Source of the DNA: Hymenobacter busanensis
GTDB lineage: Bacteria; Bacteroidota; Bacteroidia; Cytophagales; Hymenobacteraceae
NCBI RefSeq assembly: GCF_008727865.1
Contig: NZ_VTWU01000001.1
Coordinates: 434,001 to 498,000, forward strand
Direction: 5' to 3'
Length of the DNA stretch: 64,000 nt
The translations under genes were made by a program, and so were the position numbers. The notes under the pieces were generated by a model. It saw only the letters and a program-made list of their open reading frames with translations. It ran no database searches and was not told the DNA's origin. This document shows, piece after piece, positions 1 through 64,000 of this stretch; the first letter of the stretch is position 1, and each line of letters starts with the position of its first letter.

Positions 1-37
1 AGCGGTACCCTTTGACACTGCTCTTTTACACGACTCC

Positions 38-75
38 GCAACAAGCCCGGCCGCCCTGCCGGGCTTGTTGCTTTT
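38..75 (+). terminator. perfect 14-bp hairpin upstream of trpE
   Basis: Positions 38-51 (gcaacaagcccggc) are exactly complementary to 58-71, with a 6-nt loop, followed by ttttc. It ends 45 bp before the trpE start. A loose promoter-like box (TA-CCC-TTTG) lies at 6-14, so the hairpin would be in the trpE leader if that box is used, which suggests attenuation. Otherwise it is simply the terminator of a gene left of the window. The window edge prevents a decision. Confidence 0.6.
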
Positions 76-119
76 CTGCCCGGCGCGAACTGTTTTTCTC
101 CTTTCACGCCTCCGTTGCC

Positions 120-1604
120 ATGCCCGCCGCTATTCATTTGCGCACCCGCCACCTGCGCCTGCCCGCCGATACCGTAACGCCCGTCGGGCTGTACCTGCGC
201 CTGCGCGACCAGTACCCCGGCTGCCTGCTGCTCGAAAGCTCCGACTACCACACCCAGCAAAACGCTTTTTCCTACATCGCCTGCCACGAACTGGCCCGTT
301 TTGAGCTGCGGGGGGGCGAGTTGCTGGAGCGCCTGCCCGACGGCACCGAGCACCACCGCACGCTGACCAACCCGCGCCACGAAGCCCTGGACTGCCTGCG
401 CCAGTTTGCCGGCCGTTTCCAAGCCCCCGAAACGGGCCATCCGTTCATCAGCGGCGGTTTGTTTGGGTTCATGGGCTTTGGCGCGGCGCAGTACTGCGAA
501 GACGTGCAGTTTCGGAACGATAAGCCCGCTGCCGGCCCACTGCCCGATGCCCGCTACGGCTTGTACCGCTACGTGCTGGCCCTGAATCATTTCCGGCAGG
601 AGCTGCATATTTTCGAGCATACCCCCGAAGGAGCCGAGCCCGACGAAGCGGCGCTGCAGCGCCTGCTGAGCGTGGTGCGCAGCCCCGTGCGGCCCACGTT
701 TGGCTTTGCGCTGGAAGGGGAGGAGACCAGCAACCAGACCGACGACGATTTCCGCTCGATTCTGGCCGCCGGCCGCCAGCACTGCCTGCGCGGCAACGTG
801 TTTCAGCTGGTGCTGTCGCGCCGGTTTCAGCAGCGGTTTCGCGGCGACGAGTTTCAGGTGTACCGTGCCCTGCGCGCCATCAACCCCTCGCCGTACTTGT
901 TTTACTTCGACTACGGGCACTACCGACTGCTGGGCTCGTCGCCCGAGCCGCAGCTGCTGGTAAACGGGCGCGAAGCCAGTATTTTCCCCATTGCCGGCAC
1001 ATTCCGCCGCACCGGCCACGATGCCGAAGACGCCGCGCTAGCCGAAAAACTGGCCGCCGACCCCAAGGAAAACGCCGAGCACGTGATGCTGGTGGACCTG
1101 GCCCGCAACGACCTCGCCCGCCACGCGCAGCACGTGGAAGTGCGCCGCTTCCGCGAAATCCAGTACTACTCGCACGTCATTCACCTCGTCAGCCACGTGG
1201 CCGCCACACTGGCCGACGGCACCGATCCGCTGCAGGTAGCAGCCGATACCTTTCCGGCCGGTACGCTGTCGGGGGCGCCCAAAGTGCGGGCCATGCAGCT
1301 CATCGACGAGTTGGAGCCCACGGCCCGAGGCCTCTACGGCGGCTGCATCGGCCACCTGGGCCTCGGCGGCGACTTCAACCACGCCATTTTCATCCGCTCG
1401 TTTGTGAGCATTGGCGGCACGCTCTACTACCAGGCCGGCGCGGGCGTGGTGGCCAAGTCGGAAGTGGAGTCGGAGCTGAACGAAGTGCACCACAAGCTGG
1501 CTGCACTACGTCAGGCGCTGAAACAGGCCGCCGCCGCGCAAGAGGAAGTGCAGGCCGTGGAAATCAGACCGGCCGCGGCTGAAGCCACATCCACATCCAG
1601 GTAA
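120..1604 (+). CDS. trpE: anthranilate synthase component I
   Basis: TrpE converts chorismate to anthranilate using ammonia supplied by TrpG, the first committed step of tryptophan synthesis in the cytosol. The 494-aa product has the chorismate-binding domain in its C-terminal half, with the GTLSGAPK motif at about residues 381-388 and a helix rich in conserved acidic residues after it. The reading frame is open back to position 12, but that extension runs through the upstream hairpin and is Cys/Arg-rich, so the ATG at 120 is preferred. It heads a contiguous trpEGDCFBA block. A para-aminobenzoate synthase (PabB) is the main alternative for this family, but the context argues strongly for TrpE. 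Confidence 0.95.
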   Translation: MPAAIHLRTRHLRLPADTVTPVGLYLRLRDQYPGCLLLESSDYHTQQNAFSYIACHELARFELRGGELLERLPDGTEHHRTLTNPRHEALDCLRQFAGRFQAPETGHPFISGGLFGFMGFGAAQYCEDVQFRNDKPAAGPLPDARYGLYRYVLALNHFRQELHIFEHTPEGAEPDEAALQRLLSVVRSPVRPTFGFALEGEETSNQTDDDFRSILAAGRQHCLRGNVFQLVLSRRFQQRFRGDEFQVYRALRAINPSPYLFYFDYGHYRLLGSSPEPQLLVNGREASIFPIAGTFRRTGHDAEDAALAEKLAADPKENAEHVMLVDLARNDLARHAQHVEVRRFREIQYYSHVIHLVSHVAATLADGTDPLQVAADTFPAGTLSGAPKVRAMQLIDELEPTARGLYGGCIGHLGLGGDFNHAIFIRSFVSIGGTLYYQAGAGVVAKSEVESELNEVHHKLAALRQALKQAAAAQEEVQAVEIRPAAAEATSTSR

Positions 1605-1675
1605 GGCATTGGTCGCGTCGACGTAGCAAAGTCAGCCTTCAGCAAACTCTTCCATCAGCACCAGCGAAGCACCTC

Positions 1676-2248
1676 ATGAAGATTCTCGTTTTTGATAACT
1701 ACGACTCTTTCACCTACAACCTCGTGCAGGTGCTGCGCGAGCTGGGCCACGGCGACCAGCTGACGGTGCGCCGCAACGACCAGCTTAGCCTCGACGAGGT
1801 GGAAGCCTACGACGCGGTGCTGCTTTCGCCCGGTCCTGGCATTCCTTCCGAAGCCGGGCTGATGCCCCAACTGATTCGGCGGTACGCGCCCACAAAACGC
1901 ATGCTGGGCGTGTGCCTCGGCCACCAGGGCATTGCCGAAAGCTTTGGCGCCGAGCTGCTGAACCTGCCCGAGGTGCTGCACGGCGTGGCTACCGATGCTG
2001 TGGTGTCGGTGCCCGACGAGCGGCTGTTTCAGGGCCTGCCCGGGCGGTTCCTGGTAGGGCGCTACCACTCGTGGGCCGTGTTGCCCAGCTCCATGCCCGC
2101 TTGTCTGGAAGCCACTGCCTTCGACGACGCTGGCGAAGTAATGGCTCTGCGCCACCGCCAGTTCGACGTGCGCGGCGTGCAGTTTCACCCCGAATCCATT
2201 CTGACCGAACACGGCCACCGGCTGCTGCAAAACTGGCTCGATGGCTAA
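1676..2248 (+). CDS. trpG: anthranilate synthase component II (glutamine amidotransferase)
   Basis: A 190-aa class I glutamine amidotransferase that hydrolyses glutamine and passes ammonia to TrpE. The nucleophile Cys80 lies in GVCLGHQ, and the catalytic His171 and Glu173 are in FHPES. The N-terminal DNYDSFTYN motif is typical of the TrpG/PabA family. The length is that of a stand-alone subunit, with no fusion to TrpD. It starts 71 bp after trpE and is presumably co-transcribed with it. TrpG and PabA cannot be separated by sequence alone, and a single subunit may serve both pathways. Confidence 0.94.
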   Translation: MKILVFDNYDSFTYNLVQVLRELGHGDQLTVRRNDQLSLDEVEAYDAVLLSPGPGIPSEAGLMPQLIRRYAPTKRMLGVCLGHQGIAESFGAELLNLPEVLHGVATDAVVSVPDERLFQGLPGRFLVGRYHSWAVLPSSMPACLEATAFDDAGEVMALRHRQFDVRGVQFHPESILTEHGHRLLQNWLDG

Positions 2249-2314
2249 CGGGCCCGCCCGTCCGTCTTTCTTCGCTCTACTACTTACTACCTGCTTACCC
2301 ACACCGCCGCTACC

Positions 2315-3313
2315 GTGAAAGCCACCCTCACCGCCCTCTTCGACCACCAAACCCTCGACCGCGCCGAGGCCCACGACGTAATGCTGCGCCTGGGCCAAGG
2401 CGAGCTGAACGCCGCCGAAACGGCCGCCTTCCTCACCGTGTACCGCCTGCGCCCCATTACGGTGCCCGAGCTGGCCGGCTTCCGCGACGCGCTGCTCGAC
2501 CTCTGCCGCGACCCGCAGCTGGATACGCACGAAGTACTCGACATCGTGGGCACCGGCGGCGACGGCAAAAACACGCTCAACATCAGCACGCTGGCGAGTT
2601 TTGTGGTGGCCGGCGCGGGCTACAAAGTGGTCAAGCACGGCAACATCGGCGTATCGTCGGCGGTGGGAGCTTCCAACATCCTGGCCTACTTCGGCTACGA
2701 CTTTGATGCGCCGAATGAGCTGCTGCAGCGGCAGCTCGACGTGGCCAACATTTGCTTTCTGCACGCGCCGGCATTCCACCCGGCCATGCGCCACGCCGGG
2801 CCGGTGCGCCGCGAATTGGGCCTGCGCACGTTCTTCAACATGCTCGGCCCGCTGGTAAACCCCGCCCGGCCCGCCGCGCAGCTCCTGGGCGTGTATAGCC
2901 TGGAGCTGCTGCGCCTCTACCAGTACCTGCTGCAGGAAACCGGCACGCGCTACGCCGTGGTGCACGCCCTCGACGGCTACGACGAGCTGAGCCTGACCGG
3001 CGAAGCCAAAATTGCCACTTCCGGCGACGGCGAAACCCTGCTGAGCGCGGCGGCCCTGGGCCTGCCCACCTGCTGCCCCGACGACCTGGCCGGTGGTCAG
3101 ACGGTGGAAGAGTCGGCTCGGCTGTTCCGGCAGGTGCTCGACGGCAAAGGCACCCGCGCCCAAGTAGACGTGGTGGCCGCCAATGCTGCCCTCGGCATCC
3201 GCTGCCTCAACACCAGACTCTCCCTGCCCGATGCGCTGGAGGCCGCCTACGAGTCGCTCGACTCGGGCCGCGCCCGCCACGCCTTTACCGCGCTGCTCAC
3301 CACGCAGGCGTAA
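2315..3313 (+). CDS. trpD: anthranilate phosphoribosyltransferase
   Basis: Transfers the phosphoribosyl group of PRPP to anthranilate, the second step of the tryptophan branch. The 332-aa protein carries the glycine-rich PRPP-binding loop GTGGDGKNT from residue 79 and the KHGN anthranilate/PRPP motif at 107-110, both family hallmarks. The start codon is GTG. No in-frame ATG lies nearby, and the N-terminus aligns in character with the helical domain of the family. It follows trpG by 66 bp. Confidence 0.95.
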   Translation: MKATLTALFDHQTLDRAEAHDVMLRLGQGELNAAETAAFLTVYRLRPITVPELAGFRDALLDLCRDPQLDTHEVLDIVGTGGDGKNTLNISTLASFVVAGAGYKVVKHGNIGVSSAVGASNILAYFGYDFDAPNELLQRQLDVANICFLHAPAFHPAMRHAGPVRRELGLRTFFNMLGPLVNPARPAAQLLGVYSLELLRLYQYLLQETGTRYAVVHALDGYDELSLTGEAKIATSGDGETLLSAAALGLPTCCPDDLAGGQTVEESARLFRQVLDGKGTRAQVDVVAANAALGIRCLNTRLSLPDALEAAYESLDSGRARHAFTALLTTQA

Positions 3314-3381
3314 TTTCTTCGTCGCCTTTCACGCCGCTTGGGGTGCCGCCCAGAAACCGGGCACCACTGGTGGCCTTCGCC

Positions 3382-4215
3382 ATGACCTCTACCGTTTCAC
3401 CCCCCGACGTGCTGGCCCGCATTGTGGCTCACAAGCAGCTGGAAGTGGCCGAGCGCCGCGCACTCGTGCCGCCCAAAAAACTGGAGCAAAGCCCGTATCT
3501 GGCGTCGCCCACGTTGTCGCTGGCCGGCTACCTGCGGCGGCCCGAACTGAGCGGCATCATTGCCGAGTTCAAGCGCCGCTCGCCCTCCAAGGGCTGGATC
3601 AACGAGTTTGCGCCGGTGGAGCGCACCACGCTCGGCTACATGCAAGCCGGCGCGTCGGCGCTGTCCGTTCTCACCGATACCGAGTTTTTCGGCGGCAAAA
3701 ACGAGGACCTGACCACTGCCCGCCGCTTCAACCTGTGCCCTATTCTGCGCAAGGACTTCGTGGTGGACGAGTACCAGCTGCTCGAAGCCCGCAGCATTGG
3801 GGCCGATGCCGTGCTGCTGATTGCGGCCGTGCTGGAGCCGCAGCAGGTGCGCCGCCTCGGTGAGCAGGCCAAGGCCCTGGGACTGGAAGTGCTGCTGGAA
3901 GTGCACGACCGCGCCGAGCTGGAGCGTACGCTTGATGTATCCCTCGACGCGGTAGACCTCGTAGGGGTGAACAACCGTGACCTGCGCGACTTCTCCGTGA
4001 GCTTCGACCGCAGCCTGGAGCTGGTGGAGCTGCTGCCCGCTCACCTCGGCCGCGTGGCCGAAAGCGGCCTGCGCACCGCCCAGGACATTCAGCTGCTGCG
4101 CCGCGCCGGCTTCGAGGGTTTTCTGATTGGCGAAACATTCATGCGCCACGGCCGGCCCGAAAAAGCCTGCGCTACGCTTGTGCAGCAGCTGCGCGACCTG
4201 GAACCTGCCCGCTAA
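3382..4215 (+). CDS. trpC: indole-3-glycerol phosphate synthase
   Basis: Closes the indole ring of CdRP with loss of CO2, giving indole-3-glycerol phosphate. From the ATG at 3382 the product is 277 aa, a normal length for monofunctional TrpC. The phosphate-binding and catalytic Lys segment AEFKRRSPSKG lies at 61-71, followed by LRKDFVVDEYQ, VGVNNRDL and AESGL, a standard order for this TIM barrel. An in-frame GTG at 3343 would add 13 residues without family character, so ATG is preferred. The stop is only 15 bp before the trpF start. Confidence 0.95.
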   Translation: MTSTVSPPDVLARIVAHKQLEVAERRALVPPKKLEQSPYLASPTLSLAGYLRRPELSGIIAEFKRRSPSKGWINEFAPVERTTLGYMQAGASALSVLTDTEFFGGKNEDLTTARRFNLCPILRKDFVVDEYQLLEARSIGADAVLLIAAVLEPQQVRRLGEQAKALGLEVLLEVHDRAELERTLDVSLDAVDLVGVNNRDLRDFSVSFDRSLELVELLPAHLGRVAESGLRTAQDIQLLRRAGFEGFLIGETFMRHGRPEKACATLVQQLRDLEPAR

Positions 4216-4230
4216 TTGTCGTCCCCGCTC

Positions 4231-4908
4231 ATGCCCACTATCGCCGCCTCTGCCCAACGCAATCTGCTGCCGGTGCCCAATGCGGGCCGCCGCCTGGTGA
4301 AAGTGTGCGGCCTGAAATACCCCGATAATGTCGCCGCCGTGGCCGCCCTCGGCCCCGATATGCTCGGCTTCATCTTCACCCCGAAGTCGCCGCGCTACGC
4401 GGCCGATACGCTCGATGCCGCCCAGCTGCGCGGCCTGCGCGTAGCCAAAGTGGGTGTGTTCGTCAACGAGAAGCCGGCCGTTATCCGGCGGTTGGCCCTG
4501 CATTTTGGGCTCGACGCGGTACAGCTGCACGGGCAGGAGTCGGCGGCCGAGTGCGCGACGCTGGCCGCAGCGGGCTTGCCCGTTCTCAAAGCCTTCGGAG
4601 TAGGAGAGACCTTCGATGTGCGGCGGCTTGATGATTACGCTCCGCACTGCTCGTTTTTCGTGTTCGACACGGCCGGACCGGCGGCGGGTGGCAACGGGTT
4701 TGCCTTCGATTGGAGCCTGCTACAGGCCTACGACCTGCCCACGCCGTATCTGCTGGCCGGCGGCCTCGGGCCCGAACACGCGGCCGAACTCCGGCAGCTG
4801 CAGCTTCCCGGCTTGGCCGGCTTCGATTTCAACAGCAGGTTGGAGCTGGCGCCGGGCCTCAAAGATGACGCATTGGTGCAGCGCGTGCTGCGCGAGTTGC
4901 GCAACTGA
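4231..4908 (+). CDS. trpF: phosphoribosylanthranilate isomerase
   Basis: Catalyses the Amadori rearrangement of phosphoribosylanthranilate to CdRP. The product is 225 aa. The catalytic Cys26 lies in KVCGL, and the general-acid Asp is in FDTAGP, followed by a glycine-rich phosphate loop and LAGGLGPE. A TTG at 4216 would extend the N-terminus by five residues; the ATG at 4231 is chosen. As in most Bacteroidota, trpC and trpF are separate genes but adjacent and tightly packed. Confidence 0.93.
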   Translation: MPTIAASAQRNLLPVPNAGRRLVKVCGLKYPDNVAAVAALGPDMLGFIFTPKSPRYAADTLDAAQLRGLRVAKVGVFVNEKPAVIRRLALHFGLDAVQLHGQESAAECATLAAAGLPVLKAFGVGETFDVRRLDDYAPHCSFFVFDTAGPAAGGNGFAFDWSLLQAYDLPTPYLLAGGLGPEHAAELRQLQLPGLAGFDFNSRLELAPGLKDDALVQRVLRELRN

Positions 4909-4952
4909 CACTTCCCGCGGCATCCGCTGCGGGCTAACACTACCAGAACATC

Positions 4953-6140
<1,188 letters not shown>

Positions 6141-6150
6141 AGCCTTAGGT

Positions 6151-6168
6151 AAAACGATAGGTCGTTTT
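6151..6168. repeat. short palindrome after trpB
   Basis: aaaacga at 6151-6157 is complementary to tcgtttt at 6162-6168 around a 4-nt loop, 11 bp past the trpB stop. It could be a weak terminator (the right arm ends in T4) or an operator half-site pair. No function can be assigned. Confidence 0.4.
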
Positions 6169-6260
6169 GCAGAAAGAACCGGTCTGAAGTATGCTTGACT
6201 TCCGGCAAACAACCGCGTGACCGTTCAGAAGTCCGCTAGTGGCTTGCCCGGAATCGTCCC

Positions 6261-6302
6261 CAAATTCCGTGACATCCGTCTAATCCGTCCGAATCCGTGG
6301 TC
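6261..6302 (+). repeat. dispersed ATCCG-type intergenic repeat, copy 1
   Basis: A periodic element containing four near-copies of attccgt/atccgt and ending in gaatccgtggtc. Two related copies in opposite orientations lie at 62662-62706 and 62835-62870. Its last bases include the GTG used as the trpA start. Confidence 0.75.
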
Positions 6303-7082
6303 AATCGATTTGCCGACCTCTTTGCCCGCAAGCCTTCGGGCGTGCTCAACCTCTACATCACGGCGGGCTACCCCAGTTTGCACGACACGGTGCCGCTGCT
6401 GAAAACCCTGGCCGAGAGCGGCGCCGACGTGCTCGAAATCGGCGTGCCCTTTTCTGATCCACTGGCCGACGGCCCCGTGATTCAGCAAACCAGCTCCGCT
6501 GCCCTGCGCAACGGCATGACGCTGAAGTTGCTGCTGCAGGAATTGCAAGGCATCCGCCAGGTGCTGCCCGACACCCCCTTGCTGCTCATGGGCTACCTGA
6601 ACCCGGTGCTGCAATACGGCATGGAGGCGTTCTGTCAGCAGACCGCCGCCGCGGGCATCGACGGCGTGATTCTGCCCGACCTGCCGGCCGAAGAATACGC
6701 CGCTCTGTATCAGGAAACCTTCCGCCGCCACAACCTGCGCCCGGTTTTCCTCATCACGCCTCAAACCGCCGAAGCCCGCATCCGCCGCCTCGACGAACTG
6801 ACCGACGATGCCTTTCTCTACTTGGTGTCGGGCCCCGGCCTGACGGGCGGCAACCAAACCGCCGACCACAGCAGCCAGGATGCTTACCTGGCCCGCGTCG
6901 AAGCCCTGAACCTGCGCAATCCGCGCCTCGTGGGCTTCGGCATTGCCGATAAAACTTCCTTCGAGCGGGCCTGCCAGCACGCCCACGGCGCCATCATCGG
7001 CTCGGCACTGCTGCGCGCCCTCGACGGGGCCGCCGACCCGCACGAAGCCGCCCGGCAATTCGTGCGCAGCATCCGCCAGTAG
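6297..7082 (+). CDS. trpA: tryptophan synthase alpha chain
   Basis: Cleaves indole-3-glycerol phosphate and channels indole to TrpB. The 261-aa product contains the catalytic pair Glu47 (VLEIGVPFSD) and Asp58 (PLADGP), and the phosphate-binding segment VSGPGLTGG. The start must be near the GTG at 6297: the family-typical N-terminus (NRFADLF, then NLYITAGYP) begins immediately after it and the next Met is far inside the barrel. That GTG falls in the tail of an intergenic repeat that recurs near guaA. This is the last tryptophan gene of the block. Confidence 0.94.
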   Translation: MVNRFADLFARKPSGVLNLYITAGYPSLHDTVPLLKTLAESGADVLEIGVPFSDPLADGPVIQQTSSAALRNGMTLKLLLQELQGIRQVLPDTPLLLMGYLNPVLQYGMEAFCQQTAAAGIDGVILPDLPAEEYAALYQETFRRHNLRPVFLITPQTAEARIRRLDELTDDAFLYLVSGPGLTGGNQTADHSSQDAYLARVEALNLRNPRLVGFGIADKTSFERACQHAHGAIIGSALLRALDGAADPHEAARQFVRSIRQ

Positions 7083-7183
7083 TCCGCGGCCCGCACCGAG
7101 CCGCAAACGCACACCACCACCACATGGCCGCCGTTGGCGGCCGCGCCGACTGGAAAGCCAGCGCCACATCGTATTTCCCCGCC

Positions 7184-8209
7184 ATGATTATTCATCCCCA
7201 GCCGAACCTCACCCCCGACGCCCACGCCGCCCTCATCGAGCAGTTGCGGCAGCTGCGCTTCAAGGTGACGCCCGTGCGCACCCAGCACGCCGATTACCTT
7301 GTGGCCCTCGGCCCCCCAGACGTGGACCTGCGCCGCATTGCCGCCCTGCCCGGCGTGCGCGACGTGCATCGCGTGTCCGACGACTATAAGCTGGTGAGCC
7401 GCAAGTGGCGCGTGCACCCCACCGTGCTCGATCTGGGCGACGACATTCGCCTCGGCGAAGGCAGCCTGAGCATTGTGGCCGGCCCGTGCAGCATCGAAAA
7501 CGAGGCGCAGATGGAAGCCGTGATGCAGCACCTCGTGCAAAGCGGCGTGCGGCTGATGCGCGGCGGCGTGTTCAAGCCCCGCTCGTCGCCGTACTCGTTC
7601 CGCGGCCTCGGCCTGGAGGGTTTGCGCGACTTCTACCGCCTCGCCCGCCAGCACGGCCTGCGCATCGTCACCGAGGTCATGCAGGTGTCGCAGGTAGAGG
7701 AGATGGTCGATTTCGTGGACGTGTTTCAGGTGGGGGCCCGCAATACCCAGAACTTCAACCTGCTCGATGCCTTGGGCGGCGTCGACAAGCCGGTGCTGCT
7801 CAAGCGCGGTGTGTCGGGCACCATCGACGAGCTGCTGCACTCGGCCGAATACATCTTCTCGGGCGGCAACGAGGACATCATCCTCTGCGAGCGGGGCATC
7901 CGGACCTTCGAAACCGCCTCGCGCAACACCCTCGACCTGAACGCGGTGCCCATCCTGAAAGAGAAAACCCACCTGCCCGTCTTCGTCGACCCGTCGCACG
8001 GCATCGGCCTGCGCGAGCATGTTGCGCCGCTGGCCCTGGCCGCCGTTATGGCCGGCGCCGACGGCATCCTCTACGAAACCGCCCCCGTGCCCGAGCGCGC
8101 CGCCTCCGACGGGCAGCAGACGCTGAACTTCGACGAATCGGCCCGGCTGGTAACGGCTATGCGCCGCACCTACGCCCTGCGCCGCGAGTTGGAAGCCGAA
8201 CTGGCCTAA
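7184..8209 (+). CDS. aroF: 3-deoxy-7-phosphoheptulonate (DAHP) synthase, class I beta type
   Basis: Condenses phosphoenolpyruvate with erythrose 4-phosphate, the entry step of the shikimate pathway. The 341-aa product has an N-terminal ferredoxin-like (ACT-type) regulatory domain at about residues 1-70, linked by DDYKLVSRKW to the TIM barrel. Barrel motifs include GPCSIE (100-105), GGVFKPRSSPYSF and the metal-site segment FVDPSHGIG. This architecture resembles the Thermotoga-type enzyme, whose extra domain binds aromatic effectors; feedback control here is inferred. There is no chorismate mutase fusion. An ATG at 7124 is in frame but adds 20 non-conserved residues. The position directly after trpA suggests co-expression with the tryptophan genes. 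Confidence 0.93.
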   Translation: MIIHPQPNLTPDAHAALIEQLRQLRFKVTPVRTQHADYLVALGPPDVDLRRIAALPGVRDVHRVSDDYKLVSRKWRVHPTVLDLGDDIRLGEGSLSIVAGPCSIENEAQMEAVMQHLVQSGVRLMRGGVFKPRSSPYSFRGLGLEGLRDFYRLARQHGLRIVTEVMQVSQVEEMVDFVDVFQVGARNTQNFNLLDALGGVDKPVLLKRGVSGTIDELLHSAEYIFSGGNEDIILCERGIRTFETASRNTLDLNAVPILKEKTHLPVFVDPSHGIGLREHVAPLALAAVMAGADGILYETAPVPERAASDGQQTLNFDESARLVTAMRRTYALRRELEAELA

Positions 8210-8390
8210 GCGTCAGAAAACACGAACCCTACGGCAAAGGCTGAACTGGGCTGAAAACGGTTTGCTCCGTTGCTGCTGCATCGTGGAGCTACAAACAGAA
8301 AGGGCTGCGCCGATACGTCACTTCCGTGTTAAGTCAAAAGTATCAGAATGTTGGCTGAAAATTAATTTCGACGGCAACCCCAGTGGTGCA

Positions 8391-8421
8391 TTTGTATTGC
8401 TGCGAATGATTCTTATATTTG
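8391..8421 (+). promoter_or_regulatory. Bacteroidota-type promoter for the phhA leader
   Basis: TTTG at 8391-8394 and TATATTTG at 8414-8421 match the Bacteroidota -33 (TTTG) and -7 (TAnnTTTG) consensus with 19 bp between them. Transcription would begin near 8425-8428, giving a leader of about 175 nt before phhA. This is the best promoter match found in the window. Confidence 0.75.
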
Positions 8422-8429
8422 GCCCTGTC

Positions 8430-8519
8430 ATGCTGAACCAGTCCATTAAGTGCAACTTTACGCTGTACGTCCGCCCCATGAATGGGGACGGAGCCGTGCC
8501 GTTGCATATAGGAGGATGA
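8430..8519 (+). CDS. putative 29-aa leader peptide upstream of phhA
   Basis: A 29-codon ORF whose ATG lies within a few bases of the predicted transcription start. It contains one Phe codon (8457-8459) and one Tyr codon (8466-8468), and its TGA stop (8517-8519) overlaps an ATG at 8516 that is in frame with phhA. A ribosome paused at the Phe/Tyr codons would leave 8488-8495 free to pair with the terminator arm, whereas one at the stop would cover it. This layout suggests attenuation, but one Phe and one Tyr are few for a classical leader, so translation is uncertain. Confidence 0.35.
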   Translation: MLNQSIKCNFTLYVRPMNGDGAVPLHIGG

Positions 8520-8588
8520 AGCTAAAGCAGCTACCGACCCTGATTCAACCTAGCCCGGCTCCGTACCACGGAGACCGGGCTTTTTTTT
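8488..8588 (+). promoter_or_regulatory. candidate attenuator: antiterminator and intrinsic terminator in the phhA leader
   Basis: The terminator stem pairs 8552-8564 (agcccggctccgt) with 8568-8581 (one bulged A) around a 3-nt loop, and T8 runs from 8581 to 8588. Segment 8488-8495 (acggagcc) is exactly complementary to 8557-8564 in the left arm, so the two pairings exclude each other. The terminator ends 14 bp before the preferred phhA start. Whether the switch senses an amino acid through a leader peptide or a ligand directly is unknown. Confidence 0.7.
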
Positions 8589-8602
8589 GCCCGAATGCCC
8601 TT

Positions 8603-9328
8603 ATGGAAGCCCGTCATCTGACCGCCGAAGACCACCTCGTGTGGAAAGTGCTGTTTGACCGCCAAACGGCGTTGCTGCACCGTCGCGCTGCTGCGCCCTT
8701 CATCAAAGGGCTGCAACAGCTGGGGTTGACCCGCGAGGCGGCCCCCAGCCTCGAAGAGCTCGACCAGCGCCTGCACCGCCTCACCGGCTGGAACATCGTG
8801 CCCGCGCCCGGCCGCATCGACGACCGCACGTTTCTGGGTTTGCTGGCCGAGCGCAAGATGCCCGTCACCCGCTGGATTCGGCCCATGCGGCACTTCGACT
8901 ACCTCTCGGGGCCCGACCTCTTCCACGATGCCTTCGGCCACTTGCCCTTGCTGACCGACCCGCACTGGGCGGCCTGGATGGAGCACTTCGGCCACATGGC
9001 CCGCCACCACCTGGCCGATGCGCAAGCCGTGGAGCAGCTGGTGCGCCTGTTCTGGCACACCGCCGAGTTTGGCCTGGTGCGCGAGGGGGAACACCTGCGC
9101 GTGTACGGCGCCGGTTTGCTGTCGTCGGCGGCCGAGCTGCACCACTGCCTCAGCGACGACGCGGTGCACACGCCTTTCGCAATGGAAGCAACGCTGGAAG
9201 CCTCGATCATCCGCGACGGGTTCCAGGCTTCGTACTTCGTGCTGCCCAGCTGGGAACACCTCTCCGACGCCACGGCCGAGCTGGCCGTGCGCCTGGCCGT
9301 GGTGCCGTGGCCGGCAGTGGCGCAGTAA
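8603..9328 (+). CDS. phhA: phenylalanine 4-monooxygenase (phenylalanine hydroxylase)
   Basis: A pterin- and iron-dependent aromatic amino-acid hydroxylase converting phenylalanine to tyrosine with O2. The 241-aa product has the facial-triad iron ligands His108 and His113 in FHDAFGHLPL and Glu155 in HTAEFGLV. It lacks the regulatory ACT domain of animal enzymes, as is usual in bacteria. The ATG at 8603 is preferred. An in-frame ATG at 8516 would add 29 residues encoded across the leader terminator and would be coupled to the upstream small ORF through an ATGA overlap. The gene sits next to tryptophan and shikimate genes but has its own promoter, so it may be regulated separately to balance phenylalanine and tyrosine. 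Confidence 0.93.
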   Translation: MEARHLTAEDHLVWKVLFDRQTALLHRRAAAPFIKGLQQLGLTREAAPSLEELDQRLHRLTGWNIVPAPGRIDDRTFLGLLAERKMPVTRWIRPMRHFDYLSGPDLFHDAFGHLPLLTDPHWAAWMEHFGHMARHHLADAQAVEQLVRLFWHTAEFGLVREGEHLRVYGAGLLSSAAELHHCLSDDAVHTPFAMEATLEASIIRDGFQASYFVLPSWEHLSDATAELAVRLAVVPWPAVAQ

Positions 9329-9380
9329 CGGCAGACGATGCAAGAGGCAGCCGCTAACAGGAGAAGCCAATGTTTGGAAA

Positions 9381-9424
9381 GGCAAAAACGCCCCTTCACC
9401 GCGTGGTGAAGGGGCGTTTTTGCC
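9381..9424. terminator. bidirectional terminator between phhA and the T9SS cargo gene
   Basis: A perfect 20-bp stem (9381-9400 with 9405-9424) with a 4-nt loop lies between two convergent genes. The arms start and end in A/T runs (aaaaa/ttttt), so it can work as a terminator on both strands. Confidence 0.9.
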
Positions 9425-9441
9425 AGGGAACGAAGGATCAG

Positions 9442-12400
9442 TTAGTTTACAATGGTGACCTTGCGGGTCATGGTTTCGGCCCCAGCCATTACCCGAAGGG
9501 TATACACGCCAGCGGCGGCTCCGTGCGCAGTGACCAGCCCATTTACCTGCCCCCGCACAACCGGTAGTACTTCTGAGGCTACCACTTGGCCCAAGGAATT
9601 CAGCAACTGCACCGTTGCCACAGCGGCACGGACGTTATCGAGGCTGACGTGCAATCGGCCCTGGGTCATCGGATTGGGGTACACACCCAGAAGGCTGACC
9701 GATTTGGCAGAGGTAGCAGTGGCTACCGAGGAACGCAGCTGTAACAGGAAACGAGCTGCTGCGCCCGTTCCCGTTGTTTCAGTAAAAGTGTAGGTCGAAT
9801 TGGCCAATAAATCCTGCTGCTGGCCGGTTTGCAGGTCTTGCAACTTCACCTCGGCCCCGGCCGGAAAGTGCAGCAGCGAAGCCGAAAGGGAATACGTGCC
9901 GGCCTGGGGCACACGCACCACCAGTGGCACCGCCAGCGAAGTGGCGCTCAAGGCGGGAAGGCCGTTGATAGACAGCGCATCGTTGCCAGCCTGCGTATAG
10001 AGTCCAGCCTGGGTGCTGATTACTTTCCACGCATCAAAGCGGGCATCGGCAGCCGGGGTTGCACCGGCTTCGCAGTACACATAGGTCACGTCGAAGGGAG
10101 TGGCGGCGCCGGCGGCAGAGAGGTCCAACTGAAGTTGGGGACGGGTATCGGTGCCAGAGCGGTAGAAGGCCGGATTGGCGTAAGACTGCATGCGCACACT
10201 CTCGTCGAGCAACAAGGATTTGCCCGGAGCCAGCGCCCGAACAAAGAAGCCCTGCATGGCTGGCACGACCGACCCGGAGCCCACGCCGTTCACGAAACTC
10301 GTGTAGGTGCCCGCGTAAGGCCCGCTCGAACGGTACATGTACAGGGCTGTTCCCACTCCGCTTGGCACGGCTACCTGATTCCAGTCGATGGGGGCAGGGT
10401 AGGGGTTGCCCACCAAGTTCCAGCCATTGCCGGAGCCGGAGTAGTTCAGCGGAATGGTAACGGGGCCGGCGTTGACGGGGCCGGTCAAGGCCACGGTTGC
10501 CGAAGCCGGCAGGTTGACGGTGTAGCCCTTGCCTGCGCCCATGGTGCCGGTAGGCACTTGCCAGCCCAGGTCGAAGTCGGTGGCGGTGTTGGGCCGGCCT
10601 TCGATGTACTCAAAAATGTTTGGAAATGGCTGTACGGTGCTGGGGTTGGAACTCGTATTGTAGGCTTGGTTAAGCACGGGCGTGAAGCCATTCGTGGCCA
10701 AGCCACTGAGGGCAGCTCCCACTACCGGGCTCGAAAAATGGCGGTAGCCGGTACCCGGATTTAGACTAGCGGTAATAGCGCGCTGCATGGTAACGTTGCC
10801 CGTGATACCGCCGCCACGGTTTACCACCATTGCGGAGTTGCTGGCATCCGAAGCCAAGACCAGTGGCTGCCCGTCGGTTTGGAGGCCTCCTCCGAGCGTG
10901 AGCATGCGGTGGACGGTGAGCGGCGTTGTTAGAACTACGCCAGCCGGACCTACTTCCAGGTTGTGCGCCTCAAACGCCGAGCCTCTCAGCTCTTGCGCCG
11001 CTGTTCCCTGCATGCGCAAAGTGCCGAGCAGATTCAGGGTGCCGTTGTTGGTGACCGTACCGGTTGCGGTTAGGGTGCCGGTTGAAGCCAGCGTTAGCGT
11101 TGCGCCCGGTGCCACCGTTATACTGCTGCCGTTCAGCGTGCCGGTGACTTGAGCATAGTTAGGAGTGCCGGCCGGAAAAACGAGGTTGTCGGTAGCGGCG
11201 GGCAGTACGTTGTTGCTCCAGTTTGTGGCTACACCCGATGCCGTCGACGTCAGACCCGTCCAGATGCCGTTGGGCAAGGCTGCAGCGGTGCCCAGGTAGC
11301 GAGCTACAATAAACTGTTTGGTGGTGGAGCCGGCAGGGGTGGTATAGCCTGCAACCACAATTTTCCCATCGGCCTGGATATCCAGCCCGTTGATGACATC
11401 TTCGCTGTCGTTGCCAATGTCGGTTACGGAAATACCGTTTGTACCAAAGCCAGGGTCCGGTGAGCCATCGGACTGCAACCGCACCAGCACAAAATCATTG
11501 TTTGAGGTGGCGGTTTTGGCAGCGCCGACGGCTACGATTTTGCCATCGGATTGTACCTGAACCTTATTCAGAACGGCAAGGCTACCAATCGTCAAATCCA
11601 CAATTCCCTGATTGCCAAAGGACGCATCCAGGGTCGCATCCGAATTCATTCGCAGGATCATGGCCTTGCCCCGGCGGCTTCCCACAACCACAAGTTTGCC
11701 GTCGGGTTGAGCCGCAATGCCTTGGGCAGTGATACCCGCAGAACGGTTGATGTCCAAACAAAACGCTAACCCAAAGCCGCGCGGACCAAAACCAGAATCG
11801 TGTGAGCCGTCGGGCAGCGCCTGGCTGAGCAGAAAGTCGTAGGTGCATTGGCCCACGGCCATGCTCTTCCCATTGGGCAGCCGGGCTATATCGGTAAAGT
11901 AGTGGGGAACATTCGTGACGAAGTTGAGCTGGCTAGTGCTGACACCGTACTGCGCTACATCGTCGCCGCTGGCCGAGAAGGTATGAACGACGTTGTTGTT
12001 GAAATTGGCAGCCAGGCTGTGCCGGTCGCCGGCCACGGTGATGCTGCCATCGGGATTCACTATGCTCCCGTACCATATGCCTCCTAAGTTGCCCAAGCCT
12101 GGGTAAATAACTTTGCGGTAACCCGTGCGGGCGGCCCCCTGACCTGTCATTTCGCCAAACCCGGTATCAAAACTGCCGTCGGGGTTGTGGCGCGCCACAT
12201 AGCCAGGGCCGCCAGCGGAGCCACTCACCACGTACTTGCCATCGGGCTGAACGGCTAGGCCACTGCCTACAAACAGGTTGGCCGACCCACCCGAAGAAAC
12301 AGCCCCCAGACCCGCCGTCCCAAACAGGGAATCAGTCGTCCCATCGGCCAAGAGCCGGGTCAGAATTATACCGTTTGATTGGTCGCCCACGACCACGAGC

Positions 12401-12579
12401 CTGCCGTCAGCCTGTTGTTTTACCCCGCGCGCCTGCATGCTCACGCCGCTCAGGCCGAAAGTGGGCAACACCTTTCCGCCTGAGCCGAACCCTGCGTCCA
12501 AGCTGCCGGCTTGTTGGGCTACGGTAGGTAAGGCGTGTAACGCTGATGCAAAGACAGCTAGAGTAAACAAGTTGCGCAT
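9442..12579 (-). CDS. delta-60 repeat protein with T9SS type A sorting domain
   Basis: A secreted protein of 1045 aa. It has a signal peptide (about residues 1-21, ending near TVAQQ) and an N-terminal half made of repeated units of the type DAGFGSGG ... QADGRLVVVGD ... LLADGTTD, the delta-60 family thought to fold as beta-propeller-like repeats. A middle region of beta-rich segments follows, then a C-terminal domain starting at LGVYPNPM and ending in GVYTLRVMAGAETMTRKVTIVN-like strands. That C-terminus is the Por secretion/type A sorting signal recognised by the type IX system. Upstream in-frame Met codons are rejected because they precede the signal peptide. The function of the exported protein is unknown; surface adhesion is only a guess. 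Confidence 0.88.
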   Translation of the reverse strand: MRNLFTLAVFASALHALPTVAQQAGSLDAGFGSGGKVLPTFGLSGVSMQARGVKQQADGRLVVVGDQSNGIILTRLLADGTTDSLFGTAGLGAVSSGGSANLFVGSGLAVQPDGKYVVSGSAGGPGYVARHNPDGSFDTGFGEMTGQGAARTGYRKVIYPGLGNLGGIWYGSIVNPDGSITVAGDRHSLAANFNNNVVHTFSASGDDVAQYGVSTSQLNFVTNVPHYFTDIARLPNGKSMAVGQCTYDFLLSQALPDGSHDSGFGPRGFGLAFCLDINRSAGITAQGIAAQPDGKLVVVGSRRGKAMILRMNSDATLDASFGNQGIVDLTIGSLAVLNKVQVQSDGKIVAVGAAKTATSNNDFVLVRLQSDGSPDPGFGTNGISVTDIGNDSEDVINGLDIQADGKIVVAGYTTPAGSTTKQFIVARYLGTAAALPNGIWTGLTSTASGVATNWSNNVLPAATDNLVFPAGTPNYAQVTGTLNGSSITVAPGATLTLASTGTLTATGTVTNNGTLNLLGTLRMQGTAAQELRGSAFEAHNLEVGPAGVVLTTPLTVHRMLTLGGGLQTDGQPLVLASDASNSAMVVNRGGGITGNVTMQRAITASLNPGTGYRHFSSPVVGAALSGLATNGFTPVLNQAYNTSSNPSTVQPFPNIFEYIEGRPNTATDFDLGWQVPTGTMGAGKGYTVNLPASATVALTGPVNAGPVTIPLNYSGSGNGWNLVGNPYPAPIDWNQVAVPSGVGTALYMYRSSGPYAGTYTSFVNGVGSGSVVPAMQGFFVRALAPGKSLLLDESVRMQSYANPAFYRSGTDTRPQLQLDLSAAGAATPFDVTYVYCEAGATPAADARFDAWKVISTQAGLYTQAGNDALSINGLPALSATSLAVPLVVRVPQAGTYSLSASLLHFPAGAEVKLQDLQTGQQQDLLANSTYTFTETTGTGAAARFLLQLRSSVATATSAKSVSLLGVYPNPMTQGRLHVSLDNVRAAVATVQLLNSLGQVVASEVLPVVRGQVNGLVTAHGAAAGVYTLRVMAGAETMTRKVTIVN

Positions 12580-12871
12580 AAATGGAGGCTGAAAAATGAA
12601 ATGATTATTTTGCGTGAATGTATGGTTTTTTTTATTTGTGTCCAAGCCTTGGTAGGCAAGGAAAAGCCCTGCCCAGAGACCTGAAAGCGCGCATCTGGCG
12701 TAGACAAGCAACATTTGAGGTGTAGCGCGCTACCTGTGGTCAATACAGTTTCCAGACGCGCCGAAAACATGTCAAAGCCACCTATACTCACGGGGGATTG
12801 ACTTGGGATGGTGCTCAGAAGGCGACTATTTCCACTGGATAAGAAAACAATGCAGCGGCAAGCAGAGCTGG

Positions 12872-13348
12872 TTAATACAACCACCCGAGCCGCCGGTACA
12901 CAAAGTGCAGGAGCCACAACGGGCCGATGAGCAGAAACTGCAGGTCTTTCAGAAACGACGGTTTCTTGCCTTCCACCTCGTGCCCCCAGAACTGCCCAAC
13001 CCACGCCAGCACAAAAATGATGAGGCACACAGCCCACAGCGGCAGCGTGGCTTGGGCATCCACCACGCGCAGGGCTGCCGCCATCAGCACCCACACTACT
13101 ACCATGCCCACCGACAGCCGGGCCGACAGGCGCAGGTAGTACGCCACGGCCAGCACCATCACCAGCGTGGCCAGGTTCAGCCACGGACTGAGGCGGTGCA
13201 GGGCCGCTGGCATGGGCACCGACCACAGCAGCCCCAACAGCGAAAACATGATGAGGGGCACGCATATCCAGTGCACCAGTTTGTTGGTGGGGTTTTGGTG
13301 GCTTTCGCCGTATTCGGCGAGCAGCGCGGCGAGCAGTGCGTTAGGCAT
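12872..13348 (-). CDS. Mpo1-like (DUF962) integral membrane protein
   Basis: A 158-aa protein with about four transmembrane segments. The pattern fits the DUF962/Mpo1 family: an N-terminal YGESHQNPTNKLVHWICVP segment with His17 and His26, and a later WVGQFWGHEVEGKKPS segment with another His. In yeast Mpo1 these conserved His residues bind iron for alpha-oxidation of 2-hydroxy fatty acids. The same chemistry in bacteria is an inference. It has no clear partner: its downstream neighbour on the same strand is the T9SS cargo gene, about 290 bp away. Confidence 0.85.
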   Translation of the reverse strand: MPNALLAALLAEYGESHQNPTNKLVHWICVPLIMFSLLGLLWSVPMPAALHRLSPWLNLATLVMVLAVAYYLRLSARLSVGMVVVWVLMAAALRVVDAQATLPLWAVCLIIFVLAWVGQFWGHEVEGKKPSFLKDLQFLLIGPLWLLHFVYRRLGWLY

Positions 13349-13469
13349 AGCGGGTGGGGAAAGCAGGAAAAGCTACTGAAAAACGCTGCCACATGCAATG
13401 CAGCACCTACTGTACTTGCACCACCGCGGCATAAGTCGGGCTAGAAAGTCTTGCCCGAGAGCAAAAGAA

Positions 13470-13493
13470 AAGCGCCGGCATTTGCCGGCGCTT
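13470..13493 (-). terminator. intrinsic terminator after the dienelactone hydrolase gene
   Basis: An 11-bp perfect GC-rich stem (13470-13480 with 13483-13493). On the minus strand it is followed by cttttcttttgc. It lies 22 bp past the stop of the minus-strand hydrolase and probably ends the three-gene operon that starts at 16452. Confidence 0.85.
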
Positions 13494-13515
13494 GAGCTAT
13501 ATGGGCAAGCAGAAG

Positions 13516-14436
13516 CTAGACTTTGGCTTCGCGCTTGAAGTTTTTGCGCAGGTACGCCAGCGACACCGCGTGCGCATAGGCTGCGAATTGCGGGCTGTAT
13601 TTGGGGTTCGATGGGTTGGCAAAAGCGTGGTCGGCGTCGTAGCTCTTCACTGTCAGGGGCTTTTTGGCGGCGGCCATATCCTTCTGAAACTGGGCCACCA
13701 CCTCGGGGCTACTCCACTTGTCCTGGGAGGCGAAGATGCCCAGCACGTCGGAGTTCAGGGTTTTGAGGCGGGCCACGTCATTCTCGGGCATGCAGTAGTA
13801 CATCACGCAGCCCACTGTTTGCTTGCCGCCCAGCAGGGCCGCTTGCAACGACCAGCCCCCGCCGAAGCACCAGCCCACCGTGGCAAATCGGGCCTTCGGC
13901 CCAGCGTAAGTCATGGTACTTTTCAGAATGCGCTGCGCCCGGTCGGTTTTCACTGCTTGCATCAGTTTGCCGGCTTCTTCGGGCGTGGTAGCCACCTGGC
14001 CGTCGTACAAATCCACGGCAATGACGTTGACACCGGTCAGTTCACTGGTGTAGGTGGCGGCTTCTTTTTTGATGTAGTCGTTCAGGCCCCACCACTCGTG
14101 AATCACTAGCAGGTATTTGTCCGATGGGGTGGCGCTTTTCATCTCGAAGCCACACCCTGTTTTGCCGTCCGACGTCCTGAATTCAATGGCGTTGCCGGTG
14201 CCTTGGTACGAGTAGGGCAGGGGCGCGTCATGGCCGCCGGAAAAACCCTCGTTGGCAGCCAGCATGGCAAAGGCCTCGGTGGCCGCCGGGCGGGCGCAAC
14301 AGGAAAGGCTAGCTTTTTGAGCAAACGCGGCACTGCTGCTCAGCACGGCTGCCAGCAACAGGAAAAGGCGCTTTGTGGGGCGTGAAGGTTGAAATGCGGG
14401 ACTGGAAGCGGTACTCCAAGTATTTTGTTTAGGCAC
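13516..14436 (-). CDS. secreted dienelactone hydrolase family protein
   Basis: An alpha/beta hydrolase of 306 aa with the complete dienelactone-hydrolase triad: Cys190 in GWCFGG, Asp239 in ASQDKW and His270 in DADHAF. The HEWWGLND motif (113-120) is typical of the family. A signal peptide (hydrophobic core about 23-38, cleavage near AFAQ) indicates a periplasmic location; the N-region before it is unusually long. The start is a GTG 7 bp after the ABC1 gene stop, so it is the last gene of an operon with the COQ9-like regulator and ABC1 kinase. The substrate is unknown. Confidence 0.85.
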   Translation of the reverse strand: MPKQNTWSTASSPAFQPSRPTKRLFLLLAAVLSSSAAFAQKASLSCCARPAATEAFAMLAANEGFSGGHDAPLPYSYQGTGNAIEFRTSDGKTGCGFEMKSATPSDKYLLVIHEWWGLNDYIKKEAATYTSELTGVNVIAVDLYDGQVATTPEEAGKLMQAVKTDRAQRILKSTMTYAGPKARFATVGWCFGGGWSLQAALLGGKQTVGCVMYYCMPENDVARLKTLNSDVLGIFASQDKWSSPEVVAQFQKDMAAAKKPLTVKSYDADHAFANPSNPKYSPQFAAYAHAVSLAYLRKNFKREAKV

Positions 14437-14443
14437 GAGGACA

Positions 14444-15817
14444 CTACGCTTGCGCTGCCTGGGGGCCTGGAATACCAGTGTCCACTTGTGCGCCCAGCTC
14501 CGTGAGCAGGGCGTACAAACCCACGTAGGTGCGGTTCAGGTAGATAAAGTGCCGGGAGCCACGCGGTTCGCGCTGGCGCCGCAGCTCCGGGTCCTGCATC
14601 AGTTCGTCGCCGAGGGCATACAACTGCTGCAAATAAGCCGCGTCGCCAAAATCGAATGTGGCTTGCCAAAACGGCTGCGCCACCAATGCCAACGACGCTT
14701 TGATGGTGCGCAGGTACAGGTTGCGTTGGGCCGGTGCGTCGGCCGAGCGCAGCACTTCCAACTCCGTGAGCAGTTTTTCCAGGCGCGCTTCGTCGTCGAG
14801 GATGCCGGGAACCAACAAGGCTAGGAAGCGCTGCTGAAACGCGGCCGGAATTTCTTTCACGCAGCCGAAATCGAGCACCCCGACGGTGCCGCCGTCGGTG
14901 GCTTGCAGCAGGAAGTTGCCGGGGTGCGGGTCGGCGTGCACCTGCCGCAGCGTATGAATCTGATACGTGTAGAAGTCCCAAAGCGCCTGCCCGAGCTGGT
15001 TGCGCACGGCCTGGCTGGGCGCGGTGGCCAGAAACTCCTTCAGGTGCAGACCCGGCAGCCAATCCATGGTGAGGATGCGCGCCGCCGATAGTTCGGCGTG
15101 GTAATGCGGAAACTGCAGGTGGGGCATGTGCCGACACCGAGCCGCAATTTCCTGGCCTCGCCGCAACTCCAGGGCGTAGTCGGTTTCTTCGAGCAGGCGC
15201 GTTTCCACTTCTTCCAGGTAGGGCCGCACCTGCGCCTCGTCGAGGCCGAGTACGCGCAGGGCCACGGGCTTCACCATCCGAATGTCGGAGCGGATGCTGT
15301 CGGCCACGCCGGGGTACTGCACTTTCACGGCCAGCGGCAGGCCGTTGCGCCGCGCCCGGTGCACCTGCCCAATGCTGGCCGCCTGCCGGGCCTGCGGCTC
15401 AAACTCGTCGAACAGCTCGAAGGGCGACTTGCCAAAGGCGTCGCGGAACGCCTTGACGACCAGCGGGCCCGACAACGGCGGCGTTTGGTACTGGGCTTGG
15501 GCGAACTGCTCGGCATACGCCGGCGGCAGCAGGTTTTTCTCCATGGCCAGCATCTGAGCCACCTTCAGCACCGAGCCTTTCATTTCGCTCAGGGCGCCGT
15601 ACAGCTCGGCCGCATTGGCGGCGTGCAGGTCTGCGGAGCTGCTTTCGGCCCCCACCGAGCGGCGGGCGTAGTGCTTCACGTAGTTGGCGCCTACTTTCAG
15701 CCCGGTTTTGGCGAAGCGCGCCGCCCGTGCCACTTTGGTGGTGGGCAGCGACACCAGCGGGGACGTAGCTTCTGGCGTCGGCTCCGGGGCAGGGCCGCCT
15801 TGGGGTTCGTCGGGCAT
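14444..15817 (-). CDS. ABC1/AarF/UbiB family atypical kinase
   Basis: A 457-aa member of the ABC1 (COQ8/UbiB) family of protein-kinase-like ATPases, which in other organisms support ubiquinone synthesis or lipid handling. Visible motifs are the KxGQ-like segment KVAQ at 85-88 (Gly replaced by Ala), the AVKVQYPG ATP-binding strand, ADPHPGNFLL and the metal-binding LDFGCVKEI. The N-terminal 30 residues are Pro/Glu-rich. It overlaps the upstream TetR-like gene by one base (TGATG), implying translational coupling. Bacteroidota generally use menaquinone, so a role in ubiquinone synthesis is unlikely and the true substrate is open. Confidence 0.9.
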   Translation of the reverse strand: MPDEPQGGPAPEPTPEATSPLVSLPTTKVARAARFAKTGLKVGANYVKHYARRSVGAESSSADLHAANAAELYGALSEMKGSVLKVAQMLAMEKNLLPPAYAEQFAQAQYQTPPLSGPLVVKAFRDAFGKSPFELFDEFEPQARQAASIGQVHRARRNGLPLAVKVQYPGVADSIRSDIRMVKPVALRVLGLDEAQVRPYLEEVETRLLEETDYALELRRGQEIAARCRHMPHLQFPHYHAELSAARILTMDWLPGLHLKEFLATAPSQAVRNQLGQALWDFYTYQIHTLRQVHADPHPGNFLLQATDGGTVGVLDFGCVKEIPAAFQQRFLALLVPGILDDEARLEKLLTELEVLRSADAPAQRNLYLRTIKASLALVAQPFWQATFDFGDAAYLQQLYALGDELMQDPELRRQREPRGSRHFIYLNRTYVGLYALLTELGAQVDTGIPGPQAAQA

Positions 15818-16452
15818 CAGCGGCGGCTTTGGAACAGGAAACGGGCTAGGTCCAGGGCCGAGTCGAGCGTGTTCGGCCCCACAAGGTCGAAGCTCAGCCG
15901 CACGGCTTTTTCCACGGCGGCGTCGGTGCGCTCGAAGTTCAGGCTGTCGTCTTTTGCAAAATACCCGAGCACGAACAGCGCCTGTTGCCAGAAAGCCCGC
16001 GGATACTGCTCCTGTACCACCGGGCGACTGGCCACTTCTTCGGTGCGGCGGGCCTCGCGCAATAAGTCGCCCACAAAGGCCTCAAAACCTTGCCGAAAGT
16101 CGTCGAGCACGCGCGGGGTGAGGCCGGGCATGCGGTGCAGGGAACGGCGCAACGACCCTAGTGCGTAGCTGCGGTTGTGCTTGAGAATTTCGAGTAGCGT
16201 GAAGTAGAAACCCAGCAGCTTTTCGCGGGCGCTGTATTGCTCCCAAACCGGCTCGGCAGTGGCCCGTTCGCGCGCCTCCCGTCCAAAGTCGGCCCAGATT
16301 TCCCGGTCGATGGCGTCGAAGCTGGCATAGTGGCGGTAGAACTCGGCTTCGGGCAGGCCCAGCTTTTGGGTGAGCTTGAACACCGACGCGGGCGGCGCGT
16401 TTTTGCGCAGTACGTAGTCAAGGTACGCCTGCTTAATGCGGTCTTTCTCCAT
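15817..16452 (-). CDS. TetR-fold (COQ9-like) protein coupled to the ABC1 kinase
   Basis: A 211-aa protein with an N-terminal TetR-type helix-turn-helix (about residues 20-48, SVFKLTQKLGLPEAEFYRHY) and an all-helical C-terminal domain. It could be an ordinary TetR repressor. COQ9, the lipid-binding partner of the COQ8/ABC1 kinase in mitochondria, is itself a TetR-fold protein, and this gene is fused by a TGATG overlap to an ABC1 gene. The arrangement suggests a functional COQ9/COQ8-like pair, but that is inference. It is the first gene of a three-gene minus-strand operon. Confidence 0.75.
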   Translation of the reverse strand: MEKDRIKQAYLDYVLRKNAPPASVFKLTQKLGLPEAEFYRHYASFDAIDREIWADFGREARERATAEPVWEQYSAREKLLGFYFTLLEILKHNRSYALGSLRRSLHRMPGLTPRVLDDFRQGFEAFVGDLLREARRTEEVASRPVVQEQYPRAFWQQALFVLGYFAKDDSLNFERTDAAVEKAVRLSFDLVGPNTLDSALDLARFLFQSRR

Positions 16453-16613
16453 GGTTTATCCAAAACCAGCGGCAACGGGGTTTGGTTGTGTTTGGCCAGG
16501 CGCACGTCGGATTGGCCTAGCCAAATGAATAATTTATATAAGCACTATACGGCTGTATTTGGATGATGCTGTTTAAATATTGTAGGTTTAGGTGTTTTTT
16601 CTCATCCATTTCC

Positions 16614-17783
16614 ATGAGTCGCACCCTACCTTCTTTAATTCTGATCCTTACCGCTTGGCTGGTGGGCTTGGGACATGCTACCCAAGCCCAGACGGCTAAT
16701 GCAAGCATCAATGGCACAGTGGGAACCGAAGACAAGCTGGCCCTGTCGGGGGTGTCGATAACAGTGGCGCACTTGCCCTCGGGGGCCCGGCAAGCGGTAC
16801 TCACCGATGCCAACGGAAGCTTTGCCATTAAAAATCTGCTGATAGGAGGCCCGTACGTGGTGCAGGTCAGCCAGCCCGGCTACAAGATGCAGTTCGTCAA
16901 CGATGTGTTCCTGTCCGCCGACAAGCCTTCCACGTTCGCGTTTGTGCTGCGGAGGCCCGAAGCCGTTGCTACGACCAAAACTCATTCCGGCCGGGCCAAG
17001 TCGTCGTTCGCGCCATTGCGTGGAGGAGCTTCCCGGCCCCTCGTGGCTTCTGCTCCTGCGGTAGTCCCGGCTACGGCAACCGCCTCCACAGCGCCGGCTC
17101 CCGCTCCCGCACCGGAAAAACGCGCAGCCGCTGCTCCCGCCGAAACGGTTGCTGCACCAAGCGCGGTGGCCAGCAAGCCCGAAGCAACTGCCTCGGCACC
17201 GGCGCCTCGGGCCCGCCGCCCCTATACGCCTCGCAAGCCCACCAAAGGCAATGCGCCCGCGGTAAGCGGCCATTATGACGCCAAGAGCGGCAATTACATT
17301 TACGATACGGGGGCGCCAACAACCATCAAGTTGGCCAGCGGAGGCGTAATTGAGGGCGTAGGAGTTAACTCCACCGAGAACCTGCTGCACCGCTTCATCA
17401 CCGATGCACAAGCGAAAGTGGACACTGCCGACCTGACCCAGGGCTGGATCAACTTCGACCGTGTGTACTTCGATGCCGGCAAGGCCACGCTCACCAAAGA
17501 GTCTGTGGGACAGCTGCGCAACATTGCGGCCATCATGCGGGCGTACCCCGCCACACGCATCAAGATTGGCGGCTACAGCGACAGCACCGGTACCTATAAA
17601 GTCAACAAGCTCCTGAGCGACGCCCGCGCGCAAGCGGCGTGGGCCACGCTAGTGGAAATGGGCGTAAGCCCGCGCCGCATGGACGCCCGGGGCTACGGCC
17701 CGCGCTACGGCATTGCGCCCAACACCACCGAGGAAGGCCGCGCCATGAACCGCCGTCTGAGCGTGAAAGTTCTTGCTAAATAG
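16614..17783 (+). CDS. OmpA-family protein with N-terminal carboxypeptidase-regulatory-like domain
   Basis: A 389-aa envelope protein with three parts. A signal peptide (about 1-27, ending near ATQAQ) is followed by a beta-sandwich of the carboxypeptidase regulatory type (about 30-115, with the GTVG ... GVSITV ... DANGSFAIKNL pattern). A long Ala/Pro/Lys-rich linker (about 120-225) comes next. The C-terminal OmpA peptidoglycan-binding domain (about 275-389) contains FDAGKATL, GGYSDSTGTYKVN and ARGYGPRYG. It probably ties an outer-membrane or periplasmic structure to the cell wall. The start at 16614 is chosen because it begins the signal peptide. It is transcribed divergently from the COQ9-like operon. 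Confidence 0.88.
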   Translation: MSRTLPSLILILTAWLVGLGHATQAQTANASINGTVGTEDKLALSGVSITVAHLPSGARQAVLTDANGSFAIKNLLIGGPYVVQVSQPGYKMQFVNDVFLSADKPSTFAFVLRRPEAVATTKTHSGRAKSSFAPLRGGASRPLVASAPAVVPATATASTAPAPAPAPEKRAAAAPAETVAAPSAVASKPEATASAPAPRARRPYTPRKPTKGNAPAVSGHYDAKSGNYIYDTGAPTTIKLASGGVIEGVGVNSTENLLHRFITDAQAKVDTADLTQGWINFDRVYFDAGKATLTKESVGQLRNIAAIMRAYPATRIKIGGYSDSTGTYKVNKLLSDARAQAAWATLVEMGVSPRRMDARGYGPRYGIAPNTTEEGRAMNRRLSVKVLAK

Positions 17784-17896
17784 CCGCGCATCAGGCAGCC
17801 CTTTGGCTTATGGCCGGGCTGCTGGATTCGAGTAGGTTGGGTGGCATGTCTGGGGGCGTTTGTGTATATTCGGGAAGCACCAACTTCCTGACCGCC

Positions 17897-18100
17897 ATGA
17901 CTCTTTCCCCGCGCTCCTCGAATCAGTCGGTACAGAACCTCCCCGCTGCGGCTCCCCGCCCAGTTCCACTGGTCAACGGGCGGCCATCGGCTCCGGCCAA
18001 ATCCGCCTCGGCACCCGTTGCAGCGCCCAACAACGAAGAAGAGCAGCGGAATTTCATGGCCACGTGCTGCGGGTACGAGGCTTTCGGCTCGATCTTCTAG
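17897..18100 (+). CDS. small 67-aa Pro/Ala-rich protein ending in a CC-containing tail
   Basis: Not recognised. The N-terminal two thirds are Pro, Ala and Ser rich and probably unstructured. The C-terminal end, from NNEEEQRNF to a final FGSIF, is acidic then hydrophobic and includes two adjacent Cys residues (CCGYEAF). A promoter-like TATATTCG lies just upstream at about 17868-17875, and an intrinsic terminator follows 24 bp after the stop, so it looks like a self-contained transcription unit. The leader-then-Cys-tail layout recalls some modified peptide precursors, but no modification gene is adjacent. The ATG at 17897 is the only good start; an upstream in-frame ATG at 17810 would precede the box. 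Confidence 0.5.
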   Translation: MTLSPRSSNQSVQNLPAAAPRPVPLVNGRPSAPAKSASAPVAAPNNEEEQRNFMATCCGYEAFGSIF

Positions 18101-18123
18101 CTGCTTCACGCTGCACCATCAAC

Positions 18124-18153
18124 AAGCCCCGTCCGAAACGATGGGGCTTTTTT
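18124..18153 (+). terminator. intrinsic terminator after the 67-aa ORF
   Basis: aagcccc (18124-18130) pairs with ggggctt (18143-18149), followed by a T tract. It lies between the small + strand ORF and the convergent photolyase gene. Confidence 0.75.
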
Positions 18154-18176
18154 GTACCGGACCACCAAACCATTGA

Positions 18177-19502
18177 TTACCGATGGCCGGCCGTTTGGTA
18201 GGCTTGGCGAAAAGTGTCGATGGCGCGCTGACGAGCGGCTTTGTGCTCAACCAGGGGGGTGGAGTAAGTTGATGTGCCAAACTCGGGCACCCAACGGTGT
18301 ACATATTCCAACTCGGGGTCGTAGCTGCGGAGTTGGCTAGCCGGCGAGTACACCCGAAACCACGGCGCTGCCACCACGCCGGTACCGGCCACCCACTGCC
18401 AGTTGCCCACGTTCAAGGCAAGGTCGTAGTCGAGCAGTTTGTCGGCAAAATACCGTTCGCCCAGCCGCCAGTCGATAAGCAGGTGCTTGATGAGGAAGCT
18501 AGCCACTGCAATGCGGGCGCGGTTGTGCAGGAAACCGGTTTGGTTTAGCTCTCGCATGCCCGCATCGACCAGCGGATAGCCCGTTTGGCCGGCACACCAG
18601 CGCTGAAATTCGGTTTCGTCGTTGCGGTAAGGTACCTCGCGCAGGCGCGGCTCATAGCTTTCGTAAGCTGTAAAAGGATAATGCCAGAGCAGCATCATAA
18701 AATAGTCACGCCACACCAACTCGGCCAGCAGCTTGGGGTTGAGCGTTTGGGCCTGGTGCATCAACTCGCGCACGCTCAGGGTGCCGAACCGCAGGTGCAC
18801 CGAGCGGCGCGTGCTGCTGTTTACCAGGCCGGGAAAGTCGCGCGTTTCGTGGTAGCGGCGCACGAGGTCGTCGGTGGGCAGTTCGGCAGCCGGCACGTAT
18901 TGCTCCAGCCGTTCGAAACCCATGTCAGCAAGTGTGGGCCTGGGCACCGCATCGAGGAGGCGAACCAGCCTTGCGGGGGCAAATAACTCGGCCGACGGAT
19001 ACGGGTGCAGCAAGTCCGGCCGCAGTGCCGCCAGCCAAGCCGTGCGGTAGGGCCCGAAACTGCGGTGCGGCTTTCCCGATTGCGTAAGGATTTCGTTTTT
19101 CGCGAAAATGACTTGGTCTTTCAAAAGGGTTAAGGCCACGCCATGCTCTTCCAGCAACTCTGCCACGGCTGTATCGCGCCGAAGGGCGTAGGGTTCGTAG
19201 TCCTCGTTGGCGAATACGGCCCCTATATCGTACTGCCGCAGCAACTGCTGAAAAACCTCCGCGGGCTTGCCATAACGAGCCAGAAACGTGCCGCCCGCCG
19301 CCTCCGTCTGCCCAGCCAACCGCTCCACCTCGTCGTAAATGAACGTAAGGCGGGCGTCCTGCGGGCGGGGAATGTGGTCCAGGATGTCGGTGTCGTAAAT
19401 AAAGAGCGGCACCACGGGCAGGCCGCTTTGCAAAGCGGCGGCAAGGCCGGCATTGTCGTGCCGACGCAAGTCGCGCCGGTGCCAAAACAAGGCTACTTTC
19501 AT
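18177..19502 (-). CDS. deoxyribodipyrimidine photolyase / cryptochrome family
   Basis: A 441-aa flavoprotein of the photolyase/cryptochrome family, which repairs UV-induced pyrimidine dimers with blue light. The N-terminal Rossmann-like antenna domain begins VALFWHRRDLRRHDN. The C-terminal FAD domain contains DAGMRELNQTGFLHNRAR and the NWQWVAGTG segment, which is diagnostic of class I photolyases. The length fits a full-size enzyme. It follows the downstream-facing SDR gene by 22 bp on the same strand. Separating CPD photolyase from cryptochrome needs a phylogeny; repair is most likely. Confidence 0.92.
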   Translation of the reverse strand: MKVALFWHRRDLRRHDNAGLAAALQSGLPVVPLFIYDTDILDHIPRPQDARLTFIYDEVERLAGQTEAAGGTFLARYGKPAEVFQQLLRQYDIGAVFANEDYEPYALRRDTAVAELLEEHGVALTLLKDQVIFAKNEILTQSGKPHRSFGPYRTAWLAALRPDLLHPYPSAELFAPARLVRLLDAVPRPTLADMGFERLEQYVPAAELPTDDLVRRYHETRDFPGLVNSSTRRSVHLRFGTLSVRELMHQAQTLNPKLLAELVWRDYFMMLLWHYPFTAYESYEPRLREVPYRNDETEFQRWCAGQTGYPLVDAGMRELNQTGFLHNRARIAVASFLIKHLLIDWRLGERYFADKLLDYDLALNVGNWQWVAGTGVVAAPWFRVYSPASQLRSYDPELEYVHRWVPEFGTSTYSTPLVEHKAARQRAIDTFRQAYQTAGHR

Positions 19503-19524
19503 TGGGAAGCGGTTATGATTCGGC

Positions 19525-20238
19525 TTATTTTAAAGTAGAATAGCCGCCATCGACGCGGATAACCTGCCCGGTAATGAAGCTGGCCGCGTCGGAGAGCAGA
19601 AACGCGGCGGTTTCGCCCAGGTCCAGCGGCTGGCCCACGCGCTGCAACGGGTGCCGTTTGGCGCCGGCTTCCTGCTTGTCGGGAGTGTTGAGCAGCGGGG
19701 CTGCCAGCGGCGTGTCGGTGAGGGTAGGGGCCAGGGCGTTGACGCGAATGCCGCTGCCGGCGTACTCGGCGGCCAACGAACGAGTCAGGCCCTCGAGGGC
19801 CGCTTTGGCCGTGGCAATGCTGGCATGGAAGGGCATGCCGTTGTAGGCCGCTACCGTGCTGAACAGCACCACCGACGCCCCACTGGCTTTTTTCAGCCGC
19901 TTCATCGCGGCCTGCAACACCTGCACGGCGCCCACCACGTTCAACTCAAAATCCTGCCGAAACTGCTCGGGTGACAGCCGCTCGAAGGGCCGCAGCACAA
20001 TGGAGCCGGGGCAATACACCACGCCGTGCAGCGTTTCAGGCAGCACGTCGAGGGCCGGACCAAGCGGCTGGGTAACGTCCAACGTCAAGTGCTTGGTGCC
20101 CAGCGCCGCCAGCTCTTCCGATACGTGGCGCGAGGCAGTGACGAGCGTGGCGCCGCGGGCCAGTAGAAGGGTGGTGGTAGCCAGGCCAATGCCCGACGAG
20201 GCACCGACAACAAGAATGGTTTTGCCGGAAAAGTCCAT
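19525..20238 (-). CDS. SDR family protein lacking the catalytic Tyr
   Basis: A 237-aa short-chain dehydrogenase fold with the nucleotide-binding VGASSGIG at about 11-18 and the C-terminal GQVIRVDGG segment. At the active site, where SDRs have Tyr-x-x-x-Lys, this protein reads I-A-T-A-K (in FHASIATAK), so the Tyr is replaced by Ile while the Lys is kept. The segment FHASIATAKAALEGLTRSLA resembles a known SDR subgroup with the same loss. It may bind nucleotide without normal dehydrogenase chemistry. The start is the ATG at 20238, since the earlier in-frame Met adds seven non-conserved residues. It may be co-transcribed with the photolyase. Confidence 0.85.
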   Translation of the reverse strand: MDFSGKTILVVGASSGIGLATTTLLLARGATLVTASRHVSEELAALGTKHLTLDVTQPLGPALDVLPETLHGVVYCPGSIVLRPFERLSPEQFRQDFELNVVGAVQVLQAAMKRLKKASGASVVLFSTVAAYNGMPFHASIATAKAALEGLTRSLAAEYAGSGIRVNALAPTLTDTPLAAPLLNTPDKQEAGAKRHPLQRVGQPLDLGETAAFLLSDAASFITGQVIRVDGGYSTLK

Positions 20239-20389
20239 GCGGTGCAGGTGAGGTGCCAAATGGCTTTACAACTGAGCCGCTTGCGGAAGGTTTGGCGGTG
20301 CTGGCCGCGGGGAGCCGTAATTTGCGGGCCGGCGGAGTGCCGGGGCCCTGGCCACCGCGCCCAGCCGAGTCGGTCCAACGCGTCGTCGA

Positions 20390-21871
20390 GTGCTCTTCAA
20401 TTCCTTCGAGTTCCTGCTCTTTTTTCCGGTCGTCACGCTGCTGTACTTCGGCCTGCCGCACCGGCTGCGGTGGGCGTTGCTGCTGCTGGCCAGCTGCTGG
20501 TTCTACATGTTCTTCCGGCCGGTCTACATCCTCATCCTGTTCTTCACCATCGTTGTCGATTACCTCGCCGGGCTGGGCATCGAACAGGCTACCACGCCGC
20601 AGCGGCGCAAACTGTTGCTGATCCTGAGCCTGGTAGCCAATGTGGGCGTACTGGCGGTGTTCAAGTATTTCAACTTTCTCAACGACAACCTCACGGCCCT
20701 CACGAACACACTGGGCTACCACAACCCGGTGCCCTACCTGTCGATTTTGCTGCCCATTGGCCTCTCGTTTCACACGTTTCAGGCCATGAGCTATACCATC
20801 GAAGTGTACCGCGGCCACCAGCGGGCCGAGCGCCACCTCGGCCTATACGCGCTCTACGTGATGTTTTATCCGCAGCTGGTGGCCGGCCCCATCGAGCGGC
20901 CCCAAAACGTACTGCACCAGTTCCGGGAACGGCACACCTTCGACTACGCCCGTGTGGCGGGCGGCCTGAAGCTGATGGCCTGGGGCTTATTCAAGAAGGT
21001 AGTGGTAGCCGACCGCCTCGCCCTGCTCGTCAATCAGGTGTACAACCAGCCCACCGACTACCAAGGCCTGCCGTTGGTGCTGGCCACGGTGCTGTTCGCC
21101 TTTCAGATCTACGGCGACTTCTCTGGCTATTCCGACATGGCCCTGGGCTCGGCGCAGGTCATGGGCTTCCGGCTCATGCGCAACTTCGAGCGGCCCTACG
21201 CGGCGGCCTCCATTCGCGAGTTCTGGAGCCGCTGGCACATTTCCCTCTCCACCTGGTTCCGCGACTACCTCTACATTCCGCTGGGCGGCAGCCGCCACGG
21301 CCGCGGGCGCTGGTACCGCAACGTGCTGGTGGTGTTCCTGGTGAGCGGCCTCTGGCACGGCGCCAGCTGGACGTTCATCATCTGGGGCGCGCTGCACGGC
21401 TTCTACCAGGTGTTTGGCCTGGCCACCACCGCACTCCGCCACCGCTTGGCCACTGCCACCGGCCTAGCGCGGGTGCCCGCCCTGCGGCGGGCTTTGGGCG
21501 TCGGCGTCACGTTCGGTTTGGTGAGTTTGGCCTGGGTGTTTTTCCGGGCTAATTCGGTAACCGACGCCATTTACATTGTTGAGCACCTGTTTAGCGGCTG
21601 GGGCCAAAGTATAGCGGCCCTATTGCACCCCGCCACCGGCCACCGCGCCCATTGGCTTTACCTCGACCAACCGCCCGCGCAGTTGTGGCTGGCCTTGGGT
21701 TGCCTGGGCGTCATGCTCGCGGTAGAAGCCGCCCAGGGTTTCGGCCGCCTCGGGGCCTTGGTGCAGGCGCGGCCGGTGCCCGTGCGCTGGTCGTTGTATG
21801 TGGGGCTGCTGCTGGCCATTGTGTTGCTGGGCGTGTTCAATTCCAGCCAGTTCATCTACTTCCAATTTTAG
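20390..21871 (+). CDS. MBOAT family membrane O-acyltransferase (pair 1)
   Basis: A 493-aa multi-pass membrane protein of the MBOAT family (AlgI/DltB type), which moves acyl groups onto exported polymers. Typical features are the N-terminal LFNSFEFLLFF, the central SFHTFQAMSYTIEVYRG and YPQLVAGPIERP, and the HGASWTFIIWGALHG segment with the conserved active-site His. Roughly ten to twelve hydrophobic helices span the sequence. The start codon is GTG. It is followed after 2 bp by an SGNH-like partner gene, the same arrangement as alginate or teichoic-acid acetylation loci. The acceptor is unknown. A paralogue with its own partner is at 43799-45256. Confidence 0.92.
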   Translation: MLFNSFEFLLFFPVVTLLYFGLPHRLRWALLLLASCWFYMFFRPVYILILFFTIVVDYLAGLGIEQATTPQRRKLLLILSLVANVGVLAVFKYFNFLNDNLTALTNTLGYHNPVPYLSILLPIGLSFHTFQAMSYTIEVYRGHQRAERHLGLYALYVMFYPQLVAGPIERPQNVLHQFRERHTFDYARVAGGLKLMAWGLFKKVVVADRLALLVNQVYNQPTDYQGLPLVLATVLFAFQIYGDFSGYSDMALGSAQVMGFRLMRNFERPYAAASIREFWSRWHISLSTWFRDYLYIPLGGSRHGRGRWYRNVLVVFLVSGLWHGASWTFIIWGALHGFYQVFGLATTALRHRLATATGLARVPALRRALGVGVTFGLVSLAWVFFRANSVTDAIYIVEHLFSGWGQSIAALLHPATGHRAHWLYLDQPPAQLWLALGCLGVMLAVEAAQGFGRLGALVQARPVPVRWSLYVGLLLAIVLLGVFNSSQFIYFQF

Positions 21872-21873
21872 CT

Positions 21874-22791
21874 ATGGGCCGGCTGCTCCTCAACTGTGCG
21901 CTGCTGCTGGCTTTGGTGCTGGGCGTGCTCTACGCCCTGGCGCCGCGCATTCAGGCCGGCCGGGTCGATTCGTTTTACCGCCGTTTCACCACCGCGCCGT
22001 CCCGTTCGCTCATTCTCGGGTCGTCGCGGGCAGCGCAGGGCTTGCAGCCGCGGGTGCTGGAGCCGGCGTTGCTGCAAGGCGGGCGCTACGAGGGGCCGCT
22101 GCGCAACTTCGCCTTCACCGTCATGCACTCGCCCTACGGCCCGGCGTACCTGGCGCAGGTGAAGAAAAAGCTGCGGCCCGATACCCGCCACGGCCTGTTT
22201 CTGCTGGCCGTCGACCCGTGGGTGCTGGCCGTCGATTCGGCGGAGCGCCACGACCAGCGCCTGCGCGAAACCCAGTCGTTTATCGGCAAGCTGAACTTCG
22301 TCTCCCTCAACCCCAACCTGGAGTACCTGCTGCGCTTCTGGAACCACCCGCTCTACCAAGCCTTCGACCTGCCCGACGAACAGCTGCACCTGCACGCCGA
22401 CGGGTGGCTGGAAGTCGACGTGCCGCTCGACTCGCTCACGGTTCAAGGGCGCATCCGCAGCAAGCTGCTCTCATACCGCCACATGGCCCGCACCTACACC
22501 TTATCCGACGAGCGGGTGCGGGCGCTGGCCGAAACCATTGCCTACCTGCAAGGCCACGGGCAAGTGGTGCTGGTGCGGCTGCCGGTGTCGGCGGGCATGC
22601 GGGAACTGGAGCTGCGCCGCTGGCCGCGGTTCGATGCCGTTCTGGGCCGCTTGGCCGCCCGCCAGCACGTGCCCTACCTCAACTATATCAACCGTACCGC
22701 CTACCCAACCTCCGACGGCAACCACCTGCAGCCCGAAGCCGGTCGGCGCTTGTCGCGGCAGGTGGCCTTGGATATTCTGCAGGAATTGTGA
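21874..22791 (+). CDS. SGNH-like periplasmic partner of MBOAT (pair 1)
   Basis: A 305-aa protein with one N-terminal membrane anchor (about 5-22) and a periplasmic domain starting with LILGSSRAAQG, the block I motif (GxS) of SGNH hydrolases, AlgX/DltD-like. A DGNHLQPEAG segment near the end supplies a candidate catalytic Asp/His pair. Such proteins complete the transfer of acyl groups delivered by MBOAT. The gene begins 2 bp after the MBOAT stop, so the two are surely co-transcribed. Confidence 0.8.
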   Translation: MGRLLLNCALLLALVLGVLYALAPRIQAGRVDSFYRRFTTAPSRSLILGSSRAAQGLQPRVLEPALLQGGRYEGPLRNFAFTVMHSPYGPAYLAQVKKKLRPDTRHGLFLLAVDPWVLAVDSAERHDQRLRETQSFIGKLNFVSLNPNLEYLLRFWNHPLYQAFDLPDEQLHLHADGWLEVDVPLDSLTVQGRIRSKLLSYRHMARTYTLSDERVRALAETIAYLQGHGQVVLVRLPVSAGMRELELRRWPRFDAVLGRLAARQHVPYLNYINRTAYPTSDGNHLQPEAGRRLSRQVALDILQEL

Positions 22792-23006
22792 GTGCGGCAA
22801 GCCACGCAATACAAACGTTTCCGGAGGGATTATGTGTTTGATTGTCAAGGGTATTCAATTGGTATAATGGCTTAGTGTTACTGGAAGATGTGGTTTAAGG
22901 CGAAAATGTAGTCGGCATGCCTACTATTTCGGCAGCGCCGATACCCTGTTTTGCGTAGCTTCGGGCCAAATCCCGTTCCCCTCCCCACATTCCATTACCC
23001 CGAGCC

Positions 23007-26000
23007 ATGAACATCCGCAAACTGCTCGTTGCCAACCGCGGCGAAATTGCGATTCGCGTCCTCCGCGCTGCCTCCGAGCTGGGCATTTCCACCGTAGCTA
23101 TCTACACCTACGAGGACCGCTACTCGCTGCACCGCTACAAAGCTGATGAGGCCTACCAGGTCGGCCGCGACGAGGATCCGCTCAAGCCCTACCTCGACAT
23201 CGAGGAGATTTTGCGGGTGGCCAAAGACAACGGCGCCGACGCCATTCACCCCGGCTACGGTTTCCTGTCGGAAAACGCGACGCTGGCCCGCCGCTGCGGC
23301 GAAGAGGGCATCATCTTCGTAGGGCCGCGGCCCGAGGTGATGGAAGCCCTGGGCGACAAAGTGGCCGCCAAGCGCGTGGCCGTGGAGTGCCAGGTGCCCA
23401 TCATCCAAAGCAGCGAGCAAGACCTGACCAGCTTTGAAGTGGCCCGCGACGAGGCGCACCGCATCGGTTACCCCGTAATGCTGAAGGCTGCCGCGGGCGG
23501 CGGCGGGCGCGGCATGCGCGTCATCCGCGACGACGAGCAGCTGGAAAAAGGCTTTTTCGAGGCCCGCAACGAGGCGCTGAAAGCGTTCGGCGACGAGACG
23601 GTGTTTTTGGAAAAGTTTGTGGAGCGGCCCAAGCACATCGAGGTGCAGATTGTGGCCGATAACCACGGCAACTTGGTGCACCTCTACGAACGGGACTGCT
23701 CCGTGCAGCGGCGCTTTCAGAAAGTAGTGGAAGTGGCGCCGGCGCTGGATTTGCCCAACCACCAGCGGCATTTGCTTTACGAGTACGCTCTGCGCATTTG
23801 CCGCGCGGTGGGCTACAACAACGTGGGTACCGTCGAGTTCCTGGTGAACCCCGAACAGGACCGGATTTACTTCATCGAGGTGAACCCGCGCATCCAGGTT
23901 GAGCACACCGTTACGGAGATGATAACGGGTGTCGACCTGATCAAGAGCCAGCTCTACATTGCGGCGGGCTACCGGCTGAGCGACCCGGAAATCGGGCTGG
24001 GCTCCGACCAGAAACCGCTCAAGATCGGCTACGCCATTCAGTGCCGCATCACCACCGAGGACCCCGAAAACGACTTCAAGCCCGACTACGGCACTATTGT
24101 GGCCTACCGCTCGGCCGGCGGTTTCGGCATCCGCCTCGACCAAGGCTCGGTGTACCAAGGCGTCAAGATTTCGCCGTTTTTCGATTCGTTGCTGGTCAAG
24201 ATTTCGGCCCACGCGCCCACGCTCGAAGGCGCGGCCCAGAAGATGCTCCGCACGCTGGAGGAATTCCGCATCCGGGGCGTGCGCACCAACATTCAGTTCG
24301 TGCACAACATCGTGGCGCACCCGGTATTCCAGGCCGGCCACGCCAACGTCGACTTCATCAAGGACCACGCCGAGCTGTTCAAGTTTAAGGTGCAGCAAGA
24401 CCGCGGCACCCGCGTGCTGGGTTTCCTGGGCGACGTGATTGTGAACGGCAACCCCGACGTGAAAGGCCTCGTGGACCCCAAGCGCGAACTGCCCAAACCC
24501 GTGCTGCCGTTGGCCGACATGACCCAGCTGCCTGCGCCCGGCACCAAGCAGAAGCTCACCGAACTTGGCCCCGAAGGCTTTGCCCAGTGGCTGCGCGCCG
24601 AGAAGCAGATTCACTACACCGACACCACGCTGCGCGACGCCCACCAGAGCCTGCTGGCCACCCGCATGCGCACCTTCGACATGCTGAAAGTGGCCGACCG
24701 CTACGCCCGCATGCACCCGCAAACGTTCAGCCTGGAGTGCTGGGGCGGCGCCACCTTCGACGTAGCCTTGCGCTTCCTGCACGAAGACCCCTGGGAGCGG
24801 CTGGCCAAGCTGCGCGCTGCCGTGCCCAATATTTTGCTCCAGATGCTCATCCGCGGGGCCAACGGCGTGGGCTACAAGGCCTACCCCGACAACCTCACCG
24901 AGCGGTTCGTGGAGCAGGCCTGGGAAACCGGCATCGACGTGTTTCGCATCTTCGACTCGCTGAACTGGATGCCCGGCATGGAGTCGTGCATCAACTTCGT
25001 GCGCAAGAAAACCAAGGGTTTGGCCGAAGCCGCCATTTGCTATACCGGCGACATTCTGGACCCCAAGCGCAACCAGAAATACAACCTCGACTACTACCTG
25101 CGCCTGGCCAAGCAGATCGAAGATGCCGGTGCCCACATCCTCTGCATCAAAGACATGGCCGGGCTGCTGAAGCCCTACGCGGCCACCGAGCTGGTAACGG
25201 CCCTGCGCGATACCGTGAAGCTGCCGATTCACCTGCACACCCACGATACATCGTCCTTGCAACCTGCTACTTACCTGAAGGCAGTGGAAGCGGGAGTTGA
25301 TGTTATCGACGTGGCCCTAGGGTCGTTGTCGGGCCTCACGTCGCAGCCCAATTTCAACTCCATTGTGGAGATGCTGCGGGGCACCGAGCGGCACCGCGAG
25401 TACAACCAGGAGTCGCTCAACGACTTCTCGAACTACTTCGAAACCGTTCGCGACTACTACTACCCGTTCGAGTCGGGACTGAAGGCAGGTACCTCGCAGG
25501 TGTTCCAGCACGAGATTCCCGGCGGGCAGTATTCCAACCTGCGGCCCCAGGCGGCCTCGCTCGGGCTGCTCGATAAGTTTGAGGACATCAAGAAAACCTT
25601 CGCCGATGTCAATCAGCTGTTCGGCGACATTGTGAAGGTGACGCCGTCGTCGAAAGTGGTGGGCGACATGGCCCTTTACCTGGTGTCGAACAACCTTACC
25701 ACGCAGGACGTGCTGGAGCGGGGCGAGCAGCTGAGCTTCCCCGAATCGGTGCGCGAGCTGCTGCGCGGCGACATTGGGCAGCCCGAAGGCGGCTGGCCGG
25801 CCGAGGTGCAGCGCGCGGTGCTCAAGGACGAAAAGCCCTTTACTGACCGGCCCAACGAGCACCTCAAGCCCATCGACTTCAAGAAAGAGTGGAAGGCCTT
25901 TGAGGCGAAATTTGGCGCCGGCGTCAAGTTCACCGACCTGCTGTCGTACCTGCTCTACCCCAAGGTATTTGAGCAATACTGGGCGCACCAGCAGCAATTC

Positions 26001-26456
26001 GGCGACGTATCGGTGGTGCCCACGCGGGTGTTTTTCTACGGCCTGCGTCCTGGCGAGGAAACCATCATCGACATAGCCCGCGGCAAGAGCATCATCGTGA
26101 AGCTCCGGTCGGTGGGCCCCGTCAACGACGACGGCTGCCGCACTATCTTCTTCTCCCTCAACGGCCAAACCCGCAACCTGGAAGTGCGCGACCGGTCGGT
26201 GGAAGTGAAAACGGTGTCGAACCCCAAAGCCGACAAGGCCAACGCCAAGCAAATAGGGGCGCCCTTGCAGGGGCTGCTCTCGAAGGTGCTGGTGGAAAAC
26301 GGCCAGAAAGTGAAGCGCAACGCGCCGCTGTTCATCATCGAAGCCATGAAGATGGAAACCACCATCACGGCTGCGCAAGACGGCAGCGTGCAGGCCGTGA
26401 ACCTGGGCGAAGGCACTCTGGTGAATGCCGACGATTTGGTTCTGACGCTGGGGTAA
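23007..26456 (+). CDS. pyc: pyruvate carboxylase
   Basis: A biotin-dependent anaplerotic enzyme making oxaloacetate from pyruvate, ATP and bicarbonate. At 1149 aa it is the single-chain form with all domains in order: biotin carboxylase/ATP-grasp (about 1-450, starting IRKLLVANRGEIAIRVLRA and including AAGGGGRGMRV), the carboxyltransferase TIM barrel (from about 537, TDTTLRDAHQSLLATRMRT), a conserved linker, and the C-terminal biotinyl domain with the target Lys1115 in EAMKMETT. The gene stands alone with a 215-bp upstream gap. Confidence 0.97.
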   Translation: MNIRKLLVANRGEIAIRVLRAASELGISTVAIYTYEDRYSLHRYKADEAYQVGRDEDPLKPYLDIEEILRVAKDNGADAIHPGYGFLSENATLARRCGEEGIIFVGPRPEVMEALGDKVAAKRVAVECQVPIIQSSEQDLTSFEVARDEAHRIGYPVMLKAAAGGGGRGMRVIRDDEQLEKGFFEARNEALKAFGDETVFLEKFVERPKHIEVQIVADNHGNLVHLYERDCSVQRRFQKVVEVAPALDLPNHQRHLLYEYALRICRAVGYNNVGTVEFLVNPEQDRIYFIEVNPRIQVEHTVTEMITGVDLIKSQLYIAAGYRLSDPEIGLGSDQKPLKIGYAIQCRITTEDPENDFKPDYGTIVAYRSAGGFGIRLDQGSVYQGVKISPFFDSLLVKISAHAPTLEGAAQKMLRTLEEFRIRGVRTNIQFVHNIVAHPVFQAGHANVDFIKDHAELFKFKVQQDRGTRVLGFLGDVIVNGNPDVKGLVDPKRELPKPVLPLADMTQLPAPGTKQKLTELGPEGFAQWLRAEKQIHYTDTTLRDAHQSLLATRMRTFDMLKVADRYARMHPQTFSLECWGGATFDVALRFLHEDPWERLAKLRAAVPNILLQMLIRGANGVGYKAYPDNLTERFVEQAWETGIDVFRIFDSLNWMPGMESCINFVRKKTKGLAEAAICYTGDILDPKRNQKYNLDYYLRLAKQIEDAGAHILCIKDMAGLLKPYAATELVTALRDTVKLPIHLHTHDTSSLQPATYLKAVEAGVDVIDVALGSLSGLTSQPNFNSIVEMLRGTERHREYNQESLNDFSNYFETVRDYYYPFESGLKAGTSQVFQHEIPGGQYSNLRPQAASLGLLDKFEDIKKTFADVNQLFGDIVKVTPSSKVVGDMALYLVSNNLTTQDVLERGEQLSFPESVRELLRGDIGQPEGGWPAEVQRAVLKDEKPFTDRPNEHLKPIDFKKEWKAFEAKFGAGVKFTDLLSYLLYPKVFEQYWAHQQQFGDVSVVPTRVFFYGLRPGEETIIDIARGKSIIVKLRSVGPVNDDGCRTIFFSLNGQTRNLEVRDRSVEVKTVSNPKADKANAKQIGAPLQGLLSKVLVENGQKVKRNAPLFIIEAMKMETTITAAQDGSVQAVNLGEGTLVNADDLVLTLG

Positions 26457-26613
26457 TGGGGGCGGGGCAGAGCATTTCGCCCCGAACGCCTACATTCGCC
26501 GTTGGCCCAACGGGGCGTTGCACTGTTTTGGCCCGATAGTGGTTTAGTACTCAAGCCACCGGGCTAGCACACAACTACCAGCCCCGGCTTCACCATCTTA
26601 TCTTCTCTTTCGC

Positions 26614-27354
26614 ATGAATGCGTTTCGTTTCTGGACTGCGGCTTTGTTCGTAGGTTTTACTAGTGTACCGGCGCTGGCCCAGCAAACTTCCACGGCCAAC
26701 ACATCGGGCGCCGCCGTATCCGAAAGCCTCAGCGCGTTGTCGCGCGGTGCGGTCGGGTTTTCTTACGACGACCGGTACACCGGGGTAAAAGGCTCGCCTT
26801 ACGTAATGCGCGTGTGGCAGCCGGCCGACATCACGCTCAATACCAACGTGCGTATTCCCAGCGTGCGGCTCAAATACGACGCCCTGCGCAACCAGCTGCT
26901 CGCCCGCCCCGACAACTCCCGGCCCGACTCGGTGATGCTGAACATTGCTTCTGTGAAGAGCTTCGCTTTCCAGGATGCACTGCGGCCGGGCGAACGGCGT
27001 GTGTTCCGGCGCTTTGAGGAAGCCCCCGTACTGGCCGACAAGCAGGCGTTTGTGGAAGTCCTCCACGAAGGCCAATACACGCTGCTGAAGCGCTACGGCA
27101 AAGAATTCCGCAAAGCCAACTTCAAAGGTGCATACAGCGAGAACCGTCCCTACGACGAGGTGCTGGACCGGACACAATATTTCCTGCGCCGGCCCGACGG
27201 CCACGTCAATGAGGTCAAACTGTCCGTCAAATCGTTTGCCGGGGGCGCTCCCGAGCTGGCCGCCAAACTGAAATCCGTGGCCGACCGGGCAGAGCGTAAT
27301 CTGAAAACCGAAAGTGAATTTGCGGCTTTGCTCGCCGCCGCCGAAAAGCAGTAA
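26614..27354 (+). CDS. secreted protein of unknown function
   Basis: Not recognised. The 246-aa product has a clear signal peptide (about 1-22, VPALAQQ), so it is exported. The mature part begins with a Thr/Ser/Ala-rich stretch, then a mixed alpha/beta domain with several Arg/Phe-rich segments such as RRVFRRFEEAP and LLKRYGKEFRKANF, and ends in a helical, charged tail. It sits alone between pyc and a convergent META-domain gene. Confidence 0.8.
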   Translation: MNAFRFWTAALFVGFTSVPALAQQTSTANTSGAAVSESLSALSRGAVGFSYDDRYTGVKGSPYVMRVWQPADITLNTNVRIPSVRLKYDALRNQLLARPDNSRPDSVMLNIASVKSFAFQDALRPGERRVFRRFEEAPVLADKQAFVEVLHEGQYTLLKRYGKEFRKANFKGAYSENRPYDEVLDRTQYFLRRPDGHVNEVKLSVKSFAGGAPELAAKLKSVADRAERNLKTESEFAALLAAAEKQ

Positions 27355-27378
27355 GCCACGGCAGATTTTTTTCCAGCA

Positions 27379-27406
27379 CGCGGCGGCCCCACCAAGGGCC
27401 GCCGCG
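27379..27406. terminator. GC-rich hairpin between convergent genes
   Basis: cgcggcggccc (27379-27389) pairs perfectly with gggccgccgcg (27396-27406) between the secreted-protein gene (+) and the META-domain gene (-). No strong T tract follows on the + strand; an A-rich run on the left gives little help, so termination efficiency is uncertain. Confidence 0.55.
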
Positions 27407-27412
27407 TTGCGT

Positions 27413-27892
27413 TTAGCGCAGGTACACCGCGTGAAACGTAGCCACCGGCTGGTCTGTGGTGGCCGCATCGTACAACCGCAGTGTATCCGCGACAACTCGG
27501 TAGCTCCGGGTGGCAGTGAGTGCCGCCAGGAAGCGGGTTTCTTCCGGCAGTCGGGGGCAGGCCATGCGCGTCGCTCCCATATTGGCAAAAACCAATTCTC
27601 CCGTAGTCGGAGTTTGGTATTGCCCAAAAATGGTGTTGCACCCCGCAAATCCTTCTACCCGCGACTCGGATTGCCGCAGCAATAGGTATTGCTCACGGGA
27701 GCCATCGGGTGTCCGTACGGGCTGTTGGCCAAGTTTTGTCAGCACCCAGCGGGTGTTGTCGAGTGGGGCTGGAGGCCGGGCGTTGGTTGGGGTCGTTGCC
27801 GAGGCTTGGGTGGTTGAATCTGTAGACCGGCACCCACCACAGCACATGGCCGTGAACAAAACAGAGGCAATGAGGCTGGCAAAACGTGACAT
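27413..27892 (-). CDS. META/HslJ-domain lipoprotein
   Basis: A 159-aa protein with an N-terminal hydrophobic export signal followed by Cys-Gly-Gly-Cys, a plausible lipoprotein processing site. The rest matches the META domain: LDNTRWVLTKLG, then FAGCNTIFGQYQ and MACPRLPEETRFLAAL, including the usual conserved Cys pair. META/HslJ proteins are linked to envelope stress and resistance to novobiocin in E. coli; the role here is unknown. In-frame ATGs at 27904 and 27940 are possible earlier starts; 27892 begins the signal peptide cleanly. Confidence 0.82.
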   Translation of the reverse strand: MSRFASLIASVLFTAMCCGGCRSTDSTTQASATTPTNARPPAPLDNTRWVLTKLGQQPVRTPDGSREQYLLLRQSESRVEGFAGCNTIFGQYQTPTTGELVFANMGATRMACPRLPEETRFLAALTATRSYRVVADTLRLYDAATTDQPVATFHAVYLR

Positions 27893-27934
27893 GCGCTGCA
27901 ACATGAAGTGATAAGCTGGAACCAGGAATACGTA

Positions 27935-27980
27935 AAGCACACAACCGCCGGCTGGCCTGGCCAGCGGCGGTTGTGTGCTT
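27935..27980 (-). terminator. long hairpin terminator
   Basis: A near-perfect inverted repeat of about 22 bp per arm (one bulged G) spans 27935-27980. It is 41 bp downstream of the minus-strand coiled-coil gene and upstream of the META gene, ending the former on the minus strand (tail ctttac). Confidence 0.75.
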
Positions 27981-28020
27981 GTTTATGGAGCAGGAAGGGA
28001 AAAGGACTTGAAAACGCTAG

Positions 28021-28419
28021 CTACAGGCTGCTTGGGTAGTTGGCAGCCGAACCGGCATTGCGCCAAGACCGAGTGCGCCCAACCGGCATCTGCGGATAAG
28101 CCGGGCTGTACCGCTCTTTGGCCTGGCGGGCGGTTTCGGGGCGCACCGTCTGTTTCAACTGCCGCAACTGATCCGATTGCTCGTTGTATTGCTCCACCAA
28201 ATGCGAGTAAGCCTGGGTAAGGGCCTGAATCTGATCCTTCAGCACTTGCATTTCGTTGGCCGAAGCGTAGCGCGGGTCCATCGTTTCCGGGTCGCCAAAG
28301 CCGGTGGTGGTGCGGACTACCGAGGTAGCCGGGGTGCCCGATTGAGCGTGAGTGGCGAAATGCCCGATGAGCAGCAGGACGAGCAGGACAAGGAAACGGA
28401 GGAAGGCGGAGCGGTTCAT
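28021..28419 (-). CDS. small secreted coiled-coil protein
   Basis: Not recognised as a named family. The 132-aa product has a strong signal peptide (about 1-26, VLLVLLLIGHFATHAQ) and a predicted coiled coil at about 55-90 (MQVLKDQIQALTQAYSHL and beyond), then a basic tail. It is probably periplasmic. The start at 28419 is supported by a consensus -7 box at 28453-28460, which lies inside the longer reading frame and so excludes the upstream Met. Confidence 0.75.
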   Translation of the reverse strand: MNRSAFLRFLVLLVLLLIGHFATHAQSGTPATSVVRTTTGFGDPETMDPRYASANEMQVLKDQIQALTQAYSHLVEQYNEQSDQLRQLKQTVRPETARQAKERYSPAYPQMPVGRTRSWRNAGSAANYPSSL

Positions 28420-28452
28420 AGCAGGTTTGTGGAATGCGGCGAATGAGTGGGA

Positions 28453-28460
28453 CAAAACTA
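28453..28460 (-). promoter_or_regulatory. -7 promoter box for the coiled-coil gene
   Basis: On the minus strand this reads TAGTTTTG, matching TAnnTTTG, with ATTG 20 bp upstream as a weak -33 box. The predicted transcription start is about 25 bp before the ATG at 28419. Confidence 0.6.
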
Positions 28461-28539
28461 AGTCTGTTGTCCTCCGCCCACAATCACACAAACATGTGGT
28501 AACCTTCCAGAGAGTCGCGCTGTGCTGGCAAATCGGCCG

Positions 28540-29349
28540 CTATTGCGGCAAACGGATGCTCACGCCGCCACCCAACGTGGTAAGGCTGGGACCACTCAGG
28601 CTCCGGCCGGCCGCTGCATCGATGCGCAGGCCGGGAAGGGGGCGCCAGTTGAGGCCTGCCGTGGCGCCGTAAGCGTAGGTGCCACGCCCAGAGCCGTAAC
28701 CCTCCGCAAAAAAGCCAAATTTATTGCCCAGCGGGCCGTTCAACGCCAACGTGTAGAGAAACTGCCCAACTTTGGTATCGGCAGCGGTAAAGCCGCTTTG
28801 GGTAAAGCCCAGGTTGGCCTCCAAGCCGTACCGCGTCCCGATTTGCTGCGACACCAGCGCGCGGGCCGATGCTACCGGCTTGGCAATGTTCATCGATTTG
28901 TCACCGGTATTAGGCAACGTCAGCTCGGTGAGGAACACCACCTGGGAGCGAGAGTCCTGCTCCCGCGACGCCAGCCACTTGGCCCCCACAGTCAGCGGGG
29001 CCATGCCCGCTGCCGCAACCGGCGTGCTTTCCAGCACCGAACGCGGCTGCGCGGCCAAGTAATTTTGCGTCAGGCGCAGTTCCATGTGGTTCCAGAAACC
29101 CACGCGCAGCAGCCCAGTGGAGTAGGAAGTAGCGGGGCCGCTACCCGGCATCCGGCGCAGGGTGCCGGCCTCAATCTGAAACTGGCCGGGCCGCAGCATA
29201 CTGGTGGTTACCGTCTGGCCGGGGCGGTCGGGCCGAATGTTGCGCACGAAGGGCGCATCAGTGTTTTCAGTGGGGTCGGTGGTTTGGGCCAAGGTGCGGC
29301 CGGTGACGCCCAGCACGAGGGCGGCGGTCAACAGAGTGGTCGTGCGCAT
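28540..29349 (-). CDS. outer-membrane beta-barrel protein, MetA-pathway/transporter-like
   Basis: A 269-aa exported protein with a signal peptide (about 1-21, GRTLAQ). Short alternating hydrophobic strands and the opening RPDRPGQTVTTSMLRPGQFQIEAG resemble the Phenol_MetA_deg/transporter family of small outer-membrane barrels, and the C-terminus ends in a hydrophobic beta strand (GGGVSIRL). Substrate and partners are unknown. The first Met of the long frame (29484) is rejected because the signal peptide starts at 29349. Confidence 0.72.
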   Translation of the reverse strand: MRTTTLLTAALVLGVTGRTLAQTTDPTENTDAPFVRNIRPDRPGQTVTTSMLRPGQFQIEAGTLRRMPGSGPATSYSTGLLRVGFWNHMELRLTQNYLAAQPRSVLESTPVAAAGMAPLTVGAKWLASREQDSRSQVVFLTELTLPNTGDKSMNIAKPVASARALVSQQIGTRYGLEANLGFTQSGFTAADTKVGQFLYTLALNGPLGNKFGFFAEGYGSGRGTYAYGATAGLNWRPLPGLRIDAAAGRSLSGPSLTTLGGGVSIRLPQ

Positions 29350-29464
29350 GCCATACCGACAGCCTTTCGCCTGGTATAGTTCAAATGGCTGTGCAAAACG
29401 CTTTTTTACGGGGCTAGCTACCCAAAGGTTATAGTCCGGAGGGTTTGGGTTGGACGAAACTGGC

Positions 29465-29806
29465 TTAATCGTCTTCGTAATCAAGGCCCAGCAACTGATT
29501 CAACGCTCCTTGCAGTTCGGAAGCCGCGTGCATTTGCCCGGCTTTGCGAGCTACTAGCAAGCCTTTGCGGTACACCTGTTCAGCATGCTGAGCGTCGCCT
29601 TGCTCGGCCAGCAGCTTGCCCGCGTGGTAGTAAGTGCCTACATAATCAGGGTGTTTGTTGAGCAGTTCCTGGTAGTACAGCCACGCCTGCGGCTGATTGC
29701 CGGCCGAGCGGTATTCGGTAGCAATGGCGTACACCGTAAACGGGTCGGCGGGGTCTTCTTCGTAAAAGGCGAGCAGTTGCTGCAGGCGGGTTGGCGCGGT
29801 TTCCAT
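29465..29806 (-). CDS. small TPR protein
   Basis: A 113-aa protein consisting of about three tetratricopeptide repeats, visible as A-W-L-Y-Y-Q-E-L-L then A-G-K-L-L-A-E-Q-G-D helix pairs. There is no signal peptide, so it is probably cytosolic and mediates protein contacts. It is divergent from etfB with 74 bp between starts. A TAATTTCG box on the minus strand at 29836-29843 is a weak promoter candidate. Confidence 0.8.
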   Translation of the reverse strand: METAPTRLQQLLAFYEEDPADPFTVYAIATEYRSAGNQPQAWLYYQELLNKHPDYVGTYYHAGKLLAEQGDAQHAEQVYRKGLLVARKAGQMHAASELQGALNQLLGLDYEDD

Positions 29807-29880
29807 CGGCGGTAGTTTTCCAGTATCTTCGGCCCGAAATTAGGGCCTAGCCCGCATCTTCTGACCCATACCACCTACGG

Positions 29881-30621
29881 ATGAAGTTTCTGGTCTGCAT
29901 TAGCAACGTGCCCGACACGACCACCAAAATCACCTTCACGCCCGATAACAAGGAGTTCAACAAGGCCGGCGTGCAATTCGTCATCAACCCCTGGGACGAA
30001 TACGCCCTCACCCGCGCCATTGAGCTGAAAGAAGCCCAGGGCAGCGGCACCGTGACGGTGCTGAACGTGGGCGAAGCCGACACCGAACCCAACATCCGCA
30101 AGGCCCTGGCCATCGGGGCCGACGACGCCATCCGCGTAAACGCCGCGCCGAAAGACGCCTACTTCGTGGCCCAGCAGATTGCGCACTACGCCAAAGAAGG
30201 CGGCTACGACGTTATTCTGATGGGCAAGGAAAGCATTGATTACAACGGCTTTCAGGTGCACGGCATGGTGGGCGAACTGCTCGGCATTCCCACGGTAGCC
30301 CCGGCCATGAAGCTCGACATGAACGGCAACACCGCCACGTTGGAGCGCGAAATCGAAGGTGGCAAGGAAATCGTGGAAGTAAACGCACCGTTTGTGGCCT
30401 CGTGCCAGCAGCCGATGTGTGAGCCCCGCATCCCGAACATGCGCGGCATCATGACGGCCCGCACCAAGCCGCTGAAGGTAGTTGACGCCGTAGGCGAAGG
30501 TGCCGCTACCGAGGTAGCCGAATACCAACTGCCGCCCAAAAAGCAAGGCGTGAAGCTTATCCCGGCCGAGCAGGCCGGCGAGCTGATCAAGCTGCTGCGC
30601 AACGAAGCCAAAGTCATCTAA
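29881..30621 (+). CDS. etfB: electron transfer flavoprotein beta subunit
   Basis: The AMP-binding subunit of ETF, which takes electrons from acyl-CoA and other dehydrogenases and hands them to the quinone pool. The 246-aa product begins KFLVCISNVPDTTTKITF and has DEYALTRAIELKE and the ETF beta signature region around VAQQIAHYAKEGGYDVILMG. It is paired with etfA 121 bp downstream. A TATCTTCG box at 29824-29831 is a weak promoter candidate. Confidence 0.95.
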   Translation: MKFLVCISNVPDTTTKITFTPDNKEFNKAGVQFVINPWDEYALTRAIELKEAQGSGTVTVLNVGEADTEPNIRKALAIGADDAIRVNAAPKDAYFVAQQIAHYAKEGGYDVILMGKESIDYNGFQVHGMVGELLGIPTVAPAMKLDMNGNTATLEREIEGGKEIVEVNAPFVASCQQPMCEPRIPNMRGIMTARTKPLKVVDAVGEGAATEVAEYQLPPKKQGVKLIPAEQAGELIKLLRNEAKVI

Positions 30622-30742
30622 TTCAGAACTGGGATGTTCGAGCGCAGAACTTAGCATGCCAATGCAGGTTCTTTGCTGTGAACGAGCAGGACGTAATCGG
30701 CTCATTCACAGTTCCAAGCTCTAGCTTCTAACCTCTCCGAAA

Positions 30743-31720
30743 ATGTCAGTACTCGTAGTAGTCGAATGCGATAAGGGCGAAGTGAAAAAATCTTCGCTGG
30801 AAGTAGCCTCGTACGGGGCGCAAGTGGCCCAAATGCTGGGCACCACCGCCACGGCCGTAGCCGTGGGCGAAGCCTCGGAAGCCAACCTGGCCACGCTAGG
30901 CGAGCAGGGCATCACGAAAGTGCTGTTCGACGCCGAGCCGCGCCTGAAAGATTTTGTGAACGGCGCTTACACCAAGCTCATTGCCGCTGCCACCGAGCAG
31001 GAGCAAGCCAAGGTGATTGTGCTGGCCAACTCCAACATCGGTGCGGCCGTGGGCTCGCGCCTCGCCATTCGCCTCAAGGCCAGCCTGGCTACCAACGTGG
31101 TAGAGCTGCCCAAAGCCAACGGCAGCAGCTTTACGGTGAAGCGCGGCGCCTTCTCGGGCAAAGCCTTTGCCGATGTGGTGCTGTCGGGCGAGCGGAAAAT
31201 TATTGCCGTGAAGAAAAACAGCATCGAAGCACTGCACAACGCCGGCCAAACGGCCCAAGTGCAGGCCTTCTCGGCGAGCCTCTCGGATGCCGACTTCGCC
31301 GATGCGCCCAAGCAAGTGGTGATGCAGGACCAGGCCGGCGGCATTCTGCTGCCCGAAGCCGACAAAGTGGTGTCGGGCGGCCGCGGCATGAAAGGCCCCG
31401 AAAACTGGCACCTCATCGAAGACCTCGCAAAGGCGCTGGGCGCGGCCACGGCCTGCTCCAAGCCGGTTTCCGACGTCGACTGGCGCCCCCACCACGAGCA
31501 CGTGGGCCAAACGGGCATCACCGTATCGCCGAACCTGTATATTGCCTGCGGCATTTCGGGCGCCATTCAACACCTGGCCGGGGTCAACTCGTCGAAGGTG
31601 ATTGTGGTTATCAACAAAGATCCGGAAGCTCCGTTCTTCAAAGCGGCCGATTACGGCATCGTGGGCGACGTTTTTGACGTATTGCCCAAGCTGACCCAAG
31701 CCGTGAAGGAACTGGGATAA
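30743..31720 (+). CDS. etfA: electron transfer flavoprotein alpha subunit
   Basis: The FAD-binding subunit of ETF, 325 aa. The C-terminal FAD domain is well conserved: SGGRGMKGPENW, GQTGITVSPNLYIACGISG and INKDPEAPFFKAADYGIVGD. Together with EtfB it forms a soluble heterodimer in beta-oxidation and amino-acid oxidation. It is followed by an inverted repeat and then a DUF151-UVR gene. Confidence 0.96.
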   Translation: MSVLVVVECDKGEVKKSSLEVASYGAQVAQMLGTTATAVAVGEASEANLATLGEQGITKVLFDAEPRLKDFVNGAYTKLIAAATEQEQAKVIVLANSNIGAAVGSRLAIRLKASLATNVVELPKANGSSFTVKRGAFSGKAFADVVLSGERKIIAVKKNSIEALHNAGQTAQVQAFSASLSDADFADAPKQVVMQDQAGGILLPEADKVVSGGRGMKGPENWHLIEDLAKALGAATACSKPVSDVDWRPHHEHVGQTGITVSPNLYIACGISGAIQHLAGVNSSKVIVVINKDPEAPFFKAADYGIVGDVFDVLPKLTQAVKELG

Positions 31721-31732
31721 TGTGCAAAGGTG

Positions 31733-31819
31733 CTAATGTGGTTGAATGTGCTCATGAGCCTAGATTTAGCCAGTAGCTTGCGCTATACATTAGCACATGA
31801 GCACATGCAACCACATTAG
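31733..31819. repeat. inverted repeat between etfA and the DUF151 gene
   Basis: Arm 31733-31756 (starting ctaatgtggttgaatgtg) is complementary to 31796-31819 with one mismatch, separated by about 39 bp. It lacks a T tract and resembles a small mobile palindromic (REP/MITE-like) element rather than a terminator. Confidence 0.75.
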
Positions 31820-31837
31820 AACATTGCGTTTTCCTCT

Positions 31838-32473
31838 GTGAAGAAACTACAGCTCGAAATCCTGGGCCTCTCGTCCAGCCAGTCGCAATCCGGCTCGTTT
31901 GCCCTGATTTTGGGTGAAAAGCACGGCAACCGCCGCCTGCCCATCATCATCGGCATGTTTGAGGCGCAAAGCATTGCCATTCAGATCGAGAAAATCAACC
32001 CCAACCGCCCGCTCACCCACGACTTGTTCAAGTCGTTTGCCGAGCAGGTGCACGTAACGGTGCTGGAAGTGCTGATTTCCGACCTCAAGGAAGGCGTGTT
32101 CTACTCCAAAATCGTGTGCTCCGACGGCGCCACGACTTTCGACCTCGACTCGCGCCCGTCCGACGCCATTGCCATCGGCCTGCGCTTCGGCGTGCCGATT
32201 TACACGGTGGAAAGCGTGATGAGCGAAGCCGGTATCATTCTCTCCGACCTCGACGACGCGGCCGATGCCGACGACGAGGACGACGATACCGACGAGGACG
32301 ACGGCGGGGAAGAAACTACCGCCAAGCCCGCCGCCGAGCCCCGCGACCCAAGCGGGCAAGTGTCGGCCGAGGAGTTGTCGAAAATGCTGGCCCAGGCCCT
32401 GGAGCGCGAGGATTACGAGAAAGCCGCCAAGATTCGCGACGAATTGAACAAGCGCAACGGCAACAAGGAATAA
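31838..32473 (+). CDS. bifunctional nuclease family (DUF151) protein with C-terminal UVR domain
   Basis: A 211-aa protein with an N-terminal DUF151/BFN domain (about 1-135: LILGEKHGNRRLPIIIG, RPLTHDLF, DSRPSDAIAIGLR). This is followed by a very acidic linker (Asp/Glu run about 140-158) and a C-terminal UVR-type helix pair (about 173-205: EELSKMLAQALEREDYEKAA). UVR motifs bind UvrB/UvrC or ClpC-type partners. The DUF151 fold has been linked to nuclease activity and to stress responses; neither is proven here. The start codon is GTG. Confidence 0.88.
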   Translation: MKKLQLEILGLSSSQSQSGSFALILGEKHGNRRLPIIIGMFEAQSIAIQIEKINPNRPLTHDLFKSFAEQVHVTVLEVLISDLKEGVFYSKIVCSDGATTFDLDSRPSDAIAIGLRFGVPIYTVESVMSEAGIILSDLDDAADADDEDDDTDEDDGGEETTAKPAAEPRDPSGQVSAEELSKMLAQALEREDYEKAAKIRDELNKRNGNKE

Positions 32474-32492
32474 CCCTTGCTGCGTGTAATAA

Positions 32493-32527
32493 CAACGGCC
32501 CGTTCCTGCTGCAGGAGCGGGCCGTTG
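32493..32527 (+). terminator. GC-rich hairpin after the DUF151 gene
   Basis: A 17-bp stem (32493-32509 with 32511-32527) with one G-T wobble, 19 bp past the stop. There is no strong T tract after it, so termination is likely but not certain. Confidence 0.55.
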
Positions 32528-32606
32528 CCATTGGTAGTCCAGTGCTTCCATGCGGCACAAACGCGTTACTTTGGCCTCCGAAACCACCTCAACTTCCTTC
32601 TTGAGC

Positions 32607-33155
32607 ATGACTGCTGCCACCGCCGACGACACCCTGCGCTTTCCCATCGGCCACTACACGCTGCCCAGGCAGCCGCTTTCGGCCGACGAGCGGGCCGCCT
32701 ATATCCAGCAGCTAATGCGGCTGCCCACCGAGCTGCGGCAAGCCCTCGACGGGCTCAACGAAATTCAGTTTGACACGCCCTACCGTCCCGGCGGCTGGAC
32801 GGTGCGCCAGGTGCTGCACCACTTGCCCGACTCGCACCTGAACTCCTACGTGCGCTTCCGGCTGGCCCTGACCGAGGACAACCCCACCATCAAGCCCTAC
32901 GACGAAGCCGGCTGGGCGCAACTGCCCGACGTGGCCATCGTGCCGCCCGACGTGTCGCTCATCCTGCTCGACGCTCTGCACGCCCGCTGGGTGGTGCTCT
33001 GCAGCCAGCTCACCGACGAGCAATGGGCGCGCACCTGGTACCACCCCGGCATGCAGCAAACGGTGCGCCTCGACCAAGCTCTGGTGATGTATGCCTGGCA
33101 CGGCAAGCACCACGTGGCGCACATTACCAGTCTGCGGCAGCGCATGGGCTGGTAA
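32607..33155 (+). CDS. DinB/YfiT-like putative metal-dependent hydrolase
   Basis: A 182-aa four-helix DinB-superfamily protein of the YfiT/BstA type. The metal-binding His residues are visible in LHHLPDSH (about 69-76) and in WHGKHHVAHI near the C-terminus. The opening LRFPIGHY is characteristic of the YfiT group. Bacillus relatives act as bacillithiol transferases; the thiol cofactor in this organism is unknown. The ATG at 32607 is preferred over 32550 because the family motif begins just after it and a near-consensus promoter box (TACTTTG) lies at about 32567. Confidence 0.85.
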   Translation: MTAATADDTLRFPIGHYTLPRQPLSADERAAYIQQLMRLPTELRQALDGLNEIQFDTPYRPGGWTVRQVLHHLPDSHLNSYVRFRLALTEDNPTIKPYDEAGWAQLPDVAIVPPDVSLILLDALHARWVVLCSQLTDEQWARTWYHPGMQQTVRLDQALVMYAWHGKHHVAHITSLRQRMGW

Positions 33156-33180
33156 CATTATATCTGACGCCTTGAAAGAA

Positions 33181-33213
33181 AAAGGCCGCTTCCAAACCCT
33201 GGAAGCGGCCTTT
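33181..33213. terminator. bidirectional terminator between DinB-like gene and ABC ATPase
   Basis: A perfect 14-bp stem (33181-33194 with 33200-33213) with A/T ends lies between two convergent genes. Confidence 0.88.
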
Positions 33214-33234
33214 TGTATGTAGCGGAAACAAGGG

Positions 33235-34041
33235 CTAGACCTCCCGAGCCGGCTCGTTGCGAATCTGGTCGAGGCTACCGCCCTCGTCCTCCACACGCTT
33301 GGCGGCGCGCACGAGGCTGCTGCTAAAGATGAACTCTTTCAGCTCGGGCACTTGGGCGTAGAGGATTTCGTCCTTGTTGCCGTCCCACAGCTTCTGGCCT
33401 TTGTGGAGGAAGATGATATGGTCGCCGATTTCAACCACCGAGTTCATGTCGTGGGTGATGACGACGGTGGTGATGCCGTACTCGTGGGTAATTTCGTAGA
33501 TCAGCTCGTCGATTTTGATGCTGGTGGCGGGGTCGAGGCCGGAGTTGGGCTCGTCGCAGAAGAGGTAGGTACAGTTGGGCGCAATGGCGCGGGCAATGCC
33601 CACGCGCTTCTTCATGCCGCCGCTGATTTCGGACGGCATCTTGTTGCCCGCGTTTTCGAGGCCCACGCGCTTGAGGCAGAACTCAACCCGGTCGCGGCGC
33701 TCTTCCCGGCTCATGTTAGGCGTGAGCATCTTGAGCGGAAACTCGGTGTTTTCGGCCACGGTCATCGAGTCGAACAGGGCCCCGCCTTGGAACAGCATCC
33801 CGATCTGCCGCCGGATTTCCTGCCGGATGTCCACTTTGTTGTTGGTGAACATGGTGCCGTCGAAGGTGATGGAGCCGATGTCCGGCTTCATCAGCCCCAC
33901 GATGCACTGCAGCAGCACCGATTTGCCGGTGCCCGAGCCGCCCAGCACGAGGTTGCACTTGCCGGTTTCGAAGATGCAGTTGACGCCCTTCAGCACCGGG
34001 TTGCCATTGAAGGCTTTATGAATGTTATGAACTTCAATCAT
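33235..34041 (-). CDS. Mla-type lipid ABC transporter ATPase (MlaF-like)
   Basis: A 268-aa ABC ATPase with an intact Walker A (GGSGTGKS, 34-41), the signature SGGMKKRVGIARA and Walker B FCDEPNSGLDP with catalytic Glu, then a His switch in ITHD. The IFDGTMFTNN-like insert and SGLDP/D-loop variant are typical of MlaF. Such ATPases drive phospholipid movement between inner and outer membranes with an MlaE permease, which is the next gene upstream (34137-34868). MlaD and other partners are not in the window. Confidence 0.92.
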   Translation of the reverse strand: MIEVHNIHKAFNGNPVLKGVNCIFETGKCNLVLGGSGTGKSVLLQCIVGLMKPDIGSITFDGTMFTNNKVDIRQEIRRQIGMLFQGGALFDSMTVAENTEFPLKMLTPNMSREERRDRVEFCLKRVGLENAGNKMPSEISGGMKKRVGIARAIAPNCTYLFCDEPNSGLDPATSIKIDELIYEITHEYGITTVVITHDMNSVVEIGDHIIFLHKGQKLWDGNKDEILYAQVPELKEFIFSSSLVRAAKRVEDEGGSLDQIRNEPAREV

Positions 34042-34060
34042 GTTTTTGGCTATTGGCCTT

Positions 34061-34126
34061 CAGCTAGTGGCTGTTAGCTTTTAGAATGAGCCTTCTGCTG
34101 CTGACCACGCGCTTACAGCCAACAGC
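34061..34126. repeat. weak inverted repeat between the two Mla genes
   Basis: Segments near 34061-34079 and 34111-34126 are imperfectly complementary (gctgttag-type motif). This may be a degraded dispersed repeat in the ATPase/permease spacer. Confidence 0.4.
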
Positions 34127-34136
34127 CCGCCGCTGC

Positions 34137-34868
34137 TTACAGAAGCGTTTGGGCCAGTACATAGTCGGCCAGCAGGATGGCAATGATGGAGTTGGTTACG
34201 GCCTTGGTGCTGGCGGCACCCACCTCCAGCGCCCCGCCGCGGGTGTAGTAGCCCTGATAGGCCGAAATGGTGGACACCAGAAACGCAAACACCACCGACT
34301 TGATGAGGGCAAAAGCAATGTTGTAGGGAATAAACGCGTCCCGAATGCCTTCGATGTATTCCTGGCCCGACAAGGCTCCTGACAGCGTACCGGCGAGGTA
34401 GCCGCCAAAGATGGACAGCATCATGGCCAGAATAACCAGCAGCGGGAAGGTGATGATGGCGCCCAGAATGCGCGGCAGCACCAAGTACGAAGCCGAGTTG
34501 ATGCCCATTACTTCGAGGGCGTCAATCTGCTCGGTGATGCGCATGGTGCCCAGCCCACCGGCAATGCTGGAGCCAACTTTGCCGGCCAGTACAATGCTGG
34601 AAATGGTGGGAGCGAGTTCGAGAATTGTCATTTCGCGCACCATAAAGCCGATGGTCGACTTGGGAATGAGCGGGTTGGTGAGGTTGTAGGCAATCTGCAC
34701 GCAGGTAACGGCCCCGATGAAGGCCGCCACGATGCTGACGATGAAAACCGAATCGACGCCGATGAGAATGGCTTCGTCGATGACGCGCTTCCAGAGTACT
34801 TTTATGCGCTCGGTGCGGACGAGCATGCTCTGCATAAACAGCAGAAACCGGCCGAAAACTTGAATCAT
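34137..34868 (-). CDS. Mla-type lipid ABC transporter permease (MlaE-like)
   Basis: A 243-aa inner-membrane permease of the MlaE family, with five or six hydrophobic segments. Characteristic stretches include FIGAVTCVQIAYNL, the conserved ELAPTISSIVLAGKVGSSIAGG region and GGALEVGAASTKAVTNS. Co-oriented with the MlaF-like ATPase 95 bp downstream, it forms the core of a lipid transporter. The ATG at 34868 is chosen; the upstream in-frame extension is Pro-rich and overlaps the divergent SDR promoter region. Confidence 0.92.
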   Translation of the reverse strand: MIQVFGRFLLFMQSMLVRTERIKVLWKRVIDEAILIGVDSVFIVSIVAAFIGAVTCVQIAYNLTNPLIPKSTIGFMVREMTILELAPTISSIVLAGKVGSSIAGGLGTMRITEQIDALEVMGINSASYLVLPRILGAIITFPLLVILAMMLSIFGGYLAGTLSGALSGQEYIEGIRDAFIPYNIAFALIKSVVFAFLVSTISAYQGYYTRGGALEVGAASTKAVTNSIIAILLADYVLAQTLL

Positions 34869-34962
34869 ACAGGCTGGGGGTGGGAGAGTATACGGCGGCC
34901 GCGCGGCTGTCGGCCCCTTCGTTGGCACATACGTACGCAACGGCGAAACAATCTTACGGCTT

Positions 34963-35670
34963 ATGCAGAAAACAATTGTGGTAACGGGCGGCACCAAGGG
35001 AATTGGGCGCGCCATTCTGGTCCGGTTTGCCCAGGCGGGCTACCGCCTCATCACCTGTGCCCGCTCGGCCGAAGACCTTACCACGCTTAACCAGGAACTC
35101 GGCCGGCAGTTTTCCGGCGTGGCGTTGCACACCCTGCCCGCCGACCTCAGCCAGCCCGGTGATACCCGCCGGTTTGCCGAGTTCGTGCGCGGCCTCGGCG
35201 GCTCCCTCGATGTGCTGGTGAACAACACCGGCGCCTTTCAGCCCGGCAGCTTGCACACCGAGCCCGAAGGTCAGCTGCGCCAGATGATCGAAGTGAACCT
35301 CTACAGCGCCTACGACCTCACGCGGGCGCTCCTGCCAACCATGCTGCAGCAACGTGCGGGCCACGTGTTTACGATGTGCTCGGTGGCCAGCATCAAGGCC
35401 TACGCCAACGGCGGCGCCTACAGCGTGGCGAAATACGCGCTGTACGGCTTCACCAAAAACCTGCGCGAGGAGCTCAAGGAAACCGGTGTGCGGGTAACGG
35501 CCGTGCTGCCCGGCGCCACGCTCACCGCCAGCTGGGAAGGTGCCGGCTTCCCCGACGAGCGGTTCATTCGGGCCGAAGACGTGGCCGAAGCCGTGTTTGG
35601 TGCCCACAGCCTCTCGCCGCAGGCCGTGGTGGAGGAACTGCTTATCCGTCCGCAGCTGGGGGATATTTAA
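34963..35670 (+). CDS. SDR family oxidoreductase
   Basis: A 235-aa classical short-chain dehydrogenase with NAD(P)-binding VTGGTKGIG, NNTGAF, catalytic Ser in CSVASI and the Tyr-Ser-Val-Ala-Lys active site. The product resembles 3-ketoacyl reductase-like enzymes, but the substrate cannot be named. It is divergent from the MlaE gene. Confidence 0.88.
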   Translation: MQKTIVVTGGTKGIGRAILVRFAQAGYRLITCARSAEDLTTLNQELGRQFSGVALHTLPADLSQPGDTRRFAEFVRGLGGSLDVLVNNTGAFQPGSLHTEPEGQLRQMIEVNLYSAYDLTRALLPTMLQQRAGHVFTMCSVASIKAYANGGAYSVAKYALYGFTKNLREELKETGVRVTAVLPGATLTASWEGAGFPDERFIRAEDVAEAVFGAHSLSPQAVVEELLIRPQLGDI

Positions 35671-35706
35671 GTTGACAAACGACCAAGCCGGAAATTTCAG
35701 GTTTGG

Positions 35707-36201
35707 CTACTGGGCGGGCCGCATGAAGCGCGTGTAAATAAACACGAACACGAGTAGCCAGAACACGGCCGTGCCCAGCCCGAGCACGGCCGAAGCGTGG
35801 GGCAATTGCTCGACGGTGAGATAGACGCCCGCGCTGTAGGTAACCACCCACAACACTTTTAGCACGTCTTCCAACGACTTGCTTGGTTTGCGCACGAAGC
35901 GCACGGCGTAAAGCAATACTACAGCGGCGAGACTAACGGCCAGCAGCCACGAGGCCCCCGGCCAGTGCTGAATTTTCCAGAGCAAGCTCACCAGGAACCC
36001 GGCCACGGCCACTGCCAGCGGCACAAAGTAGCGCCGGTGCTGCAGCAAGGTGCTTTGGTACACCACAAACCCGAGTGCCGTGAGGCTGATGAGTTGAAAC
36101 ACCGTCCGAAACGCAGCCGGGTCGGCGGTGCCGCGGGCCAAGAGAGTAGCCGCGGCCAGGCAGGCCATGCCCAGCAGCAACGAAGCAGTGCGCTTGTCCA
36201 T
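35707..36201 (-). CDS. polytopic membrane protein with a GldL-like HWPGA motif
   Basis: A 164-aa protein with about five hydrophobic segments and no signal peptide. It contains KIQHWPGASWLL, similar to the conserved HWPGA segment of the gliding motor protein GldL, but it lacks GldL's long C-terminal region. It may be unrelated in function. It follows the DUF2807 gene on the minus strand by 10 bp. Confidence 0.7.
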   Translation of the reverse strand: MDKRTASLLLGMACLAAATLLARGTADPAAFRTVFQLISLTALGFVVYQSTLLQHRRYFVPLAVAVAGFLVSLLWKIQHWPGASWLLAVSLAAVVLLYAVRFVRKPSKSLEDVLKVLWVVTYSAGVYLTVEQLPHASAVLGLGTAVFWLLVFVFIYTRFMRPAQ

Positions 36202-36211
36202 CGGGGCGTGG

Positions 36212-36991
36212 TTATTCGGCTACGGCCCGGCCGCTGCCACTCACGTTGATGTCTTTCTGCCGCGGCGAACCAGCGTAGAAGACCGTGCCGGGGCCGGCAA
36301 TGTCGGCGCTCAGGTAGTCGGTGGTGGTGACGTGGGCGTTGCCGTCGCCGTTGTAGTTGAGCGTCACGTTGGTGCGGCGCGCGGTCAGCGGTTTGGCGTA
36401 GAGGCTGCCCAGGTCGCCCACGGTGGCCACGAAAGCGTCGGTGCGGCCGGAGAGGCGCATGTCGCCCAGCTCGTACAAATCGACCCACAGGTACTTGCTG
36501 TCGACGGCAAATTCGATGTCGCCGGCGCGGGAGAGGTGCAGAAAGAGCGTGTCCTGCTGAAAAGTGCCGGCCGTGCGAATGGTTTTTTCGCCGACGTTAA
36601 ACACGTTTTTGAGGTGCGGCACGTGCAGCGTCACTTGCCGGGGCACGTCGTAGCGGCGTACCCAGTTGCAGCGGCTGGTGTTGTACACGCGCAGGGCGTC
36701 GTCGCGCACGTCCAGCATCAGATCCTCCTGAATGTTTTCGCCGGTGCGCACTTCGGCGTAGGTGCGTGCGTCCTGCACCACGGTCACCTCGATGTTGTCG
36801 AACACGCGCAGGGTAGTAAAATCGGCCAGCTCGCGGGTTTGGGTGGTCACCTTGCCGTTGCTTTTGAAACAGTCCAGCTCATGGTCTTTGCGGCAGGCGC
36901 CCAGCAGGAGCGGGGCAGCCAGCAAGGCCAGTCGTGCGTATGCCCGTAGGTGCCGGCGGCTATCTTGCGCGGCGTTTGAAGTTTGCAACAT
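36212..36991 (-). CDS. head GIN-domain (DUF2807) lipoprotein
   Basis: A 259-aa lipoprotein with a signal ending LLLGACRK (lipobox Cys) and a DUF2807 domain of putative autotransporter-like beta-helix strands: FTTLRVFDNIEVTVVQD, NVGEKTIRT, AGDIEFAVDSKYLW and GDGNAHVTTTDYL. These proteins are common in Bacteroidota; their role is unclear. An ATG at 37006 in the same frame is an alternative start. It is divergent from an SDR gene. Confidence 0.85.
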   Translation of the reverse strand: MLQTSNAAQDSRRHLRAYARLALLAAPLLLGACRKDHELDCFKSNGKVTTQTRELADFTTLRVFDNIEVTVVQDARTYAEVRTGENIQEDLMLDVRDDALRVYNTSRCNWVRRYDVPRQVTLHVPHLKNVFNVGEKTIRTAGTFQQDTLFLHLSRAGDIEFAVDSKYLWVDLYELGDMRLSGRTDAFVATVGDLGSLYAKPLTARRTNVTLNYNGDGNAHVTTTDYLSADIAGPGTVFYAGSPRQKDINVSGSGRAVAE

Positions 36992-37015
36992 CACCCTTTT
37001 TTCCACCCAACAGAT

Positions 37016-37714
37016 ATGGATCTGAACGGCAAGGTAGCCATAGTTACGGGCGTCAGCAAAGGTATCGGGCTGGCCACCGCGCAGTTATTGCTGGCGCAGG
37101 GCGCCGTGGTAGCCGGCTGGGGCCGCCACGCCCCCGAGGGTCTGACGCACGAGCGGTTCCAGTTTTTCGCCTGCGACGTGCGCGACGAGGTGTCGGTAAC
37201 CGAAGCCCTGACCAACACCCAGCGCGAGCTGGGCCAGGAAATTCACGTGCTCGTCAACAACGCCGGCTTGGGTATTTCGGGCGCCATCGATGGGTTTTCG
37301 TCGGAAGACTGGCACCGCATGTTCGACACCAACGTGCACGGCCTGTTCTATTGCACGCGCGCCGTTCTGCCGCAGATGAAGCGCCAGCAGCTGGGCCACA
37401 TCATCAACATCTCGTCCATTGCCGGCCTCACCGGCATCGAAATGATGGCCGGCTACTGCGCCACCAAGTACGCCGTGCGCGGCTTCTCGCACTCGTTGTT
37501 CAAGGAAGTGCGCTCCGACGGCATCAAGGTCACTTGCATCTACCCCGGCTCCACCCAAACCAATTTCTTCGACGACATTCCCGGCACCACCGCCAACCCG
37601 TCGATGATGCAGCCCGAAGACATCGGCAGCGCCATCCTGTACGCCATCCAAACGCCGTTCAACTTCCACATCGTCGACGTGGAAATGCGGCCTTTGCAGC
37701 CCAAGCGCGGGTAG
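37016..37714 (+). CDS. SDR family oxidoreductase
   Basis: A 232-aa SDR with VTGVSKGIG, NNAGLG, ISSIAGLTG and the Tyr-Cys-Ala-Thr-Lys catalytic motif, so it should be an active dehydrogenase. The C-terminal region resembles the classical SDRs annotated as 3-oxoacyl reductase-like. The preferred start is the ATG at 37016. The adjacent DUF2807 gene points the other way, and a 65-aa membrane protein follows 6 bp later, probably in the same transcript. Confidence 0.88.
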   Translation: MDLNGKVAIVTGVSKGIGLATAQLLLAQGAVVAGWGRHAPEGLTHERFQFFACDVRDEVSVTEALTNTQRELGQEIHVLVNNAGLGISGAIDGFSSEDWHRMFDTNVHGLFYCTRAVLPQMKRQQLGHIINISSIAGLTGIEMMAGYCATKYAVRGFSHSLFKEVRSDGIKVTCIYPGSTQTNFFDDIPGTTANPSMMQPEDIGSAILYAIQTPFNFHIVDVEMRPLQPKRG

Positions 37715-37720
37715 CGTGTC

Positions 37721-37918
37721 ATGTGGCTGATCTGGGCCGGTTCGATTTGGCTGGTGTGGTACGCGGTGCGGCAATGGCGCACGGCCCGGCCGCAGCGCCG
37801 CCGCACCAAGGCGCTGTTCATGCTGCTGGCCATTATTTGGCTGGTGATGCTGGCGGTGTGGGTTATCGTGCCGCTCATTGCCTCGTGGGTCGGCGAAACC
37901 GTGTTGCTGCGGAAATGA
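37721..37918 (+). CDS. small two-helix membrane protein
   Basis: Not recognised. The 65-aa product has two hydrophobic segments (about 3-15 and 31-55) separated by a very basic loop (RQWRTARPQRRRTK). It directly follows the SDR gene. It could be a real small membrane protein or a conserved ORF of unknown role. Confidence 0.65.
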   Translation: MWLIWAGSIWLVWYAVRQWRTARPQRRRTKALFMLLAIIWLVMLAVWVIVPLIASWVGETVLLRK

Positions 37919-37962
37919 GTTGCCTGCGTCAGTTGCATTCGGGGAATGAGCTTCTAACGCCG

Positions 37963-37970
37963 TACTTTCG
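37963..37970 (+). promoter_or_regulatory. possible -7 box for gldA
   Basis: TACTTTCG matches TAnnTTTG at seven of eight positions, but it lies only 8 bp before the gldA ATG and no matching -33 box is at the usual spacing, so it is weakly supported. Confidence 0.3.
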
Positions 37971-37978
37971 CCCTTCCT

Positions 37979-38896
37979 ATGGTTGAAATCCAACATTTAA
38001 CCAAACTCTTCGGCCCCCAGGCCGCCGTCAACGACATTTCGTTCACGGCCGGTCGGGGCGAAATCCTGGGCTTCCTCGGCCCCAACGGCGCCGGCAAGTC
38101 CACCACCATGAAGATTGCCACCGGATACTTGCCGCCCAGCGCCGGCTCGGTGCGCGTGGCCGACTTCGACGTGGTGGAACACCCGCTGGAAGTGCGCCGC
38201 CGCGTTGGCTACTTGCCCGAGCACAACCCGCTTTACCTCGACATGTACGTGCACGAGTACCTCGATTTCATCGGGCGGGTGCATGGCCTGTCGGGCGGCA
38301 ACTTGCGCAACCGTGTCCAGGAGTTGGTCGGTCGCGTGGGCCTCACGCGCGAGCAGAACAAGCAGATCGGGGCCCTCTCGAAAGGCTACCGGCAGCGCGT
38401 GGGCCTGGCCCAGGCCCTGGTGCACGACCCGCAAGTGCTCATCCTCGACGAGCCCACCACCGGCCTCGACCCCAACCAGATCGGCGAAATCCGCACGCTG
38501 ATTAAGGAGCTGGGCCAGGACAAAACCGTCATCTTCTCGACCCACATCCTACCCGAAGTGCAGGCCCTCTGCGACCGGGTCGTCATCATCAGCCGCGGGC
38601 AACTGGTGGCCGATGCGCCCGTGCGTGAGCTAGCCGGCCTTACCAAGGGCGGTGCGGTCATTCGGGCCGAGTTCGAGGGCCAGATCGACCCGGCCCCGCT
38701 CTGGCAACTGCCCGGCGTGAAGGCCGTGGAGCAGGGGCAAGGCGGCGCCTGGATTATCCGTACCGAGGGCAAGGGCGACCAGCGCCGCGCTATTTCGCAG
38801 CTGGCTGCCCAGCAGGGTTGGCTGTTGCTCGGGCTACGCCAGGAAGAACAGTCCCTGGAGCAGGTATTCCAGGAGCTGACCACAAGCAAGAAATAA
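37979..38896 (+). CDS. gldA: gliding motility ABC transporter ATPase GldA
   Basis: A 305-aa ABC ATPase closely matching GldA, required with GldF and GldG for surface gliding in Flavobacterium. It has intact Walker A (GPNGAGKST, from residue 34), signature LSKGYRQRVGLAQAL and Walker B ILDEPTTGLDP. The GldA-type segment VGYLPEHNPLYLDMYV supports the name over a general ABC-2 ATPase. gldF follows after 147 bp containing a palindromic repeat. Confidence 0.93.
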   Translation: MVEIQHLTKLFGPQAAVNDISFTAGRGEILGFLGPNGAGKSTTMKIATGYLPPSAGSVRVADFDVVEHPLEVRRRVGYLPEHNPLYLDMYVHEYLDFIGRVHGLSGGNLRNRVQELVGRVGLTREQNKQIGALSKGYRQRVGLAQALVHDPQVLILDEPTTGLDPNQIGEIRTLIKELGQDKTVIFSTHILPEVQALCDRVVIISRGQLVADAPVRELAGLTKGGAVIRAEFEGQIDPAPLWQLPGVKAVEQGQGGAWIIRTEGKGDQRRAISQLAAQQGWLLLGLRQEEQSLEQVFQELTTSKK

Positions 38897-39006
38897 GAAC
38901 GTCATGCAGAGCCATAGGCGAAGCATCTCGCGTGCTGATGGCAGCTAGCCATTCTACTAACCAGCTAAACACGCGAGATTCCTCGACTTCGCTCGGAATG
39001 ACGTTC
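38897..39006. repeat. palindromic dispersed element between gldA and gldF
   Basis: Arms 38897-38934 and 38970-39006 are imperfectly complementary over about 38 bp, beginning gaacgtcatgcagagc and ending ggaatgacgttc. It looks like a REP/MITE-like element inserted in the gld operon. Confidence 0.8.
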
Positions 39007-39043
39007 TGGTATTGATCCTTACATCCCCGCTACATTCCCTCGA

Positions 39044-39769
39044 ATGTTCGCCATTCTCCGCAAAGAATTCAACGCCTTCCTCAACTCCCCGGTAGCCTAC
39101 GTGGTGCTGGGCGTGTTTCTGGTGGCTATCGGCCTGTTCGTGTGGGTCTTCCCCGATAGCTCGGTGCTCGACTACGGCTTTGCCGACCTGCAGACGCTCT
39201 TCAACCTGGCCCCCTGGATTTTTCTGTTCCTGATTCCGGCCCTCACCATGCGCACCTTCGCGGAGGAGAAGAAGGCCGGGACCATCGAACTGCTGCTTAC
39301 CCGCCCGCTCACCGACGGCCAGCTGGTAGGAGGGAAGTACCTCGCCTGCCTGCTGCTGGCCCTGCTGGCGCTGGTGCCCACGCTGCTTTACTACTACTCC
39401 GTCTACCAGCTGGGCTCCCCGCAGGGCAACATCGACTCGGCCGCCTTTGCCGGCTCGCTCCTCGGGTTGGCTTTGCTGGCCGCCGTGTTTGCCGCCATTG
39501 GCGTGCTGGCCTCGGCCCTCACGCGCGACCAGATCATTGCCTTTCTCGTCGCCGTCGTCGGCTGCTTCCTGGTGTACTCCGGATTCGATTCCCTCGCCTC
39601 GCTCTTCGACGGCGGCCCGGCCTACTACATCGGCCAGCTCGGTATTGCGGCCCACTACCGCGACCTGAGCAAGGGCCTCGTCGATTCGCGCGACGTGCTG
39701 TATTTCTTTTCCGTGGTGGCCGCTATGCTGCTCGCCACCCGCCTCGTGCTGCAAAGCCGCAACTGGTAA
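39044..39769 (+). CDS. gldF: gliding motility ABC transporter permease GldF
   Basis: A 241-aa ABC-2-type permease with six hydrophobic segments, starting FAILRKEFNAFLNSPVAYVV, a typical GldF opening. It carries TMRTFAEEKKAGTIELLLT, the conserved cytoplasmic loop of this family. It is followed 17 bp later by gldG and lies downstream of gldA. Confidence 0.93.
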   Translation: MFAILRKEFNAFLNSPVAYVVLGVFLVAIGLFVWVFPDSSVLDYGFADLQTLFNLAPWIFLFLIPALTMRTFAEEKKAGTIELLLTRPLTDGQLVGGKYLACLLLALLALVPTLLYYYSVYQLGSPQGNIDSAAFAGSLLGLALLAAVFAAIGVLASALTRDQIIAFLVAVVGCFLVYSGFDSLASLFDGGPAYYIGQLGIAAHYRDLSKGLVDSRDVLYFFSVVAAMLLATRLVLQSRNW

Positions 39770-39786
39770 CCCGGACCTTCTGACGC

Positions 39787-41529
39787 ATGGAAACCACTCC
39801 CGCCGCCACGCCCGCCCCCGTTGCCCCCGCCGCCGCTACCCCGCGCAAGCAGCGCGACCTGCTCCGCTTCGGCCTCATCATCCTTGGCCTCGTGGTCCTG
39901 AACTTCGTCGCCCAGCAGTTCTTCTTCCGCCTCGACCTGACCCAGGACCAGCGCTACAGCATGTCGCCGGCCACCAAGCAGCTGCTGGAAACCATGCCTG
40001 AACCGGTGACCGTGACGGTGTACCTGGCCGGCGACTTCCCGCCCGCCTTCCGCCGCCTCTCGCAGGCCACCCGCGAAACCCTCGACGAAATGCAGGTGCA
40101 CGCCGGCTCCAAGCTGCGCTACGTCTTCGTCGACCCCTCCGCCGCCACTTCCGAAGCCGACCGCAACAAGGAATACCAGCGCCTCATTCAGAAAGGCCTG
40201 CGCCCCACCAACCTCGGCGCCAACGAAGGCGGCAAGCGCGTCGAGAAAATCATCTTCCCCTGGGCCACCATTGCCGTGGGCAACAAGGAGGAAAACGTGC
40301 TGCTGCTGCGCGGCAACCAGGCCGCGCCGCCCGACGTGCGCCTCAACCAAAGCATCGAAGGTCTCGAATACGAGCTGGCCGCGGCCGTGCGTCGCCTGCA
40401 GCCCACCAAGCGCCAGCTCATCGGCATCGTGGAAGGCCACGGCGAGCCCGACAACCTGCACTTGGCCGACCTCATCGGCACGCTGCAGCGCGACTACAAC
40501 ATCTACCGCATCGACCTCAACAAGGTCAAGGACCAGGACATGAAGTCCCTCGCGGCCGTCATCGTGGCCAAGCCCGAGCGCGCCTTCACCGACCCCGAGA
40601 AGTTCAAGCTCGACGAGTTCATCACCCAGGGCGGCCGCGCCCTGTTCTTCGTCGATGCCATGCGCGTGAACCTCGACAGCGCCAACCGCGGCGGCATGCT
40701 CTCGTTCCCGCTCGATTTGAACCTGACCGACCTGCTCTTCACCTACGGCGCCCGCCTCAACGGCGACCTGCTGCTCGACGTCAACTCCGGCCTCATCCCC
40801 CTCGTGACCGGCAGCACCGGCGATAAGCCTCAGGTGCAGCCCATGCCGTGGCCGTTCTACCCGCTCGTCAACAACTTCAGTCCGCACCCCATCACCCGCA
40901 ACCTCGACGCGGTTTACCTCAAGTTCGTGGGCACCATCGACACGGTGAAGGCCGCCGGCATTCGCAAAACCCCACTCATGTTCACCTCGCGCTACACCCG
41001 CGTGCTGCCCGCCCCGGTGCCCATCAACCTCAACGACGCCCGCCTGCCGCCCGACCCCAAGCTTTACAAAAGCGGCCCGAAGCCCGTGGGCTACCTGCTC
41101 GAAGGCCAGTTCCGCTCCCTGTTTGCCAACCGCGCCAAGCCCGGCACCACCCAGTTCCTGCCCGCCCAAAGCCCGCTCGCCAAACCCAGTAAAATCCTCG
41201 TTGTGTCCGACGGCGACTTCGTGCGCAACGACGTGGACCCCAAAACCAACCGCCCTCTGCGCCTGGGCTTCGACCGCCTCGCCACCACCGAATTCGCCAA
41301 CCGCGAGCTGGTGCAGAACGCCGTCGACTACCTCCTCGACGAAACTGGCCTGATAGACGTGCGCAGCAAGCAAATCACCCTCCGCCCCCTCGACAAGGTG
41401 AAAATCAACGCCGAAAAGCGCCAGTGGCAGCTCCTGAACCTCGGCGCCCCGCTGGCCCTGCTGGCCGTGTTCGGCCTGGTGCGGGCCTGGCTGCGGAAGC
41501 GGAAGTATGCGTCGTTTGGGGTAGAGTAG
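39787..41529 (+). CDS. gldG: gliding motility ABC-associated protein GldG
   Basis: A 580-aa protein with an N-terminal membrane helix (about 26-42), a large periplasmic region and a C-terminal helix (about 554-570) before a basic tail. The ABC-type uncharacterised transport/GldG domain is seen in DLTQDQRYSMSPATKQLLE, VDPSAATSEADRNKEYQRL, RGNQAAPPDVRLNQSIEGLE and GIVEGHGEPDN. GldG acts with GldA and GldF. The gene order gldA-gldF-gldG is compact here. Confidence 0.93.
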   Translation: METTPAATPAPVAPAAATPRKQRDLLRFGLIILGLVVLNFVAQQFFFRLDLTQDQRYSMSPATKQLLETMPEPVTVTVYLAGDFPPAFRRLSQATRETLDEMQVHAGSKLRYVFVDPSAATSEADRNKEYQRLIQKGLRPTNLGANEGGKRVEKIIFPWATIAVGNKEENVLLLRGNQAAPPDVRLNQSIEGLEYELAAAVRRLQPTKRQLIGIVEGHGEPDNLHLADLIGTLQRDYNIYRIDLNKVKDQDMKSLAAVIVAKPERAFTDPEKFKLDEFITQGGRALFFVDAMRVNLDSANRGGMLSFPLDLNLTDLLFTYGARLNGDLLLDVNSGLIPLVTGSTGDKPQVQPMPWPFYPLVNNFSPHPITRNLDAVYLKFVGTIDTVKAAGIRKTPLMFTSRYTRVLPAPVPINLNDARLPPDPKLYKSGPKPVGYLLEGQFRSLFANRAKPGTTQFLPAQSPLAKPSKILVVSDGDFVRNDVDPKTNRPLRLGFDRLATTEFANRELVQNAVDYLLDETGLIDVRSKQITLRPLDKVKINAEKRQWQLLNLGAPLALLAVFGLVRAWLRKRKYASFGVE

Positions 41530-41553
41530 TCGATAAAATGTCCATAATAGTCT

Positions 41554-41928
41554 ATGGTATTTAAGCTTCTATCATTTTTTGCGAAGGCGTTGCATAAGGT
41601 TGGTGCTCCGACTCCGATGAGTGGTTCGGTGGCGCTGTTCACCACCATGCAAATGTTTAGCGGCATTGCCCTAATAGTAGTTATCATGATGATAGGTCCC
41701 ATTCCCTTCAACGATGCTTCCCTGCTTTGCCTGCTTGTTATCAATGGCGTGTTTAATCAATTCTTCTTCCTTGCAAAAAGCAGGTATAGAAAAATAGCCA
41801 CCAGCTACACCGGGCCAATGGAAACAAGAGAATTGACCTTGGCATTTTGCATATGGTTTTCTTTTACGATTGGGCCTCTGATTGCGCTCTGGGCATTTTT
41901 CAAGGTGTTTGACCCTGTTTATAATTGA
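41554..41928 (+). CDS. AT-rich membrane protein of unknown function
   Basis: Not recognised. The 124-aa product has about three hydrophobic segments (about 27-47, 53-72, 93-115) and a basic loop. Base composition (many A/T-ending codons) differs from the GC-rich flanks, so it may be a recent acquisition. It sits between gldG and the repeat-rich region. Confidence 0.6.
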   Translation: MVFKLLSFFAKALHKVGAPTPMSGSVALFTTMQMFSGIALIVVIMMIGPIPFNDASLLCLLVINGVFNQFFFLAKSRYRKIATSYTGPMETRELTLAFCIWFSFTIGPLIALWAFFKVFDPVYN

Positions 41929-42019
41929 GCTAACTCTCTTCGACTGGCGCGGGTGTGGCGTGACTTGTGACCAACCCATACCGTGGAGTCGCTCCAGCGC
42001 CAAGAGCGAACCGAACCCC

Positions 42020-42334
42020 TCAACGGTCGGCGCCATCCTCCCGAAACCGCGCATAGTTCCCCAGCAGCCCCCGGATATTAGCCGCCCCCACGGGATTGGC
42101 CGAATGCACGTTGAAGCGCGGCACCAGCAGTTCCTGCTCCACCAGCCACTTGGCGCAGTCGTAGCCGCTTTTTCGCTCGCAGTTCAGCACCTCGTCCCAA
42201 CCCAGGTCGTGGTCGAAGGAAATTTCCTCGGGCACGCCCAGTCGCTTAATAGTAGCCACGAACTCCTCGAAGCTGCGCACCACCACCCAGCCGCTGCTGC
42301 GGGGTGTGCGTAGGTCGTCGAGGTAGAGCTTGTA
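42020..42334 (-). pseudogene. cREC (cyclic-phosphate receiver) domain gene without a usable start
   Basis: The reading frame encodes a receiver-like domain: KLYLDDLRTP with the acidic pair, VVVRSFEEFV, EISFDHDLGWDEV, CAKWLVEQ, and VHSANPVGAANIRGLLGN near the end. This matches the cREC/DUF5-type family. The coding match begins at about 42334, but upstream to the in-frame stop at 42440-42442 there is no ATG, GTG or TTG. The first candidate, GTG at 42286, would delete the conserved Asp pair. The 5' end is therefore probably decayed, or an unusual start (ATA, CTG) is used. Confidence 0.55.
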
Positions 42335-42408
42335 GGGAGCAGGCGTAGGTAGGAGAAGGACGGTTGTAGTGACGCCTATTTGCGTCTTGCTGTTGAAAGA
42401 CAGCTGCC

Positions 42409-42585
42409 AATCACAAGGTCGGTACCTGCCATTGCAGGTTCAGCAGCACTCATTACAAGCATGTCAGCAGTCGTTGCAAGCTCGACACTGAGCATAACAT
42501 GCTCGACAGAAGTCTTTACAAGCCCAACACGCTTACCACCGGGCGTTACAAGGTGTCTGGAGGACATTACACCCCTAGCATCTTC
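42409..42585. repeat. degenerate 21-bp tandem repeat
   Basis: About eight units of 21 bp follow one another, starting at 42409, 42430, 42451, 42472, 42493, 42514, then (after a 9-bp insertion at 42535-42543) 42544 and 42565. The best-conserved core is CATTACAAGC. Units vary at several positions. Several reading frames remain open over the array, but the period of seven codons explains this; no credible protein is seen. Confidence 0.75.
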
Positions 42586-42712
42586 GGCCGCAACTGACTA
42601 CTGCGCTGTATCGAAACCAACTGCCCGATTTGGCAATAGCGCCCCGAAAGCAGCACAAACAGCCTCCTATCAAGCGCCGGCGGTGTGGCATGAGGCTAGT
42701 GCGTTCAGGGCT

Positions 42713-43789
42713 TTAATTCCTCGCTCCACGCCCTGGTTCGATGCTCGTTGAATCCCCCACGTAAATCAATTGCAGGATTTTGCGGCCCACAAGCGGACGG
42801 TAGTGCGACTCTTCGTAGTAATGCCCTGGGTATTTGGTCAGCTCGTTTACCCCACTGAAATTATGAATATATCCCCGCCCGAACGTGCGCACCAAGTAGG
42901 CCTCGTCGGCGGGGTTCAGGCGTTCCTGTGCATAGAGCGGGCTGATGACAAAATGGAAATTGGTGTGGTTACGCTCCAGAATGCTGCGGATGGCTACCAA
43001 CTGCTGTTGGGCTTCCGGCCCAATAACCGCCTTGCTCACCGGCTGCCGGGCCGGGCGCGGCGGCAGGCCTGGGTTGTGCGCATAAAAGCCCACTGAGTCG
43101 GCGGCAATCAGTTGCTCGACCTCGGGCAGGAGCATGTCGTTGGTGACGGGGGCAAAGCTCCCGCCCCGCGTGTTGAACATCCCTTCCATACCCGGCGTTA
43201 CTGCGCCCGTCGCCTTTAGCTTCCAGTAGTGGAAAAAGAAGAAATTGCTGAGGTACGCCTTGAAAAACGAGAGCTGAAAGCGGAATGGCAATTCCCCGGT
43301 CAGGCGCGGGTCTTTGCGGAACAGGTGTGCGTCGATATCCCGGGTTTCCGAAAGCAGTTGCTGGTCGCAGATAATGAGCACATGCCGGAGCCTGGCGCCC
43401 TGGTCTTCTAGAAACTGTAGCTTCTTCCACACGCCATACAGCGACTCCGCCATGGCATCGTAATGGAAACCGAGTGGGTCGTGGGTGTATTTCGCCCAGT
43501 CGCTTACCAAGAAAGCCAGCGTGCGTGAGTTGCCGAGGATAAAGGACTGGTAAGGATGCTGCGGGTAGTTGTTCACAAACGTCTGGGTACTGACGTAGTC
43601 CCGGTTGGGAATCACCTGCGTGGTAAAGGCATCGTAGTGGTAGAGTACCTGAAACGGGTCCAGAATAAAGTAGCTGCCAACGACTGTGCTAAAGGGCAGG
43701 CTGAGCAGGAAGGCTTTGAGCAGCAGCTTGCCCGCGCCGCGCGTGGGCGGCCGGTGCGGGGGCACTGGCGTGGTCGTAACCGTTGGCAT
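42713..43789 (-). CDS. SGNH-like periplasmic partner of MBOAT (pair 2)
   Basis: A 358-aa protein with an N-terminal hydrophobic anchor (about 23-42) and an SGNH-like block FILGNSRT at about 83-90, similar to the pair 1 protein. A later DWAKYTH and a C-terminal HYYEESHYRPLVG segment with His residues may supply the other catalytic residues. It is encoded 9 bp after the MBOAT gene (43799-45256). The sequence ends at the edge of the 21-bp repeat region. Confidence 0.75.
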   Translation of the reverse strand: MPTVTTTPVPPHRPPTRGAGKLLLKAFLLSLPFSTVVGSYFILDPFQVLYHYDAFTTQVIPNRDYVSTQTFVNNYPQHPYQSFILGNSRTLAFLVSDWAKYTHDPLGFHYDAMAESLYGVWKKLQFLEDQGARLRHVLIICDQQLLSETRDIDAHLFRKDPRLTGELPFRFQLSFFKAYLSNFFFFHYWKLKATGAVTPGMEGMFNTRGGSFAPVTNDMLLPEVEQLIAADSVGFYAHNPGLPPRPARQPVSKAVIGPEAQQQLVAIRSILERNHTNFHFVISPLYAQERLNPADEAYLVRTFGRGYIHNFSGVNELTKYPGHYYEESHYRPLVGRKILQLIYVGDSTSIEPGRGARN

Positions 43790-43798
43790 TGGGGTGAA

Positions 43799-45256
43799 TT
43801 AAAACTGGAAGTAGATAAACTGCACGTGCTCGAACGTGCCGAGCAGCGCAATGAACAGCACGATACCGTAGTACAGCGCCCAGCGTACCGGCGTCTGCTG
43901 CCGGGCCACCCAGTTGCCCACGGCTACCCGCAGCTGCGCCGATTCTACCACCCCAAGCACCAACAGCGCCCAGGCCAGGGTCAGCCACTCGTAGCGTTGG
44001 TAGAACACCTTCACCGACGACAGTCCGTGGAAGAGCGTGCCCGCGCGCAGCGTCTGGCTCGCGTCGAACAGGTGCCCGACGACGTAGAGCGCGTCGTGCA
44101 CGGTGTTGGCACGGAAGAAAACCCAGGCGAAGGTTACTAACGCGTACGTCAGCGCCACGTTGAGCACCGCGTTGCTCAACAGGGGCAGGCGCTTAATCAA
44201 TCGGTTGCGGCCGTTACGCGTGAGTATCCTCACAACCAAGTATACCCCATGCAAGGCACCCCAGATGATGAACGTCCAGCTGGCGCCGTGCCACAGGCCA
44301 CTTACCAGGAACACGAAAAACAGGTTGAAGCAAGCCCGCGGCAGCGCCACCCGGCTGCCGCCCAGCGGAATGTAGAGGTAGTCGCGAAACCAGGTGGAGA
44401 GGGAAATGTGCCAGCGGCTCCAGAACTCCTGAATGCTCCTGGAAAAATAAGGCCGATTGAAATTCGGCATCAGCTCGAAGCCCATCACGCGGGCGCTGCC
44501 CAAGGCAATATCCGAATAGCCCGAAAAGTCGCAGTAAATCTGGACGGAAAAGAAAACAGTGGCCACCAGCAGCGGCAGACCGCGGTAGTCGGTCGGTGTG
44601 TTGTACACGTCGTTCACCAGCAGGGCCAGCCGGTCGGCAATGACCATTTTCTTGAACAGCCCCCAGGCCATTAGCCGCAGCCCGCTCACCACGCGGTCGT
44701 AGTTGAAATACTGCCTCCGGTGAAACTGCGGCAGCATGTTTTGGGGCCGCTCGATGGGCCCGGCTACCAGCTGCGGGTAAAACATAACGTAAAGCGCGTA
44801 GAGGCCTAGATGCCGCTCGGCTGGATAATTCCCCCGGTACACCTCGATGGTGTAGCTCATGGCCTGGAACGTGTGAAACGAGAGGCCAATGGGCAGAATA
44901 AGGCTCAGGTACGGCAGTTCGTAGCGCGTCACGTGCAGCGCGTCGAGCAGGGCATTGACGTTGTCGATGAAGAAGTTGTAATACTTGAAAACGGCCAACA
45001 CGCCGATGTTGGCCACCAAACTCATGGCCAAATAAAACCGGCGCTGCACTCCCTGCGCGTCTTCAATGAGTATCCCGGCGCAATAGTCAATGACAATGGT
45101 AAAGAGCAGGATCAGGATGTAAACCGGAATGAAGGCCATGTAAAACCCACAACTCGCCACCAATAGCAGTAGCCACCGAAATCGGTGCGGCAGTACGAAG
45201 AACACAATCGTTACGAGCGGAAAGAAAACGAGGAATTGTAACGAGTTAAAAAGCAT
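43799..45256 (-). CDS. MBOAT family membrane O-acyltransferase (pair 2)
   Basis: A 485-aa MBOAT protein, paralogous to 20390-21871: the same MLFNSLQFLVFF opening, LSFHTFQAMSYTIEVYRG, YPQLVAGPIERPQNML and HGASWTFIIWGALHG with the active-site His. About eleven hydrophobic helices are visible. It is co-transcribed with the SGNH-like gene downstream, and a minus-strand TACGTTTG box at 45299-45306 is the likely promoter. The acceptor polymer is unknown. Confidence 0.92.
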   Translation of the reverse strand: MLFNSLQFLVFFPLVTIVFFVLPHRFRWLLLLVASCGFYMAFIPVYILILLFTIVIDYCAGILIEDAQGVQRRFYLAMSLVANIGVLAVFKYYNFFIDNVNALLDALHVTRYELPYLSLILPIGLSFHTFQAMSYTIEVYRGNYPAERHLGLYALYVMFYPQLVAGPIERPQNMLPQFHRRQYFNYDRVVSGLRLMAWGLFKKMVIADRLALLVNDVYNTPTDYRGLPLLVATVFFSVQIYCDFSGYSDIALGSARVMGFELMPNFNRPYFSRSIQEFWSRWHISLSTWFRDYLYIPLGGSRVALPRACFNLFFVFLVSGLWHGASWTFIIWGALHGVYLVVRILTRNGRNRLIKRLPLLSNAVLNVALTYALVTFAWVFFRANTVHDALYVVGHLFDASQTLRAGTLFHGLSSVKVFYQRYEWLTLAWALLVLGVVESAQLRVAVGNWVARQQTPVRWALYYGIVLFIALLGTFEHVQFIYFQF

Positions 45257-45298
45257 GCAGCGGCGGTTACGGTCGAGCTAAACACGAATGCGTAACGG

Positions 45299-45306
45299 CA
45301 AACGTA
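45299..45306 (-). promoter_or_regulatory. -7 promoter box for the second MBOAT operon
   Basis: TACGTTTG on the minus strand matches TAnnTTTG and lies 42 bp before the MBOAT ATG at 45256. No good -33 TTTG is at the usual spacing. Confidence 0.5.
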
Positions 45307-45809
45307 CTTGGATTTTAATGGATGTTTCACATTCAATCCGCTGACCTGTCGGCTCGTGTCTGCCGCTGGGTCCGACGTTTGGACCTGTTGCCTGTCTACT
45401 CATAGCACCACAGCGGGTGTAGCAAGGCACGCCGGGCTATCCGCTGATTTTACGGACTCAGTCAGCCCGCCGGGTAATGGCCAGTAGCTCGCTGCGGCAG
45501 AAGCGTTGTCTACCTGCTAAAGCCGTCAAGCCGGTGGCACAGCGCATCCGGTGCTTGAAAAAGCACCCTGCAACTTCGCGCTTTTGGGCAGGGCTAAGCG
45601 CGCGAAGTTGGCATAGCTGGAACACGCGCCCAACCATGAGGTGGAGACTAGGGTATTGCTGCCGCTTCAGTAGCAACGTGTAGCGAGTTTCTCTTCGCTC
45701 GCCACTTCTGCACTGACCTTTGATTCAGTATCAGTCTGCATCACAACCCTAGAACCGACCGTCGGTACATCGGCATTGCCCGTTGTGCCCATCATTGCCT
45801 AACGGCCAG
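45307..45809. other. gene-poor region between MBOAT pair 2 and the ThuA gene
   Basis: About 0.5 kb with no credible gene. Short ORFs on both strands are Arg/Cys-rich and non-conserved in appearance. An inverted repeat (about 45572-45582 with 45602-45612, caacttcgcgc type) is the only structure seen. Confidence 0.5.
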
Positions 45810-46544
45810 CTATTTCCCCACGGCGTACTTAATGCCGCCCATCACGTGCTGCATAAACAGCGGCTCGGCGTAGCTCTCGTCGGTGTGGCCGCCCGCCGTG
45901 TAAAACGCCCGGCCGCCGTCGTAGGCGTGGTACCACGCAATGGGGTGCGTGGCGCCCATCGTGCCGCCGGAGTAGGTGCTTTCGTCCAGCGTGGCCAGCA
46001 CCGTCAGGCCGGGGTACAGGTCGCGGAAGTTATACCACTCGTCTTCCCGCACCCAGGCCGCGGGCAGCATGCTGGTAGAGGCGTGGGTGGTGTTGCTCAC
46101 CCGCACGGTAGCCCGCTGAATGTTCGGGTGCCCGAAGAAGTATGCGCCCACCAGCCCGTTGTACCACGGCCAGTCGTACTCGGTGTCGGTGGCCGCGTGA
46201 ATGCCCACAAAGCCCTTCCCCCCGCGGATGTAGCCCTCGAACGCAGTTTGCTGCGTGGGGTTCAGCACGTCCCCGGTCGTGCTCAGAAACACCACGGCCG
46301 CGTACGGCTTCAGGCCCTCGGTCGTAAAGCGGCCGGCGTTGTTGGTCGTGTCCACCACCATATTCTCGGCCGCGCTGCGCTGCTGAATGGCCTGCATAGC
46401 CACCGGAATAGAGCCGTGGCGGAACCCCGTGGTTTTGTAGAAAACCAGAACGCGGGGCGTCTCCGCGGGCTTGTCGTCGGGCTTCGGGTCGGGGTCGTCG
46501 CAGGCTACGCAACCGATCAGGGCGAGCAGGAGCAGTTTGTTCAT
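45810..46544 (-). CDS. ThuA-like domain lipoprotein
   Basis: A 244-aa lipoprotein (signal ending LIGCVAC, Cys anchor) with a ThuA-like fold similar to glutamine amidotransferases: RVLVFYKTTGFRHGSI, AAVVFLSTTGDVLN, FVGIHAATDTEYDWPWYNG and HPIAWYHAYDGGRAFYTAGGH-type strands. ThuA proteins are tied to trehalose or other sugar metabolism in some bacteria; here the export signal suggests a periplasmic role. The start at 46544 is where the lipoprotein signal begins. Confidence 0.9.
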   Translation of the reverse strand: MNKLLLLALIGCVACDDPDPKPDDKPAETPRVLVFYKTTGFRHGSIPVAMQAIQQRSAAENMVVDTTNNAGRFTTEGLKPYAAVVFLSTTGDVLNPTQQTAFEGYIRGGKGFVGIHAATDTEYDWPWYNGLVGAYFFGHPNIQRATVRVSNTTHASTSMLPAAWVREDEWYNFRDLYPGLTVLATLDESTYSGGTMGATHPIAWYHAYDGGRAFYTAGGHTDESYAEPLFMQHVMGGIKYAVGK

Positions 46545-46592
46545 GGCCGGGGGTGGTTGGGGTGAAATGCGGCACGGCGGCTGGCGCAAGGC

Positions 46593-47036
46593 CTACAGCC
46601 GAATGGTTTCGTGGTGTACGAAAGTGCTGAGCACTTCGTGCAGGGAATCGGGCGCGGCGTCGGCATCGTGCAAGCCGTACTCCTGGCTGTGCGGGTCGAC
46701 ATAGCCGGCCAAAGAGCGGTATTTCTCCGGGGCCACCGCCGCAAACCCCATCGACCACGCCGAAAACAGCCGGTGTTCAATGGGCCCGTCGGCCAGCTTC
46801 ACCACGTGCTGGTGGCGAACGTCCCGGAAAATGCGGGCGAAGATGTACTGCACTTCGGCCTCGGAGCCCTCCAGCACCTGCAAAATGTCGCCGTCGCTGT
46901 AGAGCAGCACCCCCGTCAGGCCGTGGGCCGTGTTCCAAGCTCTCGATTGGGTGAGCAGCGCCTGCAAGTCCGGCTCATGCAGGGGCTTGGTCACCGTGCT
47001 TTGGTACACCAAATGGTAGAGGGTAGAAGCAGTCAT
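46593..47036 (-). CDS. BLUF-domain blue-light photoreceptor
   Basis: A 147-aa stand-alone BLUF protein that binds FAD and senses blue light. All key positions are present with the AppA spacing: Tyr11 (LVYQS), Asn35 (AWNTAHGLTGVLLY), Gln53 (ILQVLEG) and Trp94 (FSAWSMGF). It lacks an output domain, so it must signal by contact with a partner. The next gene downstream (49 bp) encodes a ThuA-like lipoprotein. Confidence 0.92.
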   Translation of the reverse strand: MTASTLYHLVYQSTVTKPLHEPDLQALLTQSRAWNTAHGLTGVLLYSDGDILQVLEGSEAEVQYIFARIFRDVRHQHVVKLADGPIEHRLFSAWSMGFAAVAPEKYRSLAGYVDPHSQEYGLHDADAAPDSLHEVLSTFVHHETIRL

Positions 47037-47216
47037 ACAAAGAAAGGAGGGATAGGCGGGAAGCGCGGCGGCCGTAACCTACTAAGAAAGCCGAAAAAGT
47101 CCACCGCGGGGTAGCAGAAATGCCACGGCGAAACCCGCCCAGCGGCTTCGCCATAGCACTTTGGGAATCCTGCGCCGGCCCGCCCCGGCAGGCCTAGAAA
47201 CTCCCCGCTAGCTCCC

Positions 47217-47224
47217 TATCTTTG
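47217..47224 (+). promoter_or_regulatory. -7 promoter box of dnaN
   Basis: TATCTTTG matches the Bacteroidota TAnnTTTG consensus and lies 33 bp before the dnaN ATG (47258). No TTTG -33 box is at the usual distance. It also argues against the upstream in-frame TTG at 47222 as a start. Confidence 0.6.
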
Positions 47225-47257
47225 CTGACCACAATCCGCAACCCTTCCTTCTCCGAT

Positions 47258-48382
47258 ATGAAGTTTATTGTCTCGTCTTCGGCGCTGCTCAAACAGCTCC
47301 AGAGCATCAACGGCGTGGTTACCAACAACCCCGTCGTCCCCATTCTGGAGAACTTCCTGTTTGAAATCGAGAACGGCAAGCTGACGATTACCGCCTCCGA
47401 CCTCGAGACGAGCATGATAACCGAGCTGCCCGTGGAAGCCCGCGAAAGCGGCCGCATTGCCGCTCCCGCCCGAATCCTGCTCGACACGCTCAAGAACCTG
47501 CCCGACCAGCCCGTCACCTTCACCCTCGACGAGGAAACCTACGGCATCGAAATCAGCTCGGCCAACGGCCGCTACAAGCTGGCCGGCGAAAACGCCACCG
47601 ATTTCCCCCGTGTGCCGGTGGTAAAAGGCTCCTCGCCGGTGGAAATTCCGTCGTCGTCGCTGCAGCGCGCCATCAACAAAACCATCTTTGCCGTCAGCAC
47701 CGACGAGTTGCGCCCGGCCATGACCGGCATCCTCGTGCAGCTGGCCGACAACCAGGCCACCTTCGTGGCCACCGACGGCCACCGCCTGCTGCGCTACCGT
47801 CGCGCCGATGTGGCGGCCGGCCAGACGGCTAACCTCATCATCCCGCGCAAGGCCTTCAACTTGCTCAAAGGCGCCTTGCCCTCCGAGGCCACGCCCGTGC
47901 GCATGGAGTTCAACCAGTCGAACGCGTTTTTCTCCTTCAACCAGATGCGCCTCGTGTGCCGCCTCATCGACGAGCGGTACCCCGACTACGAGAACGTAAT
48001 TCCCGTCTCGAACCCCAACAAGCTCATCATCGACCGTTCCCAGCTGCTGAACTCGGTGAAGCGCATAGCCATCTACTCCAACAAAACCACCCACCAGGTG
48101 CGCCTGCGCCTCGCGGGTTCGGAGCTGACGATTTCGGCCGAAGACCTCGACTTCTCGAACGAAGCCAACGAAAAGCTGCCCTGCCAGTACGACGGCGAAG
48201 ACATGGAAATCGGCTTCAACGCCCGCTTCCTCACCGAAATGCTCTCCAACATCGACTCCGAGGAAATTACCCTGGAGCTGAGCACCCCCAACCGCGCCGG
48301 TCTGCTGATGCCCACCCTCGCCGAGGAAAACGAAAGCATCCTGATGCTGGTCATGCCGGTGATGCTCAACAACTACGTGTAA
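47258..48382 (+). CDS. dnaN: DNA polymerase III beta subunit (sliding clamp)
   Basis: The 374-aa ring-forming processivity clamp of replicative DNA polymerase. Three similar domains of about 120 aa each are visible, with the hydrophobic pocket segments and the usual C-terminal end near PVMLNNYV. The start is the ATG at 47258. gldC follows downstream on the same strand after 139 bp. dnaA and recF are not adjacent. Confidence 0.96.
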   Translation: MKFIVSSSALLKQLQSINGVVTNNPVVPILENFLFEIENGKLTITASDLETSMITELPVEARESGRIAAPARILLDTLKNLPDQPVTFTLDEETYGIEISSANGRYKLAGENATDFPRVPVVKGSSPVEIPSSSLQRAINKTIFAVSTDELRPAMTGILVQLADNQATFVATDGHRLLRYRRADVAAGQTANLIIPRKAFNLLKGALPSEATPVRMEFNQSNAFFSFNQMRLVCRLIDERYPDYENVIPVSNPNKLIIDRSQLLNSVKRIAIYSNKTTHQVRLRLAGSELTISAEDLDFSNEANEKLPCQYDGEDMEIGFNARFLTEMLSNIDSEEITLELSTPNRAGLLMPTLAEENESILMLVMPVMLNNYV

Positions 48383-48521
48383 ATTGCTCGACGGCTAACT
48401 GGTTAAATGGCTGGTCGTTCTCGCGGCCGGCCATTTCGCTTATCTGCCCATCACCCTTTCCAGCTGCTTGGCACTGAACGGTCAGCCATGCAGCCATTCA
48501 CCCATTTGACCATTCGTCAAG

Positions 48522-48860
48522 ATGAAAAAATCCGAAATCCGCTTCAGCATTGCCCTCGACGACCAGAAGATTCCCGAGGCCATCAGCTGGAGCGCCACCG
48601 ATGCCGGCCCCGATATCCACTTCGCCAAGGCCATGAACATCAGCATCTGGGACCGGGAGCAAACCGGCACCATGAAGATTGACCTCTGGACCAAAGACAT
48701 GCCCGTCGACGAGATGAAGCGCTTCTACGTGGACATGATCGGCTCGATGGCCGAAAGCATCATCAACGCCACCAGCGACGAGTTTATGGGCGCCAAGCTG
48801 CGCGCCGTGGGCCGTGAGCTGGCCCAGCACCTGGAGCGCGAAGAGCAGGAGCGCAAATAG
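48522..48860 (+). CDS. gldC: gliding motility protein GldC
   Basis: A 112-aa cytoplasmic protein matching GldC, which is required for normal gliding in Flavobacterium. It begins KKSEIRFSIALDDQKIPE and has WSATDAG, ALKIDLWTKDM-like and RFYVDMIGSMAES segments. It lies downstream of dnaN and is followed by a terminator. Confidence 0.92.
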   Translation: MKKSEIRFSIALDDQKIPEAISWSATDAGPDIHFAKAMNISIWDREQTGTMKIDLWTKDMPVDEMKRFYVDMIGSMAESIINATSDEFMGAKLRAVGRELAQHLEREEQERK

Positions 48861-48883
48861 CCTAGCTCCGAGTCCATAGAAAA

Positions 48884-48915
48884 AGCCCGCCCTGCAACTG
48901 TGCAGGGCGGGCTTC
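48884..48915. terminator. bidirectional terminator between gldC and a convergent gene
   Basis: A perfect 14-bp stem (48884-48897 with 48902-48915) with an adjacent A-rich left flank and T-rich right flank, between gldC (+) and a minus-strand gene. Confidence 0.85.
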
Positions 48916-48934
48916 TTTGGTATTGCAGTAAAAC

Positions 48935-49420
48935 CTAGCGGCTGCTGCCGCCCGATTTTGTGACTTCTTTCGTCTGGCCGATGGTAGCGCCCTTGGCCGA
49001 GGCCGGGAGCGGGTTTTGCACCGACTTCACGAGCATAATGTCGCTGGACTGCAGGGCGTAGTTCTTATCGTAGGCGTAATAGTTGGCGCGGTTGCCGAAG
49101 TATGCGCTGTACTGCTCGGTGGTCAGCACGTTGCGCAACTCCCGGTCACGCTCTTTGCATACCCCCAGGCACTGCTCGTCGATGAGCTTGGCGTTGCCGG
49201 CGTTTTTGGCCTCAATAGCTGCCATCTTCGCCACTTTGTCTTCGTTGATGGCGCGCAGCTTGGTGGTCTGGTAGTTGTTGAGGCGCAGCTCGCGGGCCAT
49301 TTGGTTCGACAGACGGTCGGCGCGCTGCTGCACGGCGGCTTTCTTAACGGGAGCTTGTTGGGCCTGGGTGCCGAAAGCGACGCTCGCCGCCAGCACAGCC
49401 GTTGCAATTATCTTTTTCAT
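48935..49420 (-). CDS. secreted Spy/CpxP-like helical protein
   Basis: A 161-aa exported protein (signal about 1-22, FGTQAQ) whose mature part is a long helix-rich region (ARELRLNNYQTTKLRAI, then ERDRELRNVLTTEQYSAYF). The L-T-x-x-Q type motif recalls the Spy/CpxP periplasmic chaperone family, but similarity is weak. The start is the ATG at 49420. Confidence 0.65.
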   Translation of the reverse strand: MKKIIATAVLAASVAFGTQAQQAPVKKAAVQQRADRLSNQMARELRLNNYQTTKLRAINEDKVAKMAAIEAKNAGNAKLIDEQCLGVCKERDRELRNVLTTEQYSAYFGNRANYYAYDKNYALQSSDIMLVKSVQNPLPASAKGATIGQTKEVTKSGGSSR

Positions 49421-49572
49421 CGTCGTCAGGGCAAGTATGGTTGAGGGCCGAAGCCACGAAATCAAACGGTGGGGCTGCCGAAGCAACCAACGCCTTCCCT
49501 AACGAAAAAGTGTGCCAAGTGGTTCGGCGCCACCTGCCTTGGGGCTTTAAGTTGGGCTAGTCTATATAGTGA

Positions 49573-50109
49573 CTACCAGTTGTTTTTCCACATCATCGAT
49601 TCCACCGGTTTGTCGGTCCGCTCGTTGTATTTCGCGTTCGACTTGCGGTTGTAGTAGTTCTCGATGGCGCCTTCGACGGTGAAGTAAATGAGTTGCCCGA
49701 TGGGCATGCCGTGGTAGATGCGCACGGGCTGCGTAACGGAAATTTCCAGCGTCCAGGTGTTGCAGAAACCGACGTCGCCTTTGCCGGCGGTGGCGTGAAT
49801 ATCGATGCCGAGGCGGCCGACCGAGCTCTTGCCTTCGAGGAAGGGCACGTGGGCGTGGGTTTCGGTGTATTCCTCGGTTACGCCCAGGTACAGCGTTTCG
49901 GGCGACAACACGAAGCCCTCCGCGGGTATTTCGAACACGTCGATTTCGTTGTGCTTGCGCGCGTCCAGAATATGGTCGCGGTAGGTGGCCAGGTAGCGGC
50001 CCAGGTGCACGTCGTAGGAGTTGGTGCCGAGGCAAGCGCGGTCGTACGGCTCAATGAGGATGGTGCCGCGCTCAATCTCGGCCAGAATTTGCTTGTCGGT
50101 GAGAATCAT
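49573..50109 (-). CDS. dcd: dCTP deaminase
   Basis: A 178-aa enzyme deaminating dCTP to dUTP for thymidylate synthesis. Signature segments are ACLGTNSYDVHLG, GKSSVGRLGI (phosphate loop) and HATAGKGDVGFCNTWTLE with the catalytic Glu. The trimeric dUTPase-like fold is expected. The length fits a monofunctional Dcd. Confidence 0.93.
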   Translation of the reverse strand: MILTDKQILAEIERGTILIEPYDRACLGTNSYDVHLGRYLATYRDHILDARKHNEIDVFEIPAEGFVLSPETLYLGVTEEYTETHAHVPFLEGKSSVGRLGIDIHATAGKGDVGFCNTWTLEISVTQPVRIYHGMPIGQLIYFTVEGAIENYYNRKSNAKYNERTDKPVESMMWKNNW

Positions 50110-50161
50110 AGAAAAAAGCAGGGGCGGCCGCTGGGCCGCCCGTGGGTGTCAGAAAAGTAGG

Positions 50162-51049
50162 TTAGGCTTCGTCGTCTTCGTATCGGTCGGCGGGGAGGCC
50201 GGCTGGCGCGCGTTGTTTTGCGGTGGGCGTTTCCGCCGCTAGTTCCTCTTCCTCGGGCTCGGCCGTGAGGTTGTTGATTTGGGTGCGCAGGCTGGGAATA
50301 ACCGAAAGCGTGAGGTAGAGCACCAGCGCCAGCGAAGCCACGGAGCTGAGCAGCAGGGTGTAATCGAGCCAGTCGTGGTGCGTGGGCGCGTTGTACTCGC
50401 CCAACGAGCGGGTTTGCGGCGCGGCGGGCGTTGCCAAGTCGTCGGGGGCAGCGGCTTCGGGCTGTTCAGGGGCTTCTTCGGCGGGCTTGGTAATGGGTTC
50501 CTCGGGCTGGGCGTCTACGTCGGCGGGAGGCACGGCGGCGCCATCGGCCAGCAGTTCCTCGGTTACTTTGTCCTCGGAGGCGTTGTACTGCGCCCCGGCT
50601 TGCTTGATGTAGCGCTGCAGGGAGTGAATGAGGTCGGCGCGCTCGTCGCGGGGCAATACCCGGATGAAGAACTCGAAGTTGGCGTCGACCAGGATGCTGT
50701 TGAGCTGCCGGTCGAACTCTTCGAGGTCGGTGCGGCCTTTGCCGAAGCGGTTTTTGTAGCGCTCGGCTACGCCGTTGTAGTTCAGAAACAGCTTCTTGAT
50801 GTCGTCGCGGCCGGGGAAGTCGGTAAAGCCGCGGCGGGCTTTGGCGGTACGCAGCGTGACGGGAAACTTGCGTCGGGTGAAGAGCTTGTCGTAGACCGTC
50901 TCCATCGTGCGGAAGTTGATTTCGTCGACGGCGCGGTCGTAGAGCTGCTTGTTTTGGGCGGCAGTGGCCGATTGCGCTGACCCGGCCTGGGGAGCGGTCA
51001 GCAGCAGTAGCAGCAGGCTCCAGAAGCCAACATGAAAGCGGTAGGGCAT
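50162..51049 (-). CDS. exported protein with C-terminal membrane anchor, unknown function
   Basis: Not recognised. The 295-aa product has a signal peptide (about 1-25, AGSAQS), a helical mature region of about 130 residues, a Glu/Pro/Ala-rich linker (about 180-215), then one transmembrane helix (about 227-248) followed by an acidic/charged tail. It is likely a periplasmic domain tethered to the inner membrane. The start at 51049 is supported by a TATCTTTG box just upstream on the minus strand. Confidence 0.75.
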   Translation of the reverse strand: MPYRFHVGFWSLLLLLLTAPQAGSAQSATAAQNKQLYDRAVDEINFRTMETVYDKLFTRRKFPVTLRTAKARRGFTDFPGRDDIKKLFLNYNGVAERYKNRFGKGRTDLEEFDRQLNSILVDANFEFFIRVLPRDERADLIHSLQRYIKQAGAQYNASEDKVTEELLADGAAVPPADVDAQPEEPITKPAEEAPEQPEAAAPDDLATPAAPQTRSLGEYNAPTHHDWLDYTLLLSSVASLALVLYLTLSVIPSLRTQINNLTAEPEEEELAAETPTAKQRAPAGLPADRYEDDEA

Positions 51050-51073
51050 GGGAGCAGGAAGGCGGTTGCGGGG

Positions 51074-51081
51074 CAAAGATA
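51074..51081 (-). promoter_or_regulatory. -7 box for the anchored exported protein
   Basis: TATCTTTG on the minus strand, 25 bp before the ATG at 51049. No matching -33 box was found. Confidence 0.5.
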
Positions 51082-51168
51082 AACCGCAGATGTTGCAGAT
51101 GGGCTTTGGCTGCTATTGAAGCGGATGGAAAACCGCAATGCGCGGTCCGAAAGCAGGTCATTCTTTAT

Positions 51169-51290
51169 CTGTCATCCTGAGCAGAGACGAAGGACCTTCT
51201 CACCGCTGAACGAGTCATTGCAGCGACATTCGTTCTGGCGTGAAAAGGTCCTTCGTCTCTGCTTGATGCGCAGAATGCTCAGGATGACAG
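51169..51290. repeat. large palindromic intergenic element
   Basis: Arms running 51169-51203 and 51240-51290 share an inverted core (gtcatcctgagcagagacga and its complement) with a short internal difference. It lies between hemL and an exported-protein gene on the same strand and belongs to a second family of dispersed palindromes, different from the one in the gld operon. Confidence 0.8.
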
Positions 51291-51309
51291 GGAAGTTTAG
51301 CTGAGACCT

Positions 51310-52614
51310 CTACAAACCGTGCGCCTCGCGCATCGATTCGCGGCAGGCCGTCAAGTAGAGGTCTACCAAGTCGTCGGTCATGGCGGTGCTGATGAACACG
51401 GCCTCGTACTGCGAGGGAGCAAGGTACATGCCGCGGTGCAACATGGCGCGGAAATAGCGGCCGAAGGCTTCGAGGTCGGAAGTTTTGGCGGAGGCCAGGT
51501 CCGTTACGGGCTGAGCGGTGAAGAACACGTTCCACATCGAGCCGACGCGGTTGACGGTGTAGTTCAGGCCCAGTTCGGCGGCAATCTGGCGGGTGCCGTC
51601 GGCGAGGCGGGCGCTTATGCGGTCCAACTCTTGGTACAGCTCGGGGTGCTCCTGCAAGTAGCGCAGCTGGGCGAGGCCGGCGGCGGTGGCAATGGGGTTA
51701 CCGGAGAGCGTGCCGGCCTGGTAGACTTTGCCGGCTGGGGCCACCTGGTCCATGATGTCGCGGCGGCCACCATAGGCGCCCACGGGCATGCCGCCGCCGA
51801 TGATTTTGCCGAGCGTGGTGAGGTCGGGCAGCACGCCGAACAGCTCCTGGGCGCCGCCGCGGGCGAGACGGAAGCCGGTCATTACTTCGTCGAAGATGAA
51901 CACGATGCCGTGCTGGGTGCACAACTCGCGCAAACCCTGGAGGAAACCTTCGGCGGGCGGCACGAGGCCGATGTTGCCCACCACGGGCTCGATAATCATG
52001 GCCGCAATCTGGCCGGGGTTGGCTTCGAGGATCTGGCGGGTGGCGGCTAGGTCGTTGTAGGGGGCGGTGAGGGTGTCCTGGGCCACGCCCTGGGTAACAC
52101 CGGGCGAATCGGGCGTGCCGAGGGTGAGGGCCCCGGAGCCGGCCGAAATCAGGAACGAGTCGCCGTGGCCGTGGTAACAGCCTTCGAACTTGAGAATCTT
52201 GGCGCGGCCGGTGTAGCCGCGCGCCACGCGGATGGCCGACATGGTGGCCTCGGTGCCGGAGTTGACGAGGCGAACTTTCTCCACGCTCGGCACCATTTCG
52301 CAGATCAACTCGGCCATTTCTACCTCGCGGCGGGTGGGGGCGCCAAAGGAAAGCGAGTCAGGCAGGGCGTGTTGTACGGCATCTAGCACAACTTGCGGTG
52401 CGTGGCCCAAAATCATTGGTCCCCAAGAGTTAATAAAATCGAGGTAGCGGTTGCCGTCGACGTCGGTGAGCCAGGCCCCCTGGGCCGATTTCATGAAAAC
52501 CGGGTGGCCGCCCACGGCGCGGAAGGCGCGCACGGGGGAGTTGACGCCACCGGGCATGAGGTCTTTGGCGCGGGTGAAAAGCTGGTCGCTGGTGGAGAGG
52601 TTCAGGTCGGGCAT
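51310..52614 (-). CDS. hemL: glutamate-1-semialdehyde 2,1-aminomutase
   Basis: A PLP enzyme of tetrapyrrole synthesis converting glutamate-1-semialdehyde to 5-aminolevulinate. The 434-aa product has the PLP Lys at about 270 in LTTLGKIIGGGMPVG, FIFDEVMTGFRLA, and an N-terminal MPGGVNSPVRAF typical of GSAM. The start matches a TATCTTTG box 24 bp upstream. Confidence 0.96.
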   Translation of the reverse strand: MPDLNLSTSDQLFTRAKDLMPGGVNSPVRAFRAVGGHPVFMKSAQGAWLTDVDGNRYLDFINSWGPMILGHAPQVVLDAVQHALPDSLSFGAPTRREVEMAELICEMVPSVEKVRLVNSGTEATMSAIRVARGYTGRAKILKFEGCYHGHGDSFLISAGSGALTLGTPDSPGVTQGVAQDTLTAPYNDLAATRQILEANPGQIAAMIIEPVVGNIGLVPPAEGFLQGLRELCTQHGIVFIFDEVMTGFRLARGGAQELFGVLPDLTTLGKIIGGGMPVGAYGGRRDIMDQVAPAGKVYQAGTLSGNPIATAAGLAQLRYLQEHPELYQELDRISARLADGTRQIAAELGLNYTVNRVGSMWNVFFTAQPVTDLASAKTSDLEAFGRYFRAMLHRGMYLAPSQYEAVFISTAMTDDLVDLYLTACRESMREAHGL

Positions 52615-52637
52615 AGGTCAGGAGGAAAATGGCAGGG

Positions 52638-52645
52638 CAAAGATA
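52638..52645 (-). promoter_or_regulatory. -7 promoter box of hemL
   Basis: TATCTTTG on the minus strand, matching TAnnTTTG, 24 bp before the hemL start. No -33 TTTG at the usual spacing. Confidence 0.55.
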
Positions 52646-52828
52646 GGGAGCAGGTGCTGGCAGGAGCCTGCGGTGAGGCGGTAAGTACTGTCTGAATGGT
52701 AGTAGGTGCTTGCGGGTTGAGGAGAGGCCGCAGCTGTTCGGGCGACGGTCAACCACTCCTAGTCTCTCCTCAGATGAGCAGGCAAACCAACCCGTAGCTC
52801 TATGGCTTCGGCGCAGCCTCCCAACTCC

Positions 52829-54205
52829 TCAAAACCCCTTCGGCAGGTCGATGCCGCGGATGGTGCGGAAGAGGCTGAGGGCGTTTTGGTCGGTGAGGGC
52901 GCCCACGTAATCGGTGAGCAAGATGATTTGCTCGAAGGCAGAGAGGCCGGCCTGGGGGCCGACGGCGCGGAACTGCGCGGGTATCAGTTGCTGGAGCTTG
53001 CGGGCCCGGGGGCTGGCCGTGGAGTCGAAGGTGGCGTGCAGGAAGGCGTCGAGCAGGCCGCCGAGGACCTCGAAGCCGGCGGCTTCGATTTGGAGCACGG
53101 GGCGGCTGCGGTAGAGGCGTTCGACGGACAGCAGCTGTACTTGTTGCAACTCGTGCCAGCAGCTGAGCTCCTGGATAAGCGGGGCGTCGTATTCGCCGCG
53201 CAGGATGGCGGGGGCATGGCTGGCGAAGAGGGCGGCGGTTTCGGCCACAAGCTTGCCGATGAGGCGGGCGCGAACGTAGCCCAGCTCTTCGCGCCAGTCG
53301 AGCCACTGCACGGTGCGGGGGCGGGTGGGGTCGTCGGCGAGCATCTGGCGCAGCAGGTGCAGGCCCTCGGCGTGGTCGATGAGGCCGAGCTTAACGCCGT
53401 CTTCGAAGTCGATGATGCGGTAGCAGAGGTCGTCGGCAGCTTCCACGAGCAGGGCCAGCGGGTGGCGGTGGTAGAAGCCGTGGGCCGGGTCGCCTTTGGG
53501 CAGCAAGCCGAGGTCGTTGGCCACGTGGCGGAAGCGGTCGGCCTCGGTCTGGAAGTAGCCGAACTTCTTCTCGCTGATGCCGCCCGTTTTGTCGTCGTCG
53601 TCGACCACCGAGGGCTTGGGGTACTTGCTGAACGCGCCGAGGGTGGCGTAGGTGAGGCCCAGGCCGGCGGTGCCGCTGCTGTGAGCGGGGTAGGTATGGG
53701 TGAGCACCCGGAAGCCAGCGGCGTTGCCCTCGAAGCGCTGCAAATCGGCGCGCTGGGCGGGGCTGAGCACGCGCACGAAGGGCTCGGCGGCGGGGCTCTG
53801 GAAGTAAGCCGAAATGGCGTCTTCGCCGGAGTGGCCGAAGGGCGGGTTGCCAATGTCGTGGGCGAGGCAGGCGGCGGCCACGATGTCACCGCAGTCGGCG
53901 TCGAAGTAGGGCAGCTGCTGGCTTAGCTCGTCGTCGGCCTCCATGAGCAGGCGGCCCGACAGGCGGCCGAGGGAGCGGCCCACGCAGGCGGTTTCGAGGG
54001 AGTGGGTGAGGCGGGTGTGCACAAAGTCCGTCTCGGGCAGGGGCATGACCTGGGTTTTGCGCTGCAGCCGGCGAAATGCGGAGCTGAACACCACGCGGTC
54101 GTAGTCCTGCACGAAGGCGCCGCGCACGGGCGGGGCATCGGAAACGACGTGGAGCTGGGGTTGCTCGGGGTAGCGGCGGCGCGAAAGCAGCCGGTCCCAG
54201 GTCAT
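52829..54205 (-). CDS. dgt: deoxyguanosinetriphosphate triphosphohydrolase (HD domain)
   Basis: A 458-aa HD-superfamily dNTPase that hydrolyses dGTP (or other dNTPs) to nucleoside plus triphosphate. HD motifs are HTRLTHSLE and CLAHDIGNPPFGHSGEDA. The start is the ATG at 54205 (MTWDRLLS), which aligns with the usual family N-terminus; an in-frame upstream ATG at 54232 and a much longer extension overlap a neighbouring gene. Confidence 0.93.
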   Translation of the reverse strand: MTWDRLLSRRRYPEQPQLHVVSDAPPVRGAFVQDYDRVVFSSAFRRLQRKTQVMPLPETDFVHTRLTHSLETACVGRSLGRLSGRLLMEADDELSQQLPYFDADCGDIVAAACLAHDIGNPPFGHSGEDAISAYFQSPAAEPFVRVLSPAQRADLQRFEGNAAGFRVLTHTYPAHSSGTAGLGLTYATLGAFSKYPKPSVVDDDDKTGGISEKKFGYFQTEADRFRHVANDLGLLPKGDPAHGFYHRHPLALLVEAADDLCYRIIDFEDGVKLGLIDHAEGLHLLRQMLADDPTRPRTVQWLDWREELGYVRARLIGKLVAETAALFASHAPAILRGEYDAPLIQELSCWHELQQVQLLSVERLYRSRPVLQIEAAGFEVLGGLLDAFLHATFDSTASPRARKLQQLIPAQFRAVGPQAGLSAFEQIILLTDYVGALTDQNALSLFRTIRGIDLPKGF

Positions 54206-54287
54206 GGGGGCAAGGGAGGGGGAGATGCGCATGCGACGGGCAAGATAGGCAATGAGGCCGCATCCTGGCAGGTAGGCGCAGCGTGGC

Positions 54288-54773
54288 TTACTTGGTGCGC
54301 ACCAGCTCGAACGTGTTGGGCAGGGTGAAGCGGGCGGGGCGGTTGTCGTTGATGCGTACGGTTTCGAGGGCGTATTCGCGCGTCCAGACGAGCACATCGG
54401 GCTGACCGGGCTTGAACTGCAGCGAAACACGGGCGTGGTTGAGGCCCAGCTGATCTTGAAAGACCACCGACAGGCGGGTTTCGTAGCCGGGCTTGAGCAT
54501 GCCGAACGGGGCCACGTAGCGCGACTTCTCGGAAAACGTCTCTTCCACCACTCGGCCGTTTCGGCTGAAGCTGTAGCTGCCCAGCACCACGTCGCTGACC
54601 TTCTGGTTAGGCATCTGAAAGTTGCGCTTTTCGCGCAGCTGCACCCGAAACAGGGTAGAGTCGGTGCGGTATTCCCACATGCCCACGTAGGGGTTGGGGG
54701 CGGGGGCAGGCCGGGCGGCGGCCGGTCCGAAGAACGGCAGCACCAGCCCCAACAAGAGCAGCAGGGAAGGCAT
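54288..54773 (-). CDS. small exported protein, DUF6705-like
   Basis: A 161-aa exported protein with a signal peptide (about 1-20). The mature region starts with YVGMWEYRTDSTLFRVQLRE, resembling the beta-rich DUF6705 family common in Bacteroidota; that assignment is tentative. It overlaps no neighbour and precedes dgt. The ATG at 54773 begins the signal peptide; 54827 is an alternative. Confidence 0.65.
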   Translation of the reverse strand: MPSLLLLLGLVLPFFGPAAARPAPAPNPYVGMWEYRTDSTLFRVQLREKRNFQMPNQKVSDVVLGSYSFSRNGRVVEETFSEKSRYVAPFGMLKPGYETRLSVVFQDQLGLNHARVSLQFKPGQPDVLVWTREYALETVRINDNRPARFTLPNTFELVRTK

Positions 54774-54982
54774 GGGGAAAGGGAGAGGCCCGTGCTGGTG
54801 TGTGGCAACGGGGTAGAGCGTAGACAATTAACTGGACGACCGTACCTGTGCAGAATTGGACAATGCAAGCAGGTAGCTAATCCGTAAGGTATTTAAGTAC
54901 TATGAATACACCAAATAAGTCCAAGGCATAAAGCAGATGCCGGAGCAGACCGTAGGCTAAAACGGGCTGCCCAACGGTGAAG

Positions 54983-56536
54983 CTAGGGCAAAGAATCAGG
55001 TGCCAGGCCAGCAGCCCAACGAATGGCGGCTTGGGTTTGGGCGTACTTGGCCTGGTACTCGGCCAGCTTGAGGCGCGTGCTGAGCAGGGCCGCTTCGCGG
55101 GCGTTGAGCAAGAACACCGAGCTTTCGCCGTTTTCGAACCGGGCTTGCTCCCCATCGCGCAGGCGCTGGGCATTGGCAACCAGCTGTTGCTGCACCCCCA
55201 ACTGCTGAAACAGGCCCTGTTGCTCGTTGGCCGTCTGGCGCAACCCGGTATCGATGTCGCGGGTAGATTGTGCCAGACTCAACGAAGCTTCGCGAATTTT
55301 CAGGCGCGCCAGCTGCTGCTTGCTCCGCTCCTGGCGCAGCAGCAGCGGGTAGGCGAAGCTCAGGCCCAGCTTGTAGTTGTATTGGTACAGCGGGGCCGGC
55401 CCATACGCTACTTCCGGTTGGTACGGGCGGCCGCGGAGCAGCAGGTTGTAGTCGACGGAAAGCTTGGGCAGCAGCTTGTTGCGCACCAAGCGCTGCTCCA
55501 CGTCGAGTTGGGCGAGCTTGGCGCGGGTCTTGAGCAGGTCGGGGTGTTGCTGGCGGGCTTGGCTCACCAACTGCTCGAGGGGCACTGCGGGCCCGGCCTG
55601 CCACGCGGCGGGCGGCGGCAGCGGCTGGGGCTGCGCACTGGCCGGCAGCTCGCGGGGGCGTTGTTGCGGGTCCCATAGGTAATTGCTGAGGCTCAAGGTG
55701 GCGTTTTGCCACTCCACTACGGCCTGCAACTGCTGGGCCTGCCGGTTTTGCAGCTCGGTCAAGGCTTCTACCGAGTCGATGGCGGCCATGTCGCCTTGGC
55801 GGACCCGCTCGCGCACGGCGCGGTAGCGCACCTCGGCCAAGCGGTAGTTGGCTTGTAGAAGCCGCAGCCGCTCGTGCGCCAAGGCCCAGCTCCAGTAGTC
55901 CTTGGCCGCGCTCAGCAGTAGTTTGTTGAGGGCCGCTACGCGCTCGGCTTCCGCCAATCCTCGCAAGGCCTGCGCCTGGCGCACGGCGGCGCGGCGCTCG
56001 TCGAAAAGCAAGCCCTGGGCCAGCGGAACCGACAAACCAACGTAGCTCAGGCCCGCGGTAGGCGTGGCATCCTGTTCGCTCATGCGCGGGCCCACATTAC
56101 GCTCGTAGCCCAGGCGCAGATCGGGGCCGTACCAGAGCGGCAGGCGCAGCGTGTTGTCCCACCGGTTCCAGTATTCCTGGCCGCCAAACTCTTTTCGGTA
56201 AAACTTGCTCTCGGCCAGCGGGTCGAACAACGCGCGGGCCAAGCGCACTTCTTGCTGGGCGCGCTCGGGCAGCAGCGCCGCCTGGCGGGCAACGGGGTGG
56301 TTTTCGCCCACCAAGGTCAGCAGATCGGCCAAGGCGAACAGGCTGTCGTTGGCCGCAGCGGGTAGGGCAGAAGGCCCCGGAACGGAGTGTGAGGCTGCAC
56401 CCGCAGCACCTCCCGAGGAGCCGGCCAGGTACGCAACGGGTGCCTGTGCATTGGCGTGTTGAGGCACGGGCAAGCACAGCAGCGCCCAAAGACCGAGCAC
56501 GCCCAGGCGTGGGGACATCAATGACCGGAGGCTCAT
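54983..56536 (-). CDS. TolC-family outer-membrane efflux/secretion channel
   Basis: A 517-aa TolC-like outer-membrane channel protein with a signal peptide (about 1-30) and two long alpha-helical repeats forming the periplasmic tunnel. It overlaps the upstream HlyD gene by 4 bp (ATGA), so both are translated as a unit. It is the outer-membrane part of the type I system. Confidence 0.9.
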   Translation of the reverse strand: MSLRSLMSPRLGVLGLWALLCLPVPQHANAQAPVAYLAGSSGGAAGAASHSVPGPSALPAAANDSLFALADLLTLVGENHPVARQAALLPERAQQEVRLARALFDPLAESKFYRKEFGGQEYWNRWDNTLRLPLWYGPDLRLGYERNVGPRMSEQDATPTAGLSYVGLSVPLAQGLLFDERRAAVRQAQALRGLAEAERVAALNKLLLSAAKDYWSWALAHERLRLLQANYRLAEVRYRAVRERVRQGDMAAIDSVEALTELQNRQAQQLQAVVEWQNATLSLSNYLWDPQQRPRELPASAQPQPLPPPAAWQAGPAVPLEQLVSQARQQHPDLLKTRAKLAQLDVEQRLVRNKLLPKLSVDYNLLLRGRPYQPEVAYGPAPLYQYNYKLGLSFAYPLLLRQERSKQQLARLKIREASLSLAQSTRDIDTGLRQTANEQQGLFQQLGVQQQLVANAQRLRDGEQARFENGESSVFLLNAREAALLSTRLKLAEYQAKYAQTQAAIRWAAGLAPDSLP

Positions 56537-57918
56537 AGCTCGGTGTCGTCGGCTGTGGGTTCGGCGGCTTTCTTATCCGGTTTGTCGGGGCTGCCTTTTT
56601 GGTAGCCCACAAAATTGGGCGGGAAGCCGTTGAGCTGGCGCCAGAGCTCATACCAGATGGGTACGTCGTCGAGCAGGGCCCAGCCGTACACCCCCGAACC
56701 CACCCGCAGGGGCTGCGGCCAGGGCTCAGACCCCGGTTCGGGCGTTACCAAAATGCGGTAGCGGCCTTTGGAATCGAGGTTGTCGATAACGGCCACGCGG
56801 CCGGCAAACGTGCCGAAGCTGGTGCCGGGCCAGCCCGAAAACACCAGCGCCGGCCAGCCGTCGAACTGCAGGCGCACGCGGCGGCCCACGGCCAGCAGCG
56901 GTATGTCCATGGGCTGCACGTAAAGCTCGGCGGCCAGCTGCGGCCGGTGGGGCATCACCGTCACCACGGCTTCGCCTTCTTTCACCATTTCGCCCAGGCC
57001 AGCTTTGAGGGTGCGCACCACGTAGCCGTCCTGCGGGGCCGTAATGCGGTAGTAGCCGCTGCGAATGCGCAGGTTGGCGTACTCGTTGCGCATCTTGGCG
57101 AGCTGTCCTTCAGCATCGTACTGGTAAGCCTGCGTGGCCCGCCGGTCCGATTCTGACTTGGCCAGTTTGTCCTGGTATTCGGCCTGCAGCGAGTTCAGTT
57201 CGAGCCGGCTGTTGAGCAGCTCCTGCCGGCTGCTGCCCAACTTGCTTTCCACGGCTTGCAGCTTGGCGGTGGCTTCCTGCAGCTTCAGGCGGCGGCTTTC
57301 CAGCTCGGTCAGCGACTTCAGCCCTTGGTTGTACAAGGTTTGCTGGCGGGTTAGCTGGGCTTGGGCAACAGATTGGTCGGTGCGCGCCGCCACCAGCTCC
57401 GCCGAATCGGCGCGCACCTTCAAGGCCGTTTGGCGCACTTTGTTGCGGGCTTTGTTTAAGCTCACCTGCAGGCCCGCCCGCAAGGCGGCCTGTTGCGTAC
57501 CGAGGGCCTGGGCTTTGGCGGCGTTTTCGCGCAGCGTGCCGGCCTTGGCAGCCAGCTGTTCGCGGGTGCGGGCCAACAGGTTGGGGTCGAAATACTTGTC
57601 CTTGGTTTCGGCAATGTCCAGGAGCGTGTCGCCACGGCGCACCAGCTGGCCCTCCCGCACGTGCCACCGCTCGATGCGGCCGGCAATGGTGCTGGGAACG
57701 GTTTGCGGGCGGTCCTGGGGGCGCAGGGTGGTGAGGGTGCCCTCGGAGCGGATGTTTTGCGTCCAGGGCAGAAACCCCGCCAGCAGGAGCAGCCCACCCA
57801 GCGCGGCGCACCACCGGGCCAGCGTGCGGCCGGCGCGCGGCGTATGCACCTGCTCGAAGGACCGAAAACCCGCTTTGTCGGGGTGCGTTTCGGCTAAGGG
57901 ATGCGCGGCAAAAGGCAT
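56533..57918 (-). CDS. HlyD-family membrane fusion protein
   Basis: A 461-aa periplasmic adaptor with one N-terminal membrane helix (about 34-51), a lipoyl-like segment GRIERWHVREGQLVRRGDTLLDI, a long coiled coil (about 110-250) and a beta-barrel region. It links the ABC exporter to TolC in a type I system. It is 114 bp downstream of the ABC gene. Confidence 0.9.
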   Translation of the reverse strand: MPFAAHPLAETHPDKAGFRSFEQVHTPRAGRTLARWCAALGGLLLLAGFLPWTQNIRSEGTLTTLRPQDRPQTVPSTIAGRIERWHVREGQLVRRGDTLLDIAETKDKYFDPNLLARTREQLAAKAGTLRENAAKAQALGTQQAALRAGLQVSLNKARNKVRQTALKVRADSAELVAARTDQSVAQAQLTRQQTLYNQGLKSLTELESRRLKLQEATAKLQAVESKLGSSRQELLNSRLELNSLQAEYQDKLAKSESDRRATQAYQYDAEGQLAKMRNEYANLRIRSGYYRITAPQDGYVVRTLKAGLGEMVKEGEAVVTVMPHRPQLAAELYVQPMDIPLLAVGRRVRLQFDGWPALVFSGWPGTSFGTFAGRVAVIDNLDSKGRYRILVTPEPGSEPWPQPLRVGSGVYGWALLDDVPIWYELWRQLNGFPPNFVGYQKGSPDKPDKKAAEPTADDTEL

Positions 57919-58032
57919 GGTCTGTAGAGGGAATTAACGGGTTGCGGGCAGCAAACGAGCGGCGCGTTGCGAGGTACTGCATCTTCCCAACCAGCGCCGC
58001 TACCGGCAGCAGCGGGTTTGCTGGGGGCTAGA

Positions 58033-59766
58033 TCAGGCGAAAAAAGCAGCTAGTTCAGGCTGACGGGCTATTTCGGCGTAAGGCCCATCGGCAACCAGGC
58101 GGCCGTCGCGCAGCAGCGCCGTGCGCGGGCACAGGGCCAGCACCCGCGGGTCGTTGGAGGCGAGCAGCACCGTCCAGGGCTGGTGGGGTGCCAGCAGCTG
58201 GCGCAGAATGCGCAGGCGTTCGGCCGGCTCCACGCCGGGCAGAAAGTGGTCGAGTAGCAGCAGGCGCGGCCGGCGCACCAGGGCCCGGGCCAACAGTAGT
58301 TTCTGCTGCACGTGGTCGGAGTGCGGAATGCCGGGGCCCAACAGCGTGGCCAAACCCAGGGGCTGCGCCGCGAAATAGTCGCTCAACCCCACCAGGCCAA
58401 GGGCCCAGCTTACGTCGCCGGGGGCAATGTCGGGCTGATCGAGGGTGAGGTTTTCGAGTACCGTGCCGGCGAACAGGTGCTGGTGGGAAATGTTGTCGCC
58501 CACGGCCGCCGCCAGGGCCGCCGGCGACAGGTCGCGCAGGGCTACCCCGTTGTAGCTGATGATGCCGGTGTAGTCGGGCAGCAGACCGGCCAGCACCCGC
58601 AGCAGCGTGGTTTTGCCGGAGCCATCGTAGCCGGCCAGGCCCAGGTGCTGGCCAGCGGGTACCAGCAGCGCCACCTCGGCCAGCGTGGGCGCGGCCGCGC
58701 CGGGGTAGCGGTACTGCAGCCCCCGCAGCTCCACCGTCAAGCCCGTGGAAGCCGCGGGCAACTCCAGCGCCGCGCCGGGCGTGTCGGGTAGCACCGGCAG
58801 ATCGAGCACGTGCCCCAGCTTGTCGATGGCCGTGAGGGCGTCGTAGACCACATCGAGCTTGAGCAGCACCTTTTCCACGGCTCCGATGGTGAGAATAATG
58901 ACGATTTCGGCCGCCACAAACTGCCCGATGTTGAGCTGTTTGCTGAGCAGCAGCCAGCACCCGATGATGAGCAGCGCCGCAGTAATGAGGGTTTTGAACG
59001 CCACAAACCCCGCGTATTGGGTGAGCAGCACCCGGAAATGCCCGCGCCGCGCCGTGAGGTAACCTGTTACCAACTCGTCGGTGCGGTCGAGCACCAGGGG
59101 GCGCCGCGGGGCCAGCCGAAACGTGTGCACGGTGCGGGCCACGTCTTCGAGCCAGGCCACCAGCCGGTACTTGTATTTCGATTCGGTGAGTGAGGTGCTG
59201 AGGCCGCGCGGCCCGGTAGCCCACAGCAGCGCACCCAACAAGCCCACCAGCACCGCGCCAAAACCAATAAACACCGGGTGGTAGAAGGCCAGCAGCACCA
59301 GCCCAAACACCAACTGCAGCCCCGCGGCGCTGAATTCAAGCAGCAGCGTGGCCAGCCCCTTCTGAAGCGTGGGCGCGTCGAGCAGGCGGTTCATCAGCTC
59401 AGGCAAATACTGTCCGCCCAAGGCTTCGGTGCGCACCCGCGGCAGGCGTACGGCAAAATCGAAGGCCACGCGGGCAAACAAGCGCTGCTGCACAAATTCC
59501 ACCAGGTATACCTGCATGATTTGCAGTCCGCCCACCAGCAACGTGCCCACCACAATGAACCCGATGAGAACCACCAACGAGGTGCTGACGGCGCCACTCG
59601 ACACGAAGCCGATAACCGACTGCACCCCCAGCGGCAGCGACAGGTTGATGAGCCCGGCCAGCGCGGCATACACATAGAGGTAGGCAATGTCACGACGCTC
59701 GGCCCCTAGCAGCCGCCACAGGCGTTGGCCGGGACTTAGGGAAGCAACGGAAGAAGTATCAGCCAT
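58033..59766 (-). CDS. ABC exporter with degenerate ATPase motifs
   Basis: A 577-aa half-type ABC exporter: six-helix transmembrane domain (about 30-330) and a C-terminal nucleotide-binding domain. Walker A is intact (GYDGSGKTT, about 380), but the signature LSGGQ reads HSDHV, the Walker B catalytic Glu is His (LLLLDHF, about 503) and the switch His is replaced (ASNDP). Such a domain is unlikely to hydrolyse ATP normally. The gene lies between a TetR gene and HlyD/TolC genes, so it is the transport part of a type I or efflux system. The ATG at 59766 is chosen over 59817. Confidence 0.88.
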   Translation of the reverse strand: MADTSSVASLSPGQRLWRLLGAERRDIAYLYVYAALAGLINLSLPLGVQSVIGFVSSGAVSTSLVVLIGFIVVGTLLVGGLQIMQVYLVEFVQQRLFARVAFDFAVRLPRVRTEALGGQYLPELMNRLLDAPTLQKGLATLLLEFSAAGLQLVFGLVLLAFYHPVFIGFGAVLVGLLGALLWATGPRGLSTSLTESKYKYRLVAWLEDVARTVHTFRLAPRRPLVLDRTDELVTGYLTARRGHFRVLLTQYAGFVAFKTLITAALLIIGCWLLLSKQLNIGQFVAAEIVIILTIGAVEKVLLKLDVVYDALTAIDKLGHVLDLPVLPDTPGAALELPAASTGLTVELRGLQYRYPGAAAPTLAEVALLVPAGQHLGLAGYDGSGKTTLLRVLAGLLPDYTGIISYNGVALRDLSPAALAAAVGDNISHQHLFAGTVLENLTLDQPDIAPGDVSWALGLVGLSDYFAAQPLGLATLLGPGIPHSDHVQQKLLLARALVRRPRLLLLDHFLPGVEPAERLRILRQLLAPHQPWTVLLASNDPRVLALCPRTALLRDGRLVADGPYAEIARQPELAAFFA

Positions 59767-59854
59767 TTTCGGTAAGAAGTAGCTTGGGTGGTCAGGCATG
59801 AAACGGGCCGGGGGCACGAGGCCGTGGCGGGGCAGGTTTGCCGGCCGGCTTCAC

Positions 59855-60532
59855 TCAATTCGTCAGGACTGCGAAAACCAGGTGGTTGAGGAAAAGCAGC
59901 ACGCTGTCTTCGGCCTTGGCCTTGTCGGGGGCATCGGCCAGGGAGGGGAGGTGCTGCGCAAAGAAGAGCTGCTTGCGGGCCGACTCCAGCACGGTGCTGA
60001 CCAAGGCGTGGGGGTAGGGAAACGCGGGGTTGATTTCCAGCACCACCGCCACCATATCGGCCGCCAGCAGCTTGTACTCGCGGTAAAACCCGTCGCGGTT
60101 CACCGCGTCGACCTCGCGGGTGAGGTAGGTTTTGGAAGCCTCGGCTACCACAATGCGGTACAGGGCAGCTTCGTCGAGGTGGGTGGTGGCGGCGTGGTCC
60201 TGGTGGGCCCGCGTGACAATGCCCAGCATCGTGCGCAGGCGCACGGCGGGGTCGGGCACGTTGTGGGTGTGGTACTGAATCTGGTAGCGCAGCCACGCCC
60301 AGTGCCACGACACCAGGTACACCAGCAAGCGGTGCTTGTTCTCAAAATACCGGTACAGCGACGCCTCCGTGGAGCCAATGTGCTGGGCCAGCTTCTTGAA
60401 CGTGAACTGCTCGAAACCCACCTCGTCGATCAGGCGCACACTCTCCCCGATGATTTTGCGCCCGAGGTCGGTGGCTTGCGGGTCGCGCAGGTAAAGCTTG
60501 TCGTTGAGTTCGGGGCGGAGGGTGCTTTGCAT
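59855..60532 (-). CDS. TetR/AcrR family regulator of the type I system
   Basis: A 225-aa regulator with a TetR helix-turn-helix (about 35-66: TFKKLAQHIGSTEASLYRYF) and a helical ligand-binding domain. It is the first minus-strand gene before the ABC-HlyD-TolC genes and most likely controls that operon. The start at 60532 is preferred; 60544 is four codons longer. Confidence 0.87.
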   Translation of the reverse strand: MQSTLRPELNDKLYLRDPQATDLGRKIIGESVRLIDEVGFEQFTFKKLAQHIGSTEASLYRYFENKHRLLVYLVSWHWAWLRYQIQYHTHNVPDPAVRLRTMLGIVTRAHQDHAATTHLDEAALYRIVVAEASKTYLTREVDAVNRDGFYREYKLLAADMVAVVLEINPAFPYPHALVSTVLESARKQLFFAQHLPSLADAPDKAKAEDSVLLFLNHLVFAVLTN

Positions 60533-60656
60533 GATCAGCCGCAAAAGGGAAGACGATGCGAAGTACCTACTTTTATAAATGATAGTTTTACTATTAAAGA
60601 AAATTAATGTGTACTGCTGCTTGCCAGCCTGCGTATGGCGGCCTGTAGGGCTTGCG

Positions 60657-60664
60657 TACCTTTG
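60657..60664 (+). promoter_or_regulatory. -7 box for the TPR/binding-protein gene
   Basis: TACCTTTG, a match to TAnnTTTG, 51 bp before the ATG at 60716. It lies within the longer reading frame and so supports the later start. Confidence 0.5.
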
Positions 60665-60715
60665 CCAATCCGGCCTGTGAACAGCCGCCGGCTTTCAGCT
60701 TTTTTGCCTTTTGCT

Positions 60716-62662
60716 ATGCGGTTACTGTACTTTGGTTGGGTTGTGGGAAGTTTGCTAACTGGGGCAGCTACGGCTCAGCAAGTGCCAGCCCGGCGCCCAG
60801 CGGCATCCGTTCCTGCCAAAGCTGTGCCGGCCGCACCCGCCAAAACGCCCCCAGCCGCGGCCAAACCAGCCAAGCCCGGTGCCACTCCCGCGGCCCCCGC
60901 GCCGAAGACGGGCGCCACCCCGGTAAAAGCTACCGCCACTGCTGCCAAACCCGCTGTTGCCAAGCCCGCCCCAACCGTCGTTCCCGCGCCCAAACCGGCG
61001 GCCAAGTCTGCCCCGCCGCTGCCCGCCAACCTTGGGTCGCAGGACCCCGACACGCGCTACCGCAACGGCAAAACCCTCATCGACCAAGCGCGCTACGACC
61101 TGGCCATGCAGGAGCTGCAGCCACTGACGGGCCCGGCCGCCAAATACAGCCGCGCCCCCGAAGCGGCTTATTTGTATGCCGTGGCCACCAGCCGCGCCAA
61201 GAAATGGGCCGAGGCCGAGCAGATGCTGAACCTGCTGCGCACCGAGTACCCGCAGTGGCCGAGCCTGGCCGAGGCCATGTTCCTGCAAGCCCAGGCCTCG
61301 TTTGAGCAGGGCGACACCGACAACGCCCTGCGCGTGCTCGAGCAAATGCCACTCACCCAGCTGCGCGCCCAGAAGGCTGCCATGAAAGCCACGTACTTCG
61401 CCCGGCTGCGCGACAAAGCCCTCTGGCAAAACCTGCTGCGCCGCCACCCGCAGGACACGGCGCTGGCCCGGGGCTACGCCGAGCAGCTGGTGTTCGGCGG
61501 CCTCTATACCGAAGCCGACAAGGCCCAACTCGATCAGGTAGTCACGCAGTTTGGCCTCGACCGCACCCGCTACACACCACGCCCTCGCCCGGCCAAAAAA
61601 AGCAGCTACAACGTGGCCGTGCTGCTGCCCTTCGAGTTCGACGACCCGAGCTGGGAAACGCGCCGCCGCCTGCAGTTCGTCAACGACCTGTACGCGGGGC
61701 TGAAGCTGGCGCAGGACTCCCTGCAGCGCGAAGGCCGCCCGCTGAACCTCTACGCCTACGATACCGGGGCCGACACGCTGCAGCTCAAGCAACTGCTGCA
61801 ACAGCCCGAGCTGGCCAGCATGGATTTGATTGTGGGCCCGGTGTACAAGTCGGGCAGCAAGATTCTGGCCCGTTTCGCCCGCGAAAAGCAGATCATCACC
61901 GTCAACCCCCTCTCGCAGGACGGCGACTTGGTGCTGGACAACCTCTGGCACTACCTGTACGAGCCCAGCACCGCCACCCAGGGCCGGCAGGCAGCCGAGT
62001 TTGCCTACCGCGCTTTCGGCGGCGGCCCGGCCGTGGTAATCCACGAAGACTCCAAAGACGAAACCGCCTTCGGACAAGCCTACAAAACCGCCTACGAAGC
62101 CCTCGGCGGCAAGGTGCTGGCCCTGCGCCGCGTCGATTCGGAAGTGCCCGACGCCATAGCATCGGCCTTTGGCGGCTACGACGTGAAAAGCGCCGGCCAC
62201 GTGGTAGTGGCCTCCGACAGCAAGAAAGCCGGCCCCGCCACCCTCAATGCCCTGAGTGCCCAGGGCCTGCGCGTGCCGTTGCTGACTTTCGCCTCGTGGC
62301 TGGAAAACTCCAGCGTCAGCCTCGGCCAGCTCGATCAACGGGAAGTGTTTTTCATTCATCCCAAGTACCTCGACGCGACTTTGCCGGGCGTGCGCCGCTT
62401 CCGGCAGCTTTACACCCAGCAGCAGAACATTCCGCCGTCGGTGTTTGCCTTCACCGGCTTCGAGCTGCTGTATTACTTCGGCACGCAGCTGCACCAGAAC
62501 GGCCCAGCGTTTCAGCAGGCCTTGGCCAACTCCGGGCCGGTGTCGGGCATGGTGTTCCAGGGCATCGGCTACCCCAACCAGGCCCACGACAACCAGTACG
62601 TGCCCATCACCAAGCTGGAGCGCCTTGAAATTGAGGTGCAAAACCCGGTGGGCATGCGGTAG
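60716..62662 (+). CDS. TPR plus periplasmic-binding (Peripla_BP/LpoA-like) lipoprotein-type protein
   Basis: A 648-aa exported protein. After a signal peptide (about 1-22) come a Pro/Ala/Lys-rich linker (about 25-105), a helical TPR/BamD-like region (about 110-280), and a periplasmic-binding domain of the type 1 fold (about 300-640: NVAVLLPFEFDD, LIVGPVYKSGSKI, VVIHEDSKDETAFGQAYK, FTGFELLYYF). The combination is typical of Bacteroidota proteins annotated as ABC substrate-binding or LpoA-like. A role in cell-wall or envelope sensing is an inference; no transporter genes are adjacent. Confidence 0.85.
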   Translation: MRLLYFGWVVGSLLTGAATAQQVPARRPAASVPAKAVPAAPAKTPPAAAKPAKPGATPAAPAPKTGATPVKATATAAKPAVAKPAPTVVPAPKPAAKSAPPLPANLGSQDPDTRYRNGKTLIDQARYDLAMQELQPLTGPAAKYSRAPEAAYLYAVATSRAKKWAEAEQMLNLLRTEYPQWPSLAEAMFLQAQASFEQGDTDNALRVLEQMPLTQLRAQKAAMKATYFARLRDKALWQNLLRRHPQDTALARGYAEQLVFGGLYTEADKAQLDQVVTQFGLDRTRYTPRPRPAKKSSYNVAVLLPFEFDDPSWETRRRLQFVNDLYAGLKLAQDSLQREGRPLNLYAYDTGADTLQLKQLLQQPELASMDLIVGPVYKSGSKILARFAREKQIITVNPLSQDGDLVLDNLWHYLYEPSTATQGRQAAEFAYRAFGGGPAVVIHEDSKDETAFGQAYKTAYEALGGKVLALRRVDSEVPDAIASAFGGYDVKSAGHVVVASDSKKAGPATLNALSAQGLRVPLLTFASWLENSSVSLGQLDQREVFFIHPKYLDATLPGVRRFRQLYTQQQNIPPSVFAFTGFELLYYFGTQLHQNGPAFQQALANSGPVSGMVFQGIGYPNQAHDNQYVPITKLERLEIEVQNPVGMR

Positions 62663-62706
62663 ACCACGGGTTCGAGCGGATTCAACGGATTTCGCGGATT
62701 TTGTGG
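62662..62706 (-). repeat. dispersed ATCCG-type repeat, copy 2
   Basis: The reverse complement of the element at 6261-6302, with the same ATCCG spacing. It starts at the last base of the preceding gene's stop codon. Confidence 0.75.
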
Positions 62707-62718
62707 ACGATTACCGAG

Positions 62719-62745
62719 CCGAAGCCCCGAGGCTTCGGATTTTTT
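62719..62745 (+). terminator. intrinsic terminator of the TPR/binding-protein gene
   Basis: ccgaagcc (62719-62726) pairs with ggcttcgg (62731-62738), followed by attttttc. It is a standard + strand terminator. Confidence 0.85.
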
Positions 62746-62786
62746 CGTAGTAGGCGCCGCAGTGTGGTCAGCAGAAGCATAAAAGC

Positions 62787-62816
62787 AAACAGCCCGACCG
62801 CAAGGCCGGGCTGTTT
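62787..62816. terminator. bidirectional hairpin near guaA
   Basis: A 10-bp stem (62787-62796 with 62807-62816) with A-rich left and T-rich right flanks, between copies 2 and 3 of the dispersed repeat. It may terminate guaA on the minus strand. Confidence 0.7.
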
Positions 62817-62834
62817 TGTCAGGGTGACAATCTT

Positions 62835-62870
62835 CCACAAAATCCACGGAATCCGCTCGAATCCGTGGTC
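62835..62870 (+). repeat. dispersed ATCCG-type repeat, copy 3
   Basis: Same orientation and ending (gaatccgtggtc) as the copy before trpA. It ends one base before the guaA stop codon and forms an inverted pair with copy 2. Confidence 0.75.
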
Positions 62871-62871
62871 C

Positions 62872-64000
62872 TTATTCCCACTCAATCGTTGCGGGCGGCT
62901 TCGACGAAATGTCGTACACCACGCGGTTGATGCCGCGCACCTGATTGATGATTTTGTTCGATACGTCAGCCAGAAAGTCGTAGGGCAGGTGGGCCCAGTC
63001 GGCCGTCATGCCGTCCACGCTCGTTACGGCGCGCAGGGCTACCACCCGCTCGTAGGTGCGTTCGTCGCCCATCACGCCCACGCTTTGCACGGGCAGCAGC
63101 ATGGCGCCGGCTTGCCACACCTTGCTGTAGAGGCCGGTTTGGTGCAGCGCATCAATAAACACGGCATCGGCGCGCTGGAGCAGGTCTACTTTCTCGGGCG
63201 TGATGTCGCCCAGAATGCGGATGCCCAGGCCGGGGCCGGGGAAGGGGTGGCGGTGCAGGATGTTGTGCGGCAGACCCAGGGTTTCGCCCACTTCGCGCAC
63301 TTCGTCTTTGAACAACATGCGCAGCGGCTCCACCACCTGCAGCTTCATGTGCTCGGGCAGGCCGCCCACGTTGTGGTGGCTCTTGATGGTGACGGCCGGA
63401 CCCTTCACCGACACCGACTCGATGACGTCGGGGTAGATGGTGCCTTGCGCCAGCCACCGGGCGCCTTCCACCTTGTGGGCTTCGCGGTCGAACACCTCGA
63501 TGAAGGTGCGGCCGATGGCCTTGCGCTTCTGCTCAGGGTCGGTGAGGCCGGCCAGGGCAGTGTAGAATTCCTGGGCGGCATCCACGCCGGTCACGTTCAG
63601 GCCGAGGCCTTGGTAGGAGTGGAGCACGCTCGCAAATTCCTCCTTGCGCAGCAGGCCGTTGTTGACGAAAATGCCGTGCAGCCGCGGCCCAATGGCGCGG
63701 TGCAGCAGCAGCGCCGCCACCGAGGAGTCGACGCCGCCCGACAGACCCAGAATGACCTGGTCCGTCTCGCCAATGGTGCGCTGCAGGCTGGCCACCATTG
63801 AATCGACGAAGTGCTCCGGCGTCCACGACTGGTCGCACTGGCAGATGTCGACCACAAAGTTGCGCAGCAGCTGCTTGCCTTGGGTGGAGTGCGTCACTTC
63901 GGGGTGAAACTGAATGCCGTAGGTGGGTTGCCCGGCAATGTGGTATGCTGCTACCTCGACTTCGGGCGTGCTGGCAATGATGTCGAAGCCTGCGGGCAGC
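62872..64000 (-). CDS. guaA: GMP synthase (glutamine-hydrolysing), 5' end outside the window
   Basis: Makes GMP from XMP, ATP and glutamine. The visible part contains the end of the amidotransferase domain ([15 protein letters not shown] with the catalytic His and Glu), the ATP-pyrophosphatase P-loop [14 protein letters not shown], and a full C-terminal dimerisation domain ending in PPATIEWE. The reading frame continues to the window end, so the N-terminal amidotransferase region (including the nucleophile Cys) is not seen. Confidence 0.96.

Follow-up and report, generated by a model that had tools for sequence, protein, structure and literature searches.

The stretch of DNA analysed here, referred to as the window, is 64 kb in length and comes from Hymenobacter busanensis (genome G000, contig C3, positions 434001-498000). 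Within it, a phhA paralogue is preceded by a compact leader, in which a promoter, a short upstream ORF (uORF1), a set of overlapping RNA helices and an intrinsic terminator are arranged one after the other. The features are given below in window coordinates.

8391-8394 and 8414-8421, plus strand: promoter of Bacteroidota type, TTTG, a 19-nt spacer and TATATTTG (direct reading)
8430-8519, plus strand: uORF1, MLNQSIKCNFTLYVRPMNGDGAVPLHIGG, 29 codons with one Phe and one Tyr
8451-8456 and 8501-8506, plus strand: P1 helix, TGCAAC paired with GTTGCA, closing the uORF1 hairpin domain (fold and nine-leader consensus)
8471-8491, plus strand: P2 hairpin within uORF1
8488-8500, plus strand: predicted antiterminator strand, pairing with the 5' arm of the terminator
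8516-8519, plus strand: ATGA overlap at the uORF1 stop, with the start ATG of a second micro-ORF (uORF2) at 8516-8518
8552-8588, plus strand: intrinsic terminator, stem 8552-8580 with one bulged A, T8 at 8581-8588 (direct reading)
8603-9328, plus strand: phhA paralogue, the putative regulated gene, a biopterin-dependent aromatic amino acid hydroxylase (Pfam PF00351, 2.7e-41)

An earlier reading, made from the sequence only, had described the promoter, the 29-codon ORF, the ATGA overlap, the T8 terminator and the complementarity between 8488-8495 and 8557-8564, and direct reading finds each of them in its place. The promoter follows the consensus known for Bacteroidota; a sigma-70 promoter scan of the window called no promoter at the phhA leader. 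The ATG of uORF1 lies 8 nt past the -7 box, and the start is presumably near-leaderless, with transcription likely to begin just a few nt before it. Positions 8488-8495 (ACGGAGCC) are the exact complement of 8557-8564 (GGCTCCGT) in the terminator arm. The ATG at 8516 is in frame with the phhA ATG at 8603, a link that is found in the window genome only among the nine leaders of the window type introduced below.

As a whole, the window leader folds with a z of -3.29 against dinucleotide shuffles, 1 of 200 shuffles being as good. The terminator at 8552-8588 was missed by a terminator scan of the window, we think because its stem contains the bulged A. A promoter-anchored scan for other leaders with amino-acid runs within the window found none. 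No Rfam family reaches its gathering score in the window, which agrees with the sequence-only reading, where no named riboswitch class had been recognised. When E values up to 5 are admitted, five sub-threshold leader matches appear, four of them over the terminator, among them Trp_leader, which scores 14.2 bits where the cut-off is 41. The window leader resembles the Rfam riboswitch and leader families in having a structured 5' leader with a terminator, but differs in that none of them matches it.

The hydroxylase paralogues

The window gene is a phhA paralogue in a clade whose leaders lack a run of Tyr codons. Against the cut-offs of 247 and 264.75 in the two bacterial NCBIfam phenylalanine-4-monooxygenase families, its protein scores only 232.4 and 231.3. 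The second phhA copy of the same genome passes both as a partial translation of 219 aa, and the protein L066, of the class A described below, passes one of the two. The window copy retains the His, His and Glu motifs (FHDAFGH, TAEFGL) whose positions we take to be the iron ligands. In class A, the position of the iron-ligand Glu is occupied by Gln in 36 of the 39 distinct proteins and by Glu in L060, L064 and L069; the motif TVEFGL has become TVQFG in 36 of the 39, with Gly for the adjacent Trp. Class A thus consists largely of conserved paralogues whose metal site is altered.

A further hydroxylase paralogue, 28-40% identical, is encoded at L073 (genome G012) and at the type-4 loci L167-L186. 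All three iron-ligand positions are replaced in L073, the one such protein inspected. The type-4 upstream regions end in a terminator in 20 of 20 cases, after an ORF of 29-33 codons without a Tyr run.

Conservation of the leader in relatives

The nine leaders of the window type come from eight genomes of the window's genus, the window included, and from H. gummosus (L044). Solirubrum puertoriconensis, Hymenobacter edaphi (L006), H. jeollabukensis and H. sp. 15J16-1T3B belong to this set. Promoter, uORF1, antiterminator and terminator are all present before phhA in all nine. The leader is kept even though the upstream neighbour, judged by eye, is of three kinds among these loci; in the window it is presumably a DAHP-synthase-like gene, with two other kinds found elsewhere.

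A protein search (E <= 1e-15) found phhA in 185 of the 204 genomes of the family. A covariance model built from the nine window-type leaders, R1, matches in 143 of the 204 with the threshold set at E <= 0.1, though we take many of its weaker hits to be mere terminators. Beyond the genus, the 22 R1 matches with assigned loci all lie directly 5' of a phhA.

From the stretches upstream of phhA, 121 distinct leaders with a terminator-like end were gathered, leaving out L139 and L151 (no tblastn hit in a short stretch) and L164 (a filler region). A TAnnTT[TC][GA] box stands 4-8 nt 5' of the ATG of a 24-32-codon ORF in 106 of them. The 15 without promoter and ORF by this rule are eight Tyr-type leaders (genus g1, where the box begins with CAT), three from other families, L073, L131, L135 and L162. 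Sorted by their peptide, the 106 leaders comprise class A (64), class B (24), class C (5), class D (1), the window type (9) and the Tyr-type (3).

A second covariance model, R2, was built from class A, the 64 leaders of genus g5, which we take to be Hymenobacter in the strict sense. It matches 106 of the 120 genomes of that genus at E <= 1e-3, once in 94 and twice in 12, and 64 of those leaders are the ones that built it. The R2 matches above 49 bits adjoin hydroxylase genes, as read by eye from the coordinates in part of the rows, with the gene place in G107 outside that reading. Sequence inspection places a hydroxylase downstream of the matches in G173, G177 and G158 (47.9 bits) and no hydroxylase gene at the weaker matches G157:C11 and G199:C248; nine further matches below 49 bits lay outside the inspection. 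In G101, an extra copy of the leader (L212, at about position 440; G101:C87:148340) stands before a decayed phhA remnant, and the intact leader with its gene follows approximately 2.6 kb downstream.

uORF1 as a translated ORF

The comparison of these leaders supports the translation of uORF1. None of the 106 leaders has a stop in frame 0 over codons 2-23, while the shifted frames are open in 12 and 39. In 75 nearest-neighbour pairs, pN/pS is 0.58 in frame versus 1.03 and 0.96 in the shifted frames. In a codon-blind alignment of class A, the internal gap runs within uORF1 are multiples of three in 73 of 73 cases (four placements), as are 59 leading gaps, whereas downstream of uORF1 this holds for 81 of 325 runs (6 of 26 placements). 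Class B behaves alike within uORF1 (10 of 10 gaps, two placements), and offers just one internal gap downstream to set against them. The gaps were recounted without leading and end-of-sequence gaps, and the counts run over related rows, with six placements in all. The nine window-type sequences alone display no third-position bias by eye, a reading that the larger set reversed. On the open frame, the pN/pS and the triplet gaps together, the short ORF of the sequence-only reading can be regarded as real.

The same evidence bears on a riboswitch, in which the P1/P2 domain would bind a small ligand such as Phe, Tyr or a pterin, with uORF1 being incidental. Such a switch would make use of the stable, conserved P1/P2 hairpin domain, which overlaps the antiterminator, and a ligand-binding RNA was among the options of the sequence-only reading. 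However, the uORF1 frame is under selection and its gaps come in triplets, the stems vary between classes with no shared unpaired core seen, and Rfam gives no match. We consider a riboswitch very improbable.

A pN/pS of 0.58 also suggests some constraint at the level of the peptide, as would be expected of an arrest-peptide sensor, in which the nascent uORF1 peptide binds a metabolite and stalls the ribosome. Systems of the TnaC type provide the precedent. Yet the peptides vary greatly from class to class, and the residues that do recur, R-P and G-V-G, fall on the strands of P2 and of the antiterminator, which leaves a sensor of this kind unlikely.

The uORF1 peptide is reminiscent of the N-termini of Bacteroidota integrases. 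An origin as an integrase relic was rejected: Pfam returned nothing for the peptide, and a search of the window's own genome that admitted E values up to 10 showed no further copy.

Alternative folds of the leader

Use of the antiterminator is likewise supported by comparison. Set against 100 shuffles of the uORF, the antiterminator beats at least 95 in all nine window-type leaders, in 61 of 64 of class A, in 14 of 24 of class B and in the single leader of class D; by the same test it does so in none of the five class C leaders and none of the three Tyr leaders of genus g6. The two exclusive folds of a transcription attenuator, as described in the sequence-only reading, are borne out for the window type by this test. 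Of the alignment cells of the antiterminator helix in class A, 93.6% are paired, versus 23-55% when the helix is slid. At one base of the arm the two folds part: 52 of 64 class A leaders lack the terminator pair there, while 62 of 64 retain the antiterminator pair.

Covariation between the two strands is suggestive but not strict. Class A contains 19 doubly changed cells versus 4.6 in shuffles, and every slid control is lower on the covariation measures. Pairs changed on both sides and further pair types are not above shuffles in class A (136 and 321 of 500 shuffles being as high; 345 and 273 of 500 in a second analysis). The nine window-type leaders contain only one doubly changed pair, and P1 covaries little among them. 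Related genomes had been named by the sequence-only reading as the place to look for conservation and covariation. At the level of the family, the antiterminator segment and the short ORF are both conserved; the covariation stands for the doubly changed cells, but not for the measures that are least prone to relatedness.

The remaining helices are more variable. Class A equivalents of P1 are paired in 70-72% of cells, a value understated by the fixed alignment columns because the register of the helix slides between sequences. A P2-type hairpin is present in 101 of 103 uORFs without a Tyr run, built from many different stems, and 328 of 2060 shuffles scored equally; in class A, P2 is paired in 85.6% of cells. 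Over the 103 leaders, the fold of the hairpin domain has a modest mean z of -1.29.

In equilibrium folding of the window leader with a masked ribosome, the antiterminator stands at 0.98 without a ribosome and at 0.98 with the P-site at codons 4-14. With the P-site at codons 18-26 its value is at most 0.02, and at the last codon it is back at 0.81. That the antiterminator also forms without a ribosome counts against a ribosome-mediated transcription attenuator, as does its weaker showing in classes B and C. We nevertheless regard the window leader as quite probably an attenuator of this kind, with control by ribosome position carried over from known attenuators.

Control codons and the Tyr-rich leaders

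A run of control codons for the pathway amino acid is absent from uORF1 in the window lineage and present in the leader of the second phhA copy. The sequence-only reading had put forward a classical attenuator that responds to Phe or Tyr, which would act by way of the one Phe codon and the one Tyr codon in uORF1. The gene family, which acts on Phe and makes Tyr, favours such a response, as do a Phe TTT at codon 10 or 11 in all nine window-type uORF1s and the Tyr runs in related leaders of canonical phhA. However, Tyr occurs in five of the nine only. Among 103 uORFs lacking a Tyr run, 31 are without Tyr, 19 without Phe and nine without both, and relative to the hydroxylase genes Phe is represented 0.53x and Tyr 1.1x. 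Being neither enriched nor conserved family-wide, Phe and Tyr were rejected as control codons of uORF1, and for the window copy the proposal is hard to credit. It does fit the second phhA of the same genome.

Cys codons were examined in the same manner. In uORF1 they are 9.7-fold enriched in comparison with the Cys-poor hydroxylase genes, but their positions vary and the commonest TGC sits in the P1 strand, and they were not adopted as control codons.

The second phhA (L036, G000:C8:137585-138241, minus strand) is preceded by the leader peptide MSRFRQSFYYYYPTCQPSGFGIGRVCATAPEQTP, with FYYYY, and then by a terminator. Its seven orthologues in the genus have 3-5 consecutive Tyr in the leader peptide. 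Leader ORFs rich in Tyr likewise precede phhA in genera g3, g5 (at a tandem second copy) and g6. Outside the family, they precede phhA in 6 of 22 upstream regions (L029, L187, L189, L191, L192 and L197, from families f5, f9, f14 and f17), L192 having four Tyr without a run; the same search found no Tyr-rich ORF in the other 16 of the 22. Genus g3 (L023-L026, L028, L031, L202, L203, L205) has leader ORFs of about 47-60 codons with scattered C-terminal clusters of Tyr, e.g. YSYYSYYYRYYR, in a layout unlike that of the short leaders with a Tyr run.

Folded as single sequences, L036, L035, L038 and L165 have an internal loop of 7-9 nt between P1 and P2 that overlaps the Tyr codons, whereas in L018 and L032 these codons are for the most part paired. 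At this position of the internal loop, the window encodes Phe-Thr-Leu. In its layout, the window leader looks homologous to the Tyr-codon leaders of canonical phhA. They have in common the gene family and a terminator before the gene, and several g1 and g6 copies have a similar fold. The window lineage differs in lacking the Tyr run (the window uORF1 has one Tyr), in its diverged product, and in the Leu-rich uORF2 found in most relatives.

In a tree of the hydroxylases, 53 type-2 rows that lack a Tyr run make up one side of a branch with SH-aLRT 99, adjoining the Tyr-rich rows, the root being arbitrary. The tree covers 87 of 88 distinct proteins, with L045, a gamma-proteobacterial outlier, and most class B genes left out. 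L073, the fifty-fourth row without a Tyr run, could not be placed owing to the length of its branch, and the tree carries flags for L018 and other rows. Labels for the Tyr run were assigned by rule and by hand (L068, L032 and L033 among them). The simplest reading is that the Tyr run was lost once while the switch was kept; a gain of the run elsewhere would be the less simple alternative.

A second, Leu-rich micro-ORF

An ATG ORF of at least three codons, with its end 8-15 nt 5' of the GCCC in the terminator arm, is present in 83 of the 103 leaders without a Tyr run, versus a mean of 3.5 and a maximum of 12 in 200 rounds of shuffling the spacer. This uORF2 is mostly 4-10 codons long, and 198 of its 395 residues after Met are Leu. 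The Leu codons are CTC (80), CTT (70), CTA (44), CTG (2) and TTG (2), while in the hydroxylase genes CTG makes up 49%. Of the 41 five-codon uORF2s in class A, 40 encode Leu at codon 3 by three synonymous codons, which favours the amino acid over a pyrimidine tract. Among 32 Tyr-rich leaders, none has such an ORF before the terminator; in three, a short ATG ORF follows the terminator.

Within the window type, uORF2 is present in seven of nine leaders, the exceptions being H. edaphi (L006), where the start is lost, and the window itself. The window leader has a shift of frame ahead of the stop (CCGACCCTGATTC versus CCGACCTGAAATC), so that its ATG at 8516 reads through the terminator into phhA. 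The stop of uORF2 thus seems to have been lost, which may be a real change or an assembly error. Translation from this ATG would add an N-terminal extension of 29 residues to PhhA across the terminator (8516-8602).

These micro-ORFs allow for a tandem-ORF attenuator that senses Leu. The ribosome would be handed over from uORF1 to uORF2, slow decoding of CTC, CTT and CTA would decide read-through, and a Leu sensor would have replaced the Tyr sensor. The distribution of uORF2, frequent without a Tyr run and absent before the terminator of Tyr-rich leaders, agrees with this, and so do the constancy of Leu at codon 3 and the near absence of CTG (2 of 198). Several observations do not agree. By the rule used, 20 of the 103 leaders have no uORF2, and 14 type-4 leaders of genus g6 have, by eye, neither a Tyr run nor a Leu-rich uORF2. 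Masking of uORF2 in the folds did not favour the antiterminator, the window uORF2 is without a stop and reads into phhA, and there is no clear reason for a hydroxylase gene to follow leucine. We hold Leu sensing to be possible, though doubtful.

Proposed mechanism and comparison with known systems

The ribosome-mediated attenuator that we prefer is backed by comparison in four respects: the conserved leader, the coding signal of uORF1, the alternative pairings and the one clade that lacks a Tyr run. For its working, the following course may be envisaged. RNA polymerase would start just 5' of uORF1, and a ribosome would load at the near-leaderless ATG. The position of this ribosome as the 5' arm of the terminator emerges would set the fold. 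Where the antiterminator strand within uORF1 captures the arm, phhA would be on; where that strand is covered or sequestered, the terminator would form and phhA would be off. The window uORF1 has no run of control codons, and the classical sensing step is therefore missing. Candidate signals are the supply of leucyl-tRNA at uORF2, the general status of translation, or an effect of the nascent peptide. Decoding of Leu in uORF2 is the best lead for a ribosome pause in the form without a Tyr run.

In the clade of the paralogue, the Tyr run is absent, and uORF1, the hairpin domain, the antiterminator and the terminator are kept; most members also have the Leu-rich micro-ORF shortly before the terminator. 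A change of sensor after duplication is conceivable, if tentative: the Tyr run would have been lost and control passed to the micro-ORF of 4-10 codons by ribosome hand-over, with the micro-ORF of the window being fused to the gene. If that fusion is true, a ribosome on the window uORF2 would run through the terminator.

Attenuators with an amino-acid leader peptide are well known from systems of the trp, his and phe type. The window leader resembles them in its short translated ORF, its exclusive antiterminator and terminator, its T tract and its gene of amino-acid metabolism. It differs in that uORF1 has no run of cognate codons, the ORF spans the antiterminator strand, the start is near-leaderless and the promoter is of Bacteroidota type. 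Cases of amino-acid leader-peptide attenuators in Actinobacteria are reported in PMC1262725. For the Salmonella mgtCBR operon, PMC3641672 describes two short ORFs in the leader that are expected to control transcription of the operon. The presence of two short ORFs per leader is shared with these tandem attenuators. The genes are different, and uORF2 is mostly 4-10 codons in length, Leu-rich and close to the terminator. A literature search found no description of leader-peptide attenuation for phhA or for aromatic hydroxylases of Bacteroidota. To our knowledge, leader-peptide attenuation is little charted in Bacteroidota.

Significance for the hydroxylase family

The duplicated lineage retains its switch without Tyr codons in about a hundred genomes. 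The leaders represent a natural series, from a Tyr run, to no run, to no run with a Leu micro-ORF, to a micro-ORF fused to the gene, in which the evolution of a sensor is directly testable. The leader also bears on the role of the divergent hydroxylase paralogues, many of which have a changed iron-ligand position.
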